DNA of 64,000 nucleotides from NCBI GenBank assembly GCA_014799485.1, contig JAAVHY010000036.1, forward strand, positions 1-64,000, written 5' to 3'. Position numbers and translations under genes: made by a program. Positions 1-64,000 of the stretch are shown piece after piece. The notes beneath the pieces are model-generated. The model was given only the letters and a program-made list of their open reading frames with translations. It did no database searches and was not told the DNA's origin. This DNA comes from Clostridiales bacterium (lineage in GTDB: Bacteria; Bacillota_A; Clostridia; Oscillospirales; Oscillospiraceae). Position 1 is the first letter of the stretch. Every line of letters begins with the position of its first letter.

Positions 1-2
1 AG

Positions 3-452
3 CTGTTCGGCGAGTCCGAGGGCAAGGACGGCAAGGGCATCTTCCCCGCCTCCGCCCAGTTCACCACCGACCTGCACTCTCTGGGCCAGTATATCCAGGA
101 CGGTGAGCGTCACCTGTTCGAGACCGTCATCTATGTGGACGACACCGGCTGTGACATCGCCATCCCCTACAGCGACGACAGCGGCGACAACCTGAACTAC
201 CTGGCGGGCAAGCCCCTGAGCTTCGTCCGCGAGATGGCGTTCCAGGGCACCCTGGCCGCCCATCAGGACGGCGGCGCGCCCTCCATGGTGCTGCGCATGG
301 ACAAGATGGATGTTCACGCCCTGGGCGAGCTGTTCTACTTCTTCGAGCTGTCCTGCGGCATCAGCGGCCACGTGCTCCAGGTCAACCCCTTCAACCAGCC
401 CGGCGTGGAGGCGTACAAGAAGAATATGTTTGCCCTGCTGGGCAAGCCCTAA
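3..452 (+). CDS. pgi: Glucose-6-phosphate isomerase, C-terminal part (5' truncated by window)
   Basis: Interconverts glucose-6-phosphate and fructose-6-phosphate in the cytoplasm (glycolysis/gluconeogenesis). The reading frame is open from base 3, so the gene enters from the left edge and only about 149 residues are seen. The segments [19 protein letters not shown] and [10 protein letters not shown], then the helix-rich end with [14 protein letters not shown], are typical of the C-terminal third of bacterial Pgi, including the conserved Gln-Pro-Gly-Val-Glu-x-x-Lys stretch that carries the catalytic lysine. Stops with TAA and is followed 18 bases later by a strong terminator, so it is the last gene of its transcript. 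The first ATG at 135 is internal and not a start. Confidence 0.93.
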
Positions 453-470
453 AAGCTAAATCTTGAAAAA

Positions 471-503
471 GAGTTCCCCCGGCTGAGCCGGGGGAACTCT
501 TTT
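471..503 (+). terminator. Intrinsic terminator after pgi
   Basis: Stem of GAGTTCCCCCGGCT with its complement, followed by TTTT. It lies 18 bases after the pgi stop and before the minus-strand small gene ending at 508, so it may serve both strands. Confidence 0.85.
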
Positions 504-507
504 GGCC

Positions 508-678
508 TTAACCACTATTGTCTTCTTTTTGCCTGATTGGAACAATTTTTCCTCCGTCTTCGTCCTTCTGCGAGGAAATATAAAGCTCTTCACATTCTCG
601 CTGTACTGCAATCAGCCTTTGGGCCGCATCTTCCGATACACGAAACATTTTTAAATATAGTTCTTTATAATCTACCAT
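508..678 (-). CDS. Small conserved-looking hypothetical protein (56 aa)
   Basis: Unknown function. I take ATG at 678 (MVDYKELYLKMF...) because GGTGA lies about 5 bases upstream. The longer frame to 723 would run through the operator-like repeats. The protein is a short amphipathic helical unit (DYKELYLKMFRVSEDAAQRL, then IAVQRECEELYI) with a charged polar tail and no membrane segment. Similar short acidic helical proteins are common in clostridial genomes beside XRE regulators. Here it is divergent from one, with 87 bases between the starts, so the regulator may control it. Real-gene status rests on the RBS and context. Confidence 0.6.
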   Translation of the reverse strand: MVDYKELYLKMFRVSEDAAQRLIAVQRECEELYISSQKDEDGGKIVPIRQKEDNSG

Positions 679-699
679 TTTTATCACCAGTTTCATTTT

Positions 700-740
700 A
701 GGACTATTTGTCCAATATGTCAATAGGCCAATTTGTCCTG
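700..740. promoter_or_regulatory. Direct-repeat operator candidate between divergent small genes
   Basis: ATTTGTCC occurs at 706-713 and again at 731-738, 25 bases apart. The first copy forms the half-palindrome GGACTATTTGTCC (701-713). The pair sits exactly between the divergent starts at 678 and 766, where an autoregulating XRE repressor would bind. No clear -10/-35 pair could be fixed. Confidence 0.4.
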
Positions 741-765
741 CGCTATCATGATATCGGTGATGAAA

Positions 766-981
766 ATGACATTACGGATTCGTGATCTGCGGGAGGATTC
801 CGACCTCACACAAAAAGCGGTGGCACAATATCTGATGTGTGACCAATCACTGTACTCCAAGTATGAGCGGGGGGAGCGTGCCCTTCCTTTGGACGCGGCG
901 GTCAAGCTTGCGCTCTTTTACAAAACCAGCGTGGATTATCTGGTGGGGCTTACAGATATCAAGGCTCCTTATCAAAGGTAA
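766..981 (+). CDS. XRE-family helix-turn-helix regulator (71 aa)
   Basis: DNA-binding protein consisting almost only of one Cro/C1-type HTH. After MTLRIRDLREDSDLTQKAVAQ comes the recognition-helix region SLYSKYERGERALP and the closing helix AVKLALFYKTSVDYLVG. ATG 766 is chosen because GGTGA lies 6 bases upstream; a TTG at 733 and ATG at 748 or 760 are alternatives. It is probably an autoregulator of the divergent 56-aa gene. Its 3' end overlaps the 3' end of the convergent cotH-like gene by 23 bases, a tail-to-tail arrangement without room for a terminator. Confidence 0.85.
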   Translation: MTLRIRDLREDSDLTQKAVAQYLMCDQSLYSKYERGERALPLDAAVKLALFYKTSVDYLVGLTDIKAPYQR

Positions 982-2734
982 ACCTGCCCCGCCCTCCCCT
1001 GCCGTTGTCCATGGAGCCCATGTCGGACAGGGTAAGGGAGGAGGCGTCCACCAGCGCCGCCGGGTCGCCGAGCTGCCCCTGGCTGGTGGAGGGGACCGTC
1101 CCTGCCAGCTGGCCGGCCACGCTGTCCGCCCGGAGCGCGCAGAAGGTTTCCAGCGCCGCCACCCCCGTTTCAAACTCTTCATAGGTGCAGAATTTTGTGG
1201 GGTCCCGCTCCACATAAGGCGCAATGAGGGCGGCGGTCTCAGCGATGATGGCGGCAGGGTCCGCCGTCTCCAAAAACTCCGCGAAGAGCGAATGATACCG
1301 CTCCAGATACGCCCCGTCGTTCACGATCCAGTCGAACATGGGCCGGTCGCCGTCCCCGGAAGCGGACAGGGGCGTGTCGATGGGGTCGTTCACCGCGCTG
1401 GAGGCATCCCCCCCGCCCTGGAAGCCGCCGAAGGCCAGGTTGTAGTCCCAGGGGAGCATAGACAGCTTCCCGTCTTCCTCGTAGAGGTAGTAGTTATGCA
1501 CCATAGAGCCGGTGTAGCTGTCGCCGTTGACCACAAAGTTGTGTACCACGAAGTAGCGCAGCACCTGGTCCACGTCTACCGCCTGGTCCGCGTTTTCCCC
1601 GCCGAGGGTCTTCAGCGCCTGGATCAGCCGCGCCTGGTCGGCGGCGGTCACGTCCGTCTTTGCGTTGTCAAAGATGTTGGCGTAGCTGGCCGGGTCGTCA
1701 TCCGAATATTGCAGCTTGACGTCGGCGGAGCCCATGCCCCCCGGCGCCCCGCCGCCGGGGCCCTGCCCGCCGTTCCCCCGGTCGGGGGCGTTTGGCATAC
1801 CGCCGCCGCCCTGCTCCGAAAACCGATTGCCCTCTGGCGCGTTCGGCACACCGCCATTCCCCTGTCCTGGGAATTGGCCGCCTTCCGGGGCGTCTGGCAC
1901 ACCGCCGCCGCCCTGTTCCGGGAATCGGCCGTCCGCCGGGGCATCAGGCATATTGCCGTCTTGAGGATGCTGTGGGTCAAAGCCTCCGCCCTGGCCGCCG
2001 GGGAACTGCTGGCTGGGGAAGCCCCCTTCCGGCCTGCCGGCCTCCCCGTCTTCCTGCCGCTGGCCCATGAAGCCCTCCATGTCGAAGCCCCTGCCGTTGC
2101 CGGGGCCCCCGCCCATGCTGGTGCTGTCCGGCTTGTAGAGGCCGCCGGCGTCCCTGCCGTAGTTGCGCTGGAGGAAGCTGTCCTCCACCCCCTCCACCGC
2201 CAGGTACAGCCCCCAGTCCTCCCCGTTGACGGTGACCCAGGCGTAGGAGCACAGCGGGGCGCTCACCCCGAACCCCGCCATCATCTGATAGGTGAGGTAG
2301 TCTTTCATATAGGTGTTGTCCTGGATGATATTGTTCAGGCACAGCTTATCCAGGCCGTAATAGGTGTTCGCCGCCTTGTAGTGGTCGAATTCCACCTTAA
2401 AACTGTACCGGTCGCTGTCCATGGCGGCCACGGAAGACAGCGAGGTATTGCCCTTGGCCCGGATGCCCACGTTCTGATACGCCTCCCCGTCCACCACCAC
2501 GGCGCAGGGGGCGTATTCCTCGTTCTCGCAGGTCTCGATGAAGCTGTCCCAGCCGTCCATCACGATGTCGATGGTGTGGACGCGGGCCGTGTCGAACAGC
2601 CGGGTCTCGTACCCCATCGCCCTGGAGGCGGGCTGCACGCCCCACGCCTCGCCGCAGCAGAACAGGACGGCCAGCAGCAGGGACAGGGCGGCCGCGGCGG
2701 CGCAGATCCGGTCGATATGCTTGTGGGTGGACAT
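959..2734 (-). CDS. CotH kinase family protein, secreted, with Gly/Pro/Gln repeat insert
   Basis: CotH-like atypical protein kinase, 591 aa. In spore coats this fold phosphorylates serines of partner proteins. An N-terminal hydrophobic segment (residues 10-32) looks like a signal peptide or anchor. The CotH core is seen as IRAKGNTSLS (91-100), FKVEFDHY, LDKLCLNNIIQDNTYMKDYLTYQM (128-151) and the metal-site-like PWDYN (429-433). Between residues 202 and 335 lies a Gly/Pro/Gln/Asn-rich insert with a 17-residue tandem repeat. Start ATG has AAGGAGG at correct spacing. Last gene of a VTC-DUF4956-CotH operon, a recurring cluster whose joint function is not established. It suggests extracytoplasmic phosphate or polyphosphate chemistry rather than sporulation alone. 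Confidence 0.88.
   Translation of the reverse strand: MSTHKHIDRICAAAAALSLLLAVLFCCGEAWGVQPASRAMGYETRLFDTARVHTIDIVMDGWDSFIETCENEEYAPCAVVVDGEAYQNVGIRAKGNTSLSSVAAMDSDRYSFKVEFDHYKAANTYYGLDKLCLNNIIQDNTYMKDYLTYQMMAGFGVSAPLCSYAWVTVNGEDWGLYLAVEGVEDSFLQRNYGRDAGGLYKPDSTSMGGGPGNGRGFDMEGFMGQRQEDGEAGRPEGGFPSQQFPGGQGGGFDPQHPQDGNMPDAPADGRFPEQGGGGVPDAPEGGQFPGQGNGGVPNAPEGNRFSEQGGGGMPNAPDRGNGGQGPGGGAPGGMGSADVKLQYSDDDPASYANIFDNAKTDVTAADQARLIQALKTLGGENADQAVDVDQVLRYFVVHNFVVNGDSYTGSMVHNYYLYEEDGKLSMLPWDYNLAFGGFQGGGDASSAVNDPIDTPLSASGDGDRPMFDWIVNDGAYLERYHSLFAEFLETADPAAIIAETAALIAPYVERDPTKFCTYEEFETGVAALETFCALRADSVAGQLAGTVPSTSQGQLGDPAALVDASSLTLSDMGSMDNGRGGRGRFTFDKEP
1799..1951 (-). repeat. 51-bp (17-aa) tandem repeat inside the CotH gene
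   Basis: Three consecutive 17-residue units with pattern (M/V)P(D/N)AP-x-x-G-x-F-x-x-QGxGG cover residues 262-312, with a partial fourth after that. The repeat interrupts the CotH domain in a low-complexity linker and is likely to vary in copy number between strains. Confidence 0.8.
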
Positions 2735-2744
2735 AGCCGCCTCC

Positions 2745-3416
2745 TTATCCCATGTAGTCCCCGTTGTAGCTCACCAGCACGGCGCTGTCCACCCCGGGCA
2801 GCTCCGCCAGTGCGTTGACGAAATCCGTGTCGTCGTCCTTCAGCCGCACCTCCAGGTTCAGCTCCACCCTGCCCTTCTGGGCGGTCTTGCTCTTGACCAC
2901 GCAGCGCCGGGTGTTCTGCTCTAAGTACGCCCGGGCCCGGCCCTCGCTGTCGTGCCCGTCGCACTGGAGCACCACGATGTAGGGGTTGGCGTGGGACTTC
3001 CGGTTGACGAACACCAGCAGCACCAGGCCGATGACCAGGCTGCCGAACACCGCCAGCGGGATCATCCCCGCCGCCAGCACGATGCCCACGGCGATGGCCC
3101 AGAACAGGAAGGCCAGGTCCAGCGGTTCCTTGACGGCGGTGCGGAAGCGGACGATGGACAGCGCGCCCACCATGCCCAGGGACAGCACCACATTGCTGGT
3201 CACGGCCAGGATCACCAGAGTGGTGATCATGGTGAGGGCCACCAGGGTGACGCCGAAGCTGGACGAATACATCACGCCGGAGAAGGTCTTTTGGTACACC
3301 AGGAAGATGAACAGGCCGATGCCAAAGGCCAGCGCCAGGGCGATGACCATGTCCAAAACGCTGACGCTGGTGACGTTCTCCAGAAAGCTGGACTTGAATA
3401 TGTCTTGAAATGTCAT
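2745..3416 (-). CDS. DUF4956 integral membrane protein
   Basis: Membrane protein of 223 aa, function unknown. Four hydrophobic segments occupy about residues 20-145 (DMVIALALAFGIGLFIFLVY, then VTLVALTMITTLVILAVTS, then a segment containing the family hallmark GMVGALSIVRFRTAVKEP, then AVFGSLVIGLVLLVFV). They are followed by a roughly 75-residue cytoplasmic alpha/beta domain. The GALSIVRFRT motif is what identifies the DUF4956 family. AGGAGG precedes the ATG. It lies 10 bases upstream of cotH and 21 bases downstream of the VTC gene, so the three are almost certainly one transcript. It probably forms the membrane partner of the VTC-domain protein. Confidence 0.88.
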   Translation of the reverse strand: MTFQDIFKSSFLENVTSVSVLDMVIALALAFGIGLFIFLVYQKTFSGVMYSSSFGVTLVALTMITTLVILAVTSNVVLSLGMVGALSIVRFRTAVKEPLDLAFLFWAIAVGIVLAAGMIPLAVFGSLVIGLVLLVFVNRKSHANPYIVVLQCDGHDSEGRARAYLEQNTRRCVVKSKTAQKGRVELNLEVRLKDDDTDFVNALAELPGVDSAVLVSYNGDYMG

Positions 3417-3437
3417 ATGTTTCCCTCCTAAATTTGG

Positions 3438-4118
3438 TCAGTCATACATCCGGCAGGCGGCGTATTTGGAGAACGCGCAGGCGTGCCGCCCCTCCAGCCC
3501 CACCGCGCCCCGGATGGCGTCCGGCAGGAAGGCGTCCCACTTCACCTCCAGGATGGCGGGGGCGCCGGGGACCGGGACGGTAGGGCAGCCCGGGTCCAAA
3601 AAATCCGTGCAGGACAGCCCCGTACGGATGTCCCGGTCGATGGTCACCCGGACATTTCCCGGGGCATAGACGAAGGCCTCCCGGGTGTAGTCCACGATGG
3701 TCCGGGGCCGCAGTCCCCGGCATTTCATCTTGTGGTACAGCTCCTGGAGCAGCGGCCGCCCGCTGCCGGCCATCCAGTCCCACCGCCCGTCCACGATGGA
3801 CTGGGCCTCCTCCGCCGTGAGGGGGATGGAGTCTTTGGCGCACAGCCCGCTCAGCTTGCTTTTTTTCTCCAGGCGCAGGAACGCGGCGTCGCCGTTATAA
3901 TAGCGGATGCGGAACTTCTCCCGCCGGTCCACCCCATCCACCTTCTCCCGCAGGGCGCTGTCCACCCAGTCGTCGAAGTACAGGCTGCGAATCAGGTAGC
4001 GCCCGCCGGGGGCGTGCTCATCCGGGCTGGCCACCGCCCGCAGCCGTGCCCGGAGGGCAAGGCAGTCGGCGGCGTTGATCTCATGCTTCCACTCGTGCCG
4101 GAATCGCGCCAATGGCAC
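3438..4118 (-). CDS. VTC-domain polyphosphate polymerase-like protein
   Basis: Soluble VTC (vacuolar transporter chaperone) fold, about 226 aa, related to the catalytic tunnel domain that makes polyphosphate from ATP. Seen are FRHEWKHEIN near the start, then YLIRSLYFDDWVDSALREKVDG, KFRIRYYN, LRLEKKSK, the conserved Arg/Lys strand pairs, TIVDYTREAF, VRVTIDRDI and LEVKWDAFLP at the end. These basic tunnel residues are intact. The frame is open upstream to 4358, but that extension is made of hairpin DNA. I therefore take a GTG (4118) or TTG (4112) start just after AAAGGA. First gene of the operon with DUF4956 and CotH. Confidence 0.85.
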   Translation of the reverse strand: MPLARFRHEWKHEINAADCLALRARLRAVASPDEHAPGGRYLIRSLYFDDWVDSALREKVDGVDRREKFRIRYYNGDAAFLRLEKKSKLSGLCAKDSIPLTAEEAQSIVDGRWDWMAGSGRPLLQELYHKMKCRGLRPRTIVDYTREAFVYAPGNVRVTIDRDIRTGLSCTDFLDPGCPTVPVPGAPAILEVKWDAFLPDAIRGAVGLEGRHACAFSKYAACRMYD

Positions 4119-4159
4119 CACGTCCTTTCTTGTCACGGGCCGGATTTTATAATCAAAGC

Positions 4160-4332
4160 ATTTCAAAAGAGTCAAAATGATTCTTTTGAAATCTGCGGCG
4201 AAATTCGCCGCAGAAGGCCGCAAATGCGGCCTTGCTTTAGATTTCATAGGCAACACCCGTGTGCTTTGCACACCAGTGGGCCGTTGGCCCACTGGGTGAA
4301 AAAACGCAAATTGCGTTTTTTCAAGCGTGTTG
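4160..4332 (-). other. Chain of perfect hairpins in the leader of the VTC operon
   Basis: Directly visible palindromes, left to right: 4160-4192 (stem ATTTCAAAAGA), 4193-4213 (stem CTGCGGCGA), 4214-4233 (stem AAGGCCGCA), 4259-4273 (GTGTGC/GCACAC), 4274-4294 (CAGTGGGCC/GGCCCACTG) and 4299-4321 (stem AAAAAACGCAA). CACCC at 4254-4258 pairs with GGGTG at 4294-4298, closing a three-way junction around two of them. CAACAC (4251-4256) can also pair with GTGTTG (4327-4332). The block is AT-rich against its surroundings. It lies between a TATAGT extended -10 and the VTC start, so it would be transcribed as a roughly 200-base structured leader. It may instead be an interspersed palindromic element. Confidence 0.8.
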
Positions 4333-4341
4333 ACTATACCA
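4333..4341 (-). promoter_or_regulatory. Extended -10 promoter candidate for the VTC-DUF4956-cotH operon
   Basis: On the minus strand TGGTATAGT matches an extended -10 (TGnTATAAT), without a good -35. Transcription from here would include the whole hairpin chain before the VTC gene. Confidence 0.45.
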
Positions 4342-4440
4342 CGGGAGGCCCACGGCATTCATGAAAATTTTTCGGCGATCTTGTAAAGTTTTTAAGAACA
4401 AACCGCTCAGATTTGGTCTCGACCCGTCAAAAAAGTCATA

Positions 4441-4475
4441 AAAACCGCCGGCGGGAAACCCCCGCCGGTGGTTTT
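4441..4475. terminator. Strong stem-loop, terminator-like, between divergent units
   Basis: AAAACCGCCGGCGGG pairs with CCCGCCGGTGGTTTT (one G-U). T-runs occur on both sides, so it could stop transcription either way. There is no gene directly upstream on either strand. It may insulate the divergent promoters or end an unannotated short RNA. The rest of 4342-4514 shows nothing recognisable. Confidence 0.5.
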
Positions 4476-4514
4476 GTTTGCCGCGCGGGGCGTCAACAAT
4501 TTGTATATCCGTCA

Positions 4515-4543
4515 TTGTAAAATCGGTGGATGTATGGTAGAAT
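4515..4543 (+). promoter_or_regulatory. Promoter of the hybrid kinase gene
   Basis: TTGTAA, 17-base spacer, TAGAAT. The predicted start point is about 55 bases before ATG 4605, which excludes the earlier in-frame start at 4530. Confidence 0.7.
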
Positions 4544-4604
4544 ATACAACATATGGGATCCTGGCAGCGGCCAGTTTAGTTTTTCCGTCTGGGAGATATG
4601 CGTC

Positions 4605-7178
4605 ATGGAAAAAAGGACAACACGTTTTCTCAATATAAGCCTTATTCTGGCCTCGCTTTTTTGTATCGCCATATTTGTCTGCCAGACAGTCTGTATCAAT
4701 CTGATGGGGGCAGACGCCATCCGCGAGCTGGGCGTCTTCTATATGTCAGGGACCACCGAACAGGTCTCCTCCCATTTTGAGACGATCATTGAGCTCCGTC
4801 TGTCCCAGGTAGAGGCCATCGTACACGCGGTCCCTCCCAGCCGCGCGGAGCGGAACCCATCCATGCAGATCGAGTTGACATACAATGCCCGCTCCGCGGG
4901 GTTTGAATATCTGGCGTTTTATACGGATGACGGAAGATCCCATATGATCTACGGCTCCCAGATCACGCCGGATGTGCCGGAGGCTATGCGCCAATCGGTC
5001 CAAGGCGGCAAAAACAACGTCTGCGCGGGAACGGACGCGGCCGGAACACCCGTTGTGCTGATCGGCGTCCCGGCCAATTACCTGATGGACGACGGAACTA
5101 CAAGCGTCGCGCTGGTGGCGGGACTGCCCACCAGCTACCTCAGCGATACGCTGGAAAGGGACATTCAAAGCAGCATCATAGAATACTCGATCATCCGCAA
5201 CGACGGCAGCTACGTCCTACATAACAGCACCGTCGAGGAAAAGAATTATTTCGACCGGATCGACCGCCTCTATGAAACCTATGGCGGGAAAGATCCGGCC
5301 CAGTACGCGGCAGAGCTCCGCGGCGCGCTGGACGCCGATATCGATTATACCAGCGAGGCCATGATCTCCGGCGAGCGCTGGAACATCTACTGCACCACCC
5401 TCCCGAATTCCGACTGGCACCTGCTTTTGAAAATCTCCCACAACACGCTGGATGAAACAGTCCACCTGCTCCAGAGAAGATGGTCCGCTGTTTCCGTCGG
5501 CGGCTGCGCCCTGATCGTCGGCGCGCTGCTTTTTGTCTTTGTCGGCTACTACCGTCTGACCAAAATGCAGATGAAGGCATTGGATGAAGCCAGGAAAACC
5601 GCCGAACAGGCCCAGCGGTCGGCGGAACGCTCCAACAGGGCGAAAAATGAGTTCCTCTCCAACATGAGCCATGATATCCGCACGCCTATGAACGGCATTA
5701 TGGGGATGACGTCCATCGCCATCGGCAGTATGGACGATCCGTCCCGGGTGCGCGCCTGCCTGAAAAAGATACATGTATCCAGCCGCCATCTGCTGGGGCT
5801 GATCACCGATATGCTGGATATGTCCAAAATCGAAAGCGGAAAGCTGTCGCTGAATATAGAACCGCTCTCCCTGCGGGAGATCATGCAGAATATCACGACC
5901 ATTATCCAGCCGCAGGTCCAGGAGAAAAACCAGCAGTTCAACATTTATGTCCATGAGATCTACCACGAAAACGTATGCTCGGACAGGGTGCGGCTGAGCC
6001 AGATCCTTTTGAACATTTTGGGCAATGCCGTGAAGTTCACCCCGGAGGGCGGCACCATTGAGGCCGAATTATATGAGGAGCCGTCCCCCAGGGGAAGCGA
6101 TTATATCCGTTCCCACCTGCACATCAAAGACAACGGCATCGGTATGTCCAAGGAATTCCAGAGCAGGATATTCGAGGCCTTTGCGAGAGAAGACAATACC
6201 CGCGTGGACAAAGAGGCCGGGGCCGGAATGGGCATGGCCATCACGAAGCGCATCGTGGACGCAATGGGCGGCGCCATTTCCGTGGAAAGCGAGCAGGGGA
6301 AAGGCAGCCATTTCCATGTCACCGCGGATATGGAAATAACCGCGCAGGGGAAAACACTGCATCTGGCCCACCGAAACGTCCTGGTCGTGGATGACGACGG
6401 GCTTGCGGGCAGTCTGGCCTGCGCGGCGCTGGAATCCATCGGGCTGCACGGCGAAACCGCGGCGGATATCGGGCAGGCGTCCCGGATGATCGAAGAGCGC
6501 CGCGGCCAGGGGTCGCCCTACCACATCCTCCTGCTGGATTGGGACGTACAGGGGCAGGACGGGATACAGGCCGCCAAGGAGCTGTCCGGCCGGTTCGGCC
6601 CCGAACTGCCGATCATCCTGCTCACCGACGGTGAATGGGATGAGCTGGAGGCACGGGCCGAAGAGGTCGGCGTCAGCGGCTTCATTTCAAAGCCCCTGTT
6701 CCGCTCCAGCCTTTACTATGGGCTGCGCCCCTTCATAGAGGCCGCGTCGCCGCAGCAGGAGCCGGCGGAGCAGAAGGAGGAGGCTTCCGTTGACCTGGCG
6801 GGCACGCGCATCCTGGTGGCGGAGGATAATGAGCTGAACTGGGAAATCACCAGCGAAATGCTGTGTGAATTTGGGCTGGAATTGGAGTGGGCGGAAAACG
6901 GTCAGATCTGCGTGGAAAAGTTTGAAGCGTCCGCCCCGGGCTGGTATGACGCCATCCTGATGGATCTTCGGATGCCCGTCATGACGGGCTTCGAGGCCGC
7001 GGGCGCCATCCGGACGCTGGACCGGGAGGACGCGCGCTCCGTCCCCATCATCGCCGTGAGCGCGGACGCGTTTCAGGAGGATATCCAAAAGTGCCTTGAC
7101 TGCGGCATGAACGCCCATACGCCAAAGCCTCTGGATCCCGAAGAGGTCCTCTCTCTGCTGAGCCAACATCTCCATTAG
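4605..7178 (+). CDS. Hybrid sensor histidine kinase with two receiver domains
   Basis: Membrane signal transducer of 857 aa. TM1 at residues 8-32, an extracytoplasmic Cache-like sensor region (about 33-295), TM2 near 297-318, then HisKA with phosphorylatable His356 in NMSHDIRTPMNG, an HATPase domain with N-box near 467-480 and a G-box containing KEAGAGMGMAITKRIVD. Two receiver domains follow: about 588-715 (Asp645 in LLLDWD) and 733-855 (Asp787 in ILMDLRMP), each with its KP motif. There is no output domain, so it must signal to another protein or act by phosphorelay. ATG 4605 has GGGAG 9 bases upstream. The next gene, 35 bases on, is a solute-binding lipoprotein with no transporter, which suggests that lipoprotein presents a ligand to this sensor. 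Confidence 0.93.
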   Translation: MEKRTTRFLNISLILASLFCIAIFVCQTVCINLMGADAIRELGVFYMSGTTEQVSSHFETIIELRLSQVEAIVHAVPPSRAERNPSMQIELTYNARSAGFEYLAFYTDDGRSHMIYGSQITPDVPEAMRQSVQGGKNNVCAGTDAAGTPVVLIGVPANYLMDDGTTSVALVAGLPTSYLSDTLERDIQSSIIEYSIIRNDGSYVLHNSTVEEKNYFDRIDRLYETYGGKDPAQYAAELRGALDADIDYTSEAMISGERWNIYCTTLPNSDWHLLLKISHNTLDETVHLLQRRWSAVSVGGCALIVGALLFVFVGYYRLTKMQMKALDEARKTAEQAQRSAERSNRAKNEFLSNMSHDIRTPMNGIMGMTSIAIGSMDDPSRVRACLKKIHVSSRHLLGLITDMLDMSKIESGKLSLNIEPLSLREIMQNITTIIQPQVQEKNQQFNIYVHEIYHENVCSDRVRLSQILLNILGNAVKFTPEGGTIEAELYEEPSPRGSDYIRSHLHIKDNGIGMSKEFQSRIFEAFAREDNTRVDKEAGAGMGMAITKRIVDAMGGAISVESEQGKGSHFHVTADMEITAQGKTLHLAHRNVLVVDDDGLAGSLACAALESIGLHGETAADIGQASRMIEERRGQGSPYHILLLDWDVQGQDGIQAAKELSGRFGPELPIILLTDGEWDELEARAEEVGVSGFISKPLFRSSLYYGLRPFIEAASPQQEPAEQKEEASVDLAGTRILVAEDNELNWEITSEMLCEFGLELEWAENGQICVEKFEASAPGWYDAILMDLRMPVMTGFEAAGAIRTLDREDARSVPIIAVSADAFQEDIQKCLDCGMNAHTPKPLDPEEVLSLLSQHLH

Positions 7179-7213
7179 AATGATCAGCCAACGCAGGAAA
7201 GGAGATTTTTGAT

Positions 7214-8494
7214 ATGAAAAGAATACCCGCTTTACTGTGTCTGCTGCTGTGCGCCGCCCTTCTGTCCTCCTGTGTTGGCAATGTCCCGGTAACCGATCCG
7301 GCCGAGACCGGCGACAGCCCGGAGGATATCGAATTGACTTTATCGGCCTTCCCGGTGGGCAACTGGGGGAATCCCACCACGGTATCCAACATCCTGGCCG
7401 GTTTTCATAAGGAATACCCCAATATCCACATTTCTGTGGACTATTTAAGCTATGAGAGCGGGGATCAGGAAATCAATCAGGCCGTCTCGGAGGGGCGCGC
7501 CCCCGATCTGGTCCTGGAAGGGCCTGAGCGCCTTGTGGCAAACTGGGGCGAACAGGGATGGATGGTCGACCTGTCCGACCTGTGGCAGTCCGAGCAGGCC
7601 GACGCGATATATGACCCGGTGCGGGAAGCCTGCCGGCACAGGGACGGGGCTTATTATGAATTCCCCATCTGTATGTCCGCACACTGCATGGCCATCAACT
7701 ATGATATGTTCCAGGCCGCGGGGGCCCTGGCGTACATTGACGAGGAGGCCCACACCTGGACGACGGACGGATTCATTGAGGCGGTTCGCGCTTTGACCGC
7801 TTATGGGCAGGAAAGCGCGGGCGTCATATACTGCAAAAATCAAAGCGGTGATCAGGGGACCCGCGCCTTGGTCAACAACCTGTACGGCGGTTCCTTTGCC
7901 GATGAGGGGCACACGGTTTATACAGTTGACAGCGAGGAAAACAGAAAAGCCTTGCAGCTTCTCTACGATTTAGAGGGGATCACCTTTGAGCCGTCCCTCT
8001 CCTCCGCGGACGCCATCGAGCTGTTTTGCAAAAAGGAAACCGCTATGTGTTTCTGCTGGAACGCGTCTGTAGAGGTGCAGCAGACCATCAACAACCCTGA
8101 TTTGGACTTTGACGTGTTTCCAATGGCGTTTCCCACCAGTGAAGGCACTCCGCAGCTTCAAGGCGGTATCTGGGGGTTTGGTATCTTTGACAACGGCAGC
8201 GAAGACCGAATCGAGGCCGCGAAAACCTTTATCCGTTACATTGCGGGTGATAACGCCGTATACACAAGGGCCGTACTGGCTTCTTCCTATTGGCCGGTGC
8301 GGGATATCGGCAACATCTATGAGAATGACATGCTCATGACGGAATACAGCGTTTTTATGCCATATATGGGCGATTATTATCAGATCACCTCCGGGTGGAC
8401 CGACGCGCGCACCGCATGGTGGCAGATGCTGGCTAAAATCGCCTCCGGGACCGATGTCTCAGAAGCGGTGAGGGACTTTCCTTCCCTGGACTGA
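7214..8494 (+). CDS. Extracellular solute-binding lipoprotein (family 1), no cognate permease
   Basis: Sugar-type ABC binding protein, 426 aa. The signal peptide MKRIPALLCLLLCAALLSSC ends in a lipobox with Cys20. The mature part begins with LSAFPVGNWGNPTTVSNILAGFHKEYPNI, typical of the first beta-strand and helix of family 1 binding proteins, followed by APDLVLEG and a hinge region with FPICMSAHCMAINYDMF. AAAGGAG lies upstream of the ATG. It is co-directional with the hybrid kinase (35-base gap) and no ABC permease or ATPase is next to it. It may be a sensory accessory to that kinase, or supply a transporter encoded elsewhere. The ligand is not predictable from sequence. Confidence 0.88.
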   Translation: MKRIPALLCLLLCAALLSSCVGNVPVTDPAETGDSPEDIELTLSAFPVGNWGNPTTVSNILAGFHKEYPNIHISVDYLSYESGDQEINQAVSEGRAPDLVLEGPERLVANWGEQGWMVDLSDLWQSEQADAIYDPVREACRHRDGAYYEFPICMSAHCMAINYDMFQAAGALAYIDEEAHTWTTDGFIEAVRALTAYGQESAGVIYCKNQSGDQGTRALVNNLYGGSFADEGHTVYTVDSEENRKALQLLYDLEGITFEPSLSSADAIELFCKKETAMCFCWNASVEVQQTINNPDLDFDVFPMAFPTSEGTPQLQGGIWGFGIFDNGSEDRIEAAKTFIRYIAGDNAVYTRAVLASSYWPVRDIGNIYENDMLMTEYSVFMPYMGDYYQITSGWTDARTAWWQMLAKIASGTDVSEAVRDFPSLD

Positions 8495-8550
8495 TGGGAA
8501 CTCCTTTTCGTCTTCCGCTGCCGCGATTTATCCCGGTGCCAACCCTCACA

Positions 8551-8590
8551 AAAAAGTTTTGGGGACCATTGATCGAGTGGTCCCCAAAAC
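8551..8590. terminator. Stem-loop between the binding-protein gene and feoB
   Basis: GTTTTGGGGACCA (8556-8568) pairs perfectly with 8578-8590. The run of six T is on the minus-strand side, while the plus side has only CTTT. As both flanking genes are on the plus strand, it works as a plus-strand terminator only weakly, and looks better suited to stop antisense transcription. The rest of 8495-8702 holds nothing else I can recognise. Confidence 0.55.
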
Positions 8591-8702
8591 CTTTGATGGG
8601 CCGGGAAAATAATGTTCCGCGTCTTAGCAGGCGGCCATGTATGGACGATAATAGAAGAAGGATCAAACACACCCTTCTGGGATAGAGCGAGGCGAACATG
8701 CA

Positions 8703-11084
8703 GTGACGATGAATGAACTGAAGCCCGGGCAGAGCGCTTATATCTTGTCCATCGGCGGGAGCGGCGCGCTCCGGCACCACCTGCTGGATATGGGACTGAC
8801 CCCAAAAACGGAGGTCACGCTGCAAAAAATCGCGCCTATGGGCGACCCGGTGCAAATCGAGCTGCGGGGCTATGAGCTGACCCTCCGGCGGGATGAGGCG
8901 CAGAAGATCACTGTGGAGCAGGTGCATGAAAAAGTAATCAAATCCCGCGGTGAGCCGCGCCGGGCGGCGGTGGAGCATCCGGGGATGGGGGAGCTTGGCA
9001 GGGCCGGAAGCTACCATATCCACGACGCCGCAAACGATATCCCTGAGGGCGCGAGCATCCGGTTCGCGCTGGTCGGCAATCAGAACTGCGGAAAGACGAC
9101 CTTATTCAATCAGCTCACGGGTGCCAATCAGCATGTCGGCAATTTCCCCGGCGTGACCGTTGACCGGAAAGACGGCATCATCCGCAACCACCCGGAGGCC
9201 ATCGTGACCGATCTGCCGGGGATCTACTCCCTTTCCCCCTATTCCAGCGAGGAAATCGTCACCAGGGACTTCTTGATGGACACCCACCCGGACGGGATCA
9301 TCAATATCGTGGACGCCACGAATATTGAGCGGAACCTGTACCTCACCATGCAGATCATGGAGCTGGGCATCCCCGTGGTGCTGGCCCTCAACATGATGGA
9401 CGAGGTTCGGGCGAACGGCGGCTCCGTGCGGGTCAATGAGCTGGAAGGGATCCTCGGCATCCCGGTCGTCCCGATCTCAGCGGCGAAAAACGAGGGGATC
9501 GAGGAGCTGATCGACCATGCCCTTCACGTCGCGAGGCACAGGGAGGTCCCGGGGCGGGTCGATTTCTGTCCGTCCAGCACCGATGAGCATGACCCTGTGG
9601 GCGCGGTGCACCGCTGCATCCATGCCGCGGTACATATGCTGGAGCCGGAGGCGGCGGAAAAGGGGCTTCCCGTTCGCTTTACCGCCACAAAGCTGGTGGA
9701 AAACGACCGCTTGATCGGGGACAGGCTCTCACTCTCTGACGAAAAGCGGGCGGCCTTTGAGCATCTGGTCTCCGTGATGGAGCGGGAGACGAATCTTGAC
9801 CGGGAGGCCGCCCTGGCAAATATGCGCTTTTCCTTTATTGAATCCCTGTGCGCCAAAACCGTGGTCCGCCCCCACGAGAGCAAGGAACACCGGCGCAGTA
9901 TGGCAATCGACCGGGTTTTGACGGGCAAGTACACGGCCATCCCCTGTTTTGTGGGCATTATGGCGCTGGTCTTTGTCCTGACCTTTAACTTCGTCGGCGC
10001 GGCCCTGTCCGATTGGCTGGGACTGGCAATCGACGCGGTCGTTGCCCTGATCGACCGGCTCCTCACCGGCGCCCAGGTCAATCCGGTGGTCCACTCCCTT
10101 GTCATCGACGGCATCTGCGGCGGCGTGGGCAGCGTTCTGAGCCTGCTGCCCACCATCGTGACCATGTTTTTCTTCCTGTCCATTCTGGAGGACACCGGGT
10201 ATATCGCGCGGGTGGCGTTTGTCATGGACCGGCTGCTGCGGAAAATCGGGCTTTCCGGCCGGAGCATCGTCCCCATGCTGATCGGCTTCGGATGCTCCGT
10301 TCCCGCGATCATGGCCACCAGGACGCTTTCCAGTGAACGGGACCGCAAGATGACCATCCTGCTGACCCCGTTCATGAGCTGTACCGCCAAGCTGCCGATC
10401 TACACCCTGATGATTGGCGCGTTTTTCCCCAAAAGGTATCAGGCGCTGGCTATGGTCGGCCTGTACGCCCTGGGCATCATCTGCGGGATTTTGTACGCCC
10501 TGATCCTGAAAAAGACAATGTACCGGGGCGAGCCGGTCCCCTTTGTGATGGAGCTTCCCAACTACCGTCTGCCCTCGGCAAAAAGCGTCTGGCAGCTGAT
10601 CGTGGAAAAAGCGAAGGGGTTTGCCAGGAAAGCGTTTACCATCATTTTCATGGCCTCCATCGTGATCTGGTTTTTGCAGACCTTTGACCTGAGACTGAAC
10701 GTAGCCGCATCCGCGGACCAGAGCCTGCTGGCCCTGCTGGGCGGGATCGTGGCCCCCCTGTTCGCGCCGCTGGGCTTTGGGGACTGGCGGGTATCCACCG
10801 CGCTCATCACCGGCTTCACGGCAAAGGAGAGCGTTGTGTCCACCCTGACGGTCCTGGTGGGCGGGGACGTGTCCATGCTGGGCAATCTGTTCACGCCGTT
10901 TACCGCCGTGGTATTCCTGGTCTTCACCCTGCTCTATACCCCCTGCGTGGCGGCGGTGGCCACCGTGAAGCGGGAAATGGGCGGCACCAGGGCCGCGGTC
11001 GGAACCGTGATCCTTCAGTGTGCTGTCGCGTGGATCGTCGCGTTCGCCATACATGGCGCGGGGCTGATTTTTGGTCTTGCGTAG
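8703..11084 (+). CDS. feoB: Ferrous iron transporter: FeoA-FeoB fusion
   Basis: Imports Fe2+ across the cytoplasmic membrane. The first 75 or so residues form a FeoA/SH3-like domain (LKPGQSAYILSIGGSG, then HHLLDMGLTP and QIELRGYELTLRRDEA). Next is the FeoB G domain: G1 GNQNCGKTTLFN at about 125, DLPGIYSLSPYS (G3) and NMMDEV (G4). The C-terminal half is the polytopic Gate/FeoB_C region with GFGCSVPAIMATRT and PFMSCTAKLPIY, carrying the conserved Cys residues. Start GTG 8703 fits the GAGG 10 bases upstream better than ATG 8709. It is followed 12 bases later by a FeoB-associated small protein. FeoA fused to FeoB, instead of a separate gene, is the notable feature. Confidence 0.96.
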   Translation: MTMNELKPGQSAYILSIGGSGALRHHLLDMGLTPKTEVTLQKIAPMGDPVQIELRGYELTLRRDEAQKITVEQVHEKVIKSRGEPRRAAVEHPGMGELGRAGSYHIHDAANDIPEGASIRFALVGNQNCGKTTLFNQLTGANQHVGNFPGVTVDRKDGIIRNHPEAIVTDLPGIYSLSPYSSEEIVTRDFLMDTHPDGIINIVDATNIERNLYLTMQIMELGIPVVLALNMMDEVRANGGSVRVNELEGILGIPVVPISAAKNEGIEELIDHALHVARHREVPGRVDFCPSSTDEHDPVGAVHRCIHAAVHMLEPEAAEKGLPVRFTATKLVENDRLIGDRLSLSDEKRAAFEHLVSVMERETNLDREAALANMRFSFIESLCAKTVVRPHESKEHRRSMAIDRVLTGKYTAIPCFVGIMALVFVLTFNFVGAALSDWLGLAIDAVVALIDRLLTGAQVNPVVHSLVIDGICGGVGSVLSLLPTIVTMFFFLSILEDTGYIARVAFVMDRLLRKIGLSGRSIVPMLIGFGCSVPAIMATRTLSSERDRKMTILLTPFMSCTAKLPIYTLMIGAFFPKRYQALAMVGLYALGIICGILYALILKKTMYRGEPVPFVMELPNYRLPSAKSVWQLIVEKAKGFARKAFTIIFMASIVIWFLQTFDLRLNVAASADQSLLALLGGIVAPLFAPLGFGDWRVSTALITGFTAKESVVSTLTVLVGGDVSMLGNLFTPFTAVVFLVFTLLYTPCVAAVATVKREMGGTRAAVGTVILQCAVAWIVAFAIHGAGLIFGLA

Positions 11085-11096
11085 GAGGTGCTTGAG

Positions 11097-11231
11097 ATGA
11101 ATTTGGCGAGTATCATCGTGCTTTGCGCAGTGGCCGGATCATTTGTGATATCTGTTGTCCGCGCCAGAAAAGCCGGGACAAGCAGGTGCGGCGGCCGCTG
11201 TTCTGAATGCGGGTTCCGGTGTGACGATTAA
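11097..11231 (+). CDS. FeoB-associated Cys-rich membrane protein (44 aa)
   Basis: A short gene translated directly from the sequence: one N-terminal membrane helix (MNLASIIVLCAVAGSFVISV) followed by a basic stretch and a Cys-rich tail with four cysteines in CGGRCSECGFRC, ending in DD. This architecture, a single TM plus a CxxxCxxCxxxC-like tail immediately after feoB, is that of the FeoB-associated small protein family of clostridia, thought to assist iron uptake. GGAGGT lies 7 bases before the ATG. The gap to feoB is 12 bases, so translation is probably coupled. Confidence 0.85.
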   Translation: MNLASIIVLCAVAGSFVISVVRARKAGTSRCGGRCSECGFRCDD

Positions 11232-11240
11232 AGCAGCTTT

Positions 11241-12329
11241 GTGCCAATGAACCAGGTGCTGATGATCATAATAGCCGCCGGGGTACTGTTGGGCGGCGTT
11301 GACCGCATTTGCGGCAACCGGCTGAAGCTGGGTGAACAATTTGAGAAGGGTTTCATGCTTCTGGGGCCTATGGCCCTGTCCATGGTGGGGATGATCTGCC
11401 TTGCCCCGGTGCTGGCCGGCGCGCTTAGCCGGGCGGTCGCCCCGCTGTACCGGCTCACAGGGGTGGACCCGGCCATGTTCGGCAGTCTGCTGGCCATTGA
11501 TATGGGCGGCTACCAGCTGGCGAAGGAGCTGGCCGTGGACGCCCGCATCGGAAGCTACGCCGGGCTTGTGGTATCGTCTATTTTTGGCTGCACCCTGGTG
11601 TTCACCATCCCCGTGGGCATGGGAATGGTCTCTCCAAACGACCGCCCCCTGTTCGCCCAGGGCATTATGTTAGGGCTGGCCGCCATGCCGGTGGGTTTGG
11701 CGGCGGGCGGACTGCTGTGCGGGCTTTCGCTGCCTGTCTGCCTGCATCAGAATCTGCCCATTTTCGCCTTGGCCCTGCTGCTGCTTCTCGGCCTGTGGAA
11801 AATCCCGGAACGGATGGTGAAAGGTTTCTGCCTTTTGGCGCAGGGCATCAAAATCATCGTTACCGTGGGGCTTGTGCTGGCGGCGGTGGAATCCCTTACA
11901 GGCTGGAACCCGATCCAGGGTATGGCCCCCATCGGGGAGGCCATGGCCGTGGCTGCCTCTATCGCCGTAGTTATGCTGGGGAGCCTTCCCATGGCGGAGC
12001 TTTTGGGCCGTGGGTTGGAGCGGCCCTTCACCCTGCTGGGCGGCAGGTTGGGAATCAAAGCCCAGAGCCTGACCGGGATGCTGGTAGGTCTGGTCACCCC
12101 TCTGCCCACTCTGGCTATGTACGCGGACATGGATGACCGCGGCAAAGTGGCCGCGGGAGCTTTCCTGGTGAGCGGCGCCAGCCTGCTGGCCGCCCATATG
12201 GGGTTCGTCATCGGCACGGAACCGGCGATGCTCGCCCCGTTGATTGTCGGGAAGCTCAGCGGGGCGCTGGCCGCCGCGGCGCTGGCGCTGTGGACTATGC
12301 GGTCACGGCGGAGCCGCCGGGACAAATAA
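11241..12329 (+). CDS. eutH: EutH-family transporter (ethanolamine utilisation)
   Basis: Polytopic membrane protein of 362 aa with about ten hydrophobic segments. It matches EutH, the ethanolamine permease/facilitator, across its length: LGEQFEKGFMLLGPMALSMVGM, LLAIDMGGYQLAKELA, an internal AAGGLLCG segment, and SLTGMLVGLVTPLPTLAMY. The start is GTG 11241 or ATG 11247, with a poor RBS in either case, so translation may depend on the upstream gene 10 bases away. No other eut gene (ammonia-lyase, shell proteins, reactivase) is in this window. Its place directly after feoB is unusual. It could import ethanolamine for another locus, or transport a related solute. Confidence 0.87.
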   Translation: MPMNQVLMIIIAAGVLLGGVDRICGNRLKLGEQFEKGFMLLGPMALSMVGMICLAPVLAGALSRAVAPLYRLTGVDPAMFGSLLAIDMGGYQLAKELAVDARIGSYAGLVVSSIFGCTLVFTIPVGMGMVSPNDRPLFAQGIMLGLAAMPVGLAAGGLLCGLSLPVCLHQNLPIFALALLLLLGLWKIPERMVKGFCLLAQGIKIIVTVGLVLAAVESLTGWNPIQGMAPIGEAMAVAASIAVVMLGSLPMAELLGRGLERPFTLLGGRLGIKAQSLTGMLVGLVTPLPTLAMYADMDDRGKVAAGAFLVSGASLLAAHMGFVIGTEPAMLAPLIVGKLSGALAAAALALWTMRSRRSRRDK

Positions 12330-12338
12330 AATTGGGGG

Positions 12339-12367
12339 TTTACAAACGCGGCGGCCTGTGGTATAGT
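12339..12367 (+). promoter_or_regulatory. Promoter of the symporter-pyr operon
   Basis: TTTACA, 17-base spacer, TATAGT, about 40 bases ahead of the symporter RBS. This is the only clear promoter before pyrKDFE. No PyrR-type attenuator hairpin is visible between it and the first gene. Confidence 0.8.
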
Positions 12368-12414
12368 GTCAAAAGTTTGGGCTTATTCCAAAATACGACA
12401 TAGGAGGAGTACAC

Positions 12415-13767
12415 ATGGCTAAGCAAGAGAAGCGGCCGGCGCCTTCGCTGGCAACGAAAATGGGGATCTCCCTCGTCTGCGGCCTCGTGGTCGGAGTGCT
12501 GCTGTTGTTCTTGAGGGAATCCCTCGTGGGGAGCGGGAACGAAGCGGTCTGGAAGACCGTCAATGACCTTTTCTTCCAGGACATCACCGCCCAGGGCGCG
12601 GAACAGGCCCTCGGTATTTTCTATTTGGTCGGTCAGCTGTTCATCCGTTCCCTCCAGCTCATCATCGTACCCATGGTATTCACCTCCATTACATTGGCTA
12701 TCGGACAGATATCGGACACCAGAACGTTGGGGCGTATTTCCGCCAAAACATTGATCTGGTTCCTGATCTGTTCTTTTTTTGCGCTGATCCTGGCCTGCTG
12801 CGTGGGCAGCGTCCTCTATAACGCGGGGCTGTTCACCGCCCAGGTGGAGGGGCTGGCGGGGAACGCCGGTTCCACCGGCTCCAACCCCATGAACGTGATC
12901 TTGAACATGGTGCCCTCCAACATCGTCACCGCCTTCGGCAGCAACACGGCGGTGCTGGCCATCGTGTTCCTGGCGGTCTGCCTGGGCCTGTCCATGAACG
13001 CGCTGGGTGAGGAAAAGACCGCTACCCTGCGCAAGCTGATCCAGGAGCTGAACGACGTGGTGGTGGTCTTCCTCAACTACGTGGTCAACAAGTTCGGCCC
13101 CATCGCCATCTTCATGCTGCTGGTGCGCACCTTCGCCACCTACGGCATCGACTATCTGCGCCCCGCCTTCGCCTATGTGGTCACCACGGTGGCCCTCCTG
13201 CTGCTGTTCCTGGTGGTGGGCTATCCCCTCATCGTGGCGGCGGGCGCCGGCCAGAATCCCATCACGTTCATCAAGAAGATCAGCAAGGTGGCGGTGTTCG
13301 GGTTCTCCACCTCCTCCAGCGCCGCCGCCCTGCCCCTCAACTATAAGACCTGCACCGAGGACCTGGGCGTGGACGAGACCATCGCCTCCTTCGTCCTCCC
13401 CCTGGGCATGACCATCAACATGAACGGCACCGCCATCATGCAGGTCATCGCCACGGTGTTCATCGCGGGCTGCGCCGGGTATTCCGTGAGCCTGACCCAG
13501 CTGGTGGTCATCGCCCTGCTGGCCCTGATCGCCTCCGCGGGCACCCCCGCCGCGCCCGGGGCCGGGGCCATCGTGCTGTTCACCATCCTGTCCGGCGTGG
13601 GGTTCGTCAACGACGGCGCGCTGCTGGCCTACTCCCTGATCCTGGCCATCAACCGGCCCATCGAGATGCTGGTGACCGCCCTGAACGTGGTGGGCGACGC
13701 GGTGACCGCCATCTGCGTGGCCAAGAGCGAGGGCCAGCTGGACAGCGGCAAGTACAACAAGCAGTAA
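12415..13767 (+). CDS. Dicarboxylate/amino acid:cation symporter (DAACS family)
   Basis: Sodium- or proton-coupled transporter, 450 aa, of the GltP/DctA/SdcS fold. TM1 starts at about residue 15. The hallmark hairpin serine motif is seen as [15 protein letters not shown], followed by [10 protein letters not shown] (the NMxGT cation/substrate motif of TM7) and the HP2 segment [20 protein letters not shown] precedes ATG. It carries its own promoter and ends 15 bases before pyrK, so it is the first gene of the pyrimidine operon. DctA-type members of this family are known to carry aspartate and also orotate, which would make sense of this position. The substrate here is inference. Confidence 0.92.
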
Positions 13768-13782
13768 GGGGGCGTCCGCGGC

Positions 13783-14511
13783 GTGAAGCAGGGACTTTAC
13801 ACCCTCCGGCGCAGCAGGCCGCTGGCCCCCGGCGTCTGGGAGCTGCGGCTGGCCGGGGACACCTCATCCATCACCGCGCCGGGGCAGTTTGTCAACATCC
13901 GTGTGGACGGCTGTTTCCTGCGGCGGCCCATCTCGGTCTGCCACTGGGACGGCGAGGGCCTGACCCTTGTGTTCAAGACAGTGGGCAAGGGGACGGCGGA
14001 GCTGGCCTCGATGCCGGCGGGGACACGGCTGGACCTCCTGTGCGGCCTGGGCAACGGCTTCGACCTGTCCCGATGCGGGGAACGCACCCTGCTTGCCGGG
14101 GGCGGTCTCGGGGCCGCGCCCCTCTACGGCCTGGCCAAAGCCCTGCTGGCGGCGGGGAAAACGCCTGTGGCGGCGTTGGGCTTCAACCGGAAGGAAGAGA
14201 TCTTTTACGAGGAGGAGTTCCGCGCCCTGGGCCTGGACACCGTGATCGCCACTGTGGACGGGAGCGCCGGGGTGAAGGGCTTCGTCACCGCCGCCCTGCC
14301 CGAGCAGTACGACGTCTTCTGCGCCTGCGGCCCCCTGCCCATGCTGAAGGCGGTGTGCGCTGCCTCCCCCGCCCCCGGCTTCGTGAGCCTGGAGGAGCGG
14401 ATGGGCTGCGGTTTCGGGGCCTGCATGGGGTGCAGCTGCCAGACAAAAACGGGAAGCAAGCGGGTCTGCCGGGAGGGCCCGGTATTTGCAAAGGAGGAAC
14501 TCCTATGGTGA
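13783..14511 (+). CDS. pyrK: Dihydroorotate dehydrogenase B, electron transfer subunit
   Basis: FAD and [2Fe-2S] subunit of the class 1B dihydroorotate dehydrogenase. It passes electrons from PyrD to NAD+. The 242 aa include the FAD-binding RPISVCHWD, the NAD-binding domain beginning with [19 protein letters not shown], the [12 protein letters not shown] strand, and the C-terminal cluster site with cysteines in [14 protein letters not shown] plus the late Cys in VCREGPVF. Start is GTG after GGGGG. Its last 7 bases overlap pyrD, indicating translational coupling. Confidence 0.96.
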
Positions 14512-15422
14512 ACACCCAGGTGGAGCTCTCCGGGATCCGGCTGGACAACCCGGTCATCCCCTCCAGCGGCACCTTCGGCTACGGCTATGAGTTCGCCGAA
14601 TACTACGACATCAACTGCCTGGGCACGCTCTCTTTCAAGGGGACCACCATCGAGCCCAGGTTCGGCAACCCCACCCCCCGCATCGCGGAGGCCCCCGCCG
14701 GCGTGCTCAACGCCGTGGGCCTGCAAAACCCCGGGGTAGAGCGGGTGATTACTGAGGAACTGCCCCGGCTGCGCTCCGTCTTTCACAAGCCCATCATGGC
14801 CAATGTGGGCGGCTTTTCTGTGGACGACTATGTGCGCGCCTGCGCCCTGCTGGACAAGGAGGAGCAGGTCGGCTGGCTGGAGGTCAATATCTCCTGCCCC
14901 AACGTCCACGGCGGCGGCATGAGCTTCGGCACCAGCCCGGAATCGGCGGCAGAGGTGACCCGGGCGGTAAAGTCAGTCGCCACCAAACCGGTCTATATGA
15001 AGCTGAGCCCCAATGTGACGGATATTGCCGCCATCGCCCGGGCCTGCGAGGACGCGGGGGCGGACGGCATCAGCCTCATCAACACCCTGCTGGCCATGCG
15101 CCTCGACCTGAACACCCGGCGGCCCGTGCTGGCAAACACCACGGGCGGGCTGTCCGGCCCGGCCATCTTCCCGGTGGCGGTTCGGATGGTGTACCAGGTC
15201 TACGAAGCGGTGGGCATCCCCATCATCGGCATGGGCGGGGTGTCCTCGGCGGAGGACGTCATCGAGCTGATGCTGGCGGGAGCCACGGCGGTACAGGTGG
15301 GCGCGGCCAACCTGGTCAACCCCTTCGCCTGCCGGGACATCATCTCCGACCTGCCCCGGGTCATGGAACGATACGGAATCAAGGATTTGAACGAAATGAT
15401 AGGAGGTGCCCACCATGGGTAA
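14505..15422 (+). CDS. pyrD: Dihydroorotate dehydrogenase B, catalytic subunit (NAD-linked)
   Basis: Oxidises dihydroorotate to orotate, the fourth step of pyrimidine synthesis, in complex with PyrK. The 305-aa TIM barrel shows [12 protein letters not shown] at the start, then [23 protein letters not shown], and [12 protein letters not shown]. The cysteine in NISCPNV is the catalytic base of class 1 enzymes, in place of the serine of the membrane class 2. FMN phosphate-binding [15 protein letters not shown] and [10 protein letters not shown] follow. AAAGGAGG lies 8 bases before ATG 14505, inside pyrK. Confidence 0.97.
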
Positions 15423-16113
15423 AGATGTGATCGTCGCGCTGGATGTTGACTGCAGGGAAAAGGCGGTGGCTTTCCTGGACCGCTTTTCCGGCGAAAAGCC
15501 CTTTGTGAAGATTGGCATGGAGCTCTACTTCGCCGAAGGGCCTTCCATTGTCCGGGAGATCAAGGCCATGGGCCACAAGATCTTCCTGGATCTGAAGCTC
15601 CACGACATCCCCAACACGGTGAAACGCTCCATGGCCCGCCTCGCGGCGCTGAACGTGGATATGCTGAACCTCCACGCCGCCGGCGGCACGGCCATGATGG
15701 AGGCCGCTATGGAGGGGCTGGTCCGGCCCGACGGCACCCGGCCTGTGCTCATCGCCGTGACCCAGCTGACCTCCATCAGCCAGGAGCGGATGGAGTCCGA
15801 ACTGCTCATCGAAAAGCCCCTGGATCAAGTGGTGATGCACTACGCCAAAAACGCCGCCGGCTCCGGGCTGGACGGCGTGGTCTGCTCCCCCCTGGAGGCG
15901 GGGAAGGTCCATGACGCCTGCGGCGAGCACTTCCTCACCGTCACCCCCGGCGTCCGCTTTGCCGAAGGGGCGGTGGGCGACCAGGCGCGGGTCACCACCC
16001 CCGCCCGGGCAAAAGAGCTTGGCAGCGACTATATCGTGGTGGGCCGGCCCATTGTCCAGGCCGCCGACCCCGTGGCGGCCTACCGCCGCTGCGTGGAGGA
16101 ATTCGTGGGCTGA
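15415..16113 (+). CDS. pyrF: Orotidine 5'-phosphate decarboxylase
   Basis: Converts OMP to UMP, the last step of the pathway. The 232-aa protein begins [12 protein letters not shown]. The catalytic Asp/Lys tetrad is in [13 protein letters not shown], and the phosphate-binding end is VTPGVRF and [13 protein letters not shown]. It belongs to the short PyrF group of Firmicutes. ATG 15415 is preferred over the earlier in-frame ATG because AGGAGG lies 8 bases upstream. It overlaps pyrD by 8 bases. Confidence 0.97.
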
Positions 16114-16146
16114 CGACCGATAAAAACCGAAAGAAAGGTGACAGAT

Positions 16147-16797
16147 ATGACCACCCCAGAGGCCATCGCAAAAAAAATCGCCAAGGATCTGCTGGATATC
16201 CGCGCGGTCTTTTTCCGCCCGGACGAGCCCTTTGTCTGGGCCAGCGGCATCAAAAGCCCGGTGTACTGCGACAACCGGCTGACCCTCACCGCGCCGGAGG
16301 TGCGCAATGATGTGGAGCACGCCCTCATGGAGACCGTCCTCCGGGAGTACCCCGGGGCGGAGGTACTGATGGGCACCTCCACCGCCGGCATCGCCCACGC
16401 CGCCATCACCGGCCACCTCATGGGACTGCCCATGGGCTACGTCCGCGCCGGCCAGAAGGACCACGGCCGCCAGAACCAGATCGAGGGCCGGCTGGAAAAG
16501 GGCCAGAAGGTGGTGGTCATCGAGGATCTGATCTCCACCGGCGGCAGCGTCATCGAGGTGGTGGAGGCCCTCCGGGAAGCGGGGGCCGAGGTGCTTGGCG
16601 TCGCCAGCATTTTCACCTACGGGATGAAAAAGGGGCTGGACCGGCTGGCGGCGGCCAACGTGCGCAACGTGAGCCTCACCGATTTCGACACCATCGCCCA
16701 GGCGGCGGCGGACGGGGGCTACATCGCCCCCCAGGACATCGCCCGCCTGATTGCCTTCCGGGACAACCCCTCGGACGAGAGCTGGATCGAAAAATAA
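16147..16797 (+). CDS. pyrE: Orotate phosphoribosyltransferase
   Basis: Joins orotate and PRPP to make OMP. The 216 aa include the substrate-binding WASGIKSPVYCDNR, the flexible-loop region YVRAGQKDHGRQNQIEG and the PRPP motif VVVIEDLISTGGS. AAAGGTG precedes ATG 16147; the in-frame GTG at 16138 lies within the RBS and is rejected. Last gene of the operon, followed by a terminator. The earlier pathway genes (carAB, pyrB, pyrC) are not in this window. Confidence 0.97.
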   Translation: MTTPEAIAKKIAKDLLDIRAVFFRPDEPFVWASGIKSPVYCDNRLTLTAPEVRNDVEHALMETVLREYPGAEVLMGTSTAGIAHAAITGHLMGLPMGYVRAGQKDHGRQNQIEGRLEKGQKVVVIEDLISTGGSVIEVVEALREAGAEVLGVASIFTYGMKKGLDRLAAANVRNVSLTDFDTIAQAAADGGYIAPQDIARLIAFRDNPSDESWIEK

Positions 16798-16803
16798 ATA
16801 GAC

Positions 16804-16850
16804 AAGTCCCCTCTTTCAAGAAACCGCTTGAAGGAGGGGACTTATTTTAT
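16804..16850 (+). terminator. Terminator of the pyr operon
   Basis: AAGTCCCCTCTTTCAAG pairs with 16827-16843 (one wobble), followed by ATTTTAT. It also faces the 3' end of the convergent GntR gene. Confidence 0.9.
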
Positions 16851-16870
16851 GCTGTCAAAGGGGCCTGGCT

Positions 16871-17578
16871 TTACAGGCTATAGATCTGCCGGCTGCCGCT
16901 GATGGCCTGCTCCAGATACTCGTCGATCCACCGGGAGGCGCCCCGCGCGTCCCTGGCGCGCAGGAATGAATAAAGCGTCTGGGTGCTGCTCACCAGGGCG
17001 GAAACGCCGTACAAATTGCAAAACCGCACCCATAGGGCGATGACCGCGGGCTTGAAGGAATAGTAGACCAGCGGCACGATGCTGTTGCCGCTCACCAGGG
17101 CCAGCTCATGCTGGAAGGCGAAGGCCGCCTCCGCCGCCTGCGGGGCGCTGTCCACGCCGGCGAGCCGGACCAGATGCTCCCCCAACCGCTCCAGCGCCTC
17201 ATCGGAGGCGTACAGGATGGCCCGCTCCGCCGCCAGGTGCTCCAGCGCCCGGCGCACCTCCAGGATAGAGCGGATCTCTTCATGCCCCAGCACGCCCCCC
17301 TTATACTGCATGATGGCGATGAGCGTGCTCAGGTTCCCCCGGCGGCGGTAGTCTGCCACACAGGTGCCCTGGCGGGGACGCACCTCCAAAAAGCCCTGCT
17401 GGCACAGCTCGGCCAAGCCGCTGTTTACCACCGTGCGGCTCACCTGCATCTGCTCGGCCAGGGTGCGCTCCGGCGGGAGCTGGGCCCCCACGGGCAGTTC
17501 CCCGGACAAAATCATCCCCTGGAGCTGCTGGACAAACAGGTCCTTCAGGCTGGGGGAGGAGAGCTTCGCGAATTCCAT
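16871..17578 (-). CDS. GntR-family regulator, FadR/FCD subgroup
   Basis: Transcription factor of 235 aa. The winged HTH occupies residues 8-75 (LQGMILSGELPVGAQLPPER, then TLAEQMQVSRTVVNSGLAEL and QQGFLEVRPRQGTCVAD). The rest is an all-helical FCD effector domain with RSILEVRRALEHLAAERA and a candidate metal/ligand site at FQHELAL. It is divergent from hypB. Two palindromes of the type TGGTNNNACCA, the known recognition pattern of FadR-group regulators such as PdhR and LldR, lie just downstream of its own -10 and just downstream of the hypB -10. It is therefore probably an autoregulated repressor of the hyp operon. Such FCD domains usually bind small organic acids. Confidence 0.92.
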   Translation of the reverse strand: MEFAKLSSPSLKDLFVQQLQGMILSGELPVGAQLPPERTLAEQMQVSRTVVNSGLAELCQQGFLEVRPRQGTCVADYRRRGNLSTLIAIMQYKGGVLGHEEIRSILEVRRALEHLAAERAILYASDEALERLGEHLVRLAGVDSAPQAAEAAFAFQHELALVSGNSIVPLVYYSFKPAVIALWVRFCNLYGVSALVSSTQTLYSFLRARDARGASRWIDEYLEQAISGSRQIYSL

Positions 17579-17599
17579 ACCGTCACCCCTCTCTGGTTC

Positions 17600-17653
17600 T
17601 GGTCATACCACAATCACAGGAACCAGTTTATCATATAATTCTTACAAAATCAA
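17600..17653 (-). promoter_or_regulatory. Promoter and operator of the GntR gene
   Basis: Minus-strand TTGATT (17648-17653), 17-base spacer, TAAACT (17625-17630). The palindrome TGGTCATACCA (17600-17610) sits 14 bases past the -10, within the early transcribed region, consistent with autorepression. Confidence 0.75.
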
Positions 17654-17703
17654 CCGGGCAAAACTGTGAATATAGCAGAAAATTCGGAAAGATATCCGGG
17701 TAG

Positions 17704-17757
17704 TTGACAGGAAAACAAAGAAAATGCTAAAATTATCACGATATCTGGTTCGACCAG
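17704..17757 (+). promoter_or_regulatory. Promoter and operator of the hypB operon
   Basis: TTGACA (17704-17709), 18-base spacer, TAAAAT (17728-17733). The palindrome CTGGTTCGACCAG (17745-17757) lies 11 bases after the -10 and ends about 20 bases before ATG. It shares the TGGTNNNACCA core with the site in front of the GntR gene. Confidence 0.85.
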
Positions 17758-17776
17758 AGAGAGGAGAGGATACGCG

Positions 17777-18445
17777 ATGGATCAGGTCCGGATCATTGAG
17801 GTGAAGCAGAGCGTCTTTGCCGACAATGACAGGCGGGCGGCGGAGCTTCGGGGCGAGCTGAAGGAGCGGGGCATCTTCCTGCTCAACCTCATGAGCGCCC
17901 CCGGCTCGGGCAAGACCACCACCCTGACGCGCACGGTGGAACTTTTAAAAGATGAGATGAAGATCGGCGTGATGGAGGCGGACATCGACTCCGACGTGGA
18001 CGCCCGCGCCATGGCGGCGGCAGGGGTGAAATCCATCCAGCTGCACACCGGCGGGATGTGCCACCTGGACGCCGACATGACCCGCCAGGGGCTGGACGAG
18101 CTCATCGACGGCGACGTGGAGCTGGCCATTTTGGAGAACGTGGGCAACCTGGTGTGCCCCGCCGAGTTCGACACGGGGGCGGTGAAAAACGCCGCCATCC
18201 TGTCGGTGCCCGAGGGGGACGACAAGCCGCTGAAATACCCCCTGATGTTCCAGGTCTGCGACGTGGTGCTCATCAATAAAATAGATGTGGCCCCCTATTT
18301 CGATTTCGACCTGGAGCGGTGCGCGGAATACATTCGGATGCGCAACCCCGACGCCAAGGTCATCCCCATCTGCGCCAAGACCGGCGAGGGCGTGGAGGAA
18401 TGGGCGGACTGGCTGCGGGAGCAGGTCGCTGCGTGGCAAAGCTGA
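17777..18445 (+). CDS. hypB: Nickel-incorporation GTPase HypB
   Basis: GTPase that drives nickel delivery to NiFe enzymes together with HypA. The 222 aa contain the P-loop LMSAPGSGKTT, the switch region MEADIDSDVDARAM, metal-site residues in TGGMCHLDADM (Cys and His), NLVCPAEFDTG, and the guanine-specificity motif INKIDVAP. It lacks the His-rich N-terminal nickel-storage stretch found in some HypB proteins. First gene of an operon whose next member is a large flavoprotein, not a hydrogenase. HypA lies two genes on. HypC, D, E and F are absent from the window. Confidence 0.95.
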   Translation: MDQVRIIEVKQSVFADNDRRAAELRGELKERGIFLLNLMSAPGSGKTTTLTRTVELLKDEMKIGVMEADIDSDVDARAMAAAGVKSIQLHTGGMCHLDADMTRQGLDELIDGDVELAILENVGNLVCPAEFDTGAVKNAAILSVPEGDDKPLKYPLMFQVCDVVLINKIDVAPYFDFDLERCAEYIRMRNPDAKVIPICAKTGEGVEEWADWLREQVAAWQS

Positions 18446-18462
18446 AAGAGAGGAGAAAGAGC

Positions 18463-21252
18463 ATGAGCGAGACAAAATTCCCCCTGGACGAGAGCAAGCT
18501 GCCCTTTGAGATCCCCAAGACCGACCACCCCCGGGAGAAGATCGTCAAGCTGGGCAGGATGATCACCGACCGGGTGCCCGCCAAGCTGAAGGGCGTCACC
18601 GGGGAGGACCCGGAGTACTGGGGCCTGGCCGGGATGGTCACCGACGAGATGGCCGACGTGGCCATGAAGATGAAGGTGCGCAAGCCCAAGACCTTCGCGC
18701 AGATCCAGAAGCTCACCGGCATGGAGCGGTTAAAGCTCCAGAAGCTGCTGGACGAGATGAGCCGCATCGGCCTCATCGAGTACCACTGGGAGAACCTGGA
18801 CGGCAAGAACCCCAACCACGAGAAGCGGTACGTCCTGCCCATGTTCGTGCCGGGCAGCGCGGAGTTCTTCAATATGAACCACACTGTGATCGAGGAGCAC
18901 CCGGAGGTCACCGCCTTCTTCGAGCGCATGACCTTCCTGCCCCTGGAGAAGATTACCCCCATGGTCCCCCCCGGAGGGGCGGGCATCGGCATGCACGTCA
19001 TCCCCGTGGAGAAGGCCATCGAGATGGAAAACCAGTCCATCTCCATCGAGCACATCTCCCACTGGCTGAAAAAGTACGGCAAGTTCGCCGCCTCCCCCTG
19101 CTCCTGCCGGATGAGCCGCGCCAAGATGGGCGAGGGCTGCGGCGACGACCCCGAGGGCTGGTGCGTGGCCGTGGGCGACATGGCCGACTACGTGGTGGAG
19201 ACCGACAAGGGCGGGCGCTACATCACCTATGAGGAGGCCCTGGACATCTTCAAGACGGCGGAGGCCAACGGCTTCGTCCACCAGATCACCAACATCGACG
19301 GCGAGGAGAAGATCTTCGCCATCTGCAACTGCAACGTGAACATCTGCAACGCCCTGCGCACCTCCCAGCTGTTCAACACCCCCAACATGAGCCGCTCGGC
19401 CTATGTGGCCAAGGTGGAGGAGGACAAGTGCGTGGCCTGCGGCGGCTGCGTGGAGGTCTGCCCCGCCGGCGCGGCCAAGCTGGGCCAGAAGCTGTGTACC
19501 AAGAACGGCCCGGTGGCCTACCCCCGCCAGGAGCTGCCCGACGAGGTGAAGTGGGGCCCGGAGAAGTGGTCCGTCGACTACCGGGACAAGAACCGCATCA
19601 ATACCCACGAGACGGGCACCGCCCCCTGCAAGACCGCCTGCCCCGCCCACATCGCCGTCCAGGGCTATCTCAAGCTGGCGGCCCAGGGCAAGTACACCGA
19701 GGCGCTGGAGCTCATCAAAAAGGAGAACCCCTTCCCCGCCGTGTGCGGCCGCGTCTGCAACCGCCGATGCGAGGACGCCTGCACCCGCGGCACCATCGAC
19801 CAGGCCGTGGCCATCGACGAGGTGAAGAAGTTCATCGCCCAGCAGGACCTGAACGCCGAGCACCGCTTCGTGCCCAAGAAGGTCATCCCCAAGCTGCTGG
19901 GCACGTTCAGCCAGAAGATCGCCATCATCGGCGGCGGCCCCGCCGGCCTGTCCTGCGCGTACTACCTGGCCCTCAAGGGCTACGAGCCCACCGTGTTTGA
20001 GAAGAACCCGGAGCTGGGCGGTATGCTCCGCTACGGCATCCCCTCCTTCAAGCTGGAGAAGGACGTCATCGACGCTGAGATCGACGTCATCCGCGCCCTG
20101 GGCGTGGACTTCCGCTGCGGCGTTGAGGTGGGCAAGGATCTGACCCTGGACGACCTGCGGGCCCAGGGGTACGAGGCGTTCTACATCGCCATCGGCTGCC
20201 AGCGTGGCCGTCTGCCCGGCATCCCCGGCGAGACCGCCCAGGGCGTATACTCCGCCGTGGAGTTCCTGCGCACGGCGGCGGAGGGCAAGGGCCTCCAGGT
20301 CCCCGGCAAAACCGTGGTGGTCGGCGGCGGCAACGTGGCCATCGACGCCGCCCGCACCGCCCACCGCAGCGGGGCGGAATCCGTCCAGATGTTCTGCCTG
20401 GAGCCCCGTGACAGGATGCCCGCCTCCCTGGAGGAGATCGCCGAGGCGGAGGACGAGGACGTCACCATCCAGTGCGGCTGGGGCCCCAAGGAGATACTTA
20501 CCGAGGGCGGCAAGGTGTCCGGCATCGTGTTCATGCGCTGCACCAGCGTGTGGGACGACCAGGGCCGCTTCGCCCCCCAATACGACGAGCAGGACACCAT
20601 CACCGTCCCCTGCGACCACGTTGTCCTGTCCATCGGCCAGAGCGTGGAGTGGGGCGAGCTGCTGGAGGGCACCAAGGTGGAGCTGGCCCGGGGCGGCTGG
20701 GCCAAGGCGGACGCCAAGACCTACCAAACCGCCCAGCCCGACGTGTTCGTGGGCGGCGACGTGTACACCGGCCCCAAGTTCGCCATCGACGCCATCGCGG
20801 CGGGCAAGGAGGCGGCTGTCTCCCTCCACCGCTTCGTCCAGCCCAACACCAGCATGACCATCGGCCGGGATCCCCGGTACTATGTGGAGCTGGATAAGAA
20901 CAACATCAAGGTGGAGCAGTATGACAACGCCCAGCGCCAGATCCCCGGCATGGACGACTCCATCGACTGGAAAAAGTCCTTCCGGGACGCCAAGCGCACC
21001 TTCACCGAGGAGCAGGTCAAGGCGGAGACCGCCCGCTGCCTGGGCTGCGGCGCGTCCATCGTGGACCCCAACAAGTGCATCGGCTGCGGCCTGTGTACCA
21101 CCCGCTGCGAGTTCGACGCCATCCACCTCCACCGGGACCGCCCGGAGTGCTCCACCATGATGAAGTCTGAGGACAAGATGAAGGCCATCCTGCCCAACAT
21201 GGTGAAGCGGGAGATCAAGATCAAAAAGGCCGCCCGCAAGGCCAAAAAGTAA
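18463..21252 (+). CDS. Large iron-sulfur FAD-dependent oxidoreductase (GltD/NfnB-like) with novel N-terminal domain
   Basis: Predicted cytoplasmic redox enzyme, 929 aa. Residues 1-310: a winged-helix-like segment (FAQIQKLTGMERLKLQKLLDEM), then a cysteine-rich part with SPCSCRMS (C213, C215), C226, C234 and CNCNVNIC (C288, C290, C295), possibly a cluster site. A 4Fe-4S ferredoxin motif is at C323/C326/C329/C333. Residues 385-480 resemble the GltD N-terminal double-cluster region (CKTACPAHIAVQGYL, CGRVCNRRCEDAC). FAD-binding IIGGGPAGLSCAYY is near 487, NAD(P)-binding VVVGGGNVAIDAARTA near 620, and GGDVYTGP closes the flavin site. C-terminal CLGCG and CIGCGLCTTRC form one more cluster. GltD/NfnB proteins pass electrons between NAD(P)H and ferredoxin or another partner. 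The partner is not encoded nearby. It sits between hypB and hypA. Confidence 0.9.
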   Translation: MSETKFPLDESKLPFEIPKTDHPREKIVKLGRMITDRVPAKLKGVTGEDPEYWGLAGMVTDEMADVAMKMKVRKPKTFAQIQKLTGMERLKLQKLLDEMSRIGLIEYHWENLDGKNPNHEKRYVLPMFVPGSAEFFNMNHTVIEEHPEVTAFFERMTFLPLEKITPMVPPGGAGIGMHVIPVEKAIEMENQSISIEHISHWLKKYGKFAASPCSCRMSRAKMGEGCGDDPEGWCVAVGDMADYVVETDKGGRYITYEEALDIFKTAEANGFVHQITNIDGEEKIFAICNCNVNICNALRTSQLFNTPNMSRSAYVAKVEEDKCVACGGCVEVCPAGAAKLGQKLCTKNGPVAYPRQELPDEVKWGPEKWSVDYRDKNRINTHETGTAPCKTACPAHIAVQGYLKLAAQGKYTEALELIKKENPFPAVCGRVCNRRCEDACTRGTIDQAVAIDEVKKFIAQQDLNAEHRFVPKKVIPKLLGTFSQKIAIIGGGPAGLSCAYYLALKGYEPTVFEKNPELGGMLRYGIPSFKLEKDVIDAEIDVIRALGVDFRCGVEVGKDLTLDDLRAQGYEAFYIAIGCQRGRLPGIPGETAQGVYSAVEFLRTAAEGKGLQVPGKTVVVGGGNVAIDAARTAHRSGAESVQMFCLEPRDRMPASLEEIAEAEDEDVTIQCGWGPKEILTEGGKVSGIVFMRCTSVWDDQGRFAPQYDEQDTITVPCDHVVLSIGQSVEWGELLEGTKVELARGGWAKADAKTYQTAQPDVFVGGDVYTGPKFAIDAIAAGKEAAVSLHRFVQPNTSMTIGRDPRYYVELDKNNIKVEQYDNAQRQIPGMDDSIDWKKSFRDAKRTFTEEQVKAETARCLGCGASIVDPNKCIGCGLCTTRCEFDAIHLHRDRPECSTMMKSEDKMKAILPNMVKREIKIKKAARKAKK

Positions 21253-21255
21253 GCC

Positions 21256-21600
21256 ATGCACGAACTGGGCATCGTGTTCCACATCATCAAGAGCGTGGAA
21301 CAAGTGGCGGCGGACAACGAGCTGGAAAAGGTAAACGCCGTGGTGCTGGAACTGGGGGAGGTGTCCGGGGTCATCCCGGACTACCTCACCGACTGCTGGA
21401 AGTGGGCGGCGGCGAAATCGGAACTGATGAGCGGCTCGGAGCTGAAGATCGAGACGCTGCCCGCCGTCACCCACTGCGACGGCTGCGGACGGGACTACCC
21501 CACCGTGGCTCACGGCAAGACCTGCCCCCACTGCCAGAGCGGGAACACCTGGCTTTTGACCGGCAATGAGGTCAATATCAAGGAGATCGAGGCGTACTGA
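21256..21600 (+). CDS. hypA: Nickel metallochaperone HypA/HybF
   Basis: Delivers Ni2+ with HypB during NiFe-site maturation. The 114-aa protein keeps the N-terminal nickel ligand His2 (MHELGIVFHII), and the zinc site as two CxxC pairs, CDGC and CPHC. The gene starts 3 bases after the flavoprotein stop, with the RBS inside that gene, so the two are translated together. It has the usual length for HypA. Confidence 0.95.
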   Translation: MHELGIVFHIIKSVEQVAADNELEKVNAVVLELGEVSGVIPDYLTDCWKWAAAKSELMSGSELKIETLPAVTHCDGCGRDYPTVAHGKTCPHCQSGNTWLLTGNEVNIKEIEAY

Positions 21601-21652
21601 CCAACCAACCTGTTTCCCCGGGTCCGGGGGACCCATCATATAGAGAGAAAAC

Positions 21653-21670
21653 GCGGGGCTGAGACCCCGC
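21653..21670 (+). other. Stem-loop abutting the RBS of the DUF5692 gene
   Basis: GCGGGG-ctgaga-CCCCGC, ending directly before AAAGGAGG. There is no T-run, so it is not a terminator. It may set translation efficiency or protect a processed transcript within the hyp operon. Confidence 0.5.
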
Positions 21671-21686
21671 AAAGGAGGACAAAACA

Positions 21687-22730
21687 ATGTTATTTCAAGT
21701 TTATGGCGACGGCGCCGGCTGGCAATTGCTGGGCTGGCTGCTGGTGTTCACGGGGCTGATCCTGGCCAACGAGTTTTCCCGCCGCAGCAAGCTGGGCGGC
21801 ATCATCTGCTTCCTGGCCATCCCCGCCGCGCTCACGGTGTACTTCATCGCCATCTACGTCTGTGCCGCCATGGGTATGGACTGGGCGCTGAACAACCAGA
21901 CCTATACCAACATGAACAGCTGGTTCCACTACGCCAAGCTGTACGCCGCCACGGCGGGCTGTATCGGCTTCATGATGATCAAATACAAGTGGAGCATCGG
22001 CAAGACCGAGTGGTTCAAGGTGTTCCCCTTCGTCATCGTGGCCATCAACATCCTCATCGCCGTGGGCAGCGACTTCGAGTCCGGCATCAGGGGCCTGATC
22101 TCCCTGTCCCAGAACGGCGACCGCTGGTGGCTGTCCAGCGAGAACGTGTGGCTGTACGGCGGCTGGTGGAACTGGGTCAACGGCATCGCCGGCATCCTCA
22201 ACATCTTCTGCATGACCGGCTGGTGGGGCATCTACAGATCCAAGAAGCACGACGACATGCTCTGGCCGGATATGACCATCCTGTTCATCGTGGCCTACGA
22301 CCTGTGGAACTTCGAGTACACCTACAACAACCTGCCCACCCACGCCTGGTACTGCGGCCTGGCCCTGCTGCTGGCCCCCACCTTCGCCAACGCCCTGTGG
22401 AACAAGGGCGGCTGGATCCAGAACCGCGCCCACACCCTGGCCATGTGGTGTATGTTCGCCCAGGTGTTCCCCCTGTTCCTGGACAACAGCCGGTTCTCCG
22501 TCATCCCCGTGCTGTACACTGACGGCGTGATGAACGCCGCCGTCCGTCCCACCGGCGCCGATCCCACCATGCAGGGCGTGGTGGCTGTGCTGGCCCTGGC
22601 GGCCAACGTGGTGGTGCTGGCCATCATCATCAAGCGCTCCATCGAGCAGAAGAAGAACCCGTACAAGAACGAGATCTTCACCGATCAGAAGGACTTCCAG
22701 CTTGCCATGGCGCGAGCCGAGGGCAAGTGA
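21687..22730 (+). CDS. DUF5692-family polytopic membrane protein
   Basis: Integral membrane protein of 347 aa, function unknown. About eight to nine hydrophobic segments are seen (GWQLLGWLLVFTGLILANEF, GIICFLAIPAALTVYFIAIY, WFKVFPFVIVAINILIAVG, and a last one VVAVLALAANVVVLAIIIK). Loops are very rich in Trp, Tyr and Asn (WWLSSENVWLYGGWWNWVNG, WNFEYTYNNLPTHAWY). I recognise it as similar to the DUF5692 family, without being able to confirm. AAAGGAGG precedes the ATG. Last gene of the hyp operon, so it may be the membrane component of the same redox process, for example a transporter for its substrate. Confidence 0.7.
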   Translation: MLFQVYGDGAGWQLLGWLLVFTGLILANEFSRRSKLGGIICFLAIPAALTVYFIAIYVCAAMGMDWALNNQTYTNMNSWFHYAKLYAATAGCIGFMMIKYKWSIGKTEWFKVFPFVIVAINILIAVGSDFESGIRGLISLSQNGDRWWLSSENVWLYGGWWNWVNGIAGILNIFCMTGWWGIYRSKKHDDMLWPDMTILFIVAYDLWNFEYTYNNLPTHAWYCGLALLLAPTFANALWNKGGWIQNRAHTLAMWCMFAQVFPLFLDNSRFSVIPVLYTDGVMNAAVRPTGADPTMQGVVAVLALAANVVVLAIIIKRSIEQKKNPYKNEIFTDQKDFQLAMARAEGK

Positions 22731-22770
22731 GCCTGACCCACCGCCTGGGGAAATAGTTTGGTCAGAAAAC

Positions 22771-22806
22771 GGCCGCCCGCGGAAGCTTCCGCGGGCGGCC
22801 TGTTAT
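22771..22806. terminator. Bidirectional terminator between hyp operon and GH13 gene
   Basis: A perfect 15-bp palindrome, GGCCGCCCGCGGAAG and its complement (22771-22800), followed by TGTTATT on plus. The minus side is followed by GTTTTCTGACC. It separates convergent genes. Confidence 0.85.
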
Positions 22807-22849
22807 TATGCGTATTCAATGCCTCCGGGCGCCCTTTCGGGGGGCGCCG

Positions 22850-24724
22850 TCAATCAGCGGCGGCGTCAGGCCGGTCCGGCCCGGTCTCCTGCCCCATATA
22901 GCAGAAGCCATAGGCCGGCAGGACAAGCTCTTGCAGCGTCTGTGTCCCGCCCGTGAGCAGATCGGTAAATTCCCCGCCGTCATAGGGGAAGTCCACCGTT
23001 TTCTCCTCCCCGGTGAAGTTGAACGCACCGATGATCTTTTGGCCGCCGAAGTACCGTCCAATGGCCAGCACGCCATCGTCCCCGGTGTCCAGCGTCCACA
23101 CGTCCGCCGCCGCCGAGAAAGCGGGGTTGTCCTTGCGGAGCTTCCCCAGGGCGTTCAGCCCCTGGAACACCCGGCCCTCTGGGGTGGACTGGTCGTCCGC
23201 GTGCCCCGCCAGCTCCCAGCGCATTTTCCCCCGGTGGAGGTAACGGCTGTCCTCGGCCTTGTTGGGGTCGTCTTTGTAGCTGTAGTCGTTCACCTGGGCG
23301 ATCTCGTCCCCGCTGTACAGCAGGGGGATACCGGTCTGCATGAACATCATGGCGTGGAGGGTCAGGTCGAACCGCACCGCCCGCTCCATGGCCCCGGCGT
23401 CCTGCTCAAACCCCGCCTTCTCGATGCCGCACAGGCTGGCGGTGGTGCCGCATTGGCGGGCATCGCCGCTGGCGGGGTCGTCGTTGTACAGCTCCCCCCG
23501 GCTGACGCTGCCCTCCACATGGCCCTGGAACCAGTCGCTGAGGAACTTTTTATGGGGCACCTCAGAAATCCCCCATTGCTTCAGCGTGTCGTAGTCCAGT
23601 CCCCAGCCGATGTCGTCGTGGCAGCGCAGGTAGTTGAGGAACACGTACTGCTTGGGCAGGGCGTTGACGATATCCAGCTGCCTGCGCAGCAGCCGGGTGT
23701 CCCGGGTGGCCACGGTGTGCCAGGTGGTGCACATGGTGGTGACGTTGTAGAGCAAGTGGCACTCCGGCTTTTCCACCGTGCCGAAATAGGGCACCACCTT
23801 GACGGGCTCCATCACCACCTCGCCCAGCAGGATGACGCTGGGGCAGACGATCTCGCCGATTATGCGCATCATCCGCACGATGGTGTGGACCTGGGGCAGA
23901 TTGCGGCAGTCGGTGCCCAGCTCCTTCCAGATGTAGGGCACCGCGTCGATGCGGATCATGTCCATGCCCTTGTTGGCCAGGAACAGGAAATTGTACATCA
24001 TCTCGTTGAACACCCGGGGGTTGCGGTAGTTCAGATCCCACTGGTAGGGGTAGAAGGAGGTCATGACGTAGTGGCCGCAGTCGTCAAGCCAGGTGAAGTT
24101 CCCCGGCGCGGTGGTGGGGAACACCTGGGGCACGGTCTTTTCGTACTCCTGGGGAATGGCCGGGTCGGCAAAAAAGAAGTAGCGGCTCATATACTCCCCG
24201 TCCCCGGCACGGGCCTTTTTCGCCCACTCGTGGTCCTGGCTGGTGTGGTTCATCACGAAGTCCATGCACACGTTGACGCCCTTCTTGTGGCAGGCGGCGG
24301 TGAGCTTTTCCAAATCGTCCATGGTGCCCAGATCGGGCCGCACCGCCCGGAAATCCGCCACGGCGTAGCCGCCGTCGCTCCGGTCGGGGACGGTGTCCAG
24401 GAAGGGCATGAGGTGGATGAGGTTCACGCCGGTCTTCTCAATATACGACAGCTTTTTGCGCACGCCGTCCAAGTTCCCGGCAAAGTTGTCGATGTACAGC
24501 ATCATGCCCGTCAGGCCGCTGGACTTGTACCACTCAGGATCGGCTTCCCGCTGGATGTCCCGCTTTTTCAGCGGGTTGGGGCGCTCGTCCGCGAAGCGGC
24601 GCAGTTGGTTGCACAGCTCTGCGAACATGGCGTCGCTGCCATACAGCTCCATATACAGCCAGCGCAGCTCGTCCAGATGCCGGGCCAGACGGTTCTGGAA
24701 CAGGGCCTCTTCCTTTTTTGTCAT
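22850..24724 (-). CDS. GH13 amylosucrase-like alpha-glucosyltransferase
   Basis: Alpha-amylase-superfamily enzyme, 624 aa, closest in motif pattern to amylosucrase, which uses sucrose to build alpha-glucan or glucose transfer products. The conserved regions are intact: DFVMNHTS (Asp155, His160), MDMIRIDAVPYIWK with nucleophile Asp260, LLGEVVM with acid/base Glu302, and NYLRCHDDIGW (His369, Asp370). RxHDDIGW is characteristic of amylosucrases and related sucrose hydrolases. The helical N-terminal domain (residues 1-80) is also typical. No signal peptide is present, so it is cytoplasmic. It stands alone, without sugar transporter or phosphorylase. Sucrose hydrolase is the main alternative. Confidence 0.88.
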   Translation of the reverse strand: MTKKEEALFQNRLARHLDELRWLYMELYGSDAMFAELCNQLRRFADERPNPLKKRDIQREADPEWYKSSGLTGMMLYIDNFAGNLDGVRKKLSYIEKTGVNLIHLMPFLDTVPDRSDGGYAVADFRAVRPDLGTMDDLEKLTAACHKKGVNVCMDFVMNHTSQDHEWAKKARAGDGEYMSRYFFFADPAIPQEYEKTVPQVFPTTAPGNFTWLDDCGHYVMTSFYPYQWDLNYRNPRVFNEMMYNFLFLANKGMDMIRIDAVPYIWKELGTDCRNLPQVHTIVRMMRIIGEIVCPSVILLGEVVMEPVKVVPYFGTVEKPECHLLYNVTTMCTTWHTVATRDTRLLRRQLDIVNALPKQYVFLNYLRCHDDIGWGLDYDTLKQWGISEVPHKKFLSDWFQGHVEGSVSRGELYNDDPASGDARQCGTTASLCGIEKAGFEQDAGAMERAVRFDLTLHAMMFMQTGIPLLYSGDEIAQVNDYSYKDDPNKAEDSRYLHRGKMRWELAGHADDQSTPEGRVFQGLNALGKLRKDNPAFSAAADVWTLDTGDDGVLAIGRYFGGQKIIGAFNFTGEEKTVDFPYDGGEFTDLLTGGTQTLQELVLPAYGFCYMGQETGPDRPDAAAD

Positions 24725-24820
24725 AGGTCACACCTCTCGTTCCGTTTTTGGGTCATCGCGCTCCCAAGCAGTATTATGCCACAGTGAAATTCAAAAGTAC
24801 ACACGGCTTGCCGCGGCCGC

Positions 24821-26611
24821 TCACCCGAACTGGCTGGCATACAGCTTATAATAGAACCCCTTGCGCGCCATAAGCTCCTCGTGGGCGCCCTGCTCCACCA
24901 CGTCGCCGTGGTCCACCACCAGGATGTGGTCGGCGTTCTGGATGGTGGACAGCCGGTGGGCGATGACGAAGCAGGTCTTGCCCGCCATGAGGGAGCGGAT
25001 GGCCTTCTGCACCTGCCGCTCGGTGTTGGTGTCCACGTTGGAGGTGGCTTCGTCCAGGATGAGCATATGGGTGTCGTACAGCATGGCCCGGGCGATGGTG
25101 AGCAGCTGCTTCTGCCCTTTGGAGATGTTGCCGCCGTCCTCGCTGATGACGGTGTGGTAGCCCTGGGGCAGCCGCATGATGTAGCTGTGGATGCGGGCGG
25201 CCTTGGCGGCGGCCACCACCTCTTCCATGGTGGCGTCCTCTTTGCCGTAGGCGATGTTGTCGAAAATGGTCCCACGGAACACCCAGGTGTCCTGGAGCAC
25301 CATGGCGTAGCTCCGGCGCAGGGAGTCCATGGTGTAGGCCCGGTTTTCCGCCCCGTCCACGTAGATGCAGCCCTCATCCGGGTCGTAGAACCGCATGAGC
25401 AGGTTGATGATGGTGGTCTTGCCCGCCCCGGTGGGGCCTACGATGGCCACCGTCTGGCCGGGCTTCGCCTCGAAGTCCAGGTGGTGGAGGATCGTGCGGC
25501 CCGGGTCGTAGCCGAAGCTCACATCTTCCCCCCGGACATGGCCCCGGCAGCTTTCCAGCTCCGCCGCGCCGTAGATGTCCTTGACCTCCTCCGGCTCGTC
25601 CAGCAGGCGGAACACCCGCTCGGAGGCGGCCAGGGCGGAAAATATCTCGTTGACAATGTTGGAGATCTCGTTGATGGGGCCGGAGAACTTCCGGGAATAG
25701 AGCACAAAGGAGGAGATCTGCTCCAGCCCCACCACCCCCAGCATATAGAGGATGGCGCCGCCGGTGCCGATGGCGGCCAGGCCGAAGTTGGAGATCATGC
25801 CCACGGTGGGGCCCATGGCCATGCCCATGCCGTCCGCGTTCCGATACGCCTCGGCGGCGTTTCGGTTGATCTTGCTGAAATCCTCGCACACCCGGTCCTC
25901 CTGGGCGTAGGCCAGGATGGTGCGCTGGCCGGTGAACATCTCCTCGGCGAAGCCGTTCATCTCGCCGTAGGCCGCGCTGCGCTTTGCGTAAAGCGGCCTT
26001 GTCTTTTTGCTCATGAACCGGGTGAACAGGATGGAGGCGGGGATGGTGGCCGCCATGCACAGCACCAGGGGCGGCGAGATGACGCACATCATGGCGAAGC
26101 TGCCCGCCACCGTCACAGTGCTGGTGAGGATCTGGATCACGTCGGTGGACAGGCTGGTACACACCACGTCCACGTCATAACTCACCCGGCTGATGATGTC
26201 GCCGGCCTGGTGCCGGTCAAAGTAGCCCACCGGCAGGGTCATCAGCTTGTCGAACACGTCCCGGCGCATATTCCGGGCCACCCGGCGGCCCACCCGCATC
26301 ATGCCGATGCTCACCAGGAAGCTCATCACGCTGCCCCCCGCGTAACAGGCCAGCATGAGCAGGGCGTAATGGAGCACCGCGTCCATATCCACGTGCCCGG
26401 GGCCCAGCTGCCAGCCCTCCTCCACCACGCCGATGGCCTTCCCGGCAAACCGGGGGCCCAGCAGGTTGCCGGTGTTGCTCAGCAAGGTGCAGGCCAGGAA
26501 CAGCAGCACCCACCAGCGGTATGTCATCAAATATTGCAGGATGCGCCGCAGCGCGCCCTTTGCGTCCCGGGGTTTGGCCTTCACGCCGCCCCGGTCTCCC
26601 GGTCCGGGCAT
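24821..26611 (-). CDS. ABC exporter half-transporter (TM-NBD), catalytic-site partner
   Basis: Type I ABC exporter subunit, 596 aa: six TM helices (residues about 35-345) and an NBD. Walker A is GPTGAGKTT, the signature reads NISKGQKQL (variant of LSGGQ), Walker B LILDEATSNVD keeps the catalytic glutamate, and the H-loop is IAHRLST. It is encoded 16 bases after the paired half-transporter at 26628-28382, as in heterodimeric multidrug exporters such as BmrCD or TM287/288. Substrate unknown. Confidence 0.93.
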   Translation of the reverse strand: MPGPGDRGGVKAKPRDAKGALRRILQYLMTYRWWVLLFLACTLLSNTGNLLGPRFAGKAIGVVEEGWQLGPGHVDMDAVLHYALLMLACYAGGSVMSFLVSIGMMRVGRRVARNMRRDVFDKLMTLPVGYFDRHQAGDIISRVSYDVDVVCTSLSTDVIQILTSTVTVAGSFAMMCVISPPLVLCMAATIPASILFTRFMSKKTRPLYAKRSAAYGEMNGFAEEMFTGQRTILAYAQEDRVCEDFSKINRNAAEAYRNADGMGMAMGPTVGMISNFGLAAIGTGGAILYMLGVVGLEQISSFVLYSRKFSGPINEISNIVNEIFSALAASERVFRLLDEPEEVKDIYGAAELESCRGHVRGEDVSFGYDPGRTILHHLDFEAKPGQTVAIVGPTGAGKTTIINLLMRFYDPDEGCIYVDGAENRAYTMDSLRRSYAMVLQDTWVFRGTIFDNIAYGKEDATMEEVVAAAKAARIHSYIMRLPQGYHTVISEDGGNISKGQKQLLTIARAMLYDTHMLILDEATSNVDTNTERQVQKAIRSLMAGKTCFVIAHRLSTIQNADHILVVDHGDVVEQGAHEELMARKGFYYKLYASQFG

Positions 26612-26627
26612 ACGCGGTCCCCCCTTT

Positions 26628-28382
26628 CTAAGCCATCTCGCCCATCTGGACCTGATAGGTCTCCCGATAGGCGGGGCAGGTTTCCATCAATTCCTCGTGG
26701 GTGCCATAGCCCACGCACTTCCCGTTGTCCATCACCAGGATGTGGGTCATGCCCATGATGGAGCTGACCCGCTGGGCGATCATGATGAGGGTGGAATCCC
26801 CGTGGCGCTCCCGGATGGCCCGGCGCATGGCCGCGTCGGTGGCGTAGTCCAGGGCGGAGGAACTGTCGTCCAGCACCAGGACCTCCGGCCCCGCCGCCAG
26901 GGCCCGGGCCACCAGCAGCCGCTGCTTCTGCCCGCCGGACAGGTTGGCCCCGCGGATTTCCGCCTGATGCTCGGCCCCGTCCTCCAAAGCGTCGATGTAC
27001 TCCGCCGCCATGGCGTCCTCGATGGCGGCGCGGAAAGCGGTATCATCTATGTCCCGGCCAAAGCGCACGTTCTCCCGGAGGGTGTCCTGGAACACCATGT
27101 CGTTCTGGAAGCACACCCCGAATTTCCGGCGCAGCTCGTCCTTTTCGTAGGTGCGCACGTCCCTGCCGTCCACAAAGACCCCGCCGTCCCGCACATCGTA
27201 AAACCGCATGAGCAGGGAGATGATGGTGCTCTTGCCGCAGCCGGTGGGGCCGATGATGCCCAGGCTCTCCCCCCGTTTCAGGGCAAAGCTGATGTCGGCG
27301 AGGGCCTTTTCCCGCTCCTCCCCGGCAAAGCCGGCGCAGCCTGACTCCCCTTCCCCATAGCTGAAATTCACGTGCTCGAAGCGGATGAACCCGTCCCCGC
27401 CGGGAGTGCGGGCCTCGGCCGCGGGCAGCACGCGCTGGTCGATCTCGGTCTGAAGGACCTGGTCGATGCGGTCGGCGCTGGCCCCGGCCTTACTCATGGT
27501 CATAAAAATGCGGGACAGGCCCATGACCCCCATGGTGATCATGTTGAAGTAGGTGAGGAAGGCCAGGATGACCCCCGGCTCCATCACCCCGGCATTCACC
27601 CGCCGCGCCCCCAGCAGCACCACCAGGGTGAGCCCCCCGTTGAGGCAAAGCTGCATAAAAGGGGATGGGATCGCCATCACCGTGCCGGCGGCAATGTCGC
27701 TGTCCGTCATGTCCCGGTTGGCCTGGGCAAAGCGGCGCTTTTCATACTCCGTTTTGGACAGGGCCTTCACCACCCGGATGCCGGTGATGTTCTCCCGCAT
27801 GACCCGCACCACCACGTCCAGCCGCCGCTGTACCTGGTTATACATGGGCAGCCCCTTGGCTGACACCGCGAACACCACAAGGATCAGCACCGGCAGCATG
27901 GCCACCAGGATCATGGCCAGGGAGGCGTCCATAGCCAGGGAGACGCACACGCCGCCGATGAGCAGCATGGGGGCCCGGACGCACAGGGTCTGGAACTGCT
28001 GCACCGCCGACTGGACGTTGTAGCTGTCGCTGGTCATCCGGCTGATGAGGGAGGGCAGGCCGAAGGCGTCGAACTGGCTGCCGGACAGGTTGGCGGTCTT
28101 TTGGAACAGCTCCTGGCGGACATCGTAGCTCACCCGGTGGGCGTTTTCCACGGCCCGGCGGTTGGCCGTCACGTTGAGCTGGCGGCACAGGATGGCGGCG
28201 GCGAACATCGCCAGCCCCCACTGTACAGCCAGGCGCAGGTCGCCCAGCGGGGCCACATCATCGATGATGTGCTCCAGGATATAGGGCAGCATCAGCTCGG
28301 TGACGGTGGCCGCCAGTTTGATGAGGACGCACACGAGCACGGCCTTTTTGTACCGGCCCATAGCCCTGGCGATCAGCCCCAT
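26628..28382 (-). CDS. ABC exporter half-transporter with degenerate ATP site
   Basis: Paired subunit, 584 aa: N-terminal TM domain (MGLIARAMGRYKKAVLVCVL...), NBD with Walker A GPTGCGKST, canonical signature LSGGQKQR, but Walker B reads VLVLDDSSSALD, with Asp where the catalytic Glu should be, and the switch is IAQRVSS (Gln for His). This is the usual sign of a non-hydrolysing site in heterodimeric exporters, so the two genes together make one functional and one degenerate site. It carries the promoter of the two-gene operon. Confidence 0.94.
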   Translation of the reverse strand: MGLIARAMGRYKKAVLVCVLIKLAATVTELMLPYILEHIIDDVAPLGDLRLAVQWGLAMFAAAILCRQLNVTANRRAVENAHRVSYDVRQELFQKTANLSGSQFDAFGLPSLISRMTSDSYNVQSAVQQFQTLCVRAPMLLIGGVCVSLAMDASLAMILVAMLPVLILVVFAVSAKGLPMYNQVQRRLDVVVRVMRENITGIRVVKALSKTEYEKRRFAQANRDMTDSDIAAGTVMAIPSPFMQLCLNGGLTLVVLLGARRVNAGVMEPGVILAFLTYFNMITMGVMGLSRIFMTMSKAGASADRIDQVLQTEIDQRVLPAAEARTPGGDGFIRFEHVNFSYGEGESGCAGFAGEEREKALADISFALKRGESLGIIGPTGCGKSTIISLLMRFYDVRDGGVFVDGRDVRTYEKDELRRKFGVCFQNDMVFQDTLRENVRFGRDIDDTAFRAAIEDAMAAEYIDALEDGAEHQAEIRGANLSGGQKQRLLVARALAAGPEVLVLDDSSSALDYATDAAMRRAIRERHGDSTLIMIAQRVSSIMGMTHILVMDNGKCVGYGTHEELMETCPAYRETYQVQMGEMA

Positions 28383-28429
28383 AGGCGTCCCCTCCTTTTC
28401 TTTTCCATAAAATTTCTCTGTATCGTTAT

Positions 28430-28459
28430 AGTTTATCAGCTACTGTCCTAAAATGTCAA
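28430..28459 (-). promoter_or_regulatory. Promoter of the ABC exporter operon
   Basis: TTGACA, 18-base spacer, TAAACT on the minus strand, about 45 bases before the first ATG. Confidence 0.75.
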
Positions 28460-28504
28460 GGCGTTTCGGCGGCTTTCCGCAGCTGGGATATTTACGGCGA
28501 TTTC

Positions 28505-28560
28505 AAACAAAAACAGGGACGGAAATCTTGATACGCCTTGTATCAAAATTTCCGTCCCTG
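28505..28560 (-). terminator. Terminator of tRNA-Leu
   Basis: CAGGGACGGAAAT with its complement forms a long stem with internal TTGATAC/GTATCAA pairing. On the minus strand it is followed by TTTTTGTTTG. Confidence 0.88.
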
Positions 28561-28562
28561 CA

Positions 28563-28647
28563 TGGTGCGCCTGAAGGGACTCGAACCCACACGCGTTTCC
28601 GCACGAGAACCTAAATCTCGCATGTCTACCAATTCCATCACAGGCGC
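28563..28647 (-). tRNA. tRNA-Leu (anticodon TAG)
   Basis: An 85-base cloverleaf with acceptor stem GCGCCTG/CAGGCGC, discriminator A and encoded CCA. The anticodon loop TTTAGGT gives TAG, reading CTA-type leucine codons. It has the class II variable arm and the TTCGAGTC T-loop. It lies between lysA and the ABC genes, with its own terminator. Confidence 0.95.
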
Positions 28648-28687
28648 ATATGGGCGGCGGGATGATCCCACCGCCGTTTTTGTCCGC

Positions 28688-29944
28688 CTACCACACCAGG
28701 GTGGCGAAATAATCATCCGGCGTCTCCGCCCGGCGCATCAGCTCCACCGAGCCGTCCTCCCGGAGCAGCAGCTCCGCTGAGCGCAGCTTCCCGTTGTAGT
28801 TGTAGCCCATGGAGAAGCCGTGGGCCCCGGTGTCATGAACGGCCAGGATATCGCCCATTTCGATTTCCGGCAGCGCCCGGTCGATGGCAAACTTATCGCT
28901 GTTCTCGCAAAGGGAACCGACTACATCGTATGTGTGATCGCAGGGCGCGTCCTCCTTGCCCAGCACCGTGATGTGGTGGTAGGCCCCATAGACGGCGGGC
29001 CGCATCAGGTTGGCCGCGCAGGCGTCCACGCCGATATACTCCTTGTAGATGTGCTTTTCGTGGACAGCGGTGGCGACCAGGTGGCCGAAGGGGGCCAGCA
29101 TAAACCGGCCCAGCTCGGTGAAGATGGCCACGTCCCCCATCCCGGCGGGGACTAAAATCTCCTCGTAGGCGCGGCGCACACCCTCGCCGATCACCGCGAT
29201 GTCGTTGGCGGGCTGCTCCGGACGGTAGGGGATGCCCACGCCGCCGGACAGGTTGATGAACGCCACATGGCAGCCCGTCTCCTTCGCCACGTCGGCGGCA
29301 GTCTGGAACAGCAGCCGGGCCAGGGCGGGATAGTACTCGTTGGAGATGGTGTTGGAGGCCAGGAAGGCGTGGATGCCGAAGTGCTTGGCACCCAGTTCTT
29401 TCAAACGTGTGAACGCTTGGGCCAGCTGGGGTCGGGTCATGCCGTACTTGGCCTGACCCGGGTTGTCCATCACCTGGAAGCCCTCTTTGCTCTCCCCCAG
29501 GGTAAACACCCCGCCGGGGTTGAAGCGGCAGCACACCGTCTCAGGCACACGGCCCAGGGTGTTATAAAGGAAATCCACATGGGTCAGGTCGTCCAGGTTG
29601 ATGTTGGCCCCCAGCCGCGCGGCCAGCTCGAACTCCTCTGCCGGGGTCTCGTTGGAGGAAAACATGATCTCACCGCCGGAAAACCCGCACTTCTCCGACA
29701 TCATCAGCTCGGTGAGGGAGGAGCAGTCCACGCCGCACCCCTCCTCCCGCAGCAGCTTGAGGATGCCGGGGGTGGGGGTGGCTTTGACCGCGAAATATTC
29801 CTTAAACCCCGGGTTCCAGGCGAAAGCGGCCTTCAGCGCCCGGGCGTTTTCCCGGATGCCCCGCTCGTCGTAGATGTGGAAGGGGGTGGGATAGGTCTTT
29901 ATAATCTCCCGGGCCTGGGCCAGGGTGAGGAACGGCTTTTTCAT
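28688..29944 (-). CDS. lysA: Diaminopimelate decarboxylase
   Basis: PLP enzyme that makes L-lysine from meso-diaminopimelate. The 418 aa show the PLP-lysine motif EYFAVKAT (Lys near 53), the glycine-rich phosphate-binding NLSGGVGIPY, and the second-subunit active-site cysteine in VGSLCENSDKF. The closing segment HDTGAHGFSMGYNYNG is typical. It has its own promoter and follows the XRE gene by 64 bases. No other lysine gene is nearby. Confidence 0.95.
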   Translation of the reverse strand: MKKPFLTLAQAREIIKTYPTPFHIYDERGIRENARALKAAFAWNPGFKEYFAVKATPTPGILKLLREEGCGVDCSSLTELMMSEKCGFSGGEIMFSSNETPAEEFELAARLGANINLDDLTHVDFLYNTLGRVPETVCCRFNPGGVFTLGESKEGFQVMDNPGQAKYGMTRPQLAQAFTRLKELGAKHFGIHAFLASNTISNEYYPALARLLFQTAADVAKETGCHVAFINLSGGVGIPYRPEQPANDIAVIGEGVRRAYEEILVPAGMGDVAIFTELGRFMLAPFGHLVATAVHEKHIYKEYIGVDACAANLMRPAVYGAYHHITVLGKEDAPCDHTYDVVGSLCENSDKFAIDRALPEIEMGDILAVHDTGAHGFSMGYNYNGKLRSAELLLREDGSVELMRRAETPDDYFATLVW

Positions 29945-29983
29945 CTCTCTGTGTCTCCTTAGGATGGTGAATTCACAGAGGGT

Positions 29984-30012
29984 ATCATATAAGATTTTCT
30001 GCCCGTTGTCAA
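29984..30012 (-). promoter_or_regulatory. Promoter of lysA
   Basis: TTGACA, 17-base spacer, TATGAT on the minus strand. The -35 box overlaps the stop codon of the upstream XRE gene. Confidence 0.8.
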
Positions 30013-30518
30013 CCGTCCGTTGGCGGCTCCGGGCCGCCGTACACCTTACCCTCGATGTAAGCCATCATGCGGTTGCGCAGCCAGCAGAACACGACCAGCC
30101 AGAAGGGCGAGATCAACACCCACAGCTGGTCGAACGAGAGCTTCACAGACACGGCGATACCCACCAGCACGCTGACTGCGATCAGCCATAGGTTGTCTCG
30201 CAGCCACTTCTTCTTGAAAAACTCTGTGCGCTCCTTGGCCGAGAAGCTGCTCTCCCGCACCGCCGCCACCAGGTTCTCGTCCGCCTGCCTGCGGAACCGC
30301 TCATCGCTCAAACGCTCCCCGGCCAGCAGCTCGTTGACGCTCACCCCCAGTGTCTCCCCCAGGGGAACCAGCAGCTCAATGTCCGGCATATAGGTTCCCG
30401 TCTCCCAGCGGGAGACGGTCTTGTTGGTGACGCCCAGCTTTTTGCCCAGGGCCTCCTGGGTCAGCCCCTGCTCACGGCGCAGCGCCGCGATGAATTTTCC
30501 CACCTTGGCCTGATCCAT
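30009..30518 (-). CDS. XRE regulator with C-terminal membrane segments
   Basis: DNA-binding membrane protein of 169 aa. HTH at residues 6-60 (LRREQGLTQEALGKKLGVTN, then KTVSRWETGTYMPDIELLVPL). A linker of charged helices follows, then two hydrophobic helices (DNLWLIAVSVLVGIAVSV and LWVLISPFWLVVFCWL). This layout, HTH plus two TM helices, recurs in clostridia and suggests a membrane-linked sensor. An extended -10 (TGGTATACT) lies about 25 bases upstream of the start. Targets are unknown. Confidence 0.85.
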   Translation of the reverse strand: MDQAKVGKFIAALRREQGLTQEALGKKLGVTNKTVSRWETGTYMPDIELLVPLGETLGVSVNELLAGERLSDERFRRQADENLVAAVRESSFSAKERTEFFKKKWLRDNLWLIAVSVLVGIAVSVKLSFDQLWVLISPFWLVVFCWLRNRMMAYIEGKVYGGPEPPTDG

Positions 30519-30593
30519 TTCGCTCCCTCCTTTGGAGAAAGTATACCACGGCTGGCCCTGAGAATCACTCCCCGCAGACAGCGAATCCGGGGT

Positions 30594-32825
30594 TTACCCC
30601 TCCTGCCCCGTCTCCCGCAGCAATCTGGTGCGCAAAGCGGAATACCGCCGGGTCTGCCGGTCATTGGCCACCATCTGGGCCATCAGCTCCCCGCTGCCCA
30701 CCAGGATGAACAGCTCCCTGGCCCTTGTGATGGCGGTGTACAGCACCCCCCTTGCCAGCAGGGAGGGCGGCACGTCGCTGAGGGCCAGGATGACCGCCCG
30801 GTACTCGCTGCCCTGGGCCTTGTGGACGGTGACGGCGTAGGCGGGCTCCAGCTCCCCCAGCAGTTCCGGGGGATAGGCCACCAGCCGCCCGTCAAAGGAC
30901 ACGGTGATCCCCCCGGCGGTCACCTCCTGGATCACGCCGATGTCCCCGTTGAACACGCCCATGTCCTTCTCCCCGGTAGTAGGGTCCTCCCAGAACAGGT
31001 CGTAGTTGTTCTTCACCTGCATCACCCGGTCGCCCTCCCGGAAGATGTAGGGGCCGAAGGCCCGCTCCCCCCTGCCGTCCGCGGCGGGGTTCAGCGCCTC
31101 CTGCAGCGCCCGGTTCAGCGCGGCGGTGCCCGCCCCACGCTTCCGGGTGGGGGTCAGCACCTGGATCTGCTCGGCGGGGATGCCCATATTCCGGGGCAGG
31201 CGGGTCTGGCACAGCTCCACGATGGTGTCCACCGTGCGGGCGGCGTCCCGGCGTCCCATGTAAAAGAAGTCCTTTGTCTTATTGGTCAGCTCCGGCGCCG
31301 TCCCCCGGTTCACCCCGTGGGCGTTCATGACGATGGCGCTCTCCCGGGCCTGGCGGAAGATCTCCGTCAGCGACACGGCGGGCACCACCCCGGAGCGGAT
31401 CAGGTGGTCCAGCACGTTCCCCGGCCCCACCGATGGAAGCTGGTCCGGGTCGCCCACCAGCACCAGGCGGCACTCCCCCCGCAGGGCGGCCAGCAGCGCC
31501 GCCATCAGGGACACATCCACCATGGACGTCTCGTCCACGATCACCGCGTCCACCTCCAGGGGGTCGTCCTGGTTTTTGGTAAAAGCCAGCTGGCCGGTGA
31601 AGGGGTCCAGCTTGGTTTCCAGCAGCCGGTGGATGGTCAGCGCCTCCGCGCCGCAGGTCTCCCCCATCCGCTTGGCGGCCCGGCCGGTGGGGGCAGCCAG
31701 GGCCGTCTCCAGCCCCAGCGTCTCGAACAGGGCCAGCACCCCCCGCAGGGAGGTGGTCTTGCCGGTGCCCGGCCCGCCGGTGAGCAGCATCACCTGCCGG
31801 CTGGCGGCCAGCTCCACGGCGGTGCGCTGCTGCTGGGCATAGGTGATCCCCTGCTCCCGCTGGATGGCATCGATGAGTTGCCCCAAACCCTCCGGCGGGG
31901 CGATCTCCGTACAACACATCTCCCCCAGGCGCATGGCCACGTAGCACTCCGCCCCGTACAGTCCCGCGGGATAGCAGGCGGTCACCCCGGCGATGTCCTC
32001 CCGCACCACCTCCCCCCGTTCGATGAGGCCGTCCAGCCCTTGGGCGAGGCACTCCCCCTCCACCCCGATGAGGGCGGCGGTGGCGGCCAGCAGCTTGTTC
32101 TCAGGCAGGAACACGTGGCCGTTGTCGGCGTTGTGGTCCAGCTCGAAGATGAGGGCGGCCTCCACCCGCTGGGGGTCGTCCCCCGCCACCCCCAGCTCGA
32201 TGGCCAGCTCGTCCACCTGGGCGAAGGGGATCTCCAGGGAGCGGTCGGCCAGCAGATAGGGGTTGTCACGCACCACGTCCACCGCCAGATCGCCGAACCG
32301 CTTGTACAGCGGCATGGCGGCGGCCAGGGGCAGCCTGTGCTCGGACAGGAACTCCGCCAGCCGCCGCATCCCCATCTGCCGCCGGAAGTCCTCGCCGATG
32401 GCCCGGGCCCGCTTGGGGGACACCCCCCGCAGCTCACACAGGCGGTCTGGGTCGTTCTCGATGATCTCCAGCGCGTTTTCGCCGAAATGGTCCACGATCT
32501 GCCGCGCCAGCCCCATACGGACGCCTTTCACCACCCCGGAGGCCAGGTACTCGAACACCGCCTTCTCCCCCACCGGCATGCGGCGGGTGATCACCTCGGC
32601 CTTGAACTGCTCGCCATAGCTGGGATGGCGGCCCCAAGCCCCCTCCAGCTCCAGCGTCTCGCCGGGGGCCACCCCCGGCATACAGCCCACCGCCGTGATC
32701 TCGCCCCCCTCGCCGCAGTCCAGCTTCAGCACGGTGTAGCCGTTTTCCTCGTTGCGGAACAGCACGGCGGACACCGTGCCCTCCACCTGGTTGCGTCCCT
32801 CTGTCCCGGCAATCTCCCCTGGCAT
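30594..32825 (-). CDS. recD2: RecD2-type 5'-3' DNA helicase
   Basis: ATP-dependent superfamily 1B helicase, 743 aa, of the RecB/C-independent RecD2 class involved in DNA repair and replication-fork maintenance. The N-terminal OB-like region (VEGTVSAVLFRNEENGYTV) and helix-hairpin-helix repeats come first (residues 1-200). Helicase motifs follow: Walker A LTGGPGTGKTTS, motif Ib AAPTGRAAKRM, Walker B VDETSMVD, motif III GDPDQLPSVGPGNVL, and the UvrD-like C-terminal AYAVTVHKAQGSEY and YTAITRARE. GGAGGG lies 7 bases before ATG. Its promoter is divergent from that of ptsI. Confidence 0.95.
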   Translation of the reverse strand: MPGEIAGTEGRNQVEGTVSAVLFRNEENGYTVLKLDCGEGGEITAVGCMPGVAPGETLELEGAWGRHPSYGEQFKAEVITRRMPVGEKAVFEYLASGVVKGVRMGLARQIVDHFGENALEIIENDPDRLCELRGVSPKRARAIGEDFRRQMGMRRLAEFLSEHRLPLAAAMPLYKRFGDLAVDVVRDNPYLLADRSLEIPFAQVDELAIELGVAGDDPQRVEAALIFELDHNADNGHVFLPENKLLAATAALIGVEGECLAQGLDGLIERGEVVREDIAGVTACYPAGLYGAECYVAMRLGEMCCTEIAPPEGLGQLIDAIQREQGITYAQQQRTAVELAASRQVMLLTGGPGTGKTTSLRGVLALFETLGLETALAAPTGRAAKRMGETCGAEALTIHRLLETKLDPFTGQLAFTKNQDDPLEVDAVIVDETSMVDVSLMAALLAALRGECRLVLVGDPDQLPSVGPGNVLDHLIRSGVVPAVSLTEIFRQARESAIVMNAHGVNRGTAPELTNKTKDFFYMGRRDAARTVDTIVELCQTRLPRNMGIPAEQIQVLTPTRKRGAGTAALNRALQEALNPAADGRGERAFGPYIFREGDRVMQVKNNYDLFWEDPTTGEKDMGVFNGDIGVIQEVTAGGITVSFDGRLVAYPPELLGELEPAYAVTVHKAQGSEYRAVILALSDVPPSLLARGVLYTAITRARELFILVGSGELMAQMVANDRQTRRYSALRTRLLRETGQEG

Positions 32826-32860
32826 GGCCGGCCCTCCAATCCAAACAAACGTTTTATCGT

Positions 32861-32889
32861 ATTATAGCATGGCCCCGCCATCTTTTCAA
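32861..32889 (-). promoter_or_regulatory. Promoter of recD2
   Basis: TTGAAA, 17-base spacer, perfect TATAAT on the minus strand. Just downstream is AAACGTTTGTTTG, which partly matches the CAAACGTTTG palindrome at the promoter of the repair pair near 39364. Confidence 0.8.
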
Positions 32890-32947
32890 GATAAATCACA
32901 AAGAGCCCCTGGGCAAAAAATTTTTTAAAAAATTTGCCTTAACCCAC

Positions 32948-32976
32948 TTGCAGGAACGCAAATTATATGATATACA
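32948..32976 (+). promoter_or_regulatory. Promoter of ptsI
   Basis: TTGCAG, 17-base spacer, TATACA. A long AT-rich stretch (AAAAAATTTTTTAAAAAATTT type, 32917-32937) precedes the -35 and would act as an UP element. Confidence 0.7.
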
Positions 32977-33039
32977 CAAAGAAGAACTGCGCGCCTCCCG
33001 CGCGCCTGTCTGAAACTGCCAACGAATGGAGGAGCTATC

Positions 33040-34650
33040 ATGTTAAAAGGAATCGCCGCCTCGGCCGGCGCCGCTGTCGCCCAATTGTTCTACATGGAGG
33101 AGCCCGACCTGTCCGTCACCAAGGAGACCGGGCTGGACCCCGCCCAGCAGCACCAGCGCTACGACCAGGCCGCCGCCCAGGCCATCCGGGAGCTGGACAA
33201 CCTGTATGAGAAGGCCCGCGCCACCGACGAGAGCGTGGCCCAGGTGTTTGATATCCACCGCATGATGCTGGAGGACCCCGACCTCATTGACGGCATCGAC
33301 GCTCTGCTGGACGAGGGCTACAACGCCGAGTACGCCGTGCGGGAGACCGCCGACTCCCTCGCCGCCATGTTCAAGGCCATGGACGACGAGTATATGCAGG
33401 CCCGCTCCGCCGACGTGATGGACGTGGGCAACCGCCTCGTCCGGGTGCTCAAGGGCATCCCCGACGCCGCCGACTTCCCCGATGAGCCGGTGATCGTGGC
33501 CGCCGTTGATCTGCTGCCCAGCCAGACCGTCCGGCTGGACAAGGACCACGTGGCGGGCTTCGTCACCAAGCTGGGCTCGTCCACCTCCCACTCCGTCATC
33601 CTGGCCCGCACCCTGGGCATCCCCTGCATCGTGGGCATGGGCGACGACTATGACAAGCTGCCCAAGTCCGGCCTGGTGGCCATCGATGGCTCCACCGGCG
33701 AGGTGGCCCCCCAGCCCGACGAGGCCACCCGGGCGGAGTTCACCCGCCGCCGGGACGCCTTCCTGGCCGACCAGGCGGCGCTGGAGGCGTACAAGGACCG
33801 CAAGGCCATCACCAAGAGCGGCCACAAGGTGCTGGTGTGCGCCAACATCGGCGGCCTGAAGGACATCGACGCGGTCATCGCCCGGGGCGGCGCCGGCGTG
33901 GGCCTGTTCCGCAGCGAGTTCATCTACCTGGACAGCCCGGACTTCCCCACCGAGCAGGCCCAGTTCGAGGTCTATAAGGAAGTGCTGGCCCGGCTGGCTC
34001 CCCGCCCCGTGGTGGTGCGCACCCTGGACCTGGGCAGCGACAAGCAGGCCCCCTACTTCGGCATCGAGGGGGAGGAGAACCCCGCCATGGGCTACCGGGC
34101 CATCCGCATCTGCCTCAAGCAGCCCGAGATCTTCCGCACCCAGCTGCGGGCGCTGCTGCGCGCCTCGGTGTACGGCAAGCTGAACATCATGTTCCCCATG
34201 ATCACCCACCTGGAGCAGGTGCTGGAGATCAAGACCATCGTCAACCAGGTCCGGCAGGAGCTGGACAAGGAGGGCATCCCCTACAGCCAGGACGTGGAGT
34301 ACGGCATCATGATCGAGACCCCCGCCGCCGCCGTCATGGCGGACGTGCTGGCCAAGGAAGTGGACTTCTTCTCCATCGGCACCAACGACCTGACCCAGTA
34401 CACCCTGGCCGCCGACCGGATGAACGCCAACATCAGCAACCTGTTCGACTCCGGCCACCCCGCCATCCTGCGCCTCATCGAGCGCACCGCCAAGGCCGCC
34501 CATGACGCGGGCATCTGGGTGGGCATCTGCGGCGAGTCCGCCGCCAACACCGCCCTCACCGCGTTCTACATGAGCGTGGGCATCGATGAGCTGTCCGTCT
34601 CCGCCGCCTCCATCCCCGCCGTCAAGCGGGCCGTCATCGAGTGCGACTGA
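33040..34650 (+). CDS. ptsI: PTS Enzyme I (phosphoenolpyruvate-protein phosphotransferase)
   Basis: Phosphorylates HPr from PEP, starting the sugar phosphotransferase cascade. The 536 aa include the N-terminal His domain with phospho-His184 in GSSTSHSVILAR (slightly variant: the usual GGRTSH has become GSSTSH), the PEP-binding barrel with GLFRSEFIYL, TLDLGSDKQ, NPAMGYRAIR, MIETPAA and SIGTNDLTQY, and the catalytic Cys497 in GICGESA. GGAGG lies 7 bases before ATG. It is monocistronic: neither ptsH nor any EII gene is beside it. Confidence 0.95.
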   Translation: MLKGIAASAGAAVAQLFYMEEPDLSVTKETGLDPAQQHQRYDQAAAQAIRELDNLYEKARATDESVAQVFDIHRMMLEDPDLIDGIDALLDEGYNAEYAVRETADSLAAMFKAMDDEYMQARSADVMDVGNRLVRVLKGIPDAADFPDEPVIVAAVDLLPSQTVRLDKDHVAGFVTKLGSSTSHSVILARTLGIPCIVGMGDDYDKLPKSGLVAIDGSTGEVAPQPDEATRAEFTRRRDAFLADQAALEAYKDRKAITKSGHKVLVCANIGGLKDIDAVIARGGAGVGLFRSEFIYLDSPDFPTEQAQFEVYKEVLARLAPRPVVVRTLDLGSDKQAPYFGIEGEENPAMGYRAIRICLKQPEIFRTQLRALLRASVYGKLNIMFPMITHLEQVLEIKTIVNQVRQELDKEGIPYSQDVEYGIMIETPAAAVMADVLAKEVDFFSIGTNDLTQYTLAADRMNANISNLFDSGHPAILRLIERTAKAAHDAGIWVGICGESAANTALTAFYMSVGIDELSVSAASIPAVKRAVIECD

Positions 34651-34683
34651 TCCCGACCCAGCCGGAACGTTTTCAGAAATAAC

Positions 34684-34723
34684 GAGGCCCCCTCTTTCGA
34701 AGCTCTTCGAAAGAGGGGGCCTC
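34684..34723. terminator. Terminator between ptsI and the convergent protease gene
   Basis: A perfect stem GAGGCCCCCTCTTTCGAAG with its complement across a two-base loop, from 34684 to 34723. T-runs are weak on both sides, but the stem is very stable and the convergent position fits. Confidence 0.75.
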
Positions 34724-34729
34724 GCCCGT

Positions 34730-37138
<2,409 letters not shown>

Positions 37139-37187
37139 CGGTGGCTCCTCGCTTCCTCTTTAGAAAATGGCCATACGGGAACAGCCC

Positions 37188-38000
37188 CTATGGCCCTTGC
37201 CGGTCTGTATCTCCATCCCCCAGGGAGCCCGCCGGGGCTTGCCCCGGCAGGTTCTTTTCCATCTCTTCGTCGGTGATGAACTCGGTCATCACGTGCCGGT
37301 AGCGTTTGGGCAGGTGGGTGGACTGGCATTTGGGGTTCAGCCGCCCCTCAATGGCGATGGTCTGGTAATATTTCCGCCACATGGCCCGGAAGGCCCGCTC
37401 TTCGCCGCCGGCGGGGCCCATGCGGAAGTCCTCCGCGGGCAGGAGCTTCCACCGCCCCCGGTCGCAGAGGAATATCTCGTGGTGTGTCCTGTCATAAAGG
37501 GCCAGCCGTTCCCCGGAGTACCGGGCGGCAAAGTGGGGGGCCAGCAGGGGCAGCACCCGGTTCTTGGGCTCGATCTCCCCCGCCAGAACGCCATCCAGCT
37601 CGGAAAAGCGGACAAACCCCTTCAAATGATCCCACTCGGTCCACATCTTCGTCAGCGCCAGGTTCACCCTGGCCACCACCGGGTCGCTGAGATCCAGCCG
37701 CACCCGGTCCCCCTCCCGCAGTCCCCGGCGGATGAGGGCCAGCAGATCCAGCTCCTTCTGGGGCAGGCAGGTCAGGAACCCCCTGGCGATCAGCTTTTGA
37801 AAGGCGGGGGACACCCGTTTGGCCAGGGCGGCGTAGAGCCGTTTGGCACGCCCCTCATCGGCGGCCAGCTCCCGCTCTTCCCAGAGGGAGGGCCCATCGT
37901 CGGGGAGCAGGAATCCCACGGGCTCCAACCGGTTCTCCAGGGCGTCCCAGGCGCAGGTCAAAAAGCCGGCAAAAGTGCCGTCATACCGGTATGCCGTCAT
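37188..38000 (-). CDS. Putative DNA repair protein, TIGR03915-like
   Basis: Protein of about 270 aa that pairs with the radical SAM gene just upstream. Seen are YRYDGTFAGFLTCAWDAL at the start, the central KMWTEWDHLKGFVRFSEL and PHFAARYSGERLALYDRTHHEIFL, then RAMWRKYYQTIAIEGRLNPKCQSTHLPKRYRHVMTEF at the C-terminus (broken here by family variation). These fit the TIGR03915/DUF4130 family, which always co-occurs with the partner; the C-terminal part is related to uracil-DNA-glycosylase-like proteins in other organisms. The start at 38000 follows the partner stop as TGATATG, so translation is coupled. ATG 38018 is an alternative. Confidence 0.85.
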   Translation of the reverse strand: MTAYRYDGTFAGFLTCAWDALENRLEPVGFLLPDDGPSLWEERELAADEGRAKRLYAALAKRVSPAFQKLIARGFLTCLPQKELDLLALIRRGLREGDRVRLDLSDPVVARVNLALTKMWTEWDHLKGFVRFSELDGVLAGEIEPKNRVLPLLAPHFAARYSGERLALYDRTHHEIFLCDRGRWKLLPAEDFRMGPAGGEERAFRAMWRKYYQTIAIEGRLNPKCQSTHLPKRYRHVMTEFITDEEMEKNLPGQAPAGSLGDGDTDRQGP

Positions 38001-38001
38001 A

Positions 38002-39273
38002 TCAGCCCGCATCCCCATCGAACAGGGAAAGCTGCCGCCAGCTCTCCCCGCTCCCCAGCGCCGCCTGCTCCAGCCCGGTGAGACGGCGGTAGACGCTCTC
38101 CTGACTGCACCGCAGGCCGGGCAGCATCCGGCCCGAGCAGGTGATGAAATACTGGGCCCGCTTCATCACCACGCCCAGCCGCTTCAGCCCCTCGAAGGAC
38201 AGGGGGCCGTACCGCCGGGCGGTGACGATTTTCCTGGCCCCCCGTATGCCGATGCCGGGCACCCGCAGGATGGCCTCGTAGTCCGCCCGGTTCACCTCCA
38301 CCGGGAAAAACTCCGGGTGGCGCAGGGCCCAGTCGCTCTTGGGGTCCAGGGCCTCGTCGAAATTGGGGCGGCTTTCATCCAGGATCTCCCGGGCGGTGAA
38401 GCCGTAAAACCGCAGCAGCCAGTCCGCCTGGTACAGCCGGTGCTCCCGCAGCAGCGGCGGCTTGAACCCCGCGGGGACGGGCAGGCTCTTGTGGTCGGAC
38501 ACCGGCATATAGGCGGAGAAAAACACCCGCTTCAAATGGTATTTTTGGTAAAGCCCCTCCGTCAAGGACAAAATGTGCCGGTCGCTCTCGGGGGTGGCCC
38601 CCACGATCATCTGGGTGGACTGCCCCGCCGGGGCGAACCGGGGGGCGTGGCGGTAGAGCTTCAGCTCCGCCTTGGACTGGGCCGCCCCGTCCCGGATCTG
38701 GGCCATGGGCTTGAAAATGGCGGTCTTGCTCTTGTCGGGAGCCAGCAGCCGCAGGGAGGACTCCGAGGGCAGCTCGATGTTGACGCTCAGCCGGTCCGCC
38801 AGCAGACCCAGCTCATAGGTGAGCCCCGGATCCGCCCCCGGGATGGCTTTTGCGTGGATATACCCGTTGAAGCGGTACTCAGTCCGCAGAAGACGCAGGG
38901 TCTCGATCATCCGCTCCGTGGTGTAATCGGGGCTTTTCAGCACCGCCGAGGACAAAAACAGCCCCTCGATATAGTTCCTCCTGTAAAACTGGATGGTCAG
39001 CTCCGCCAGCTCCCGGGGGGTGAAGGCGGTCCGGGGCACGTCGTTGGAGCGGCGGTTGACGCAGTAGGCGCAGTCATAGCAGCAGTGGTTGGTATAGAGC
39101 ACTTTCAGCAGGGACACGCACCGCCCGTCGGCGGAGAACGTGTGGCAGCAGCCGGAATTGGTGGCGGTGCCGATGGTTCCCGGCCTTCCGCCCCGGACCA
39201 CCCCGCTGGAGGTGCAGGCGGCGTCATACTTGGCGGCGTCCGCCAGGATCGTCAGCTTGTCCATGACCTCCAT
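38002..39273 (-). CDS. Putative DNA modification/repair radical SAM protein, TIGR03916-like
   Basis: Radical SAM enzyme of 423 aa. The cluster motif C-x3-C-x2-C is in NHCCYDCAYCVNR. The SAM barrel shows FYRRNYIEGLFLSSAV and GYIHAKAIPGA. The C-terminus holds a helix-hairpin-helix DNA-binding motif, ILRVPGIGIRGARKIV, a strong hint of a nucleic-acid substrate. The start at 39273 (MEVMDKLTILADAAKYD) has GGGAGG 6 bases upstream; the longer frame to 39366 has no RBS. The family, named for its co-occurrence with TIGR03915, is distantly reminiscent of spore photoproduct lyase. It has a strong promoter carrying palindromes that could bind a repressor. Confidence 0.88.
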   Translation of the reverse strand: MEVMDKLTILADAAKYDAACTSSGVVRGGRPGTIGTATNSGCCHTFSADGRCVSLLKVLYTNHCCYDCAYCVNRRSNDVPRTAFTPRELAELTIQFYRRNYIEGLFLSSAVLKSPDYTTERMIETLRLLRTEYRFNGYIHAKAIPGADPGLTYELGLLADRLSVNIELPSESSLRLLAPDKSKTAIFKPMAQIRDGAAQSKAELKLYRHAPRFAPAGQSTQMIVGATPESDRHILSLTEGLYQKYHLKRVFFSAYMPVSDHKSLPVPAGFKPPLLREHRLYQADWLLRFYGFTAREILDESRPNFDEALDPKSDWALRHPEFFPVEVNRADYEAILRVPGIGIRGARKIVTARRYGPLSFEGLKRLGVVMKRAQYFITCSGRMLPGLRCSQESVYRRLTGLEQAALGSGESWRQLSLFDGDAG

Positions 39274-39363
39274 ACAGGCCCTCCCTTCCCTCGGACAGCG
39301 GCGCCACCCTCGCGCGGCCGCCCCGTGTCCACCGGGGAGGGAGGTGAGAGCAGTGTCCAAAAT

Positions 39364-39408
39364 CAAACGTTTGTACTTATATTATAGTACAACTGCTCTA
39401 TTTGTCAA
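39364..39408 (-). promoter_or_regulatory. Strong promoter with palindromes, ahead of the DNA-repair pair
   Basis: Minus-strand TTGACA (39403-39408), 16-base spacer, TATAAT (39381-39386). TTGTAC (39371-39376) and GTACAA (39387-39392) form an inverted repeat centred on the -10, and CAAACGTTTG (39364-39373) is a perfect palindrome at the predicted start point. Such placement would let a repressor block it; a LexA-like protein is one candidate. Confidence 0.75.
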
Positions 39409-39436
39409 GTCCAATTTTCCGGGGAACCCCACCCGC

Positions 39437-41107
39437 TCAGCCGTGGTAGCAGCCCCCGCCGATGAACTCCCGCACCAGGGAGGTCTTGGGGATATCGTCG
39501 GCGGGTATGGGCAGGAAGTAGTTCAGGAACTTCAGCAGCCGCTTGGCCTCCACGTACTCCTCGCTGTCCCGGGGGACACCGAACAGCAGGGGCTGCACGT
39601 AGGGCTTCAGCAGGGCCGTCTCGTAGATCAGGGCGGAATTGAAGATCATGTCCGCGCTGTCCTGGAAGGGGAAGATGTTGTTCTCCTCCCCCCGCCGGAC
39701 GGAGGGCCACATCTTGATGGTGGCCTGGGCGCTGTAGCCCCGGGTGCGGGCGTCCCGCTCGATGCGCCGCAGCAGGCGGACGTCGGTGGTCGGGATGCGG
39801 TTGTGGTCGTCGATGTTCAGCGTAGTGAGGCAGCTGATGTAAATGCGGTACTTGCTCTCTTTTGGCAGCGCGTAAGTAAATTGGTCGTTGAGGCAGTGGA
39901 TGCCCTCGATGACCAGCACGTCCCCCTCCTTCAGAGTGAGGAAGTTGCCGTTATATTCCCGGGCGCCCTTTTTAAAATTGTAAGAGGGTATCTCCACCGT
40001 CTCGCCGTTCAGCAGCCGCACCATGTCCGTGTTGAACTGCTCCACGTCCATGGCCCCCAGGCCCTCGAAGTCGTAGTTGCCGTTTTCGTCCCTGGGGGTC
40101 TTGTCCCGGTCTACGAAATAGTTGTCGGTGGCGATGGCGTGGGGATGCAGCCCGCAGGCGCGAAGCTGGGTGGACAGCCGGTGGGAGAAGGTGGTCTTGC
40201 CGGAGGAGGAGGGGCCCGCGATCATCACGAAGCGGACCTCCTTCCTTCCGGCGATCTCGGCGGCGATGTCGCCGATCTTCTTTTCCATCATGGCCTCGTA
40301 GGCCAGGACCAGCGGCGTAGTCCCCCCCTGGGAGATGGTGGTGTTCAGATCCGCCACGTTGGAGGCGCCCAGCGCTTCGGCCCGCAGGGTGGATTCGGAC
40401 AGCGCCCGGAAAAGCTTGATGGACGGGCGGAAATCCCCCAGCCGGTCAGGGTCCTTCAAGGTGGGCAGGCGCAGGACAAAGCCGTTTTCAAACAGCTCCA
40501 GCCCGAAGCACCTGATATAGCCGGTGTCCGGCACCATATAGCCGTAGAAGTAGTCCACGAAACCGTCCAGGGAGTAGACGTTGACGTGGGAGTTGATCCG
40601 GAAGCTGAGCAGCTGCGCCTTGTGGATCATCCGCTCCTTGCGGAACAGCTCCATGGCGTCGTCGGTGCTGATGGACTTCTTTTCGATGGGCAGCGCCTGG
40701 GCGGACAGCTCCCGCATCCGCCCCTCCACCCGGTCCAGCAGGGGCTGGTCCAGGACGAAATTTCCCTGGGCGCGGACGAAGAGGGCACGGCTGAGGGAGT
40801 ACCCCACGCAGACGCGCTCCACGTTCTCCCGGCCCACCACGTCGTAAAAGGCCTTCAGCATCAGGAAGACCGCGCTGCGCTCATAGGTCTGGATCCCGGG
40901 CACGTCCCGGGCGGTGACCATCTTCAGCGAGCAGTCCCGGTCCAGCACCTTGTGGAGCTCGCAGAGCTTCCCGTCCCGGCTCACCAGCAGGATATCGTAA
41001 GGAAACCGGTCCTGAAAGTCCGCCGCGATGGCGCGGTAGGGCGTCCCGTAAGGATAGGCGTACTCTGCGCCGTCCACCATGATCTTTACCATTCTCTTCT
41101 CTTCCAT
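39437..41107 (-). CDS. Nucleoside (uridine-type) kinase with TGS/tRNA-synthetase-like N-terminus
   Basis: Cytoplasmic kinase of 556 aa. Residues 1-60 form a TGS-like domain (VKIMVDGAEYAYPYGTPYRA). Residues 60-250 resemble the editing/second-additional domain of threonyl-tRNA synthetase. The C-terminal half is a phosphoribulokinase/uridine kinase fold with Walker A IAGPSSSGKTTFSHRL, then ATDNYFVDRDKTPRDENGNYD, PSYNFKKGAR and VLVIEGIHCLN. This fusion is a known clostridial nucleoside kinase. Its exact substrate is uncertain. It follows pmbA by 30 bases and ends the tldD-pmbA operon. Confidence 0.88.
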   Translation of the reverse strand: MEEKRMVKIMVDGAEYAYPYGTPYRAIAADFQDRFPYDILLVSRDGKLCELHKVLDRDCSLKMVTARDVPGIQTYERSAVFLMLKAFYDVVGRENVERVCVGYSLSRALFVRAQGNFVLDQPLLDRVEGRMRELSAQALPIEKKSISTDDAMELFRKERMIHKAQLLSFRINSHVNVYSLDGFVDYFYGYMVPDTGYIRCFGLELFENGFVLRLPTLKDPDRLGDFRPSIKLFRALSESTLRAEALGASNVADLNTTISQGGTTPLVLAYEAMMEKKIGDIAAEIAGRKEVRFVMIAGPSSSGKTTFSHRLSTQLRACGLHPHAIATDNYFVDRDKTPRDENGNYDFEGLGAMDVEQFNTDMVRLLNGETVEIPSYNFKKGAREYNGNFLTLKEGDVLVIEGIHCLNDQFTYALPKESKYRIYISCLTTLNIDDHNRIPTTDVRLLRRIERDARTRGYSAQATIKMWPSVRRGEENNIFPFQDSADMIFNSALIYETALLKPYVQPLLFGVPRDSEEYVEAKRLLKFLNYFLPIPADDIPKTSLVREFIGGGCYHG

Positions 41108-41137
41108 GGGATGGCCTCCTTTCTCTATTGAGCCCCT

Positions 41138-42490
41138 CTATTTGCCCGCGATGGACAGGCCCTCCACCAGCACGCTGGGGCTGACAAAGGCGGTGGGGGA
41201 AGCGCTGGTGGGCGGCTGGGGATCGTCGGCCACGGCGGTGATGCCTTTCAGCAGGCTGAAGAAGTTGCCGGCCACGGTGAAGGAGCGCACCGGCGCGCCC
41301 TTCTTCCCGTTTTCGATCAGGAAGCCGGCGCTTTGCAGGGAGAAGTCGCCGCTGATGGTGTTGGCCCCCGCATGGAGACCGCCCAGGAAATCGATGAGCA
41401 CCCCGTTCCCGGCCTTTTCCAGCAGCTGCTCCTGGGTCAGCCCGCCGCCGGCCAGATACATGGTGAAGGGCTGGATCTCTACCTGGGCGTCATAGTTCTC
41501 CTTGGCGGCGTTGCCCGTAGTGGCCCTGCCCGCCGCCGCCGCGGTGCGCAGGTTGTACAGCAGGGTGTTCAGCACACCGTTCTCGATCACGTTCTTGCGG
41601 CAGGTGGGGCTGCCCTCGGCATCGAAGGGCATGGGCATGGCGCTCTTCTCGTAGAAGGGATCGTCCACCAGGGTGACGGCGGGGGAGGCGATGGCCGTGC
41701 CCTCCTTGTCTTTCAGCAGGGAGAGGCCCTTCTGCGCGTTCTCGGCGGAAAAGACCTTGGCGTAGGTGCCCAGCAGCTGGGACATGGCCTTGGGGGAGAA
41801 CACCACCGGCATGGCCCCGGTGGGGGCCACCCCCGCGCCCAGGGTGGCGCGGGCCGCGCCGGCGGCCTCAGCGGCGGCGGCTTCCAGGTCGAGCTTGCCC
41901 AGCTCACCCAGGCAGATCTTGTAGTCGTTGGCTTTTTCGCCGTCCTCCGAGCCGTCGCTGACCACGGCGCTCAGGAACGCGCCGGCGGCGGTGTTCTCAT
42001 ATTGCAGGTCCAGCCCCGTGGAGTTGTGGATGGCGATGCAGGTGCGTCCGGCAAAAACCTCTGTCTCGCTGCCGTCTATCACGCCGGACTGGGCGTACAA
42101 GGCGTCCTGCCCGGCCAGGGCGGCGCGGCGCAAGGCATCGGCAGCCGGCAGGGCGGCGGCGCTGGCGGCCACGGCCTGGTAGCTCTGTCCGGCCCCCACC
42201 AGGAATTCCGGCTGGTCGTTTTCCAGCAGGCCGGCGTTATCGGCGGCGCGGCGCACCAGGGCGCGGGCGCTCTCCTCGCTCAAAAGCTGGGTGGAGGCAT
42301 AGCCCATTTTGCCGTTCACCAGGCAGCGCAGGCAGACCCCGCCCTCGCTGGTGCTGGAAAACCCGTTGATCTCATGGCGGAAGGCGGACACCGAGGTGTT
42401 CTCCTCCAGCTGGTAGTACAGCTCGTACGCTTCGATCTTCAGCGCGGCGGCCTCGTCGGCCGCGAACTGACGGAATGTCTGAAAGTCCAT
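41138..42490 (-). CDS. pmbA: TldD/PmbA family protein, PmbA-like subunit
   Basis: Partner of the TldD metalloprotease, 450 aa. It lacks the HExxxH site, as PmbA (TldE) does. Seen are YYQLEENTSVSAFRHEINGF at the N-terminus, the IHNSTGLDLQYENTAAG strand, the segment PMPFDAEGSPTCRKNVIENG, and the C-terminal GANTISGDFSLQSAGFLIENG with its conserved GD-F-G pattern. In E. coli TldD/TldE degrade unfolded peptides and trim microcin B17 and CcdA. Start ATG 42490 has AAGGAGG upstream; the ORF extension to 42607 is rejected. It lies 17 bases after tldD. Confidence 0.92.
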   Translation of the reverse strand: MDFQTFRQFAADEAAALKIEAYELYYQLEENTSVSAFRHEINGFSSTSEGGVCLRCLVNGKMGYASTQLLSEESARALVRRAADNAGLLENDQPEFLVGAGQSYQAVAASAAALPAADALRRAALAGQDALYAQSGVIDGSETEVFAGRTCIAIHNSTGLDLQYENTAAGAFLSAVVSDGSEDGEKANDYKICLGELGKLDLEAAAAEAAGAARATLGAGVAPTGAMPVVFSPKAMSQLLGTYAKVFSAENAQKGLSLLKDKEGTAIASPAVTLVDDPFYEKSAMPMPFDAEGSPTCRKNVIENGVLNTLLYNLRTAAAAGRATTGNAAKENYDAQVEIQPFTMYLAGGGLTQEQLLEKAGNGVLIDFLGGLHAGANTISGDFSLQSAGFLIENGKKGAPVRSFTVAGNFFSLLKGITAVADDPQPPTSASPTAFVSPSVLVEGLSIAGK

Positions 42491-42507
42491 AATTGTAACG
42501 CCCTCCT

Positions 42508-43887
42508 TTATCTGCCGCCCACGGTGATGGACGAAACACGGATCATCGGCTGACCCACATTGGTGGGGATGGAGCCGCTGGACGAGCCGCACATACCCTG
42601 CCCGCACAGCAGGTCACTGCCCACCATGTCGATCTTCTGGATGACTTCGGAGCCCGTACCCACCAGGCTGGCCCCGCGCACCGGCTCGCAGACCTTGCCG
42701 TTGCGGATGAGATAGCCCTCGTTGACGGCGAAGTTGAACTGGCCGGTCACCGGGTTGACCGAGCCGCCGCCCATCTCCTTGGCGTACAGCCCGTACTCGA
42801 TGGAGGAGATGATGTCCTCGTTTTTGTCGGCGCCGGGGGCGATGAAGGTGTTGGTCATGCGGGATGTGGGCACAAAGTGGAAGCTCTGCCGGCGGGCGCT
42901 GCCGGTGGGGGCCATGTCCATGCGGCGGCCGTTGAACTTGTCGACCATGTAGCTTTTCAGCACACCGTTTTCGATGAGCACGTTGCGCTGGGCGGGGGTT
43001 CCCTCGTCGTCGATGTTGATGGAGCCCCAGTCGTTGGGGATGGTGCCGTCGTCAATGGCGGTGACCTTTTCGTGGGCGATCTTCTGGCCCAGCTTGCCGC
43101 AGAACTGGCTGTTGCCGTAGGCCACGCTGGAGGCCTCCAGGGAATGGCCGCAGGCCTCGTGGAAGATGACGCCGCCGAACCCGTTGCCGATGGCCACCGG
43201 CATCACCCCGGCGGGGCAGTAGCCGGCCCCGGCCATGGTGACGGCCTGCCGGGCGGCGTGGAGCCCGACCTCCCGGGGGTCGACCGTCTCGAACAGCTCC
43301 ATGCCCCGGCGGGCGCCGGGGCGGCAGCCGCCGGTCTGGGTCTCGCCGTTCACCTCGGCCACAGCGTTGACCATCATCCGAGTGCGGATCTGCCGGTCCT
43401 GGGTCCACAGGCCCTCGCTGGTGGCCACCAGGATGCGGCGGTCCACATCCAGCAGGGTGCCCGTCACCTGGACGATGGCCTTGTCATAGCTGCTGGCGGC
43501 GAAGCAGGCGCCCTTCAGCAGGGCCACCTTTTCAGCATTGGGCACGCTGGCGGGGGCGATGAGGATGGGGTGGATGTCCCCGGACAGGCGCTCCCGCAGG
43601 ACGACGGACACCTCCGCCTTACCTTCAGCCAGGGCCTCGGCGGCCCGCTGGGCGCAGCGCAGCAGACCGGCCTCGGTGGTGTCCACCGTGGTGGCCATCA
43701 CGCTGCGCAGGCCCAGGAACACCCGCACGGCGGCGCCGGCGATCTGGGTGTCATGCACCGAGTCCACCCTGCCGCCCACCAGGTTGACGGAGTGGTCCAG
43801 TGTGTTTTCCGCGAAGAGTTCGGCGTAATCCGCGCCGGTGGAGGCGGCCTTTTGCAGCACGCGCTCACAAATTTCTTTTGATATCAT
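42508..43887 (-). CDS. tldD: TldD metalloprotease subunit
   Basis: Zinc protease active in a heterodimer with the PmbA-like protein, 459 aa. The metal site HExxxH is present in VIFHEACGHSLEA. Other TldD marks are GGRVDSV near the start, VAYGNSQFCGKLGQKI, IDDEGTPAQRNVLIENGVLKSYM, GRRMDMAPTGSARRQSF and GQFNFAVNEGYLI. It carries the operon promoter. No ribosomal-peptide precursor or toxin-antitoxin gene is near, so the role is likely general peptide turnover. Confidence 0.95.
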   Translation of the reverse strand: MISKEICERVLQKAASTGADYAELFAENTLDHSVNLVGGRVDSVHDTQIAGAAVRVFLGLRSVMATTVDTTEAGLLRCAQRAAEALAEGKAEVSVVLRERLSGDIHPILIAPASVPNAEKVALLKGACFAASSYDKAIVQVTGTLLDVDRRILVATSEGLWTQDRQIRTRMMVNAVAEVNGETQTGGCRPGARRGMELFETVDPREVGLHAARQAVTMAGAGYCPAGVMPVAIGNGFGGVIFHEACGHSLEASSVAYGNSQFCGKLGQKIAHEKVTAIDDGTIPNDWGSINIDDEGTPAQRNVLIENGVLKSYMVDKFNGRRMDMAPTGSARRQSFHFVPTSRMTNTFIAPGADKNEDIISSIEYGLYAKEMGGGSVNPVTGQFNFAVNEGYLIRNGKVCEPVRGASLVGTGSEVIQKIDMVGSDLLCGQGMCGSSSGSIPTNVGQPMIRVSSITVGGR

Positions 43888-43979
43888 GGTCTGATTCTCC
43901 CGCTATTTTTTAAATGTACCCCATCCCCGCCCGGGGAAATCGGGGGCCAGACAGCCTGAAACGATTTGTTCCGTTTTTT

Positions 43980-44008
43980 AGTATAAACGCGCCGGAAAAC
44001 AAAGTCAA
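43980..44008 (-). promoter_or_regulatory. Promoter of the tldD-pmbA-nucleoside kinase operon
   Basis: Minus-strand TTGACT, 17-base spacer, TATACT. The -35 overlaps the edge of the stem of the upstream NSS-gene terminator. Confidence 0.75.
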
Positions 44009-44034
44009 GGCTGGCTCCCATGGGAAGCCAGCCT
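44008..44034 (-). terminator. Terminator of the NSS transporter gene
   Basis: AGGCTGGCT pairs with AGCCAGCCT around CCCATGGGA. On the minus strand it leads into TTGACTTTGTTTT, a moderate T-run. Confidence 0.7.
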
Positions 44035-44040
44035 CTTTTC

Positions 44041-45405
44041 TTATTTCAGCAGCCCTTGGATCAGGATCACTAGGATCAGCGCCGGGAGCACAAACTGGAA
44101 ATAGGGCTTCAGCGCCCGGGGCATCTTCATGCCCTTTCCGGCGTTGGCCTCCTCCAGATACTTGTCGAAGCCCCAGCCCCACTTGGTGACGCAGAACAGC
44201 AGATAGGCCAGCGACCCCAGGGGCAGCAGCAGGTTGCTCACCAGAAAGTCCTCGATGTCCAGCACCTGGCCCACCGAGCCGTTGGGCAGCACCGCCTCAA
44301 AGTACCACAGGTTATACCCCAGCACGCAGGGCAGACTGGCGATGAGGACAAACACCCCGTTGGCCACCGCCGCCTTTTTCCGGCTCCAGCCGAAGTTGTC
44401 GATGCACCCGGCCAGCAGATTTTCGAACACGGCGATCACCGTGGAAAAGCTGGCGAAGGACATGAACAGGAAGAACAGCGACCCCCATAAGCGCCCGCCC
44501 GCCATGTTGGCAAACACTTTGGGCAGGGTCATGAAAATGAGGGCCGGCCCACTGTTGGGCTGCACCCCGAAGGCAAAGCAGGCGGGGAAAATGATGAGGC
44601 CGCTCATCAGGGCCACGAAGGTGTCCAGGCCGCAGATGCGCACCGACTCGCTGGCCAGGGTGTTGTCCCGGCTCATGTAGCTGCCGAAGATCTCCATGGC
44701 GGCGATGCCCAGGCTCAGGGTGAAGAACGCCTGGTTCATGGCGGCGGTGACCACTTTTCCAAGGCCCTGCTCCACCGCCCGGCCGAAATCGGGCAGCAGG
44801 TAGAACCGCACCCCTTCCCCGGCCCCGGGGAGGGTCAGGCTGTGGACGGCCAGCACCACGATCAGGCCCAGCAGCCCCAGCATCATGAACTTGGTCACCC
44901 GCTCCAGACCCCCCTGGAGGCCCAGGGAACACACCAGGAAGCCCGCCAGCACCGTGATCACCATCCATACGGTCATCTCGGCGGGGTTTGCCAGCATGGC
45001 GGGGAACACCGCGTCCACCGCGTCGCGGGTCAACCCAGAGAAGGTCCCCCCGGCAAACTTGAAAAAGTAACCCAGCATCCAGCCGGACACGGTGGTATAG
45101 TACATCATCAGCAGATAGCACCCGGCCATGCAGAACCAGCCGTGGATGTGCCACTTGGAGCCCACGGACTCCAGGGTCTTGTACCCCAGCACGGCGCTGC
45201 GGCGGCTGGCCCGACCCACCGCCAGCTCCATGGTGAGTACCGGCACCCCCATGAGCAACAGAAACACCAGGTAGAACAGCACGAACACCCCGCCGCCGTT
45301 CTCCCCGGCGACATAGGGGAATTTCCACACGTTACCGATGCCGATGGCGCACCCGGCGCTCACCAGCAGGAAGCCCAGCCGGGATCGGAAGCTCTCTCGT
45401 TTCAT
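44041..45405 (-). CDS. Sodium:neurotransmitter symporter (NSS) family transporter
   Basis: Na+-coupled amino-acid-type transporter of 454 aa. TM1 holds the LeuT-like unwound segment GFLLVSAGCAIGIGNVWKFPYVAGENGGG (shown in parts: GCAIGIGNVWKFPY then VAGENGGG), with conserved sodium-site residues. TM6-like region AMNQAFFTLSLGIAAMEIFGSY and TM8-like SFASFSTVIAVFENLL also match. About 11-12 TM helices. It resembles bacterial SNF-type transporters, commonly for tyrosine, tryptophan or other amino acids. Monocistronic with its own consensus promoter and terminator. Confidence 0.93.
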   Translation of the reverse strand: MKRESFRSRLGFLLVSAGCAIGIGNVWKFPYVAGENGGGVFVLFYLVFLLLMGVPVLTMELAVGRASRRSAVLGYKTLESVGSKWHIHGWFCMAGCYLLMMYYTTVSGWMLGYFFKFAGGTFSGLTRDAVDAVFPAMLANPAEMTVWMVITVLAGFLVCSLGLQGGLERVTKFMMLGLLGLIVVLAVHSLTLPGAGEGVRFYLLPDFGRAVEQGLGKVVTAAMNQAFFTLSLGIAAMEIFGSYMSRDNTLASESVRICGLDTFVALMSGLIIFPACFAFGVQPNSGPALIFMTLPKVFANMAGGRLWGSLFFLFMSFASFSTVIAVFENLLAGCIDNFGWSRKKAAVANGVFVLIASLPCVLGYNLWYFEAVLPNGSVGQVLDIEDFLVSNLLLPLGSLAYLLFCVTKWGWGFDKYLEEANAGKGMKMPRALKPYFQFVLPALILVILIQGLLK

Positions 45406-45434
45406 CTGCCCTCTCCTCTCCGCGAATCCGCACT

Positions 45435-45463
45435 ATTATATTGGAGAACGGCTCAAATGTCAA
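45435..45463 (-). promoter_or_regulatory. Consensus promoter of the NSS transporter gene
   Basis: TTGACA, 17-base spacer, TATAAT on the minus strand, about 25 bases before the ATG: a perfect sigma-A match. Confidence 0.9.
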
Positions 45464-45469
45464 TCGCCC

Positions 45470-45660
45470 GCTGGAAGCGACGGAGGAATTCCCGTTTCCC
45501 CGCGTTGGCCGCCGCGGCTGCGTCTCTCAAAGAAACCGGGGGCTCCGCAAAGCCGCTCCTCAGGCGTTGCGGGCAAGGGGGTCCTACGGGGTCAGCCCGC
45601 TCGAGCGTCTGAAACATGTCGGGGCAAGCGATACATCGCTTGCCCCGACATTATTTTGCG
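45470..45660 (+). other. Gene-free structured region ending in a perfect hairpin plus T-rich tail
   Basis: This 316-base gap (45406-45721) has no believable gene. On the plus strand it contains a compact GC hairpin (GCCGCCGCGGC, near 45509), further GC-rich complementary stretches, and a perfect 16-bp stem at 45617-45650 (TGTCGGGGCAAGCGAT with its complement) followed by TTATTTTG. The T-run lies on the plus side, so the hairpin is a poor terminator for the minus-strand kinase gene and a good one for an unannotated plus-strand RNA. No plus-strand promoter can be assigned. It may be a small RNA or an interspersed repeat. Confidence 0.45.
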
Positions 45661-45721
45661 CTGATAAAAAAGATATATCTTTCGGGTACTGCATCGTTTC
45701 ACGCTCCGAGCAAAGGCCGCT

Positions 45722-48700
45722 TTACCCTTCGCCCAATAGGATTATCTCCAAGGTTTCCATCAGCGTCGGGATGTCGACCGGCTTCGGCACGTGGCCGTTC
45801 ATGCCCGCGTCAAAGGCCTTCTGCCGGTCCTCCTCAAAGGCGTTGGCCGTCATCGCCACAATGGGGATATTGGCTTTGGCGGGGTCGTCCATGGCGCGGA
45901 TGGTCCGAGCGGCCGTATAGCCGTCCATCACCGGCATCTGAATATCCATCAGGATCACGTCATAGGCGCCGGCCTGTGCCGTTTTTATGGTCTCGACGGC
46001 TTCCGTCCCGTCATCCGCCGTATCAACGATCAGCCCCGCTTCCTCCAGCACCGTCAAGGCGATTTCCTGGTTCAGTTCGTTGTCCTCCACCAGAAGCACC
46101 TTTTTGCCGCGCAGAAGCCGCGCGGCCTCGTCCTGCTCCTCTGTTTCCGTCGTTTCCCTGTAGGGCGCCGTCAGGATGTCCCGGAGCTCTGACAAAAACA
46201 GCGGCTTGGAACAAAACGCGGTGACCCCCGCCTCCTTGGCCTCCGCCTCGATGTCGGCCCAGTCATACGCGGTGAGGATGATAATGGCGGCGTCCTCCCC
46301 AACGATCCTGCGCAGCCGCCGAACCGTCTCGACCCCGTTGAGATCCGGAAGCATCCAGTCGACCACGAACACGCGGAAGGGATCGTCCTGCTCCAAGGCA
46401 AACTCCGTCCGAATGACAGCCTCCTCGCCCCGCGTCGTCCAGTCGGGGCGCAGCCCCATGGAGGAGAGCATCTTGCTCACACTGGTGCAGGTATTGGTGT
46501 CGTCGTCCACCACCAGCGCCCGCAGATCCGCCAGCTTCTCCACATACAAAATATCGTCCGTGTCATCCTTGACCCGGAATTGGAAGGAGACCACAAATTC
46601 CGACCCCTTCCCCTCTTCGCTGGTCACGGTGATGGTGCCGTGCATCATATCGACGATATTCTTGGTGATGGCAAGGCCCAAGCCTGTCCCCTGGATCCCG
46701 CTGACGGTAGCGGTCCGCTCCCGCTCGAAGGGCTCGAAGAGGTGCTTTAGGAATTCCTTGCTCATGCCGATGCCTGTATCCTTGATCCGGAACTGGTAGG
46801 AGGCGTACCCCTCCGGCGCCTCATCCGTCTGGATGATGCGCACGCTGACCGTCCCGCCGGGGCCGGTGTATTTCATGGCGTTGCTCAGGATGTTCAGCAG
46901 CACTTGGTTCAGGCGGAGCTTATCGCAGATAATGGTCTCATTCTTGACGTCCAGCGTATCCACATGGAAGGAGAGCTGCTTTGCCTTCACGTCGGCCTGC
47001 ACGATGGTCTTGAGATCGTGCAGGATCTCCGGCAGGCTGGCCTCGTCCTCCTCAATCTTGACCTTGCCGCTCTCGATGCGGCTCATGTCCAATATGTCGT
47101 TGATGAGGCTGAGCAGATGTTTGCCGGAGGTGAGGATCTTCCCAAGATAGCCCTCCACCTGCTCCTGATTGCCGATGTGGGACTCCGCCAGGGAGGTGAA
47201 GCCGATGATCGCGTTCATGGGCGTGCGGATATCGTGGGACATATTGTTCAGGAAGGTGGTCTTGGCGATATTGGCGCGCTGCGCCTCCGCCAGAGCGGTC
47301 TCCAAAACCGCTTTCTGCTCCTGATCTCTGCGGACGATCTCGTCGATATTCCGGAATCCCAGCAGGAAAAAGTTGCCCGGGTCCCGGAAGCTCCCGTCCG
47401 CTTCCAGGTGCGTTGCGCAGATGAACTGATAAGTATGTATCTCATCACCGATCAGCACCCGGTAGCTTCCGGAGTATTCCGTACTGGTGCCCAGCTTTTC
47501 TACGATCGTATCAAGCGCGAGGGCCTCCGTCACATACTGCCGGTCTTCAGAGAAAACGCGGTTATTGATATAATCCAGCATGAACCCGCTGTAGGGGACC
47601 TCTTTCTTGGAATTGGGGTCCAATCCGGGGGCCACGTAGCCCGTCAGCTTTACCACCCTGGCGGAGTCGGCCCTGGCGTTGACCGCGTAGACATTGAGGT
47701 AATCCCGGCTCAGGGTATTGACGACAGCCAGCTGCTGCTCAAGGGTCTGGTTGGTGAGCTCGGTGGAGCGGAGGAGCTTTTTGCTCCACCGCGACCGCAG
47801 GTAGAGGACGATGATCACGCCAATGGCGGCGGCGGCCAGCAGCGCCGATACGATGATGATCCCCGGATGGGCCAGCAGATACTGGCTGAAGGACATATTT
47901 TCGGGCGTGTTGACCGTATATGCTGTGATGAGCTGGGTCATGGCGTCATCCGGCATCTGCCCGATGCACTTGTTCAGGATGGTAATGAGCTCGTGGTCGC
48001 AGCTGCTCCTGACGTACATCTTGAAGTCGAAGCGCACGGAATCGACCATGCTGTACTGCAGCGACGCGGTGGGGTTGTTGTTCACAAAGGACTGGGCAGT
48101 ATAGGTATACACATAGGTGGCGTCCGCCCTTCCGTCCAAAACGGCCTGCAGGGCGCTCTCCCGGGTCTGGCAGTTCAGCACCTCGGCATCCCCGATCATG
48201 TTCTCCTCGAAGGCGACGTCCCCCAGAAGGTCCGCCACCGCCAAGGTGGCTATCTTACCGCTGAAATCCTTGCGGGTCACCAGCGCGACCCCGGTGTTCA
48301 GATAGGCGTCCGTATAGAATCCGGTCCGCCCGAGCTCGTCAGCCCTCAGCTGGTCCTGCCGCCAGTCAACGACGACGTCCACGCCGTCGTGATCCGCAAG
48401 GTCGTAATACTCCGCCCGGTCGCTTGGCACGACAGTCTCATACGGGAGCCCGGCCAGCTCCATCAGCTGGGCAAAATAGTCCGGCAGGATCCCCTTCAGC
48501 TCGCCGTTCTCCACATAGGAATAGGGCTTGCGGTCCCCCATCGAGGTGACAGTGATCTGTTTGCGGCCCGCGGCCACATCCTGGATGTAGGCCTGCTCCC
48601 GCGGCGTAAAGGAGAGCGTCGTGGGGGTACTGTTCCCGTAATATTTGTAATACAGGACGTTGGACCAGTCCCCCTCGTTGATGTTCATCTGGTCAATGGC

Positions 48701-49432
48701 ATAATTGATCTCAGACAGCAGCGACGTGTCATCTTTTCGGACAATGGCGTAAAAATAGTCCGTCTCGATGACGTCCAGCGTCTTTTCGTTTTCCGTCCTC
48801 CGCAGATTGCTGGAAAGGATGGCGTCGATGGTCCCGTTTTGCAGGTCCTCCGCCATCTGGCCAGCGTCGGCATACTCCCGGGTCCGGTAGGAGAAACCCT
48901 TTTCCCGGGCGAACTCAGTCAGGCTCTGATTTTGGCTGCTTCCGGGCACGATGCCCACCGTCATGCCATCGTAGGTGGCAAAGTTGCCGGAGAGCTGGCT
49001 GGTGTTGCCCGCCTGGATGGACAGGACCGTGCTGTTCCTCCCGATGGGGAGGGAGAAGGCGTATTTTTCCTCCCGGTCGGGCGTTTTCCGGGCGGACGTC
49101 ACCACGTCGATCTCGCCGCGGTCCAGCATGGCCTGCATATCCTCCCAGGACTGGTCGTACCCGACGAACGAGAAGTTCAGGTGGGAGTATTGGGAGACAA
49201 GGTTCAGGAATTCCACGCCGTACCCGGTAAGGCCGCCGTTCTCGTTTTCCATGTGGTAGCCGTCAAAGTAGAAAACGCCCGCCTTCACCGTCCTGTTATT
49301 GGCTGGCTGCGCCGCGTTTGCCGTTGTAAGGCCCGATAGAAAAATCAAAAGGCACAGCAATAGACACAGCGTCCGCTTCCTTCTGCGCGCGCGTGCTATC
49401 CGCATGTTCCGTCTTTCTTCCATACTGCTCAT
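45722..49432 (-). CDS. Hybrid histidine kinase with two periplasmic-binding-protein domains and two receivers
   Basis: Very large sensor, 1236 aa. Signal segment LCLLLCLLIFLSGLTTANA (20-45 or so), then two type-3 solute-binding domains (about 48-270, starting VKAGVFYFDGYHMENENG, and about 285-510), TM near 521-545, a PAS-like region (about 590-700), HisKA with His733 in NMSHDIRTPMNA, HATPase with GTGLGLAITKNIVDMM, receiver 1 (about 965-1085, Asp1025 in VVDWMLPD) and receiver 2 (about 1105-1225, Asp1163 in ILMDIQMP). Type-3 domains usually bind amino acids, so it probably senses extracellular amino acids or related compounds. There is no HPt or output domain. Monocistronic, with a clear promoter. 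Confidence 0.95.
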   Translation of the reverse strand: MSSMEERRNMRIARARRRKRTLCLLLCLLIFLSGLTTANAAQPANNRTVKAGVFYFDGYHMENENGGLTGYGVEFLNLVSQYSHLNFSFVGYDQSWEDMQAMLDRGEIDVVTSARKTPDREEKYAFSLPIGRNSTVLSIQAGNTSQLSGNFATYDGMTVGIVPGSSQNQSLTEFAREKGFSYRTREYADAGQMAEDLQNGTIDAILSSNLRRTENEKTLDVIETDYFYAIVRKDDTSLLSEINYAIDQMNINEGDWSNVLYYKYYGNSTPTTLSFTPREQAYIQDVAAGRKQITVTSMGDRKPYSYVENGELKGILPDYFAQLMELAGLPYETVVPSDRAEYYDLADHDGVDVVVDWRQDQLRADELGRTGFYTDAYLNTGVALVTRKDFSGKIATLAVADLLGDVAFEENMIGDAEVLNCQTRESALQAVLDGRADATYVYTYTAQSFVNNNPTASLQYSMVDSVRFDFKMYVRSSCDHELITILNKCIGQMPDDAMTQLITAYTVNTPENMSFSQYLLAHPGIIIVSALLAAAAIGVIIVLYLRSRWSKKLLRSTELTNQTLEQQLAVVNTLSRDYLNVYAVNARADSARVVKLTGYVAPGLDPNSKKEVPYSGFMLDYINNRVFSEDRQYVTEALALDTIVEKLGTSTEYSGSYRVLIGDEIHTYQFICATHLEADGSFRDPGNFFLLGFRNIDEIVRRDQEQKAVLETALAEAQRANIAKTTFLNNMSHDIRTPMNAIIGFTSLAESHIGNQEQVEGYLGKILTSGKHLLSLINDILDMSRIESGKVKIEEDEASLPEILHDLKTIVQADVKAKQLSFHVDTLDVKNETIICDKLRLNQVLLNILSNAMKYTGPGGTVSVRIIQTDEAPEGYASYQFRIKDTGIGMSKEFLKHLFEPFERERTATVSGIQGTGLGLAITKNIVDMMHGTITVTSEEGKGSEFVVSFQFRVKDDTDDILYVEKLADLRALVVDDDTNTCTSVSKMLSSMGLRPDWTTRGEEAVIRTEFALEQDDPFRVFVVDWMLPDLNGVETVRRLRRIVGEDAAIIILTAYDWADIEAEAKEAGVTAFCSKPLFLSELRDILTAPYRETTETEEQDEAARLLRGKKVLLVEDNELNQEIALTVLEEAGLIVDTADDGTEAVETIKTAQAGAYDVILMDIQMPVMDGYTAARTIRAMDDPAKANIPIVAMTANAFEEDRQKAFDAGMNGHVPKPVDIPTLMETLEIILLGEG

Positions 49433-49471
49433 ATCCTTTTGATCTGGCGATCATTTATTTTAGACAGCTTC

Positions 49472-49500
49472 ATTATACCGCATTTCTCCGCAATACACAA
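49472..49500 (-). promoter_or_regulatory. Promoter of the 1236-aa hybrid kinase gene
   Basis: TTGTGT, 17-base spacer, TATAAT on the minus strand, about 40 bases ahead of the start codon. The stretch 49501-49622 beyond it shows nothing else recognisable. Confidence 0.75.
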
Positions 49501-49622
49501 CTATAGTCTTTCATAAAATCGCGTTTCATGACCGGCCGTGGCGCTGACTATAAAACCAGTTTTTTAACCCGCGGGAGTTTCCGCGCGACTTTTCCCGGTG
49601 CCGGAAAACAAAATCAAAGTAT

Positions 49623-49676
49623 AAAAAAAGCACCCGATATTTGCTTTGCTGAATTTCAAGCAATACCGGGTGCTTT
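49623..49676 (-). terminator. Terminator of the tRNA-Ser pair
   Basis: AAAAGCACCCGGTATTGCTTG pairs with CAAGCAAATATCGGGTGC in two blocks (shown here across the loop), ending in TTTTTTT on the minus strand. It lies directly after the CCA end of tRNA-Ser(GCT). Confidence 0.88.
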
Positions 49677-49767
49677 TGGCGCGGAAGGAGGGATTTGAAC
49701 CCTCGCACGGTTTTACCCGCCTACTCCCTTAGCAGGGGAGCCCCTTCGGCCACTTGGGTACTTCCGC
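49677..49767 (-). tRNA. tRNA-Ser (anticodon GCT)
   Basis: A 91-base class II tRNA: acceptor GCGGAAG/CTTCCGC, discriminator G and encoded CCA. The anticodon loop CTGCTAA gives GCT, decoding AGC/AGT serine codons. It has the long variable arm and TTCAAATC T-loop. Confidence 0.95.
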
Positions 49768-49801
49768 GTGTCGAAAACATCAAATCGATGAAATTGTAAT
49801 C

Positions 49802-49888
49802 TGGCGGAGAGAGTGGGATTCGAACCCACGGCCCTTTCGGGTCACCGGTTTTCAAGACCGGCTCCTTAAACCACTCGGACATCTCTCC
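49802..49888 (-). tRNA. tRNA-Ser (anticodon TGA)
   Basis: An 87-base class II tRNA: acceptor GGAGAGA/TCTCTCC, discriminator G and encoded CCA. The anticodon loop CTTGAAA gives TGA, decoding TCA-type serine codons. It lies 34 bases upstream of tRNA-Ser(GCT), so the two probably share a transcript. Confidence 0.95.
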
Positions 49889-50044
49889 CAATCGGCGACC
49901 GTCCAGGGGCATTCGCTATGATACCATACCCGCTCGAATTTGTCAATGGGGAAGTTTGTCCGTCCCCCGCCTTTCATGCACGCAAAGGGGCAACTCCCCT
50001 GGGACACGCCCCGCAGGGTCGGTACGGTTTTGGGGGGTGACAGA

Positions 50045-50281
50045 ATGGAAGACATCATCGTGGCTCTGCTGGCGCTGGCGGGGACGCTGGCGGGAAGCTA
50101 CTTTGCCAACCGCAAGTCCACCGCCCTCATCGCCTACCGTTTGGAGGCGCTGGAGAAACGGGTGCAGTCCCACAACAACCTGGTGGAACGCACCTACAAG
50201 CTGGAGGAGCGCACGGAGCTCCAGGAGGAGAAGCTGAAGGTGGTCAACCACCGCCTCCAGGATCTGGAGCGCAGCGCCTGA
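50045..50281 (+). CDS. Small membrane protein with coiled coil (XhlA/holin-like)
   Basis: Protein of 78 aa. One N-terminal hydrophobic helix (MEDIIVALLALAGTLAGSYF) is followed by a long charged coiled coil (LEALEKRVQSHNNLVERTYK, then LEERTELQEEKLKVVNHRLQ). The layout of TM plus coiled coil resembles phage haemolysin XhlA or holin-associated proteins, though those usually have the TM at the C-terminus, so the match is only architectural. GGGGTG lies about 7 bases before ATG 50045. No other phage gene is near. It sits next to tRNA genes, where mobile DNA often integrates, and ends at a strong hairpin. Confidence 0.7.
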   Translation: MEDIIVALLALAGTLAGSYFANRKSTALIAYRLEALEKRVQSHNNLVERTYKLEERTELQEEKLKVVNHRLQDLERSA

Positions 50282-50287
50282 GCAAAG

Positions 50288-50315
50288 AGCGCCCGGCCAT
50301 GGCCGGGCGCTTCTT
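50288..50315. terminator. Terminator, 11-bp arm AGCGCCCGGCC (copy 1)
   Basis: AGCGCCCGGCC (50288-50298) and its complement (50301-50311) around AT, followed by TCTTTT. The same arms recur at 52198-52222. Confidence 0.88.
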
Positions 50316-51353
50316 TTACGCCTGTTTTCTCCGCCGGGTCTCCACCACCGCACCCACTGCGATCAGGACAATGGAACACACCAGCATGATTTGAAAAATC
50401 AGGGGGTTGACCCATGAGATGTCCCCGGCGCCCCGCCGCTCCAGCATATCCCTCACCGAGAAGTAGTCCCAGAACCGGGGCCCGCCCATATCCTCAATGA
50501 GCAGATCGCACAGGCTGTTGAACGCCGGCGTGGCAAAGCTGGCCAGCAGGGCGATCACCCCTGCCTTCAGCCACGGCCCCGCGGGCAGCCAGTACACCGC
50601 CGCGAACCCTGCCCACACAAACGCCGCCCCCGCGGCCGCCAAGGGAAACGCCAGGGAGAACAGCCAGTCGCCGCCCGCAAAGGCCCAGACCACCGCCAGC
50701 AGGAGAAACACCCACACCGTCAACAGCCCCATGCACAGCGGCAGAACGTGCTTCCCATAAAACCGCCAGAGCGCCCACCAGCTCCAGGGCAGGGCCAGGC
50801 ACATCGCCGTAATGGCCAGACCCCCGATGATCCACCAGCCCCCCGCGTACCACCAGCAGGCCAGCAGCAGCAAAATCAGGCACCCGCTGGCCGCCCCCAG
50901 GCACACCGCCAGCTTGTTCCGCCCCACCAGGAAGGGCAGGTTGGTAACACAAAAGGCCAGGGCAATGGAGGTCAGCACGATCCAGAACCAATCCAAGGCA
51001 TGGAACACCGCCAGATCGCAGATGAAACACACCACAATAGCGATGGCGTAGCCCACGGCGAAAAACCGCCGCGTCCCGGTGACCATCCGCCGCCAGCGCT
51101 TGGCGGCCACCTCCTGGGCGTGGGCCTGGTCATCGTCGCAGGCGGTGAAAAACTCGTGCTCCGTGATGTGCAAGGCGGCGCAGATGGCGGTGACCATGGA
51201 CACGTCCGGGTAGGACAGCGCCCGCTCCCACTTGCTGACAGTGGACTCGGTGACGAACAGCTGCGCCGCCAGCTCTTTCTGGGTCAGCCCCGCCTCCAGC
51301 CGCTTTTTTCGGATGTATTCCCCAAAGGATCTCTTCCCGTCGTTCTCGCTCAT
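50316..51353 (-). CDS. XRE regulator fused to a large membrane domain
   Basis: Protein of 345 aa. An N-terminal HTH (residues 10-65: YIRKKRLEAGLTQKELAAQL, then VTESTVSKWERALSYPDVSM) is followed by a connector and about seven hydrophobic segments (from RFFAVGYAIAIVVCFICDL to PLIFQIMLVCSIVLIAVGAV). This architecture suggests a membrane-resident transcription regulator that senses the envelope or an exported compound. No transport motif is seen. AAGGAG is found 8 bases upstream of ATG. It probably ends at the shared hairpin at 50288. A palindrome AAGTCAAGACTT (51408-51419) lies 55 bases ahead of the start. Confidence 0.85.
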   Translation of the reverse strand: MSENDGKRSFGEYIRKKRLEAGLTQKELAAQLFVTESTVSKWERALSYPDVSMVTAICAALHITEHEFFTACDDDQAHAQEVAAKRWRRMVTGTRRFFAVGYAIAIVVCFICDLAVFHALDWFWIVLTSIALAFCVTNLPFLVGRNKLAVCLGAASGCLILLLLACWWYAGGWWIIGGLAITAMCLALPWSWWALWRFYGKHVLPLCMGLLTVWVFLLLAVVWAFAGGDWLFSLAFPLAAAGAAFVWAGFAAVYWLPAGPWLKAGVIALLASFATPAFNSLCDLLIEDMGGPRFWDYFSVRDMLERRGAGDISWVNPLIFQIMLVCSIVLIAVGAVVETRRRKQA

Positions 51354-51489
51354 GTGTCATTACTCCTTACTTGCCGGATGTGCCTCCACCCTACCCGCTC
51401 CCGGGCAAAAAGTCAAGACTTTGGGCCAAAAATCCAACTCGACTGTCAGGAAAGTCGGCCTGTATCAACGGTTTTGCGCCATTACAAAA

Positions 51490-51525
51490 AACCAGCGGCC
51501 AATGCCTGCACGCACTGGCCGCTGG
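51490..51525 (-). terminator. Terminator of the 67-aa XRE gene
   Basis: CCAGCGGCCA pairs with TGGCCGCTGG (51492-51525, one bulge near the top). On the minus strand it is followed by TTTTTTG. Confidence 0.88.
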
Positions 51526-51729
51526 TCAACGCTTTTCAAATTCATGTCCGGTAATCAAATAGTCGATTGAAACATTAAAGTATTCCGACAGCCTGACCAG
51601 CATTGCCAGCGAGGGGTCACGCCTGCCGTTTTCATAATGGGATAATGCTTCCCGCGTAATGTTGAGGTCAAGCGCTACGCGCTGCTGGTTCAGCTTCTTC
51701 TTTTTTCTGATTTCGCGCAGCCCAACCAT
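51526..51729 (-). CDS. XRE-family regulator (67 aa)
   Basis: Small Cro/C1-type repressor: VGLREIRKKKKLNQQRVALD, then LNITREALSHYENGRRDPSL and AMLVRLSEYFNVSIDYLIT. Start ATG 51729 follows GGGGG by 6 bases; the frame extends to 51747 without RBS. It is divergent from a PH-like gene. Two perfect palindromes of pattern GTWACAnnnTGTWAC lie between them and overlap the promoters of both directions, so it almost certainly regulates itself and the divergent gene. Confidence 0.9.
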   Translation of the reverse strand: MVGLREIRKKKKLNQQRVALDLNITREALSHYENGRRDPSLAMLVRLSEYFNVSIDYLITGHEFEKR

Positions 51730-51740
51730 GAAATTCCCCC

Positions 51741-51790
51741 TTGACAATACGGTAACATATTGTTACAATTTTAATGTTACAATATGTAAC
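51741..51790. promoter_or_regulatory. Divergent promoter with twin palindromic operators
   Basis: Plus strand: TTGACA (51741-51746), 17 bases, TACAAT (51764-51769). Operators GTAACATATTGTTAC (51752-51766) and GTTACAATATGTAAC (51776-51790) each have perfect 6-base arms, with centres 24 bases apart (close to two helical turns and more). One overlaps the plus-strand spacer and -10, the other the presumed minus-strand promoter. Confidence 0.85.
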
Positions 51791-51869
51791 ATTAAAAAGC
51801 AGCGGGCGGCAATATTAGCGTTAAATATCACTCTGCCGTCCATATCATTGACATTGGAGGTAGTTCCTT

Positions 51870-52193
51870 ATGGCAAAATTCCAGTTGGCTCCCGGTGAAG
51901 CGATGATTGGCCGTGGACAGATGGCGCTCCATCAAAAGCAGTTTCTCAACACAAAGCCCTTCAGCGGCAATATCTATGTGACCAACCAGCGGGTTTGCTT
52001 CTATATCAGCATGATGGGAAAGCCAGAAATTGATTTGCCGCTTTCCGGAATCAAAGGCTTTTCTGTGGGAAAGAAGGCCCTGCTCACCGCGGTGACAATC
52101 CATAGCCAGACAGGCGAAAACCATGTACTTACCGGGTTCCCGGTCAAGAAACTCCAGGACTGGCTGCGGCAGGCGGGCATACAGGAAATCTAA
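51870..52193 (+). CDS. PH/GRAM-like hypothetical protein (107 aa)
   Basis: A small, single-domain beta-rich protein: GEAMIGRGQMALHQKQFLNT at the start, then NIYVTNQRVCFYISMMGKPE, SGIKGFSVGKKALLTAVTIH and a C-terminal amphipathic helix VKKLQDWLRQAGIQE. The pattern (L-TNxRVCFY, basic strand, terminal helix) is that of GRAM or bacterial PH domains, which bind lipid or protein. Exact function unknown. GGAGG lies 9 bases before ATG. It is the apparent target of the divergent XRE repressor. Confidence 0.75.
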   Translation: MAKFQLAPGEAMIGRGQMALHQKQFLNTKPFSGNIYVTNQRVCFYISMMGKPEIDLPLSGIKGFSVGKKALLTAVTIHSQTGENHVLTGFPVKKLQDWLRQAGIQEI

Positions 52194-52197
52194 TAAA

Positions 52198-52226
52198 AGC
52201 GCCCGGCCATCGGCCGGGCGCTCTTT
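52198..52226. terminator. Terminator, 11-bp arm AGCGCCCGGCC (copy 2)
   Basis: Same arms as at 50288, here around ATC (52198-52208 and 52212-52222). T-runs lie on both sides (CTTTC on plus, TTTTATT on minus), so it ends both the GRAM gene and the convergent gltX. Confidence 0.88.
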
Positions 52227-52239
52227 CATCCATACTATC

Positions 52240-53745
52240 TCAGCTCAGCTTTTCCATCCCAATTTTCATCCGCCGCAGGGTCTCGTCTTTGCCCAGGATG
52301 CGGCAGATCTCCACCGCCCCGCCGGGGGTGACGGCCTTGCCCGCCGCGGCGATGCGCAGGGGCCACATGAGGGTGGCGTTCTTCACGCCCAGCCGCTCCG
52401 CCAGCCCCACCAGCGCGCCGTGGACGGCGTCCTGGCTCCAGTCCCCCAGCGCCTCCAGCACAGGGTAGGTCTGCTTCAGCATTTCCAGGGAGACCTCGCT
52501 GTTGGTCTTGGACTTCTTGTTGGTGAACAGGTCCACGCCGTACTCGGGCAGCTCGTCGAAGAAGTCCACCTTCTCCGGGATATCGGACAGCTTCTCGCAC
52601 CGGGCCTGGAGCAGGGCGGCGATGGCGGCGGCGTCATAGGCCTCGTTCTTCACCGCCTGACGGATCCACGGCTCCGCCTCCCTGGCAAACCCCTCCGGGG
52701 ACAGGTTCCGCAGGTAGGTGGCGTTGAAGTAGTTCAGCTTTTCCATGTCGAAGGCGGAGGGGGACTTGGAGATGCCCGCGATATCAAAGGCGGCGGTCAG
52801 CTCGTCCAGGGTGAAGAACTCCTGCTCGGCGATGTCGCCGTGGGGGGCCCAGCCCAGCAGGGACACGTAGTTCACCACCGCCTCGGACAGATAGCCCCGG
52901 GCCACCAGGTCCTCGTAGGAGGGGTCGCCGTGGCGCTTGGACATCTTGCGCACCGCCCCCGTGGCCGGGTCGTTGATCATGACGGAGGAACAGTGGACAT
53001 AGGTGGGGATCTCCCAGCCAAAGGCCTCGTACAGCAGGTTGTACTTGGGCGCGGAGGACAGGTATTCCGCGCCGCGCACTACGTGGGTGATGCCCATCAG
53101 GTGGTCGTCGATGACGTTGGCGAAGTTATAGGTGGGCAGGCCGTCGGACTTGATGAGGATCTGGTCGTCCAGCTCAGCGTTGTCCACGGTGATGTCGCCG
53201 TACACCGCGTCATGGAAGGTGGTGGTGCCCTCCGGGATGCGCTGGCGGATGACATAGGGCTCCCCGGCGTCCAGCTTGGCCTGGATCTCCGACCGGGTGA
53301 GGGACAGGCAGTGCCGGTCATACTTGGCGTTGAGGTCGGACTGGCGGAGTTCCTCCAGCCGTTCCTCCGAGCAGAAGCAGCGGTAGGCCAGGCCCTTTTC
53401 GACGAGCAGCTCGGCGTACTTCCCGTACAGCCCCCGGCGCTCGGTCTGGATATAGGGCCCCACCGGGCCGCCCACGTCCGGCCCCTCGTCCCAGGTCAGG
53501 CCGCACCGGCGCATGGTGGCGTAAATCACGTCCACCGCGCCCTCCACCAACCGGCCCTGGTCGGTGTCCTCGATGCGCAGGATGAACTTGCCCCCCCCAT
53601 GGCGGGCAATGAGGTAGGTGTACAGGGCGGTGCGCAGGTTGCCCACGTGCATATAGCCCGTGGGGGACGGCGCGAACCGGGTGCGCACCTCCCCGTGGGG
53701 GATGCGGGATTCCATCTCGTCGAACCAGCTCTTGTCTATGGCCAT
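52240..53745 (-). CDS. gltX: Glutamyl-tRNA synthetase
   Basis: Charges tRNA-Glu. The 501 aa begin MAIDKSWFDEMESRIPHGEV. The HIGH-type site is in RFAPSPTGYMHVGNLRTA and the KMSKS-type site is KMSKRHGDPS. Other class I marks are RIEDTDQGRLVEGA and RGAEYLSSAPKYN. The N-terminal 17-residue extension ahead of the usual VRTRFAPSP is short. ACGGAGG lies 8 bases before ATG 53745; the frame continues to 54006 but that part is not coding. It has its own consensus promoter. Confidence 0.96.
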   Translation of the reverse strand: MAIDKSWFDEMESRIPHGEVRTRFAPSPTGYMHVGNLRTALYTYLIARHGGGKFILRIEDTDQGRLVEGAVDVIYATMRRCGLTWDEGPDVGGPVGPYIQTERRGLYGKYAELLVEKGLAYRCFCSEERLEELRQSDLNAKYDRHCLSLTRSEIQAKLDAGEPYVIRQRIPEGTTTFHDAVYGDITVDNAELDDQILIKSDGLPTYNFANVIDDHLMGITHVVRGAEYLSSAPKYNLLYEAFGWEIPTYVHCSSVMINDPATGAVRKMSKRHGDPSYEDLVARGYLSEAVVNYVSLLGWAPHGDIAEQEFFTLDELTAAFDIAGISKSPSAFDMEKLNYFNATYLRNLSPEGFAREAEPWIRQAVKNEAYDAAAIAALLQARCEKLSDIPEKVDFFDELPEYGVDLFTNKKSKTNSEVSLEMLKQTYPVLEALGDWSQDAVHGALVGLAERLGVKNATLMWPLRIAAAGKAVTPGGAVEICRILGKDETLRRMKIGMEKLS

Positions 53746-53776
53746 GGCAAAAACCTCCGTAAATTCATGTGCCCCT

Positions 53777-53805
53777 ATTATAAAAGGCGGCGGGCATTTT
53801 TTCAA
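53777..53805 (-). promoter_or_regulatory. Consensus promoter of gltX
   Basis: TTGAAA, 17-base spacer, TATAAT on the minus strand, about 32 bases before the start codon. It lies downstream of the terminator at 53821-53845, so that terminator does not control gltX. Confidence 0.88.
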
Positions 53806-53820
53806 GGGGGAAGGCAAAAC

Positions 53821-54004
53821 AAAAGGCCCCGTAAAATACGGGGCCCGCCTTGCGGCAAAACGGAGCCGGCCTGCGGCTTCGGGATACTTGGTCCGGGGGG
53901 CTCCGGCGATTGCCGGAGCAGCCCCGGTGAAGGAGAATAAGAGGATGCGGCGGATTGTCTGGCAACGGCAGCCCCGCCGGGCGGTTCTGCCTTTCCTTCC
54001 TGAC
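53821..54004 (-). ncRNA. Candidate small structured RNA with its own terminator
   Basis: On the minus strand an extended -10 (TGGTACACT, RC at 54011-54019) is followed by about 184 bases with no good ORF or RBS, ending in a perfect terminator (GGCCCCGTA/TACGGGGCC at 53825-53845, then TTTTGTTTTG). Inside are a hairpin at 53967-53991 (GGCAG/CTGCC, inner CCGCC/GGCGG), and one at 53893-53927 (CCGGGG/CCCCGG outer, CTCCGGC/GCCGGAG inner). It could be a free-standing regulatory RNA of 6S-like size, or the 3' end of the transcript from the 54102 gene. I cannot match it to a known RNA family. Confidence 0.45.
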
Positions 54005-54101
54005 AAAGACAGTGTACCACAAAGCCCACAAAGAAACCAGGGATAATTTGCGAAAAATTTGTTAAATATCTATGAAGTCATAATCATAACGGGGCTGGAG
54101 A

Positions 54102-54623
54102 TTACTGGATGGAATAAGGCCCCCGGGCCAGCACCCTCACCGTGCCCGACGTGGCGGTGATCCGGCGGGGGGTGATGGTGACCATGTACAGGTGGTTGGT
54201 GACCAGGGCCTGTCCGTTGCCCAGCACGCCGCCGGAGGTGGTGTCGATCAGGCCCACGCTGTCCGTGGAGCCGCACACGGCGGAGCCCACCCGGAGCATC
54301 ACCTCGCACCCCACGTTGCCCACCAGGGTCTGCCCCTGGGTCAAGGTGACCACGGCAAACACGCCGCCGCTGGCGGAGCTGCCGTTCCCGCTGCCGCTTT
54401 GGCCGGCGAGGATATCGTTCAGCGACTTCTCCATCTGGGCCTGCCGCTCGTTGACGGTCTGGTCCACCATGGCCTTCACCTGGTTGGTAAAGGTGCCGTT
54501 CAGGTAGTCCAGGGTGACCAGCGGGTCGTTGGCGCTGCCTGGGCTGCCGGCGCTGGCGGCGTAGGCCACGGTGAGCAGGAAGCAGACGCAGGCCGCCGCC
54601 GCGGCGATCTTTAACTTTCTCAT
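54102..54623 (-). CDS. Secreted hypothetical protein (173 aa)
   Basis: No known family recognised. A signal peptide (MRKLKIAAAAACVCFLLTVAYAASA, cleaved near 25, quoted here as its first half KLKIAAAAACVCFLL) precedes a mature part with a short helical region (LDYLNGTFTNQVKAMVDQTV, NERQAQMEKSLNDILAG), a Gly/Ser linker, and a beta-rich domain (FAVVTLTQGQTLVGNVGCEV, then MLRVGSAVCGSTDSVGL and MVTITPRRITATSGTVRVLA). Two cysteines in that domain might form a disulfide. AGGAGG lies 7 bases before ATG 54623. It lies downstream of mazF with a 118-base gap. Confidence 0.75.
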   Translation of the reverse strand: MRKLKIAAAAACVCFLLTVAYAASAGSPGSANDPLVTLDYLNGTFTNQVKAMVDQTVNERQAQMEKSLNDILAGQSGSGNGSSASGGVFAVVTLTQGQTLVGNVGCEVMLRVGSAVCGSTDSVGLIDTTSGGVLGNGQALVTNHLYMVTITPRRITATSGTVRVLARGPYSIQ

Positions 54624-54675
54624 ATGTAAACCTCCTCGTCGGGTCAAGCTTCGTATCACTCGCTGCCCCTCCTCT

Positions 54676-54706
54676 CCCCACAAAGCCAAAGGGCGGCTTT
54701 GTGGGG
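54676..54706. other. 12-bp stem-loop between mazF and the secreted-protein gene
   Basis: CCCCACAAAGCC pairs with GGCTTTGTGGGG around AAAGGGC. Neither side has a T-run, so terminator function is uncertain. Confidence 0.5.
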
Positions 54707-54741
54707 ACCCCATTAGGGGTGCTTTCGCAGGAGAGGGGGCG

Positions 54742-55107
54742 CTATACCAATCTCTCCGGGCTCAGGCCGAAGCTGACGGCAATGGCGTTGTCCACCCGCC
54801 GCATCACCTGGTCGTCCACCCGTCCCATGTGCTCCCTCAGCCGTTTCTTGTCCAGGGTGCGGATCTGCTCCAAAAGCACCACCGAGTCTTTGGGCAGGCC
54901 GCAGCTGTGGGAGGCCAGGGTGATATGGGTGGGCAGGCGGGCCTTGCCCGTCTGGGAGGTGATCGCCGCGGCGATCACCGTAGGGCTGTGTTTATTGCCG
55001 GTATTGTTCTGGACGATGAGCACCGGGCGGACGCCGCCCTGCTCGCTGCCCACCACCGGGCTTAAGTCCGCGTAAAAAATATCGCCGCGCTTGACGCTAT
55101 TGTCCAC
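54742..55107 (-). CDS. mazF: MazF/PemK-family endoribonuclease toxin, no antitoxin gene adjacent
   Basis: Sequence-specific mRNA interferase of 121 aa. The family core is complete: [20 protein letters not shown], then [40 protein letters not shown] and the C-terminal [13 protein letters not shown]. Length fits Bacillus EndoA (NdoA). As in Bacillus it lies downstream of alr, but the small antitoxin gene (ndoAI/mazE) that should lie between is missing: the 160-base gap to alr has no ORF with RBS on the minus strand. Antitoxin may be encoded elsewhere or absent. A long palindrome lies just upstream. Confidence 0.93.
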
Positions 55108-55129
55108 AGGATCTCACACTCCGCCGGAT

Positions 55130-55166
55130 ATAGTGCCCGTCTACGCGTATGTAGACCGGGTACTAT
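55130..55166 (-). promoter_or_regulatory. Long imperfect palindrome upstream of mazF
   Basis: The inner arms GTCTAC (55139-55144) and GTAGAC (55151-55156) flank GCGTAT, and pairing extends outward through CCC/GGG to ATAGT/ACTAT. It lies 23 bases before the mazF start, in the position of an operator or of a leader hairpin. Confidence 0.55.
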
Positions 55167-55267
55167 CATTCTCCCACGGGGCGGCGGCTTTTATACCGTC
55201 CTGGCAGGGAAAAACCGCCGCGGCTCGCCGCCGGGGCCTTTTGCCACCGGCGGGTTCCCTGACTATC

Positions 55268-56398
55268 CTATGCGTCCTTGTAGATCCTTGGCACTCTGGG
55301 GGCGACGGCGCACAGCAGCTCATAGGAGATGGTGCCCGCCGTCTTGGCGTGCCGCTCGATGGGCAGGTGGGGGCCGAACACCTCCGCCACATCGCCGGGC
55401 TTCACGGGGCTGGACTCAGGCAGGCCCACCATGCACATATCCATACAAACGCGGCCCATGATTTGCCGGCACGCTCCGTCCAGCCACACACCTGTCTCGT
55501 TGGACAGCATCCGGTGGAGGCCGTCGGCATAGCCGATGGGCAGCACTGCCGCCCGTCCGCCAAATCCACCGAAGCTGGCCGTACAGCCGTAGCTCACCGG
55601 GGTGCCTCCCGGGAAGTCCCGCACCGCCGCCACCCGGCTGTAGAGGGACATCACCGGCTTGAGACCGGGGCCGTCCAGCCCCTCGCAGGAGGGGTCCGGG
55701 TAGTGCCCGTACAGGGCGATGCCCGGGCGCACCATATCCATGTGTGTACAGGGATAGTTTAACACGGCGGCGCTGGCGGCGCAATGCCGAATTTCAAAGG
55801 TACGGCCGTATTTTTCTTCCAGCTCCTCCAGCACGTCCAAAAACCGGGTAAATTGGAGCATGGTGTACTCCTCGTCCCCGTCGGCGTCGGCAAAGTGGGT
55901 GAAGATGCCCTCCGACTCCAGATGGGGCAGGGCGCACAGGGCGGCCAGCTCCCTGGCCGCCGCCTCGGGCTCGTGGGCCAGCACCCCCAGACGGCTCATG
56001 CCCGTGTCCGCTTTGAGGTGGATCTTCGCCCGCTTCCCCAACCCCCCCGCGGCGTCCGACAGGGCCTTTGCCAGCTCGGGGGTGAACACCGCCTGCGTCA
56101 CGCCCAGCTCCACCACCTGGTTGGCCAGCCCGGGCGGGGTGTACCCCAGTATGAGGATGGGGGCGGCGATCCCCGCCTGCCGCAGCGCCGCCGCTTCGTC
56201 CAGGCAGGCCACCGCCAGGTAGTCCGCCCCCAGCTCCACAAGCCGCCGTGCCACCGGGAGCGCCCCGTGGCCGTAGGCGTTGGCCTTCACCGTGCCTAAA
56301 AATTTACTGTCCGGGGCGCAGGCGCGCAGGTCCCGGTAGTTGTGCTCCAAATTTCCCAGGCTGATCTCAGCCCATGTGCGTGCCGTCTCCCGTGTCAT
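55268..56398 (-). CDS. alr: Alanine racemase
   Basis: Makes D-alanine for peptidoglycan. The 376-aa PLP enzyme starts RTWAEISLGNLEHNYRDLR. The PLP-lysine motif is VKANAYGHGA. The second catalytic residue, Tyr, is in PVSYGCTASFGG, and the C-terminal domain shows GRVCMDMCMVGLP. It is in the conserved Firmicute order lipoprotein-alr-mazF. Its start lies inside the preceding lipoprotein gene (32-base overlap). Confidence 0.95.
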   Translation of the reverse strand: MTRETARTWAEISLGNLEHNYRDLRACAPDSKFLGTVKANAYGHGALPVARRLVELGADYLAVACLDEAAALRQAGIAAPILILGYTPPGLANQVVELGVTQAVFTPELAKALSDAAGGLGKRAKIHLKADTGMSRLGVLAHEPEAAARELAALCALPHLESEGIFTHFADADGDEEYTMLQFTRFLDVLEELEEKYGRTFEIRHCAASAAVLNYPCTHMDMVRPGIALYGHYPDPSCEGLDGPGLKPVMSLYSRVAAVRDFPGGTPVSYGCTASFGGFGGRAAVLPIGYADGLHRMLSNETGVWLDGACRQIMGRVCMDMCMVGLPESSPVKPGDVAEVFGPHLPIERHAKTAGTISYELLCAVAPRVPRIYKDA

Positions 56399-56996
56399 CT
56401 TGTTTCAGCTCCGTTGTAAAATTGGATATCCGTGCCGTCAGCACCGTCTCCCCCGCCGCGCTCACCTCGGCGCTCAGCAGGGCATGGCCGGCCCGGTCAA
56501 AGGTGAGCAGGAACTGGGTGCCCGTGTTGGCCTCCAGCTCCGGGTCCTGGAAGGAGATCTGAAGGTACTCGCCGTTCCCGCCTGACCACGCGCACCTGGC
56601 CATGTAGCCCTTTTCGATCTGCTCCATCATGGCGGTGACGGCGGACACCGGGGTCAGCCCGTCCCCGTCCAGCAGCCCCAGGGACAGCCCCGCGCCGTCG
56701 TACTCCAGCACCGTCTCCCCCTGGGCGACGCGGGCGGTGATGCCCGAGAGCAGCTCCGGGGCGGTGATGGTGAGCACCGTCTCCCCCTCCCTCTGCCAGC
56801 TCGCGTCCAGGGTGAAGTCGTACACCGTCTCGCTGTAGCACACCGACACATCCACCGTGGCCGACCAGCCGGACAGCGCCTGATACTCTTCCCGGAGGGC
56901 CTGCGCCGCCTCCTCCGGGGTCTCTCCCACGCTCCCGGCCTTACAGCCGGACAGCAGCAGGGTCATCATCAGTACACAAGCCGTCAACTTGCGCAC
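56367..56996 (-). CDS. Lipoprotein, LolA/YdcC-like candidate
   Basis: Surface lipoprotein of 209 aa. Signal peptide MRKLTACVLMMTLLLSGC ends in a lipobox with Cys18. The mature part is beta-rich (WSATVDVSVCYSETVYDFTL, GETVLTITAPELLSGITARV, GETVLEYDGAGLSLGLLDGD, FLLTFDRAGHALLSAEVSAA), as in the LolA-like fold. Position supports this: in Bacillus the gene before alr is ydcC, an outer-membrane-carrier-like lipoprotein. Function is unknown. It overlaps alr by 32 bases and follows nnr by 16. Confidence 0.75.
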   Translation of the reverse strand: MRKLTACVLMMTLLLSGCKAGSVGETPEEAAQALREEYQALSGWSATVDVSVCYSETVYDFTLDASWQREGETVLTITAPELLSGITARVAQGETVLEYDGAGLSLGLLDGDGLTPVSAVTAMMEQIEKGYMARCAWSGGNGEYLQISFQDPELEANTGTQFLLTFDRAGHALLSAEVSAAGETVLTARISNFTTELKQDDTGDGTHMG

Positions 56997-57012
56997 CTCT
57001 CAAGATTCCTCC

Positions 57013-58605
57013 TTACATCAGTTCCTTCATGGCATGGGGGATCCGCTCGATCAAATCGGAGGGGGTCATGCCGTACTCCCCCTTGTCCTCCGCCGCCAAA
57101 TCCCCGGCCCTGCCGTGGAGCCAGACCGCCAGCGCCGCCGCGTCCGGCAGTTTCTGCGCCGCCAGCGCCCCCATCAGCCCCGCCAGCGCGTCCCCGCTGC
57201 CGCCCTTGGCCATGCCGGGGTTGCCTGTGGAGTTGACGGCGCACCCGCCGCCCATGGACACGATGGTACGCCAGCCCTTGAGCACCAGCGTGCAGTGGTG
57301 CCGCCCGGCGAATTCCCGGGCCGCCCCCAGCCGGTCCCGGACGGGCAACTCACAGCCGGACAGCCGGGCGAACTCCCCGTCGTGGGGGGTGAGGATGGTC
57401 TCCCCCGCCCGCTCGTCCAATATATTGATATGCCTGGAAATGAGATTTAGACCGTCCGCGTCCAGGATGATGGGGCAGGTCAGCTCTTTCATCAGTCGGA
57501 GTACCAGCCGCGACCCCCGCTCCCCCTGCCCCAGACCGGGGCCAATCACCGCGGCGGTGCAGCCCTTCGCCTTTTCCACAACGGCTTCATCGCTTTCCGG
57601 CCAGGGCCACACCATCACCTCATCGCAGCACTTGGCGGCCAGGATGGGGTACACGTCCCCGGGCACGGCCAGCGTGGTCAGACCCGCGCCGCCCCGCACC
57701 GCGGCCCGGGCGCACAGCGCCGCCGCGCCGGTATACCCCCGGCTCCCGGCCAGGATGAACAGTTTGCCAAAATCCCCCTTGTGGCTGTCCGCGGGCCGCC
57801 GGGGAAGGGACAACAGCTCCCGCTCCACCAGCACGGTCTGGGGGCGCGGCGGGTACAGGTCCTCCGGGATGCCGATGTCGGCGACGACCACCCGTCCGCT
57901 GTGCGCCGCGCCCTGGCCCACAAACAGCCCCGGCTTGCCCCGGGAGAAGGTCACCGTCACATCGGCCTTCACCGCCGTGCCCATCACGTCCCCGGTGTCG
58001 GCGTGGATGCCGCTGGGCACGTCGGCGGACACCACCCAGCCCGTCCCCCACCGGGTCATGCGGACGGCCAGGGCCGCGTCGCCCTCCAGATCCCGGGTGA
58101 GGCCCACGCCGAACAGCGCGTCGATGGCCACGTCGAAGGGCATATACTGCCGCTTGCGCTCCCATTCCGGGTCAAAATCCTCCAGCATCCCCCCGGCTTC
58201 CACCAGGCGGCGCTCCATTTCCAGGCAGTCGTCGGTCATTTTGGCCCGGTCGCCCACCAGGACGCACTTCACCCGCCAGCCCATCTCCAGCAGCAGCCGG
58301 GCGGCGGCCACGCCGTCCCCGCCGTTGTTGCCGGGGCCGCAGAACACGATGGCGGAGCGCTGGCGCAGGGCCCAGAATTCGGCCTGCTCCTCTTGGGTGG
58401 GGGCATGGCCGTCCTCGGTGATCCAGCCATAGCCGATGGGGCCGTCAGGCCCCATCCCCACCCCCGGCCCCGGGATGGGCAGGGAGCGCACCTCCTCCAC
58501 CAGCGCCATGGCGGCGTTCTCCATCAGCACCGTGGAGGGGACGCCCCGCTCCTCGATGGCCCGGCGGTCGGTCTCCCGCATCTGCGCGGCGGTGTACAGC
58601 TCCAT
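57013..58605 (-). CDS. nnr: Bifunctional NAD(P)H-hydrate epimerase and dehydratase
   Basis: Repairs hydrated NAD(P)H. The 530-aa protein joins an N-terminal YjeF_N epimerase domain (MELYTAAQMRETDRRAIEER, with VFCGPGNNGGDGVAAARLLL and ADVPSGIHADTG) and a C-terminal ribokinase-like dehydratase (about 255-530: KGDFGKLFILAGSRGYTGAA, VIGPGLGQ, LDADGLNL, TPHDGEFARL, GNPGMAKGGSGDALAG). ATG 58605 has AAGGGGG 8 bases upstream and is preferred to the frame start at 58623. First gene of the nnr-lipoprotein-alr-mazF transcript. The acpS that often precedes it is not seen. Confidence 0.94.
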   Translation of the reverse strand: MELYTAAQMRETDRRAIEERGVPSTVLMENAAMALVEEVRSLPIPGPGVGMGPDGPIGYGWITEDGHAPTQEEQAEFWALRQRSAIVFCGPGNNGGDGVAAARLLLEMGWRVKCVLVGDRAKMTDDCLEMERRLVEAGGMLEDFDPEWERKRQYMPFDVAIDALFGVGLTRDLEGDAALAVRMTRWGTGWVVSADVPSGIHADTGDVMGTAVKADVTVTFSRGKPGLFVGQGAAHSGRVVVADIGIPEDLYPPRPQTVLVERELLSLPRRPADSHKGDFGKLFILAGSRGYTGAAALCARAAVRGGAGLTTLAVPGDVYPILAAKCCDEVMVWPWPESDEAVVEKAKGCTAAVIGPGLGQGERGSRLVLRLMKELTCPIILDADGLNLISRHINILDERAGETILTPHDGEFARLSGCELPVRDRLGAAREFAGRHHCTLVLKGWRTIVSMGGGCAVNSTGNPGMAKGGSGDALAGLMGALAAQKLPDAAALAVWLHGRAGDLAAEDKGEYGMTPSDLIERIPHAMKELM

Positions 58606-58631
58606 GCGGCTGCCCCCTTTCATTTTCTCAC

Positions 58632-58660
58632 ATTATAGCCTTTTCCCTCTTGCATTTCAA
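58632..58660 (-). promoter_or_regulatory. Promoter of the nnr-alr-mazF operon
   Basis: TTGAAA, 17-base spacer, TATAAT on the minus strand. Its -35 box overlaps the -35 of the divergent T-box promoter. Confidence 0.88.
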
Positions 58661-58678
58661 CCTTTATTGTGTTATAAA
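58650..58678 (+). promoter_or_regulatory. Promoter of the T-box transcript
   Basis: TTGCAT, 17-base spacer, TATAAA. Predicted transcription start is near 58685, giving a leader of about 235 bases up to the T-box terminator. It is divergent from and interleaved with the nnr promoter. Confidence 0.75.
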
Positions 58679-58684
58679 GGTTGG

Positions 58685-58920
58685 TAGCGAAATGCGAAGA
58701 ACGGGAAAATAGGGAGTTTTGCCACCAGGCAGAGAGGGGCGGCCGCCGGCTGAAAGCCGCCCCGGTGCGCGTCCCTTGGTTCGCCCGGGAGCGGCCCGCG
58801 AGAGCGGGACGGCTGGCCGCCGTTAACCGGCTTCGAGTGCGCGCGGAAAGCGCGAATGCGGGTGGTACCGCGGAAGGGTCGCCTTTCGTCCCCGGTTTGC
58901 GGGGAGGAAGGGCGTTTTTT
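58685..58920 (+). promoter_or_regulatory. T-box riboswitch leader (candidate Phe specifier)
   Basis: Transcription antitermination by uncharged tRNA. The conserved T-box GGTGGTACCGCGG lies at 58861-58873 (preceded by GAATGCG). The competing terminator follows: stem CGCCTTTCGTCCCCG region 58880-58914 with TTTTTT at 58915-58920. Upstream, 58690-58850 is a stem I-type structure with a GC-rich arm (GGGGCGGC/GCCGCCCC). TTC at 58780-58782, followed by G, is a plausible specifier for phenylalanine, matching pheS-pheT downstream. The specifier call is inference, while the T-box itself is clear. Confidence 0.9.
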
Positions 58921-58962
58921 ATCCCCACCCGCCGTCCGCGCGCCATCATAAGGAGGGATCTG

Positions 58963-59847
58963 ATGCAAGACGCCCGAAGCAAGCTCAAATTGAAGTGGGG
59001 CCGTTTCCCCGCCCTGCTGCTGGCAGGTATCATCAACGCCTTTGGCGTGACGATTTTCCTCTATCCCGTCAACCTGTACGACAGCGGTATATCCGGCACG
59101 TCCATGCTGCTGGCCCAGCTCACCCCTGACGAGGTGTCCCTGTCCCTGTTCCTGGCCGTGCTCAACGTCCCGCTGTTTTTGTTCGGCCTGAAGCGCCAGG
59201 GCAGGGAGTTCACCATCTATTCCCTGTTCGCCGTGGCGGTGTACTCCGTCAGCGCGTGGCTCATCACCGATGTGCTGCCCATCGACGTGGCCATCGCCTC
59301 CCCCCTGGCGGGGCAGGACCTGCTGCTCTGCGCGCTGTTCGGCGGCATCATCTCCGGGCTCGGCAGCGGCCTCACCATCCGCCTGGGCGGCGCCATCGAC
59401 GGCATTGAGGTCATGGCGGTCATCTTCGCCAAGCGGCTGGGGCTGACGGTGGGCACCTTCGTGATGGTCTACAACGTGGCGCTGTACATCGTGTGCGGCG
59501 TCGCCCTGAACAGCTGGATCCTGCCGCTGTACTCCATCGTCACCTACGCCGCCGCCCTCAAAACGGTGGACTTCGTGGTGGAGGGCATCGACCGCTCCAA
59601 AGCGGCCTCCATCATCACCAGCCATCCCAAAGAGGTGTGCGACGCCCTTTCCCAGCACTTCGGCAGCGGCGTGACCTGGATGGAGGCCTGGGGCGGGTTC
59701 TCCCACTCACGGAAGGCTATGGTCTACTTCGTGGTCAACCGCTTCCAGATCAGCCAGATGCGGGACATCGTACACGAGGCCGACCCCTCCGCCTATATCA
59801 CCATCAGCGACGTGGCCGATGTGTTCAAGGTCAACCAGGATCTGTAA
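58963..59847 (+). CDS. YitT family membrane protein (DUF161 + DUF2179)
   Basis: Membrane protein of 294 aa, function unsettled. Five TM helices (starting ALLLAGIINAFGVTIFLYPV; others near YSLFAVAVYSVSAWLITDVL, LLLCALFGGIISGLGSGLTI and FVMVYNVALYIVCGVAL) with the hallmark GGAIDGIEV, then a cytoplasmic DUF2179 domain (AASIITSHPKEVCDALSQHF and VVNRFQISQMRDIV). AAGGAGG lies 6 bases before ATG 58963. It stands between the T-box and pheS, so its expression follows Phe-tRNA charging. A role in amino-acid or metabolite export is possible. Confidence 0.9.
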   Translation: MQDARSKLKLKWGRFPALLLAGIINAFGVTIFLYPVNLYDSGISGTSMLLAQLTPDEVSLSLFLAVLNVPLFLFGLKRQGREFTIYSLFAVAVYSVSAWLITDVLPIDVAIASPLAGQDLLLCALFGGIISGLGSGLTIRLGGAIDGIEVMAVIFAKRLGLTVGTFVMVYNVALYIVCGVALNSWILPLYSIVTYAAALKTVDFVVEGIDRSKAASIITSHPKEVCDALSQHFGSGVTWMEAWGGFSHSRKAMVYFVVNRFQISQMRDIVHEADPSAYITISDVADVFKVNQDL

Positions 59848-59874
59848 ATCAGCACATGATAAAGGAGTTTTAAC

Positions 59875-60900
59875 ATGAAAGAACAGTTAGCAAAAATCCG
59901 CGCCGAGGCGCTCTCCGCCTTTGAGAGCGTCAAGGATTCCGCCGCCCTGGACGAGCTGCGGGTGAAGTACTTGGGCAAAAAGGGCGAGCTGACGGCGGTC
60001 TTGAAGCAGATGGGCAAGCTGTCCGCCGAGGAGCGCCCCGCCATGGGCCAGCTGGCCAACGAGGTCCGCGCCGCCCTGGAGGGCGCCCTGGACGCCGCCT
60101 CCCAGAAGCTGGAGGCCGCCGCCATGGAGCTGAAGCTGAAGGCGGAGACAGTGGACGTGACCATCCCCGGCAAGCAGATGCAGGTGGGCCGCCGCCACCC
60201 CATGAACACCGCCCTGGAGGAGATCAAGGACATCTTTATCGGGATGGGCTTCACCGTGCTGGACGGCCCGGAGATCGAGCTGGCCGAGCTGAACTTCGAC
60301 CGGCTCAACGCCGAGGAGGGCCACCCCTCCCGGGACTGGTCGGACACCTTCTACTTTGACGAGGACAGCCGGGTGATGCTCCGCTCCCAGACCTCCCCCA
60401 TGCAGGTCCGGGCCATGGACTCCATGGAGCTGCCCATCCGCATTATCGCCCCCGGCCGGGTGTACCGCAAGGACGAGGTGGACGCCACCCACTCCCCCAT
60501 GTTCCACCAGGTGGAGGGCATGGTCATCGACAAGGGCATCACCATGGCCGACCTGAAGGGCACGCTGAACACCCTGGCGGAGCGGCTGTTCGGGGTGGGC
60601 ACCGTCACCCGCTTCCGCCCCCACCACTTCCCCTTCACCGAGCCCTCCTGCGAGATGGACGTGCAGTGTCACAAGTGCGGCGGCGCCGGCTGCCCCACCT
60701 GCAAGGGCGAGGGCTGGATCGAGCTGCTGGGCGCGGGGATGATCCACCCCCGGGTGCTGGAGATGGCGGGCATCGACCCCGACGAGTGGTCGGGCTGGGC
60801 CTTCGGCATGGGCCTGGAGCGCACCGCCCTGCGCCGGTTCAAGATCGATGACCTGCGCCTGATTTTCGAGAACGACGTCCGGTTCTTAGAGCAGTTTTAA
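59875..60900 (+). CDS. pheS: Phenylalanyl-tRNA synthetase alpha subunit
   Basis: Catalytic subunit that charges tRNA-Phe. The 341 aa comprise a coiled-coil N-terminus (about 1-90), motif 2 MLRSQTSPMQVRAM and RIIAPGRVYRKDEVDATHSP, and motif 3 WAFGMGLERTALRRF near the end. FRPHHFPFTEPSCEMDV is also conserved. Its C-terminal half carries CHKCGGAGCPTCKGEG, a four-cysteine, zinc-ribbon-like insert seen in clostridial PheS. It follows the YitT gene by 27 bases and precedes pheT by 15. Confidence 0.97.
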   Translation: MKEQLAKIRAEALSAFESVKDSAALDELRVKYLGKKGELTAVLKQMGKLSAEERPAMGQLANEVRAALEGALDAASQKLEAAAMELKLKAETVDVTIPGKQMQVGRRHPMNTALEEIKDIFIGMGFTVLDGPEIELAELNFDRLNAEEGHPSRDWSDTFYFDEDSRVMLRSQTSPMQVRAMDSMELPIRIIAPGRVYRKDEVDATHSPMFHQVEGMVIDKGITMADLKGTLNTLAERLFGVGTVTRFRPHHFPFTEPSCEMDVQCHKCGGAGCPTCKGEGWIELLGAGMIHPRVLEMAGIDPDEWSGWAFGMGLERTALRRFKIDDLRLIFENDVRFLEQF

Positions 60901-60915
60901 GAGGAGGGAACGACT

Positions 60916-63312
60916 ATGAATTTAAGCCGAAAGTGGCTCAATGAGTTTGTGAAAGTGGACGCCCCCGACCGGGAATTCGCCGAGGCCATGACCCTGTCCG
61001 GCTCCAAGGTGGAGGGCACCTCCGTGGAGGGCGCGGAAATCAGCAATGTGGTGGTGGGTCAGGTCAAGTCCCTGGTGCGCCACCCCAACTCCGACCATAT
61101 GTGGATCTGCCAGGTGGACGTGGGCAAAGACGAGCCCCTCCAGATCGTCACCGGGGCGCAGAACGTGAAGGAAGACGACCTGGTGCCCGTGGCCCTGCAC
61201 AAGTCCACCCTCCCCGGCGGCAAGAAGATCGAAAAGGGCAAGCTGCGGGGCGAGGTGTCCAACGGGATGCTGTGCTCCTTCGCCGAGCTGGGCCTGGACC
61301 AGCGGGACTTCCCCGCCGCCTATGCCGACGGCATCTGGATCCTGTCCGACGACCCGGAGCTGACGGGCCTCACCTTGGGCCAGGACATCCGGGAGGCCGT
61401 GGGCCTGGACGACCACGTGGTGGAATTCGAGATCACCCCCAACCGCCCGGACTGCCTGTCCGTCATCGGCCTGGCCCGGGAGGCGTCCGCCACCTTTGGC
61501 GCCCCCCTCACCCTCCACGAGCCGGAGGTCAAGGGCGGGGCGGACGGCGTGCTCCCCGATCTGCTGGACGTGGAGACCCCCGCCGCCGACCTGGTGCCCC
61601 GGTACACCGCCCGGATGGTGCGCAACGTGAAGATCGCCCCCTCCCCCAAGTGGATGCGGGAGCGGCTGCGCGCCATGGGGGTGCGGCCCATCAACAATAT
61701 CGTGGACATCACCAACTACGTCATGCTGGAGTACGGCCAGCCCATGCACGCCTTTGACTACCGCTACGTCAACGGCGGCAGGATCATCGTCCGCCGGGCC
61801 GCTGAGGGCGAACCCCTCACCACCCTGGACGGCAAGGAACACCGGCTCACCGCCAACCATCTGGTCATCGCCGACGAGGGCCGGGCGGTGGGTCTGGCGG
61901 GCATCATGGGCGGATTGAACTCCGAGATCGTGGACGACACCGCCGACGTGGTGTTCGAGTCCGCCTGCTTCGACGGCACCTGCATCCGCAAGGGCGCGCT
62001 GGCCCTGGGTATGCGCACCGAGGCCTCCGCCAAGTTCGAGAAGGGGCTGGACCCCATGAACACCCTGCCCGCCGTCAACCGGGCCTGCGAGCTGGTTGAG
62101 ATGCTGGGCGCGGGCGAGGTGGTGGACGGCGTCATCGACATCCTGAACTTCGTCCCCCAGCCCACCGTCCTGCCCCTGGAGCCGGACAAGATCAACGCCC
62201 TGCTGGGCACCGGCGTGCCCGAGGACGAGATGGTCCGCATCCTCAAGAGCCTGGACTTCGGCGTGGAGGGCGGCCAGGTGTCCGTCCCCTCCTGGCGGGG
62301 CGACGTGAAGCGCATGGCCGATCTGGCGGAGGAAGTGGCCCGGTTCCACGGCTACAACAACATCCCCAACACCCTTATGCGGGGCCAGACCACCCAGGGG
62401 GGCTACTCCGCCGACCAGAAGGTGGAAAACCGCCTGGGCGAGCTGTGCCGCGCCTGCGGGTACAGCGAGATCATCACCTACTCCTTCATCAGCCCCACCG
62501 CCTATGACAAGATCGGCTGGGCCGCGGACGAGCCCCTGCGGGAGAGCATGAAGATCCTCAACCCCCTGGGGGAAGACACCTCCATCATGCGCACCACCGC
62601 CCTGCCCTCCATGCTGGAGATCCTCCAGCGCAACTACAATTACCGCAACAAGGCCGTCAGGCTCTACGAGCTGGGCAAGGTCTACCTCCCCGGCGGCGCG
62701 GACGGGCTGGCGGTGGAGCCCAAGTTCCTCACCCTGGGCGCTTACGGCGGCGGCATGGACTTCTTCACCATCAAGGGCGCGGTGGAGGCCATTCTGAAGG
62801 ACCTGCGGGCGGCGGACGTGGCCTTCTACCCCTGCCAGGACGACCCGTCCTACCACCCGGGCCGCTGTGCCGGCATCCGGGCCGGGGACCAGCACATCGG
62901 CGTGGTGGGCCAGATCCATCCCGCCGTGGCCGCCAACTACGGCGTGGACACCGAGCTGTACTGCGCGGAGCTGAGCGTGGAGGCCCTGCTGGCCGCCCGC
63001 GGGGCCGACCCGGAGTACGTCCCCCTGCCCAAGTTCCCCGCCGTCACCCGGGACATCGCCGTGGTGTGCGGTGAGGACGTCACCGTGGGGGCGCTGGAGG
63101 CCGCCATCCTCAAGGGCGCCAAGGGCCTGCTCAAAGACGTCGCCCTGTTCGACATCTACCGCGGCAAGAACATCGGCGAGGGCAGGAAGTCTGTGGCCTT
63201 CAGCCTCACCCTGCGGGCCGACGACCGCTCCCTCACCGGCGAGGAGGCGGACGAGGACGTGAAGTCTATTCTGGAAACCTTGGAGCGGGACTGCGGCGCG
63301 GTGTTGCGCTGA
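60916..63312 (+). CDS. pheT: Phenylalanyl-tRNA synthetase beta subunit
   Basis: Large subunit of PheRS, 798 aa, with tRNA binding and editing. Domains: N-terminal OB/tRNA-binding (YajL-type EMAP-like, SLVRHPNSDHMWICQVDVG, residues 50-150), B3/B4 editing domain (NPNRPDCLSVIGLAREASA, DITNYVMLEYGQPMHAFDY), B5 (VPEDEMVRILKSLDFGVEG), the inactive class II-like core (VENRLGELCRACGYSEIITYS, LNPLGEDTSIMRTT) and the C-terminal FDX-ACB anticodon domain (KFPAVTRDIAVVCGEDVTVG). GAGGAGGGAA lies before ATG. It ends at a strong terminator. Confidence 0.97.
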   Translation: MNLSRKWLNEFVKVDAPDREFAEAMTLSGSKVEGTSVEGAEISNVVVGQVKSLVRHPNSDHMWICQVDVGKDEPLQIVTGAQNVKEDDLVPVALHKSTLPGGKKIEKGKLRGEVSNGMLCSFAELGLDQRDFPAAYADGIWILSDDPELTGLTLGQDIREAVGLDDHVVEFEITPNRPDCLSVIGLAREASATFGAPLTLHEPEVKGGADGVLPDLLDVETPAADLVPRYTARMVRNVKIAPSPKWMRERLRAMGVRPINNIVDITNYVMLEYGQPMHAFDYRYVNGGRIIVRRAAEGEPLTTLDGKEHRLTANHLVIADEGRAVGLAGIMGGLNSEIVDDTADVVFESACFDGTCIRKGALALGMRTEASAKFEKGLDPMNTLPAVNRACELVEMLGAGEVVDGVIDILNFVPQPTVLPLEPDKINALLGTGVPEDEMVRILKSLDFGVEGGQVSVPSWRGDVKRMADLAEEVARFHGYNNIPNTLMRGQTTQGGYSADQKVENRLGELCRACGYSEIITYSFISPTAYDKIGWAADEPLRESMKILNPLGEDTSIMRTTALPSMLEILQRNYNYRNKAVRLYELGKVYLPGGADGLAVEPKFLTLGAYGGGMDFFTIKGAVEAILKDLRAADVAFYPCQDDPSYHPGRCAGIRAGDQHIGVVGQIHPAVAANYGVDTELYCAELSVEALLAARGADPEYVPLPKFPAVTRDIAVVCGEDVTVGALEAAILKGAKGLLKDVALFDIYRGKNIGEGRKSVAFSLTLRADDRSLTGEEADEDVKSILETLERDCGAVLR

Positions 63313-63339
63313 CGTCCGCCCCGCCATACCCCATAACTA

Positions 63340-63386
63340 AAAACCGCCCCCCGGCGCAGGATCTCCCCGCGCCGGGGGGCGGTTTT
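63340..63386. terminator. Terminator of the pheST transcript
   Basis: An 18-bp perfect stem, AAAACCGCCCCCCGGCGC and its complement (63369-63386), followed by ATCC on plus and TTTTAGTTATGG on minus. It separates pheT from the convergent hydrolase gene. Confidence 0.88.
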
Positions 63387-63421
63387 ATCCGCTGGTTCAT
63401 TTTATCGGGAACGGCCTGCGC

Positions 63422-64000
63422 TCACCCCTCCATCTCCGGGAAAAAATCCCCCAGGAAGGTGGACACCGCCGTCCAGTACAGCCCCTCGTCCGTCCCCACC
63501 GCCTCGGCATGGCCCGCCCCGGGCACCCACAAGAAGCTCTTGGGGCAGCGGGCCGCCTGGTGCAGCTTGCCCATCATGGCGGCGGGCACAAAGTCGTCCT
63601 CCACGCCGTGGATGAACAGGGTGGGCGTGGCCGACTGGGCCACCGCCTGGATGGGGGCCGCGTCCCGCAGGTCGAAGCCGGCCCGGCGCAGCGCCGTCTT
63701 GCGCAGGGCGGAAAACAGCACCCCCGCCGGAACCGGGACCCGGACGGACGGCCCGCCTCCCCGGCCCAGTTGATGGCGCAGCTCCGCCTCGATGCTGGTA
63801 TAGGCGCAGTCGGACACGGCGGCCTTCACCTGCCGGGGCAGGACCCCGCCGGTGGCCATCAGCACCGCGGCCGCCCCCATGGACACGCCGTGGAGGACGA
63901 TCTCCGCCCCCGGGTCCTTCCGGGCAATATAATTGCACCAGCCCACCAGATCCAGCCGCTCGTCATAGCCCCAGCCCACATAATCGCCTTCGCTCCTGCC
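63422..64000 (-). CDS. Alpha/beta hydrolase, 5' truncated by window
   Basis: The frame is open through the right edge: GRSEGDYVGWGYDERLDLVG reads upstream of the GTG at 63979, so the start lies beyond base 64000. The nucleophile Ser is in VLHGVSMGAAAV (GxSxG variant GVSMG), the acid Asp in FIHGVEDDFVP and the catalytic His in VPGAGHAEAVGT. The arrangement is of the FrsA/BAAT-like or DLH/serine aminopeptidase S33 group; many are peptidases or esterases. Substrate unknown. Confidence 0.88.
   Translation of the reverse strand, partial: GRSEGDYVGWGYDERLDLVGWCNYIARKDPGAEIVLHGVSMGAAAVLMATGGVLPRQVKAAVSDCAYTSIEAELRHQLGRGGGPSVRVPVPAGVLFSALRKTALRRAGFDLRDAAPIQAVAQSATPTLFIHGVEDDFVPAAMMGKLHQAARCPKSFLWVPGAGHAEAVGTDEGLYWTAVSTFLGDFFPEMEG

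What the first reader, a model, noticed from the sequence alone, without database searches (positions are those of the whole stretch)
17579..22730. Hydrogenase-maturation genes wrapped around an uncharacterised Fe-S flavoprotein, with no hydrogenase
hypB, a 929-aa oxidoreductase, hypA and a DUF5692 membrane protein lie in one operon under a GntR repressor. HypA and HypB serve NiFe enzymes, but no NiFe subunit and no hypCDEF is present here. Two readings fit: nickel (or another metal) is delivered to this flavoprotein or its partner, or HypAB serves an enzyme elsewhere and the locus couples metal supply with redox. The joint operon, the tight 3-base gap before hypA and the tandem regulator make a dedicated system plausible.
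Basis: partly seen in the sequence, partly recalled or inferred. Interest (0 to 1): 0.72.

Follow-up and report, generated by a model that had tools for sequence, protein, structure and literature searches.

The report
Nickel-chaperone operon around a flavin reductase
A gut-type Clostridia operon builds a large iron-sulfur/flavin enzyme together with its own two nickel chaperones and a membrane protein, and it belongs to a family in which one relative is the proposed enzyme that hydrogenates isoprene, so it is probably a metal-dependent reductase rather than anything to do with hydrogenase.

Summary
hypB, a 929-aa Fe-S flavoprotein, hypA and a DUF5692 membrane gene form one likely transcription unit, divergent from one GntR/FCD gene. 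This locus is a new member of that kind.

What I add: (1) 60 of 70 carrier genomes lack HypD; in 58 of those 60 every clear HypA lies beside the flavoprotein. (2) The sampled flavoprotein-linked HypA/HypB branch apart from hydrogenase-linked ones. (3) In 147 genomes drawn evenly from a carrier's class, all six HypD-less genomes with HypA of 70 bits or more carry the flavoprotein. (4) Stand-alone homologues of only its N-terminal domain have their own hypA-hypB directly downstream in two further, diverged lineages, pointing to that domain as HypAB client; most stand-alone homologues (22 of 26), however, have none nearby. (5) Two FCD-type palindromes lie in the promoter region.

Nickel itself, the substrate and DUF5692's role remain unproven.

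The parts
16871..17578 (-). GntR-family regulator with FCD ligand-binding domain, divergent from the operon
   Evidence: PF00392 59 bits, PF07729 45.8 bits
17600..17610 (.). putative regulator operator 1, TGGTCATACCA, next to the gntR start
   Evidence: one of only two TGGTNNNACCA sites in 64 kb; sites enriched at the same place in relatives
17704..17733 (+). sigma-70-like promoter TTGACA-18-TAAAAT with TG before the -10
   Evidence: consensus scan, 11 of 12 matches
17746..17756 (.). putative regulator operator 2, TGGTTCGACCA, 12 bases after the -10
17777..18445 (+). hypB: GTPase of the nickel chaperone pair; G-domain site C95-H96 and C127 present
   Evidence: TIGR00073 249.5 bits; C95, H96, C127 in 65 of 65; HypB structures matched
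18463..21252 (+). 929-aa Fe-S flavoprotein, IsrA-like: N-terminal Cys-rich domain, ferredoxin site, GltD/NfnB-like FAD/NAD module, C-terminal ferredoxin site
18463..19371 (+). N-terminal domain (residues 1-303): winged-helix-like part (about 45-135) plus Cys/His site C213, C215, C226, C234, H273, C288, C290, C295; no Pfam family
   Evidence: 81 of 81 conserved; model; Pfam gives only Fer4 types, from residue 315 on
19618..20841 (+). GltD/NfnB-like module, residues about 386-793 (two 4Fe-4S, FAD and NAD(P) sites)
   Evidence: PF14691, PF07992; PDB sequence matches begin at residue 368 or later
21256..21600 (+). hypA: nickel metallochaperone-like, MHE start and two CxxC
   Evidence: PF01155 112 bits; H2 in 80 of 80
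21687..22730 (+). DUF5692 multi-pass membrane protein
   Evidence: PF18948 463 bits; helical model
22771..22800 (.). terminator-like hairpin closing the unit
   Evidence: 13 pairs, 12 GC

Best explanation
This is a ligand-controlled operon for an IsrA-type reductase with its own metal-insertion pair. Proposed course: an organic acid or similar ligand releases the GntR/FCD protein from two palindromes around the promoter (inferred). HypB and HypA are then made together with the flavoprotein and load a metal, most likely nickel, into the Cys/His site of its N-terminal domain (target domain supported, nickel inferred). The GltD-like module takes electrons from NADH through FAD and a chain of 4Fe-4S clusters and passes them to that site, where an unsaturated organic substrate is hydrogenated as an electron sink (inferred by analogy with IsrA). 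DUF5692 anchors the enzyme or moves the substrate across the membrane (weakest step).
For: Conserved module: HypA in 79, HypB in 64, DUF5692 in 61 of 80 loci. HypD in only 10 of 70 carrier genomes; of 86 HypA of 70 bits or more, 73 lie within 1.5 kb of the flavoprotein, 8 within 15 kb of HypD, 5 elsewhere. Even class sample: 10 of 11 flavoproteins have a HypA within about 160 bases, and HypA of 70 bits or more in HypD-less genomes occurs only with the flavoprotein (without the centre genome 5 of 5 against 0 of 114, Fisher 5e-9). Sampled flavoprotein-linked HypB and HypA branch apart from the hydrogenase-linked ones. Client domain: homologues of the N-terminal domain alone are followed directly by hypA-hypB in G068/G070 and in G661, G882 and G845, whose 16-kb surroundings match no other hyp or hydrogenase gene of four such loci. 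The Cys/His site is invariant in 81 of 81. Operators, promoter, terminator. E647 in 81 of 81 at the end of the NAD-site strand suggests NADH (recalled rule). Published: isoprene raises four proteins of the isr operon (LFC 6.2 to 10.7), and IsrA's modelled Cys6 site holds CxC pairs 180/182 and 254/256, matching 213/215 and 288/290 here.
Confidence: 0.6

Rival explanations
1. HypAB here matures a nickel enzyme encoded elsewhere (NiFe hydrogenase, urease, CODH), and its place beside the flavoprotein is a co-regulation accident.
For: HypA/HypB are known to serve hydrogenase and, in Helicobacter pylori, urease (text and reference list of PMC10134865); 10 of 70 carriers have HypD and 2 of 70 a strong urease match.
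Against: 60 of 70 carriers lack HypD and 68 of 70 lack a strong urease match; all 10 HypD genomes have at least one further HypA away from the flavoprotein, and the five hydrogenase-linked HypB sampled form their own branch. CODH and lactate racemase were not searched for.
Confidence: 0.1
2. HypAB delivers another metal (Zn, Co, Fe) or acts as a GTP-dependent assembly chaperone for a non-nickel Fe-S cluster at the N-terminal site.
For: The site is Cys-rich like an Fe-S site; homologues with much the same Cys pattern occur without HypAB nearby. The HypA is divergent (under the TIGR00100 cut-off).
Against: The HypB C95-H96...C127 site (65 of 65) and the HypA MHE start (all 29 flavoprotein-linked rows of the tree) are intact, corresponding to the residues that PMC10134865 names for nickel.
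Confidence: 0.2
3. The flavoprotein is an electron-bifurcating Nfn-like transhydrogenase or ferredoxin reductase with no organic substrate of its own; the N-domain docks a ferredoxin or partner.
For: The GltD/NfnB module matches NfnA, FDH-fused and GltD structures; several ferredoxin sites.
Against: No further redox subunit gene stood out among recurring neighbours, though that survey lost some true genes and its clusters were not annotated; N-domain, HypAB and an FCD regulator would be unexplained.
Confidence: 0.15

Closest known systems
IsrA, putative isoprene reductase of Acetobacterium wieringae, and its 'clade 9' homologues (PMC10134865; abstract, 12 of 34 passages, sections 8 and 9 read)
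   Same: about 900 aa, GltD-like module plus extra ferredoxin sites, N-terminal CxC/CxC site at matching spacing, HypA/HypB and DUF5692 neighbours, mostly anaerobic Firmicutes
   Different: isr operon has a second hypA and a 4Fe-4S ferredoxin and no DUF5692 among its five genes; here GntR/FCD control, DUF5692 in the unit, seven invariant Cys instead of the six described; substrate unknown; IsrA's sequence itself was not compared
NfnB / GltD / PRK12771-type FAD-NAD(P) modules
   Same: residues about 386-865
   Different: N-terminal 300 residues have no match in them; acidic E647 at the NAD site; below the cut-off of all 25 NCBIfam families shown, of 73 matched
[NiFe]-hydrogenase maturation HypA/HypB
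   Same: protein families and metal-site residues
   Different: no HypD in 60 of 70 carriers, separate branches in both trees

Membership tests
IsrA-type (clade 9) oxidoreductase | full length about 900 aa aligned end to end | tested here: met
   929 aa; the 80 relatives align over nearly the whole length; published IsrA 901 aa
IsrA-type (clade 9) oxidoreductase | FAD/NAD(P) domain PF07992, PF14691 and two further ferredoxin-type sites | tested here: met
IsrA-type (clade 9) oxidoreductase | N-terminal site with two CxC motifs about 72 residues apart | tested here: met
   C213/C215 and C288/C290, 81 of 81; published 180/182 and 254/256
IsrA-type (clade 9) oxidoreductase | HypA, HypB, DUF5692 as frequent neighbours | tested here: met
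   against published 0.73, 0.56, 0.40
IsrA-type (clade 9) oxidoreductase | falls in clade 9 of the published tree / identity to IsrA | not tested
   IsrA's sequence was not obtained
IsrA-type (clade 9) oxidoreductase | isoprene induction or C=C reduction | not testable with these tools
   needs cultures or enzyme
isr operon proper | five genes: oxidoreductase, two hypA, hypB, 4Fe-4S ferredoxin | tested here: not met
   one hypA, no separate ferredoxin gene in the unit, DUF5692 instead
[NiFe]-hydrogenase locus | hydrogenase subunits and hypCDEF with hypAB | tested here: not met
   no match in the window to such genes of four loci except hypA and hypB; in relatives' genomes HypD 10 of 70. Own genome not held
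HypB (TIGR00073) | score over curated cut-off; CH...C site | tested here: met
   249.5 against 121.2
HypA (TIGR00100 equivalog) | score over curated cut-off | tested here: not met
   69 against 88.1
HypA (PF01155 family) | score over gathering cut-off; MHE start; two CxxC | tested here: met
   112 against 28.9

The most novel reading that the evidence does not exclude
The N-terminal domain is a portable catalytic or redox module carrying a nickel (or mixed nickel/Fe-S) centre that is loaded by HypA and HypB alone, without HypCDEF. It is used both fused to a flavin electron-input module, as here, and as a stand-alone ferredoxin-type protein with its own hypAB. It would be a nickel-enzyme class outside the known ones, spread through gut Clostridia as reductases of different unsaturated compounds.
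Probability: 0.33. Interest if true: 0.87.

Novelty: new member of a known kind. Interest (0 to 1): 0.57.

Why it matters
HypAB without a hydrogenase needs an explanation wherever it is annotated. If the flavoprotein's N-terminal domain is the client, one family explains it in these gut Clostridia, and a nickel-dependent enzyme class can be tested directly: named isolates of Gemmiger, Fournierella, Mediterraneibacter and Blautia appear among the loci. It would also tie nickel supply to microbial hydrogenation of dietary or host compounds.

Full report
ANATOMY. GntR/FCD lies on the minus strand at 16871-17578. On the plus strand follow hypB (17777-18445), the flavoprotein (18463-21252), hypA (21256-21600, 3 bases later) and DUF5692 (21687-22730, 86 bases later). 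Upstream ORFs look like pyrimidine biosynthesis genes (recalled by eye, not scanned); downstream a minus-strand alpha-amylase-family gene (22850-24724) and an ABC exporter-like gene (24821-26611) follow. A promoter-like TTGACA-18-TAAAAT lies at 17704-17733 and a 13-pair hairpin at 22771-22800 (consensus matches, not proof; 2 promoter-like sites found against 1.2 expected, 9 terminator-like against 4.2).

REGULATION. TGGTNNNACCA (the FCD/FadR operator consensus TNGTNNNACNA is recalled) occurs twice in the 64-kb window, at 17600 and 17746, both in the 198-base gntR-hypB gap; 2 or more occur in 22 of 100 shuffles of the window, so the count is unremarkable but the place is not. In relatives with a GntR gene divergent and just upstream, 20 of 31 gaps (with 60-base margins) hold such a site: 29 sites in 8.9 kb, against 56 in 979 kb over all 80 loci, these 29 included. 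Eleven of 31 have none: eight are Gemmiger or Fournierella loci, and for one (L003) the gap was set wrongly by an overlong ORF. The second window site begins 12 bases after the -10 element, a place fit for repression.

THE FLAVOPROTEIN. Residues 386-464 match PF14691, 485-781 PF07992, with ferredoxin sites near 315-337 and 866-887. Solved structures match by sequence only from residue 368 on. Residues 1-310 have no Pfam family. In the window protein and 80 relatives (the best 80 of 477 found) C213, C215, C226, C234, C288, C290, C295, H178 and H273 are present in 81 of 81. A model of residues 1-345 (mean pLDDT 78.9, pTM 0.80; 1-5, 171-195 and 336-345 poor) shows a winged-helix-like part, then an alternating strand/helix part carrying the Cys site. 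The NAD-site strand ends in E647 in 81 of 81, which by a recalled rule favours NADH.

HYPAB WITHOUT HYDROGENASE. Four loci of carrier genomes that hold Ech-like hydrogenase and/or hyp genes (L116-L119) were compared with all window ORFs: apart from unrelated genes, only hypA and hypB (and an ORF antisense to hypB) match. Of the genomes of 70 of the 80 loci (10 left out), HypD is in 10. The NiFe large-subunit family matched in 3 of the 20 searched, all HypD-positive. Urease alpha matched strongly in 2 of 70; seven further genomes had weak matches (24 bits or less), three of them over the cut-off. HypA at 70 bits or more: 86 proteins, 73 within 1.5 kb of the flavoprotein, 8 within 15 kb of HypD, 5 elsewhere; 15 weaker hits (32.4 bits or less, two of them over the cut-off) were dropped. 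In 58 of 60 HypD-less genomes every such HypA is beside the flavoprotein; the two others are G068 and G070, explained below. Three of 76 flavoprotein copies lack an adjacent HypA (G023:C32, G018:C6, G059:C63). Genome completeness was not shown, so absence in one assembly is weak; the pattern over 60 is not.

SAMPLE NOT CHOSEN BY THE FLAVOPROTEIN. In 147 genomes drawn evenly from the class of G070 (which is itself included; the class is not named to me), the flavoprotein (E 1e-150 or better, six candidates scored per genome) occurs in 10 genomes, 11 copies; 10 copies have a HypA within about 160 bases, G093:C18 has none. Full HypD matches occur in 27 genomes; two fragments under 27 bits, one of them over the cut-off, were not counted. 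Four of the 10 carriers have HypD (G093, G130, G154, G206), each with a second HypA. HypD-less genomes with a HypA of 70 bits or more: six, all flavoprotein carriers (G070, G075, G106, G109, G117, G202). Without the centre genome: 5 of 5 carriers against 0 of 114 non-carriers, Fisher 5e-9. Against this, seven HypD-less non-carriers have HypA-like hits of 50-68 bits and one of 29.6; these match only from model position 4 to 8 on, so the MHE site is not covered; 30 further genomes had only hits under the cut-off. DUF5692 over 170 bits: 6 of the 10 carriers, 0 of 137 others, one 55-bit fragment in G165.

DEDICATED CHAPERONES. Trees of 29 flavoprotein-linked rows (chosen from 65 HypB and 80 HypA) with the others at hand: the 29 HypB plus the G062 one stand together against five HypD-linked and two N-domain-linked HypB (99/97 support); the 29 HypA form one side of a branch (94/83, 91% of bootstrap trees). 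Caveats from the program: H_L119 and Q_L113 HypA and F_L070 HypB are long branches, and the N-domain-linked HypA group with the flavoprotein-linked ones (86/82) while the N-domain-linked HypB group with the hydrogenase side. HypB C95, H96, C127 are in 65 of 65 and HypA H2 in 80 of 80.

WHICH DOMAIN IS THE CLIENT. The odd hypAB in G068 and G070 follows, 0-1 bases apart, a 397-aa protein that is only the N-terminal domain plus ferredoxin sites (28% identity over 177 residues, E 1e-10). A DUF5692 gene lies about 2.5 kb from it in G070, on the other strand with two genes between. A profile of such stand-alone proteins found 24 matches in 21 of 398 genomes of the phylum of G070. Four of the 24 (G070, G661, G882, G845) have hypA then hypB directly downstream. 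The last three are 46-71% identical to each other but only 20-24% to the G070 one; gaps to hypA are 54-112 bases, and their 16-kb surroundings match none of the other hyp and hydrogenase genes of L116-L119. Against: their hypA scores best with the hydrogenase-type query (73-87 bits), and their genomes could not be searched for HypD any more. HypA is present in about a quarter of class genomes (34 of 147 over cut-off), so chance adjacency should be rare (not computed). The remaining 20, and two further ones (L129, L130), have no HypAB within about 1.5 kb. PMC10134865 reported no HypA/HypB association of its ferredoxin among the homologues' neighbourhoods; these loci show one for the domain. The common partner of hypAB in the three settings is the N-terminal domain, which fits the published guess that cluster V is the nickel site. 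An exception is G062, where a FLAV-type hypB and a hypA follow NuoE/NuoF-like genes and a 2Fe-2S/GltD fusion that lacks the domain.

COMPARISON AND NOVELTY. The kind is published: IsrA, induced by isoprene, with 988 homologues whose neighbours are HypA 0.73, HypB 0.56, DUF5692 0.40 (abstract, 12 of 34 passages and sections 8 and 9 read, supplements not). The strain Y paper (PMC9765523) was seen only in a search listing. I therefore file the locus as a new member of a known kind. New here, as far as those readings and ten searches show, are the genome-wide partition of HypA, the separate branches, the stand-alone N-domain/hypAB loci and the operator pair.

WHAT IS SHOWN AND WHAT IS NOT. Shown: gene set, its conservation and exclusiveness, the Cys/His site, likely control region. 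Inferred: nickel, NADH, direction of electron flow, substrate class, the role of DUF5692.

Noticed in passing
L113:5727-11194 (G062:C17): NuoE/NuoF-like genes, a 739-aa 2Fe-2S plus GltD-like fusion and then hypB (66% identical to the window's HypB) and hypA on the same strand; the fusion has no N-domain.
   Followed up: partly
L111 and L112 (G018:C5, G059:C5): Lone hypA genes near genes that read like partition and response-regulator genes (by eye) in two HypD-positive genomes, away from both flavoprotein and HypD.
   Followed up: no
class sample, G089, G119, G143, G164, G166, G188, G207: HypA-like hits of 50-68 bits that start at model position 4 to 7, so the usual MHE metal site is not matched, in genomes without a full HypD.
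   Followed up: no
class sample, G104, G112, G120, G176, G187, G189, G208: Genomes with a full HypD match but no HypA match over cut-off.
   Followed up: no
L009 (G023:C32:51647-54418): A flavoprotein copy with GntR and DUF5692 but no hypAB in the locus; the same genome has a second copy with hypA.
   Followed up: partly
L154, L155, L156, L160, L144, L164, L129, L130: Stand-alone N-domain homologues with Q in place of the conserved H273, none beside hypAB (read by eye).
   Followed up: partly
window 21652-21671: GC-rich hairpin without a T tract on the plus strand between hypA and DUF5692, just before the DUF5692 ribosome site.
   Followed up: no
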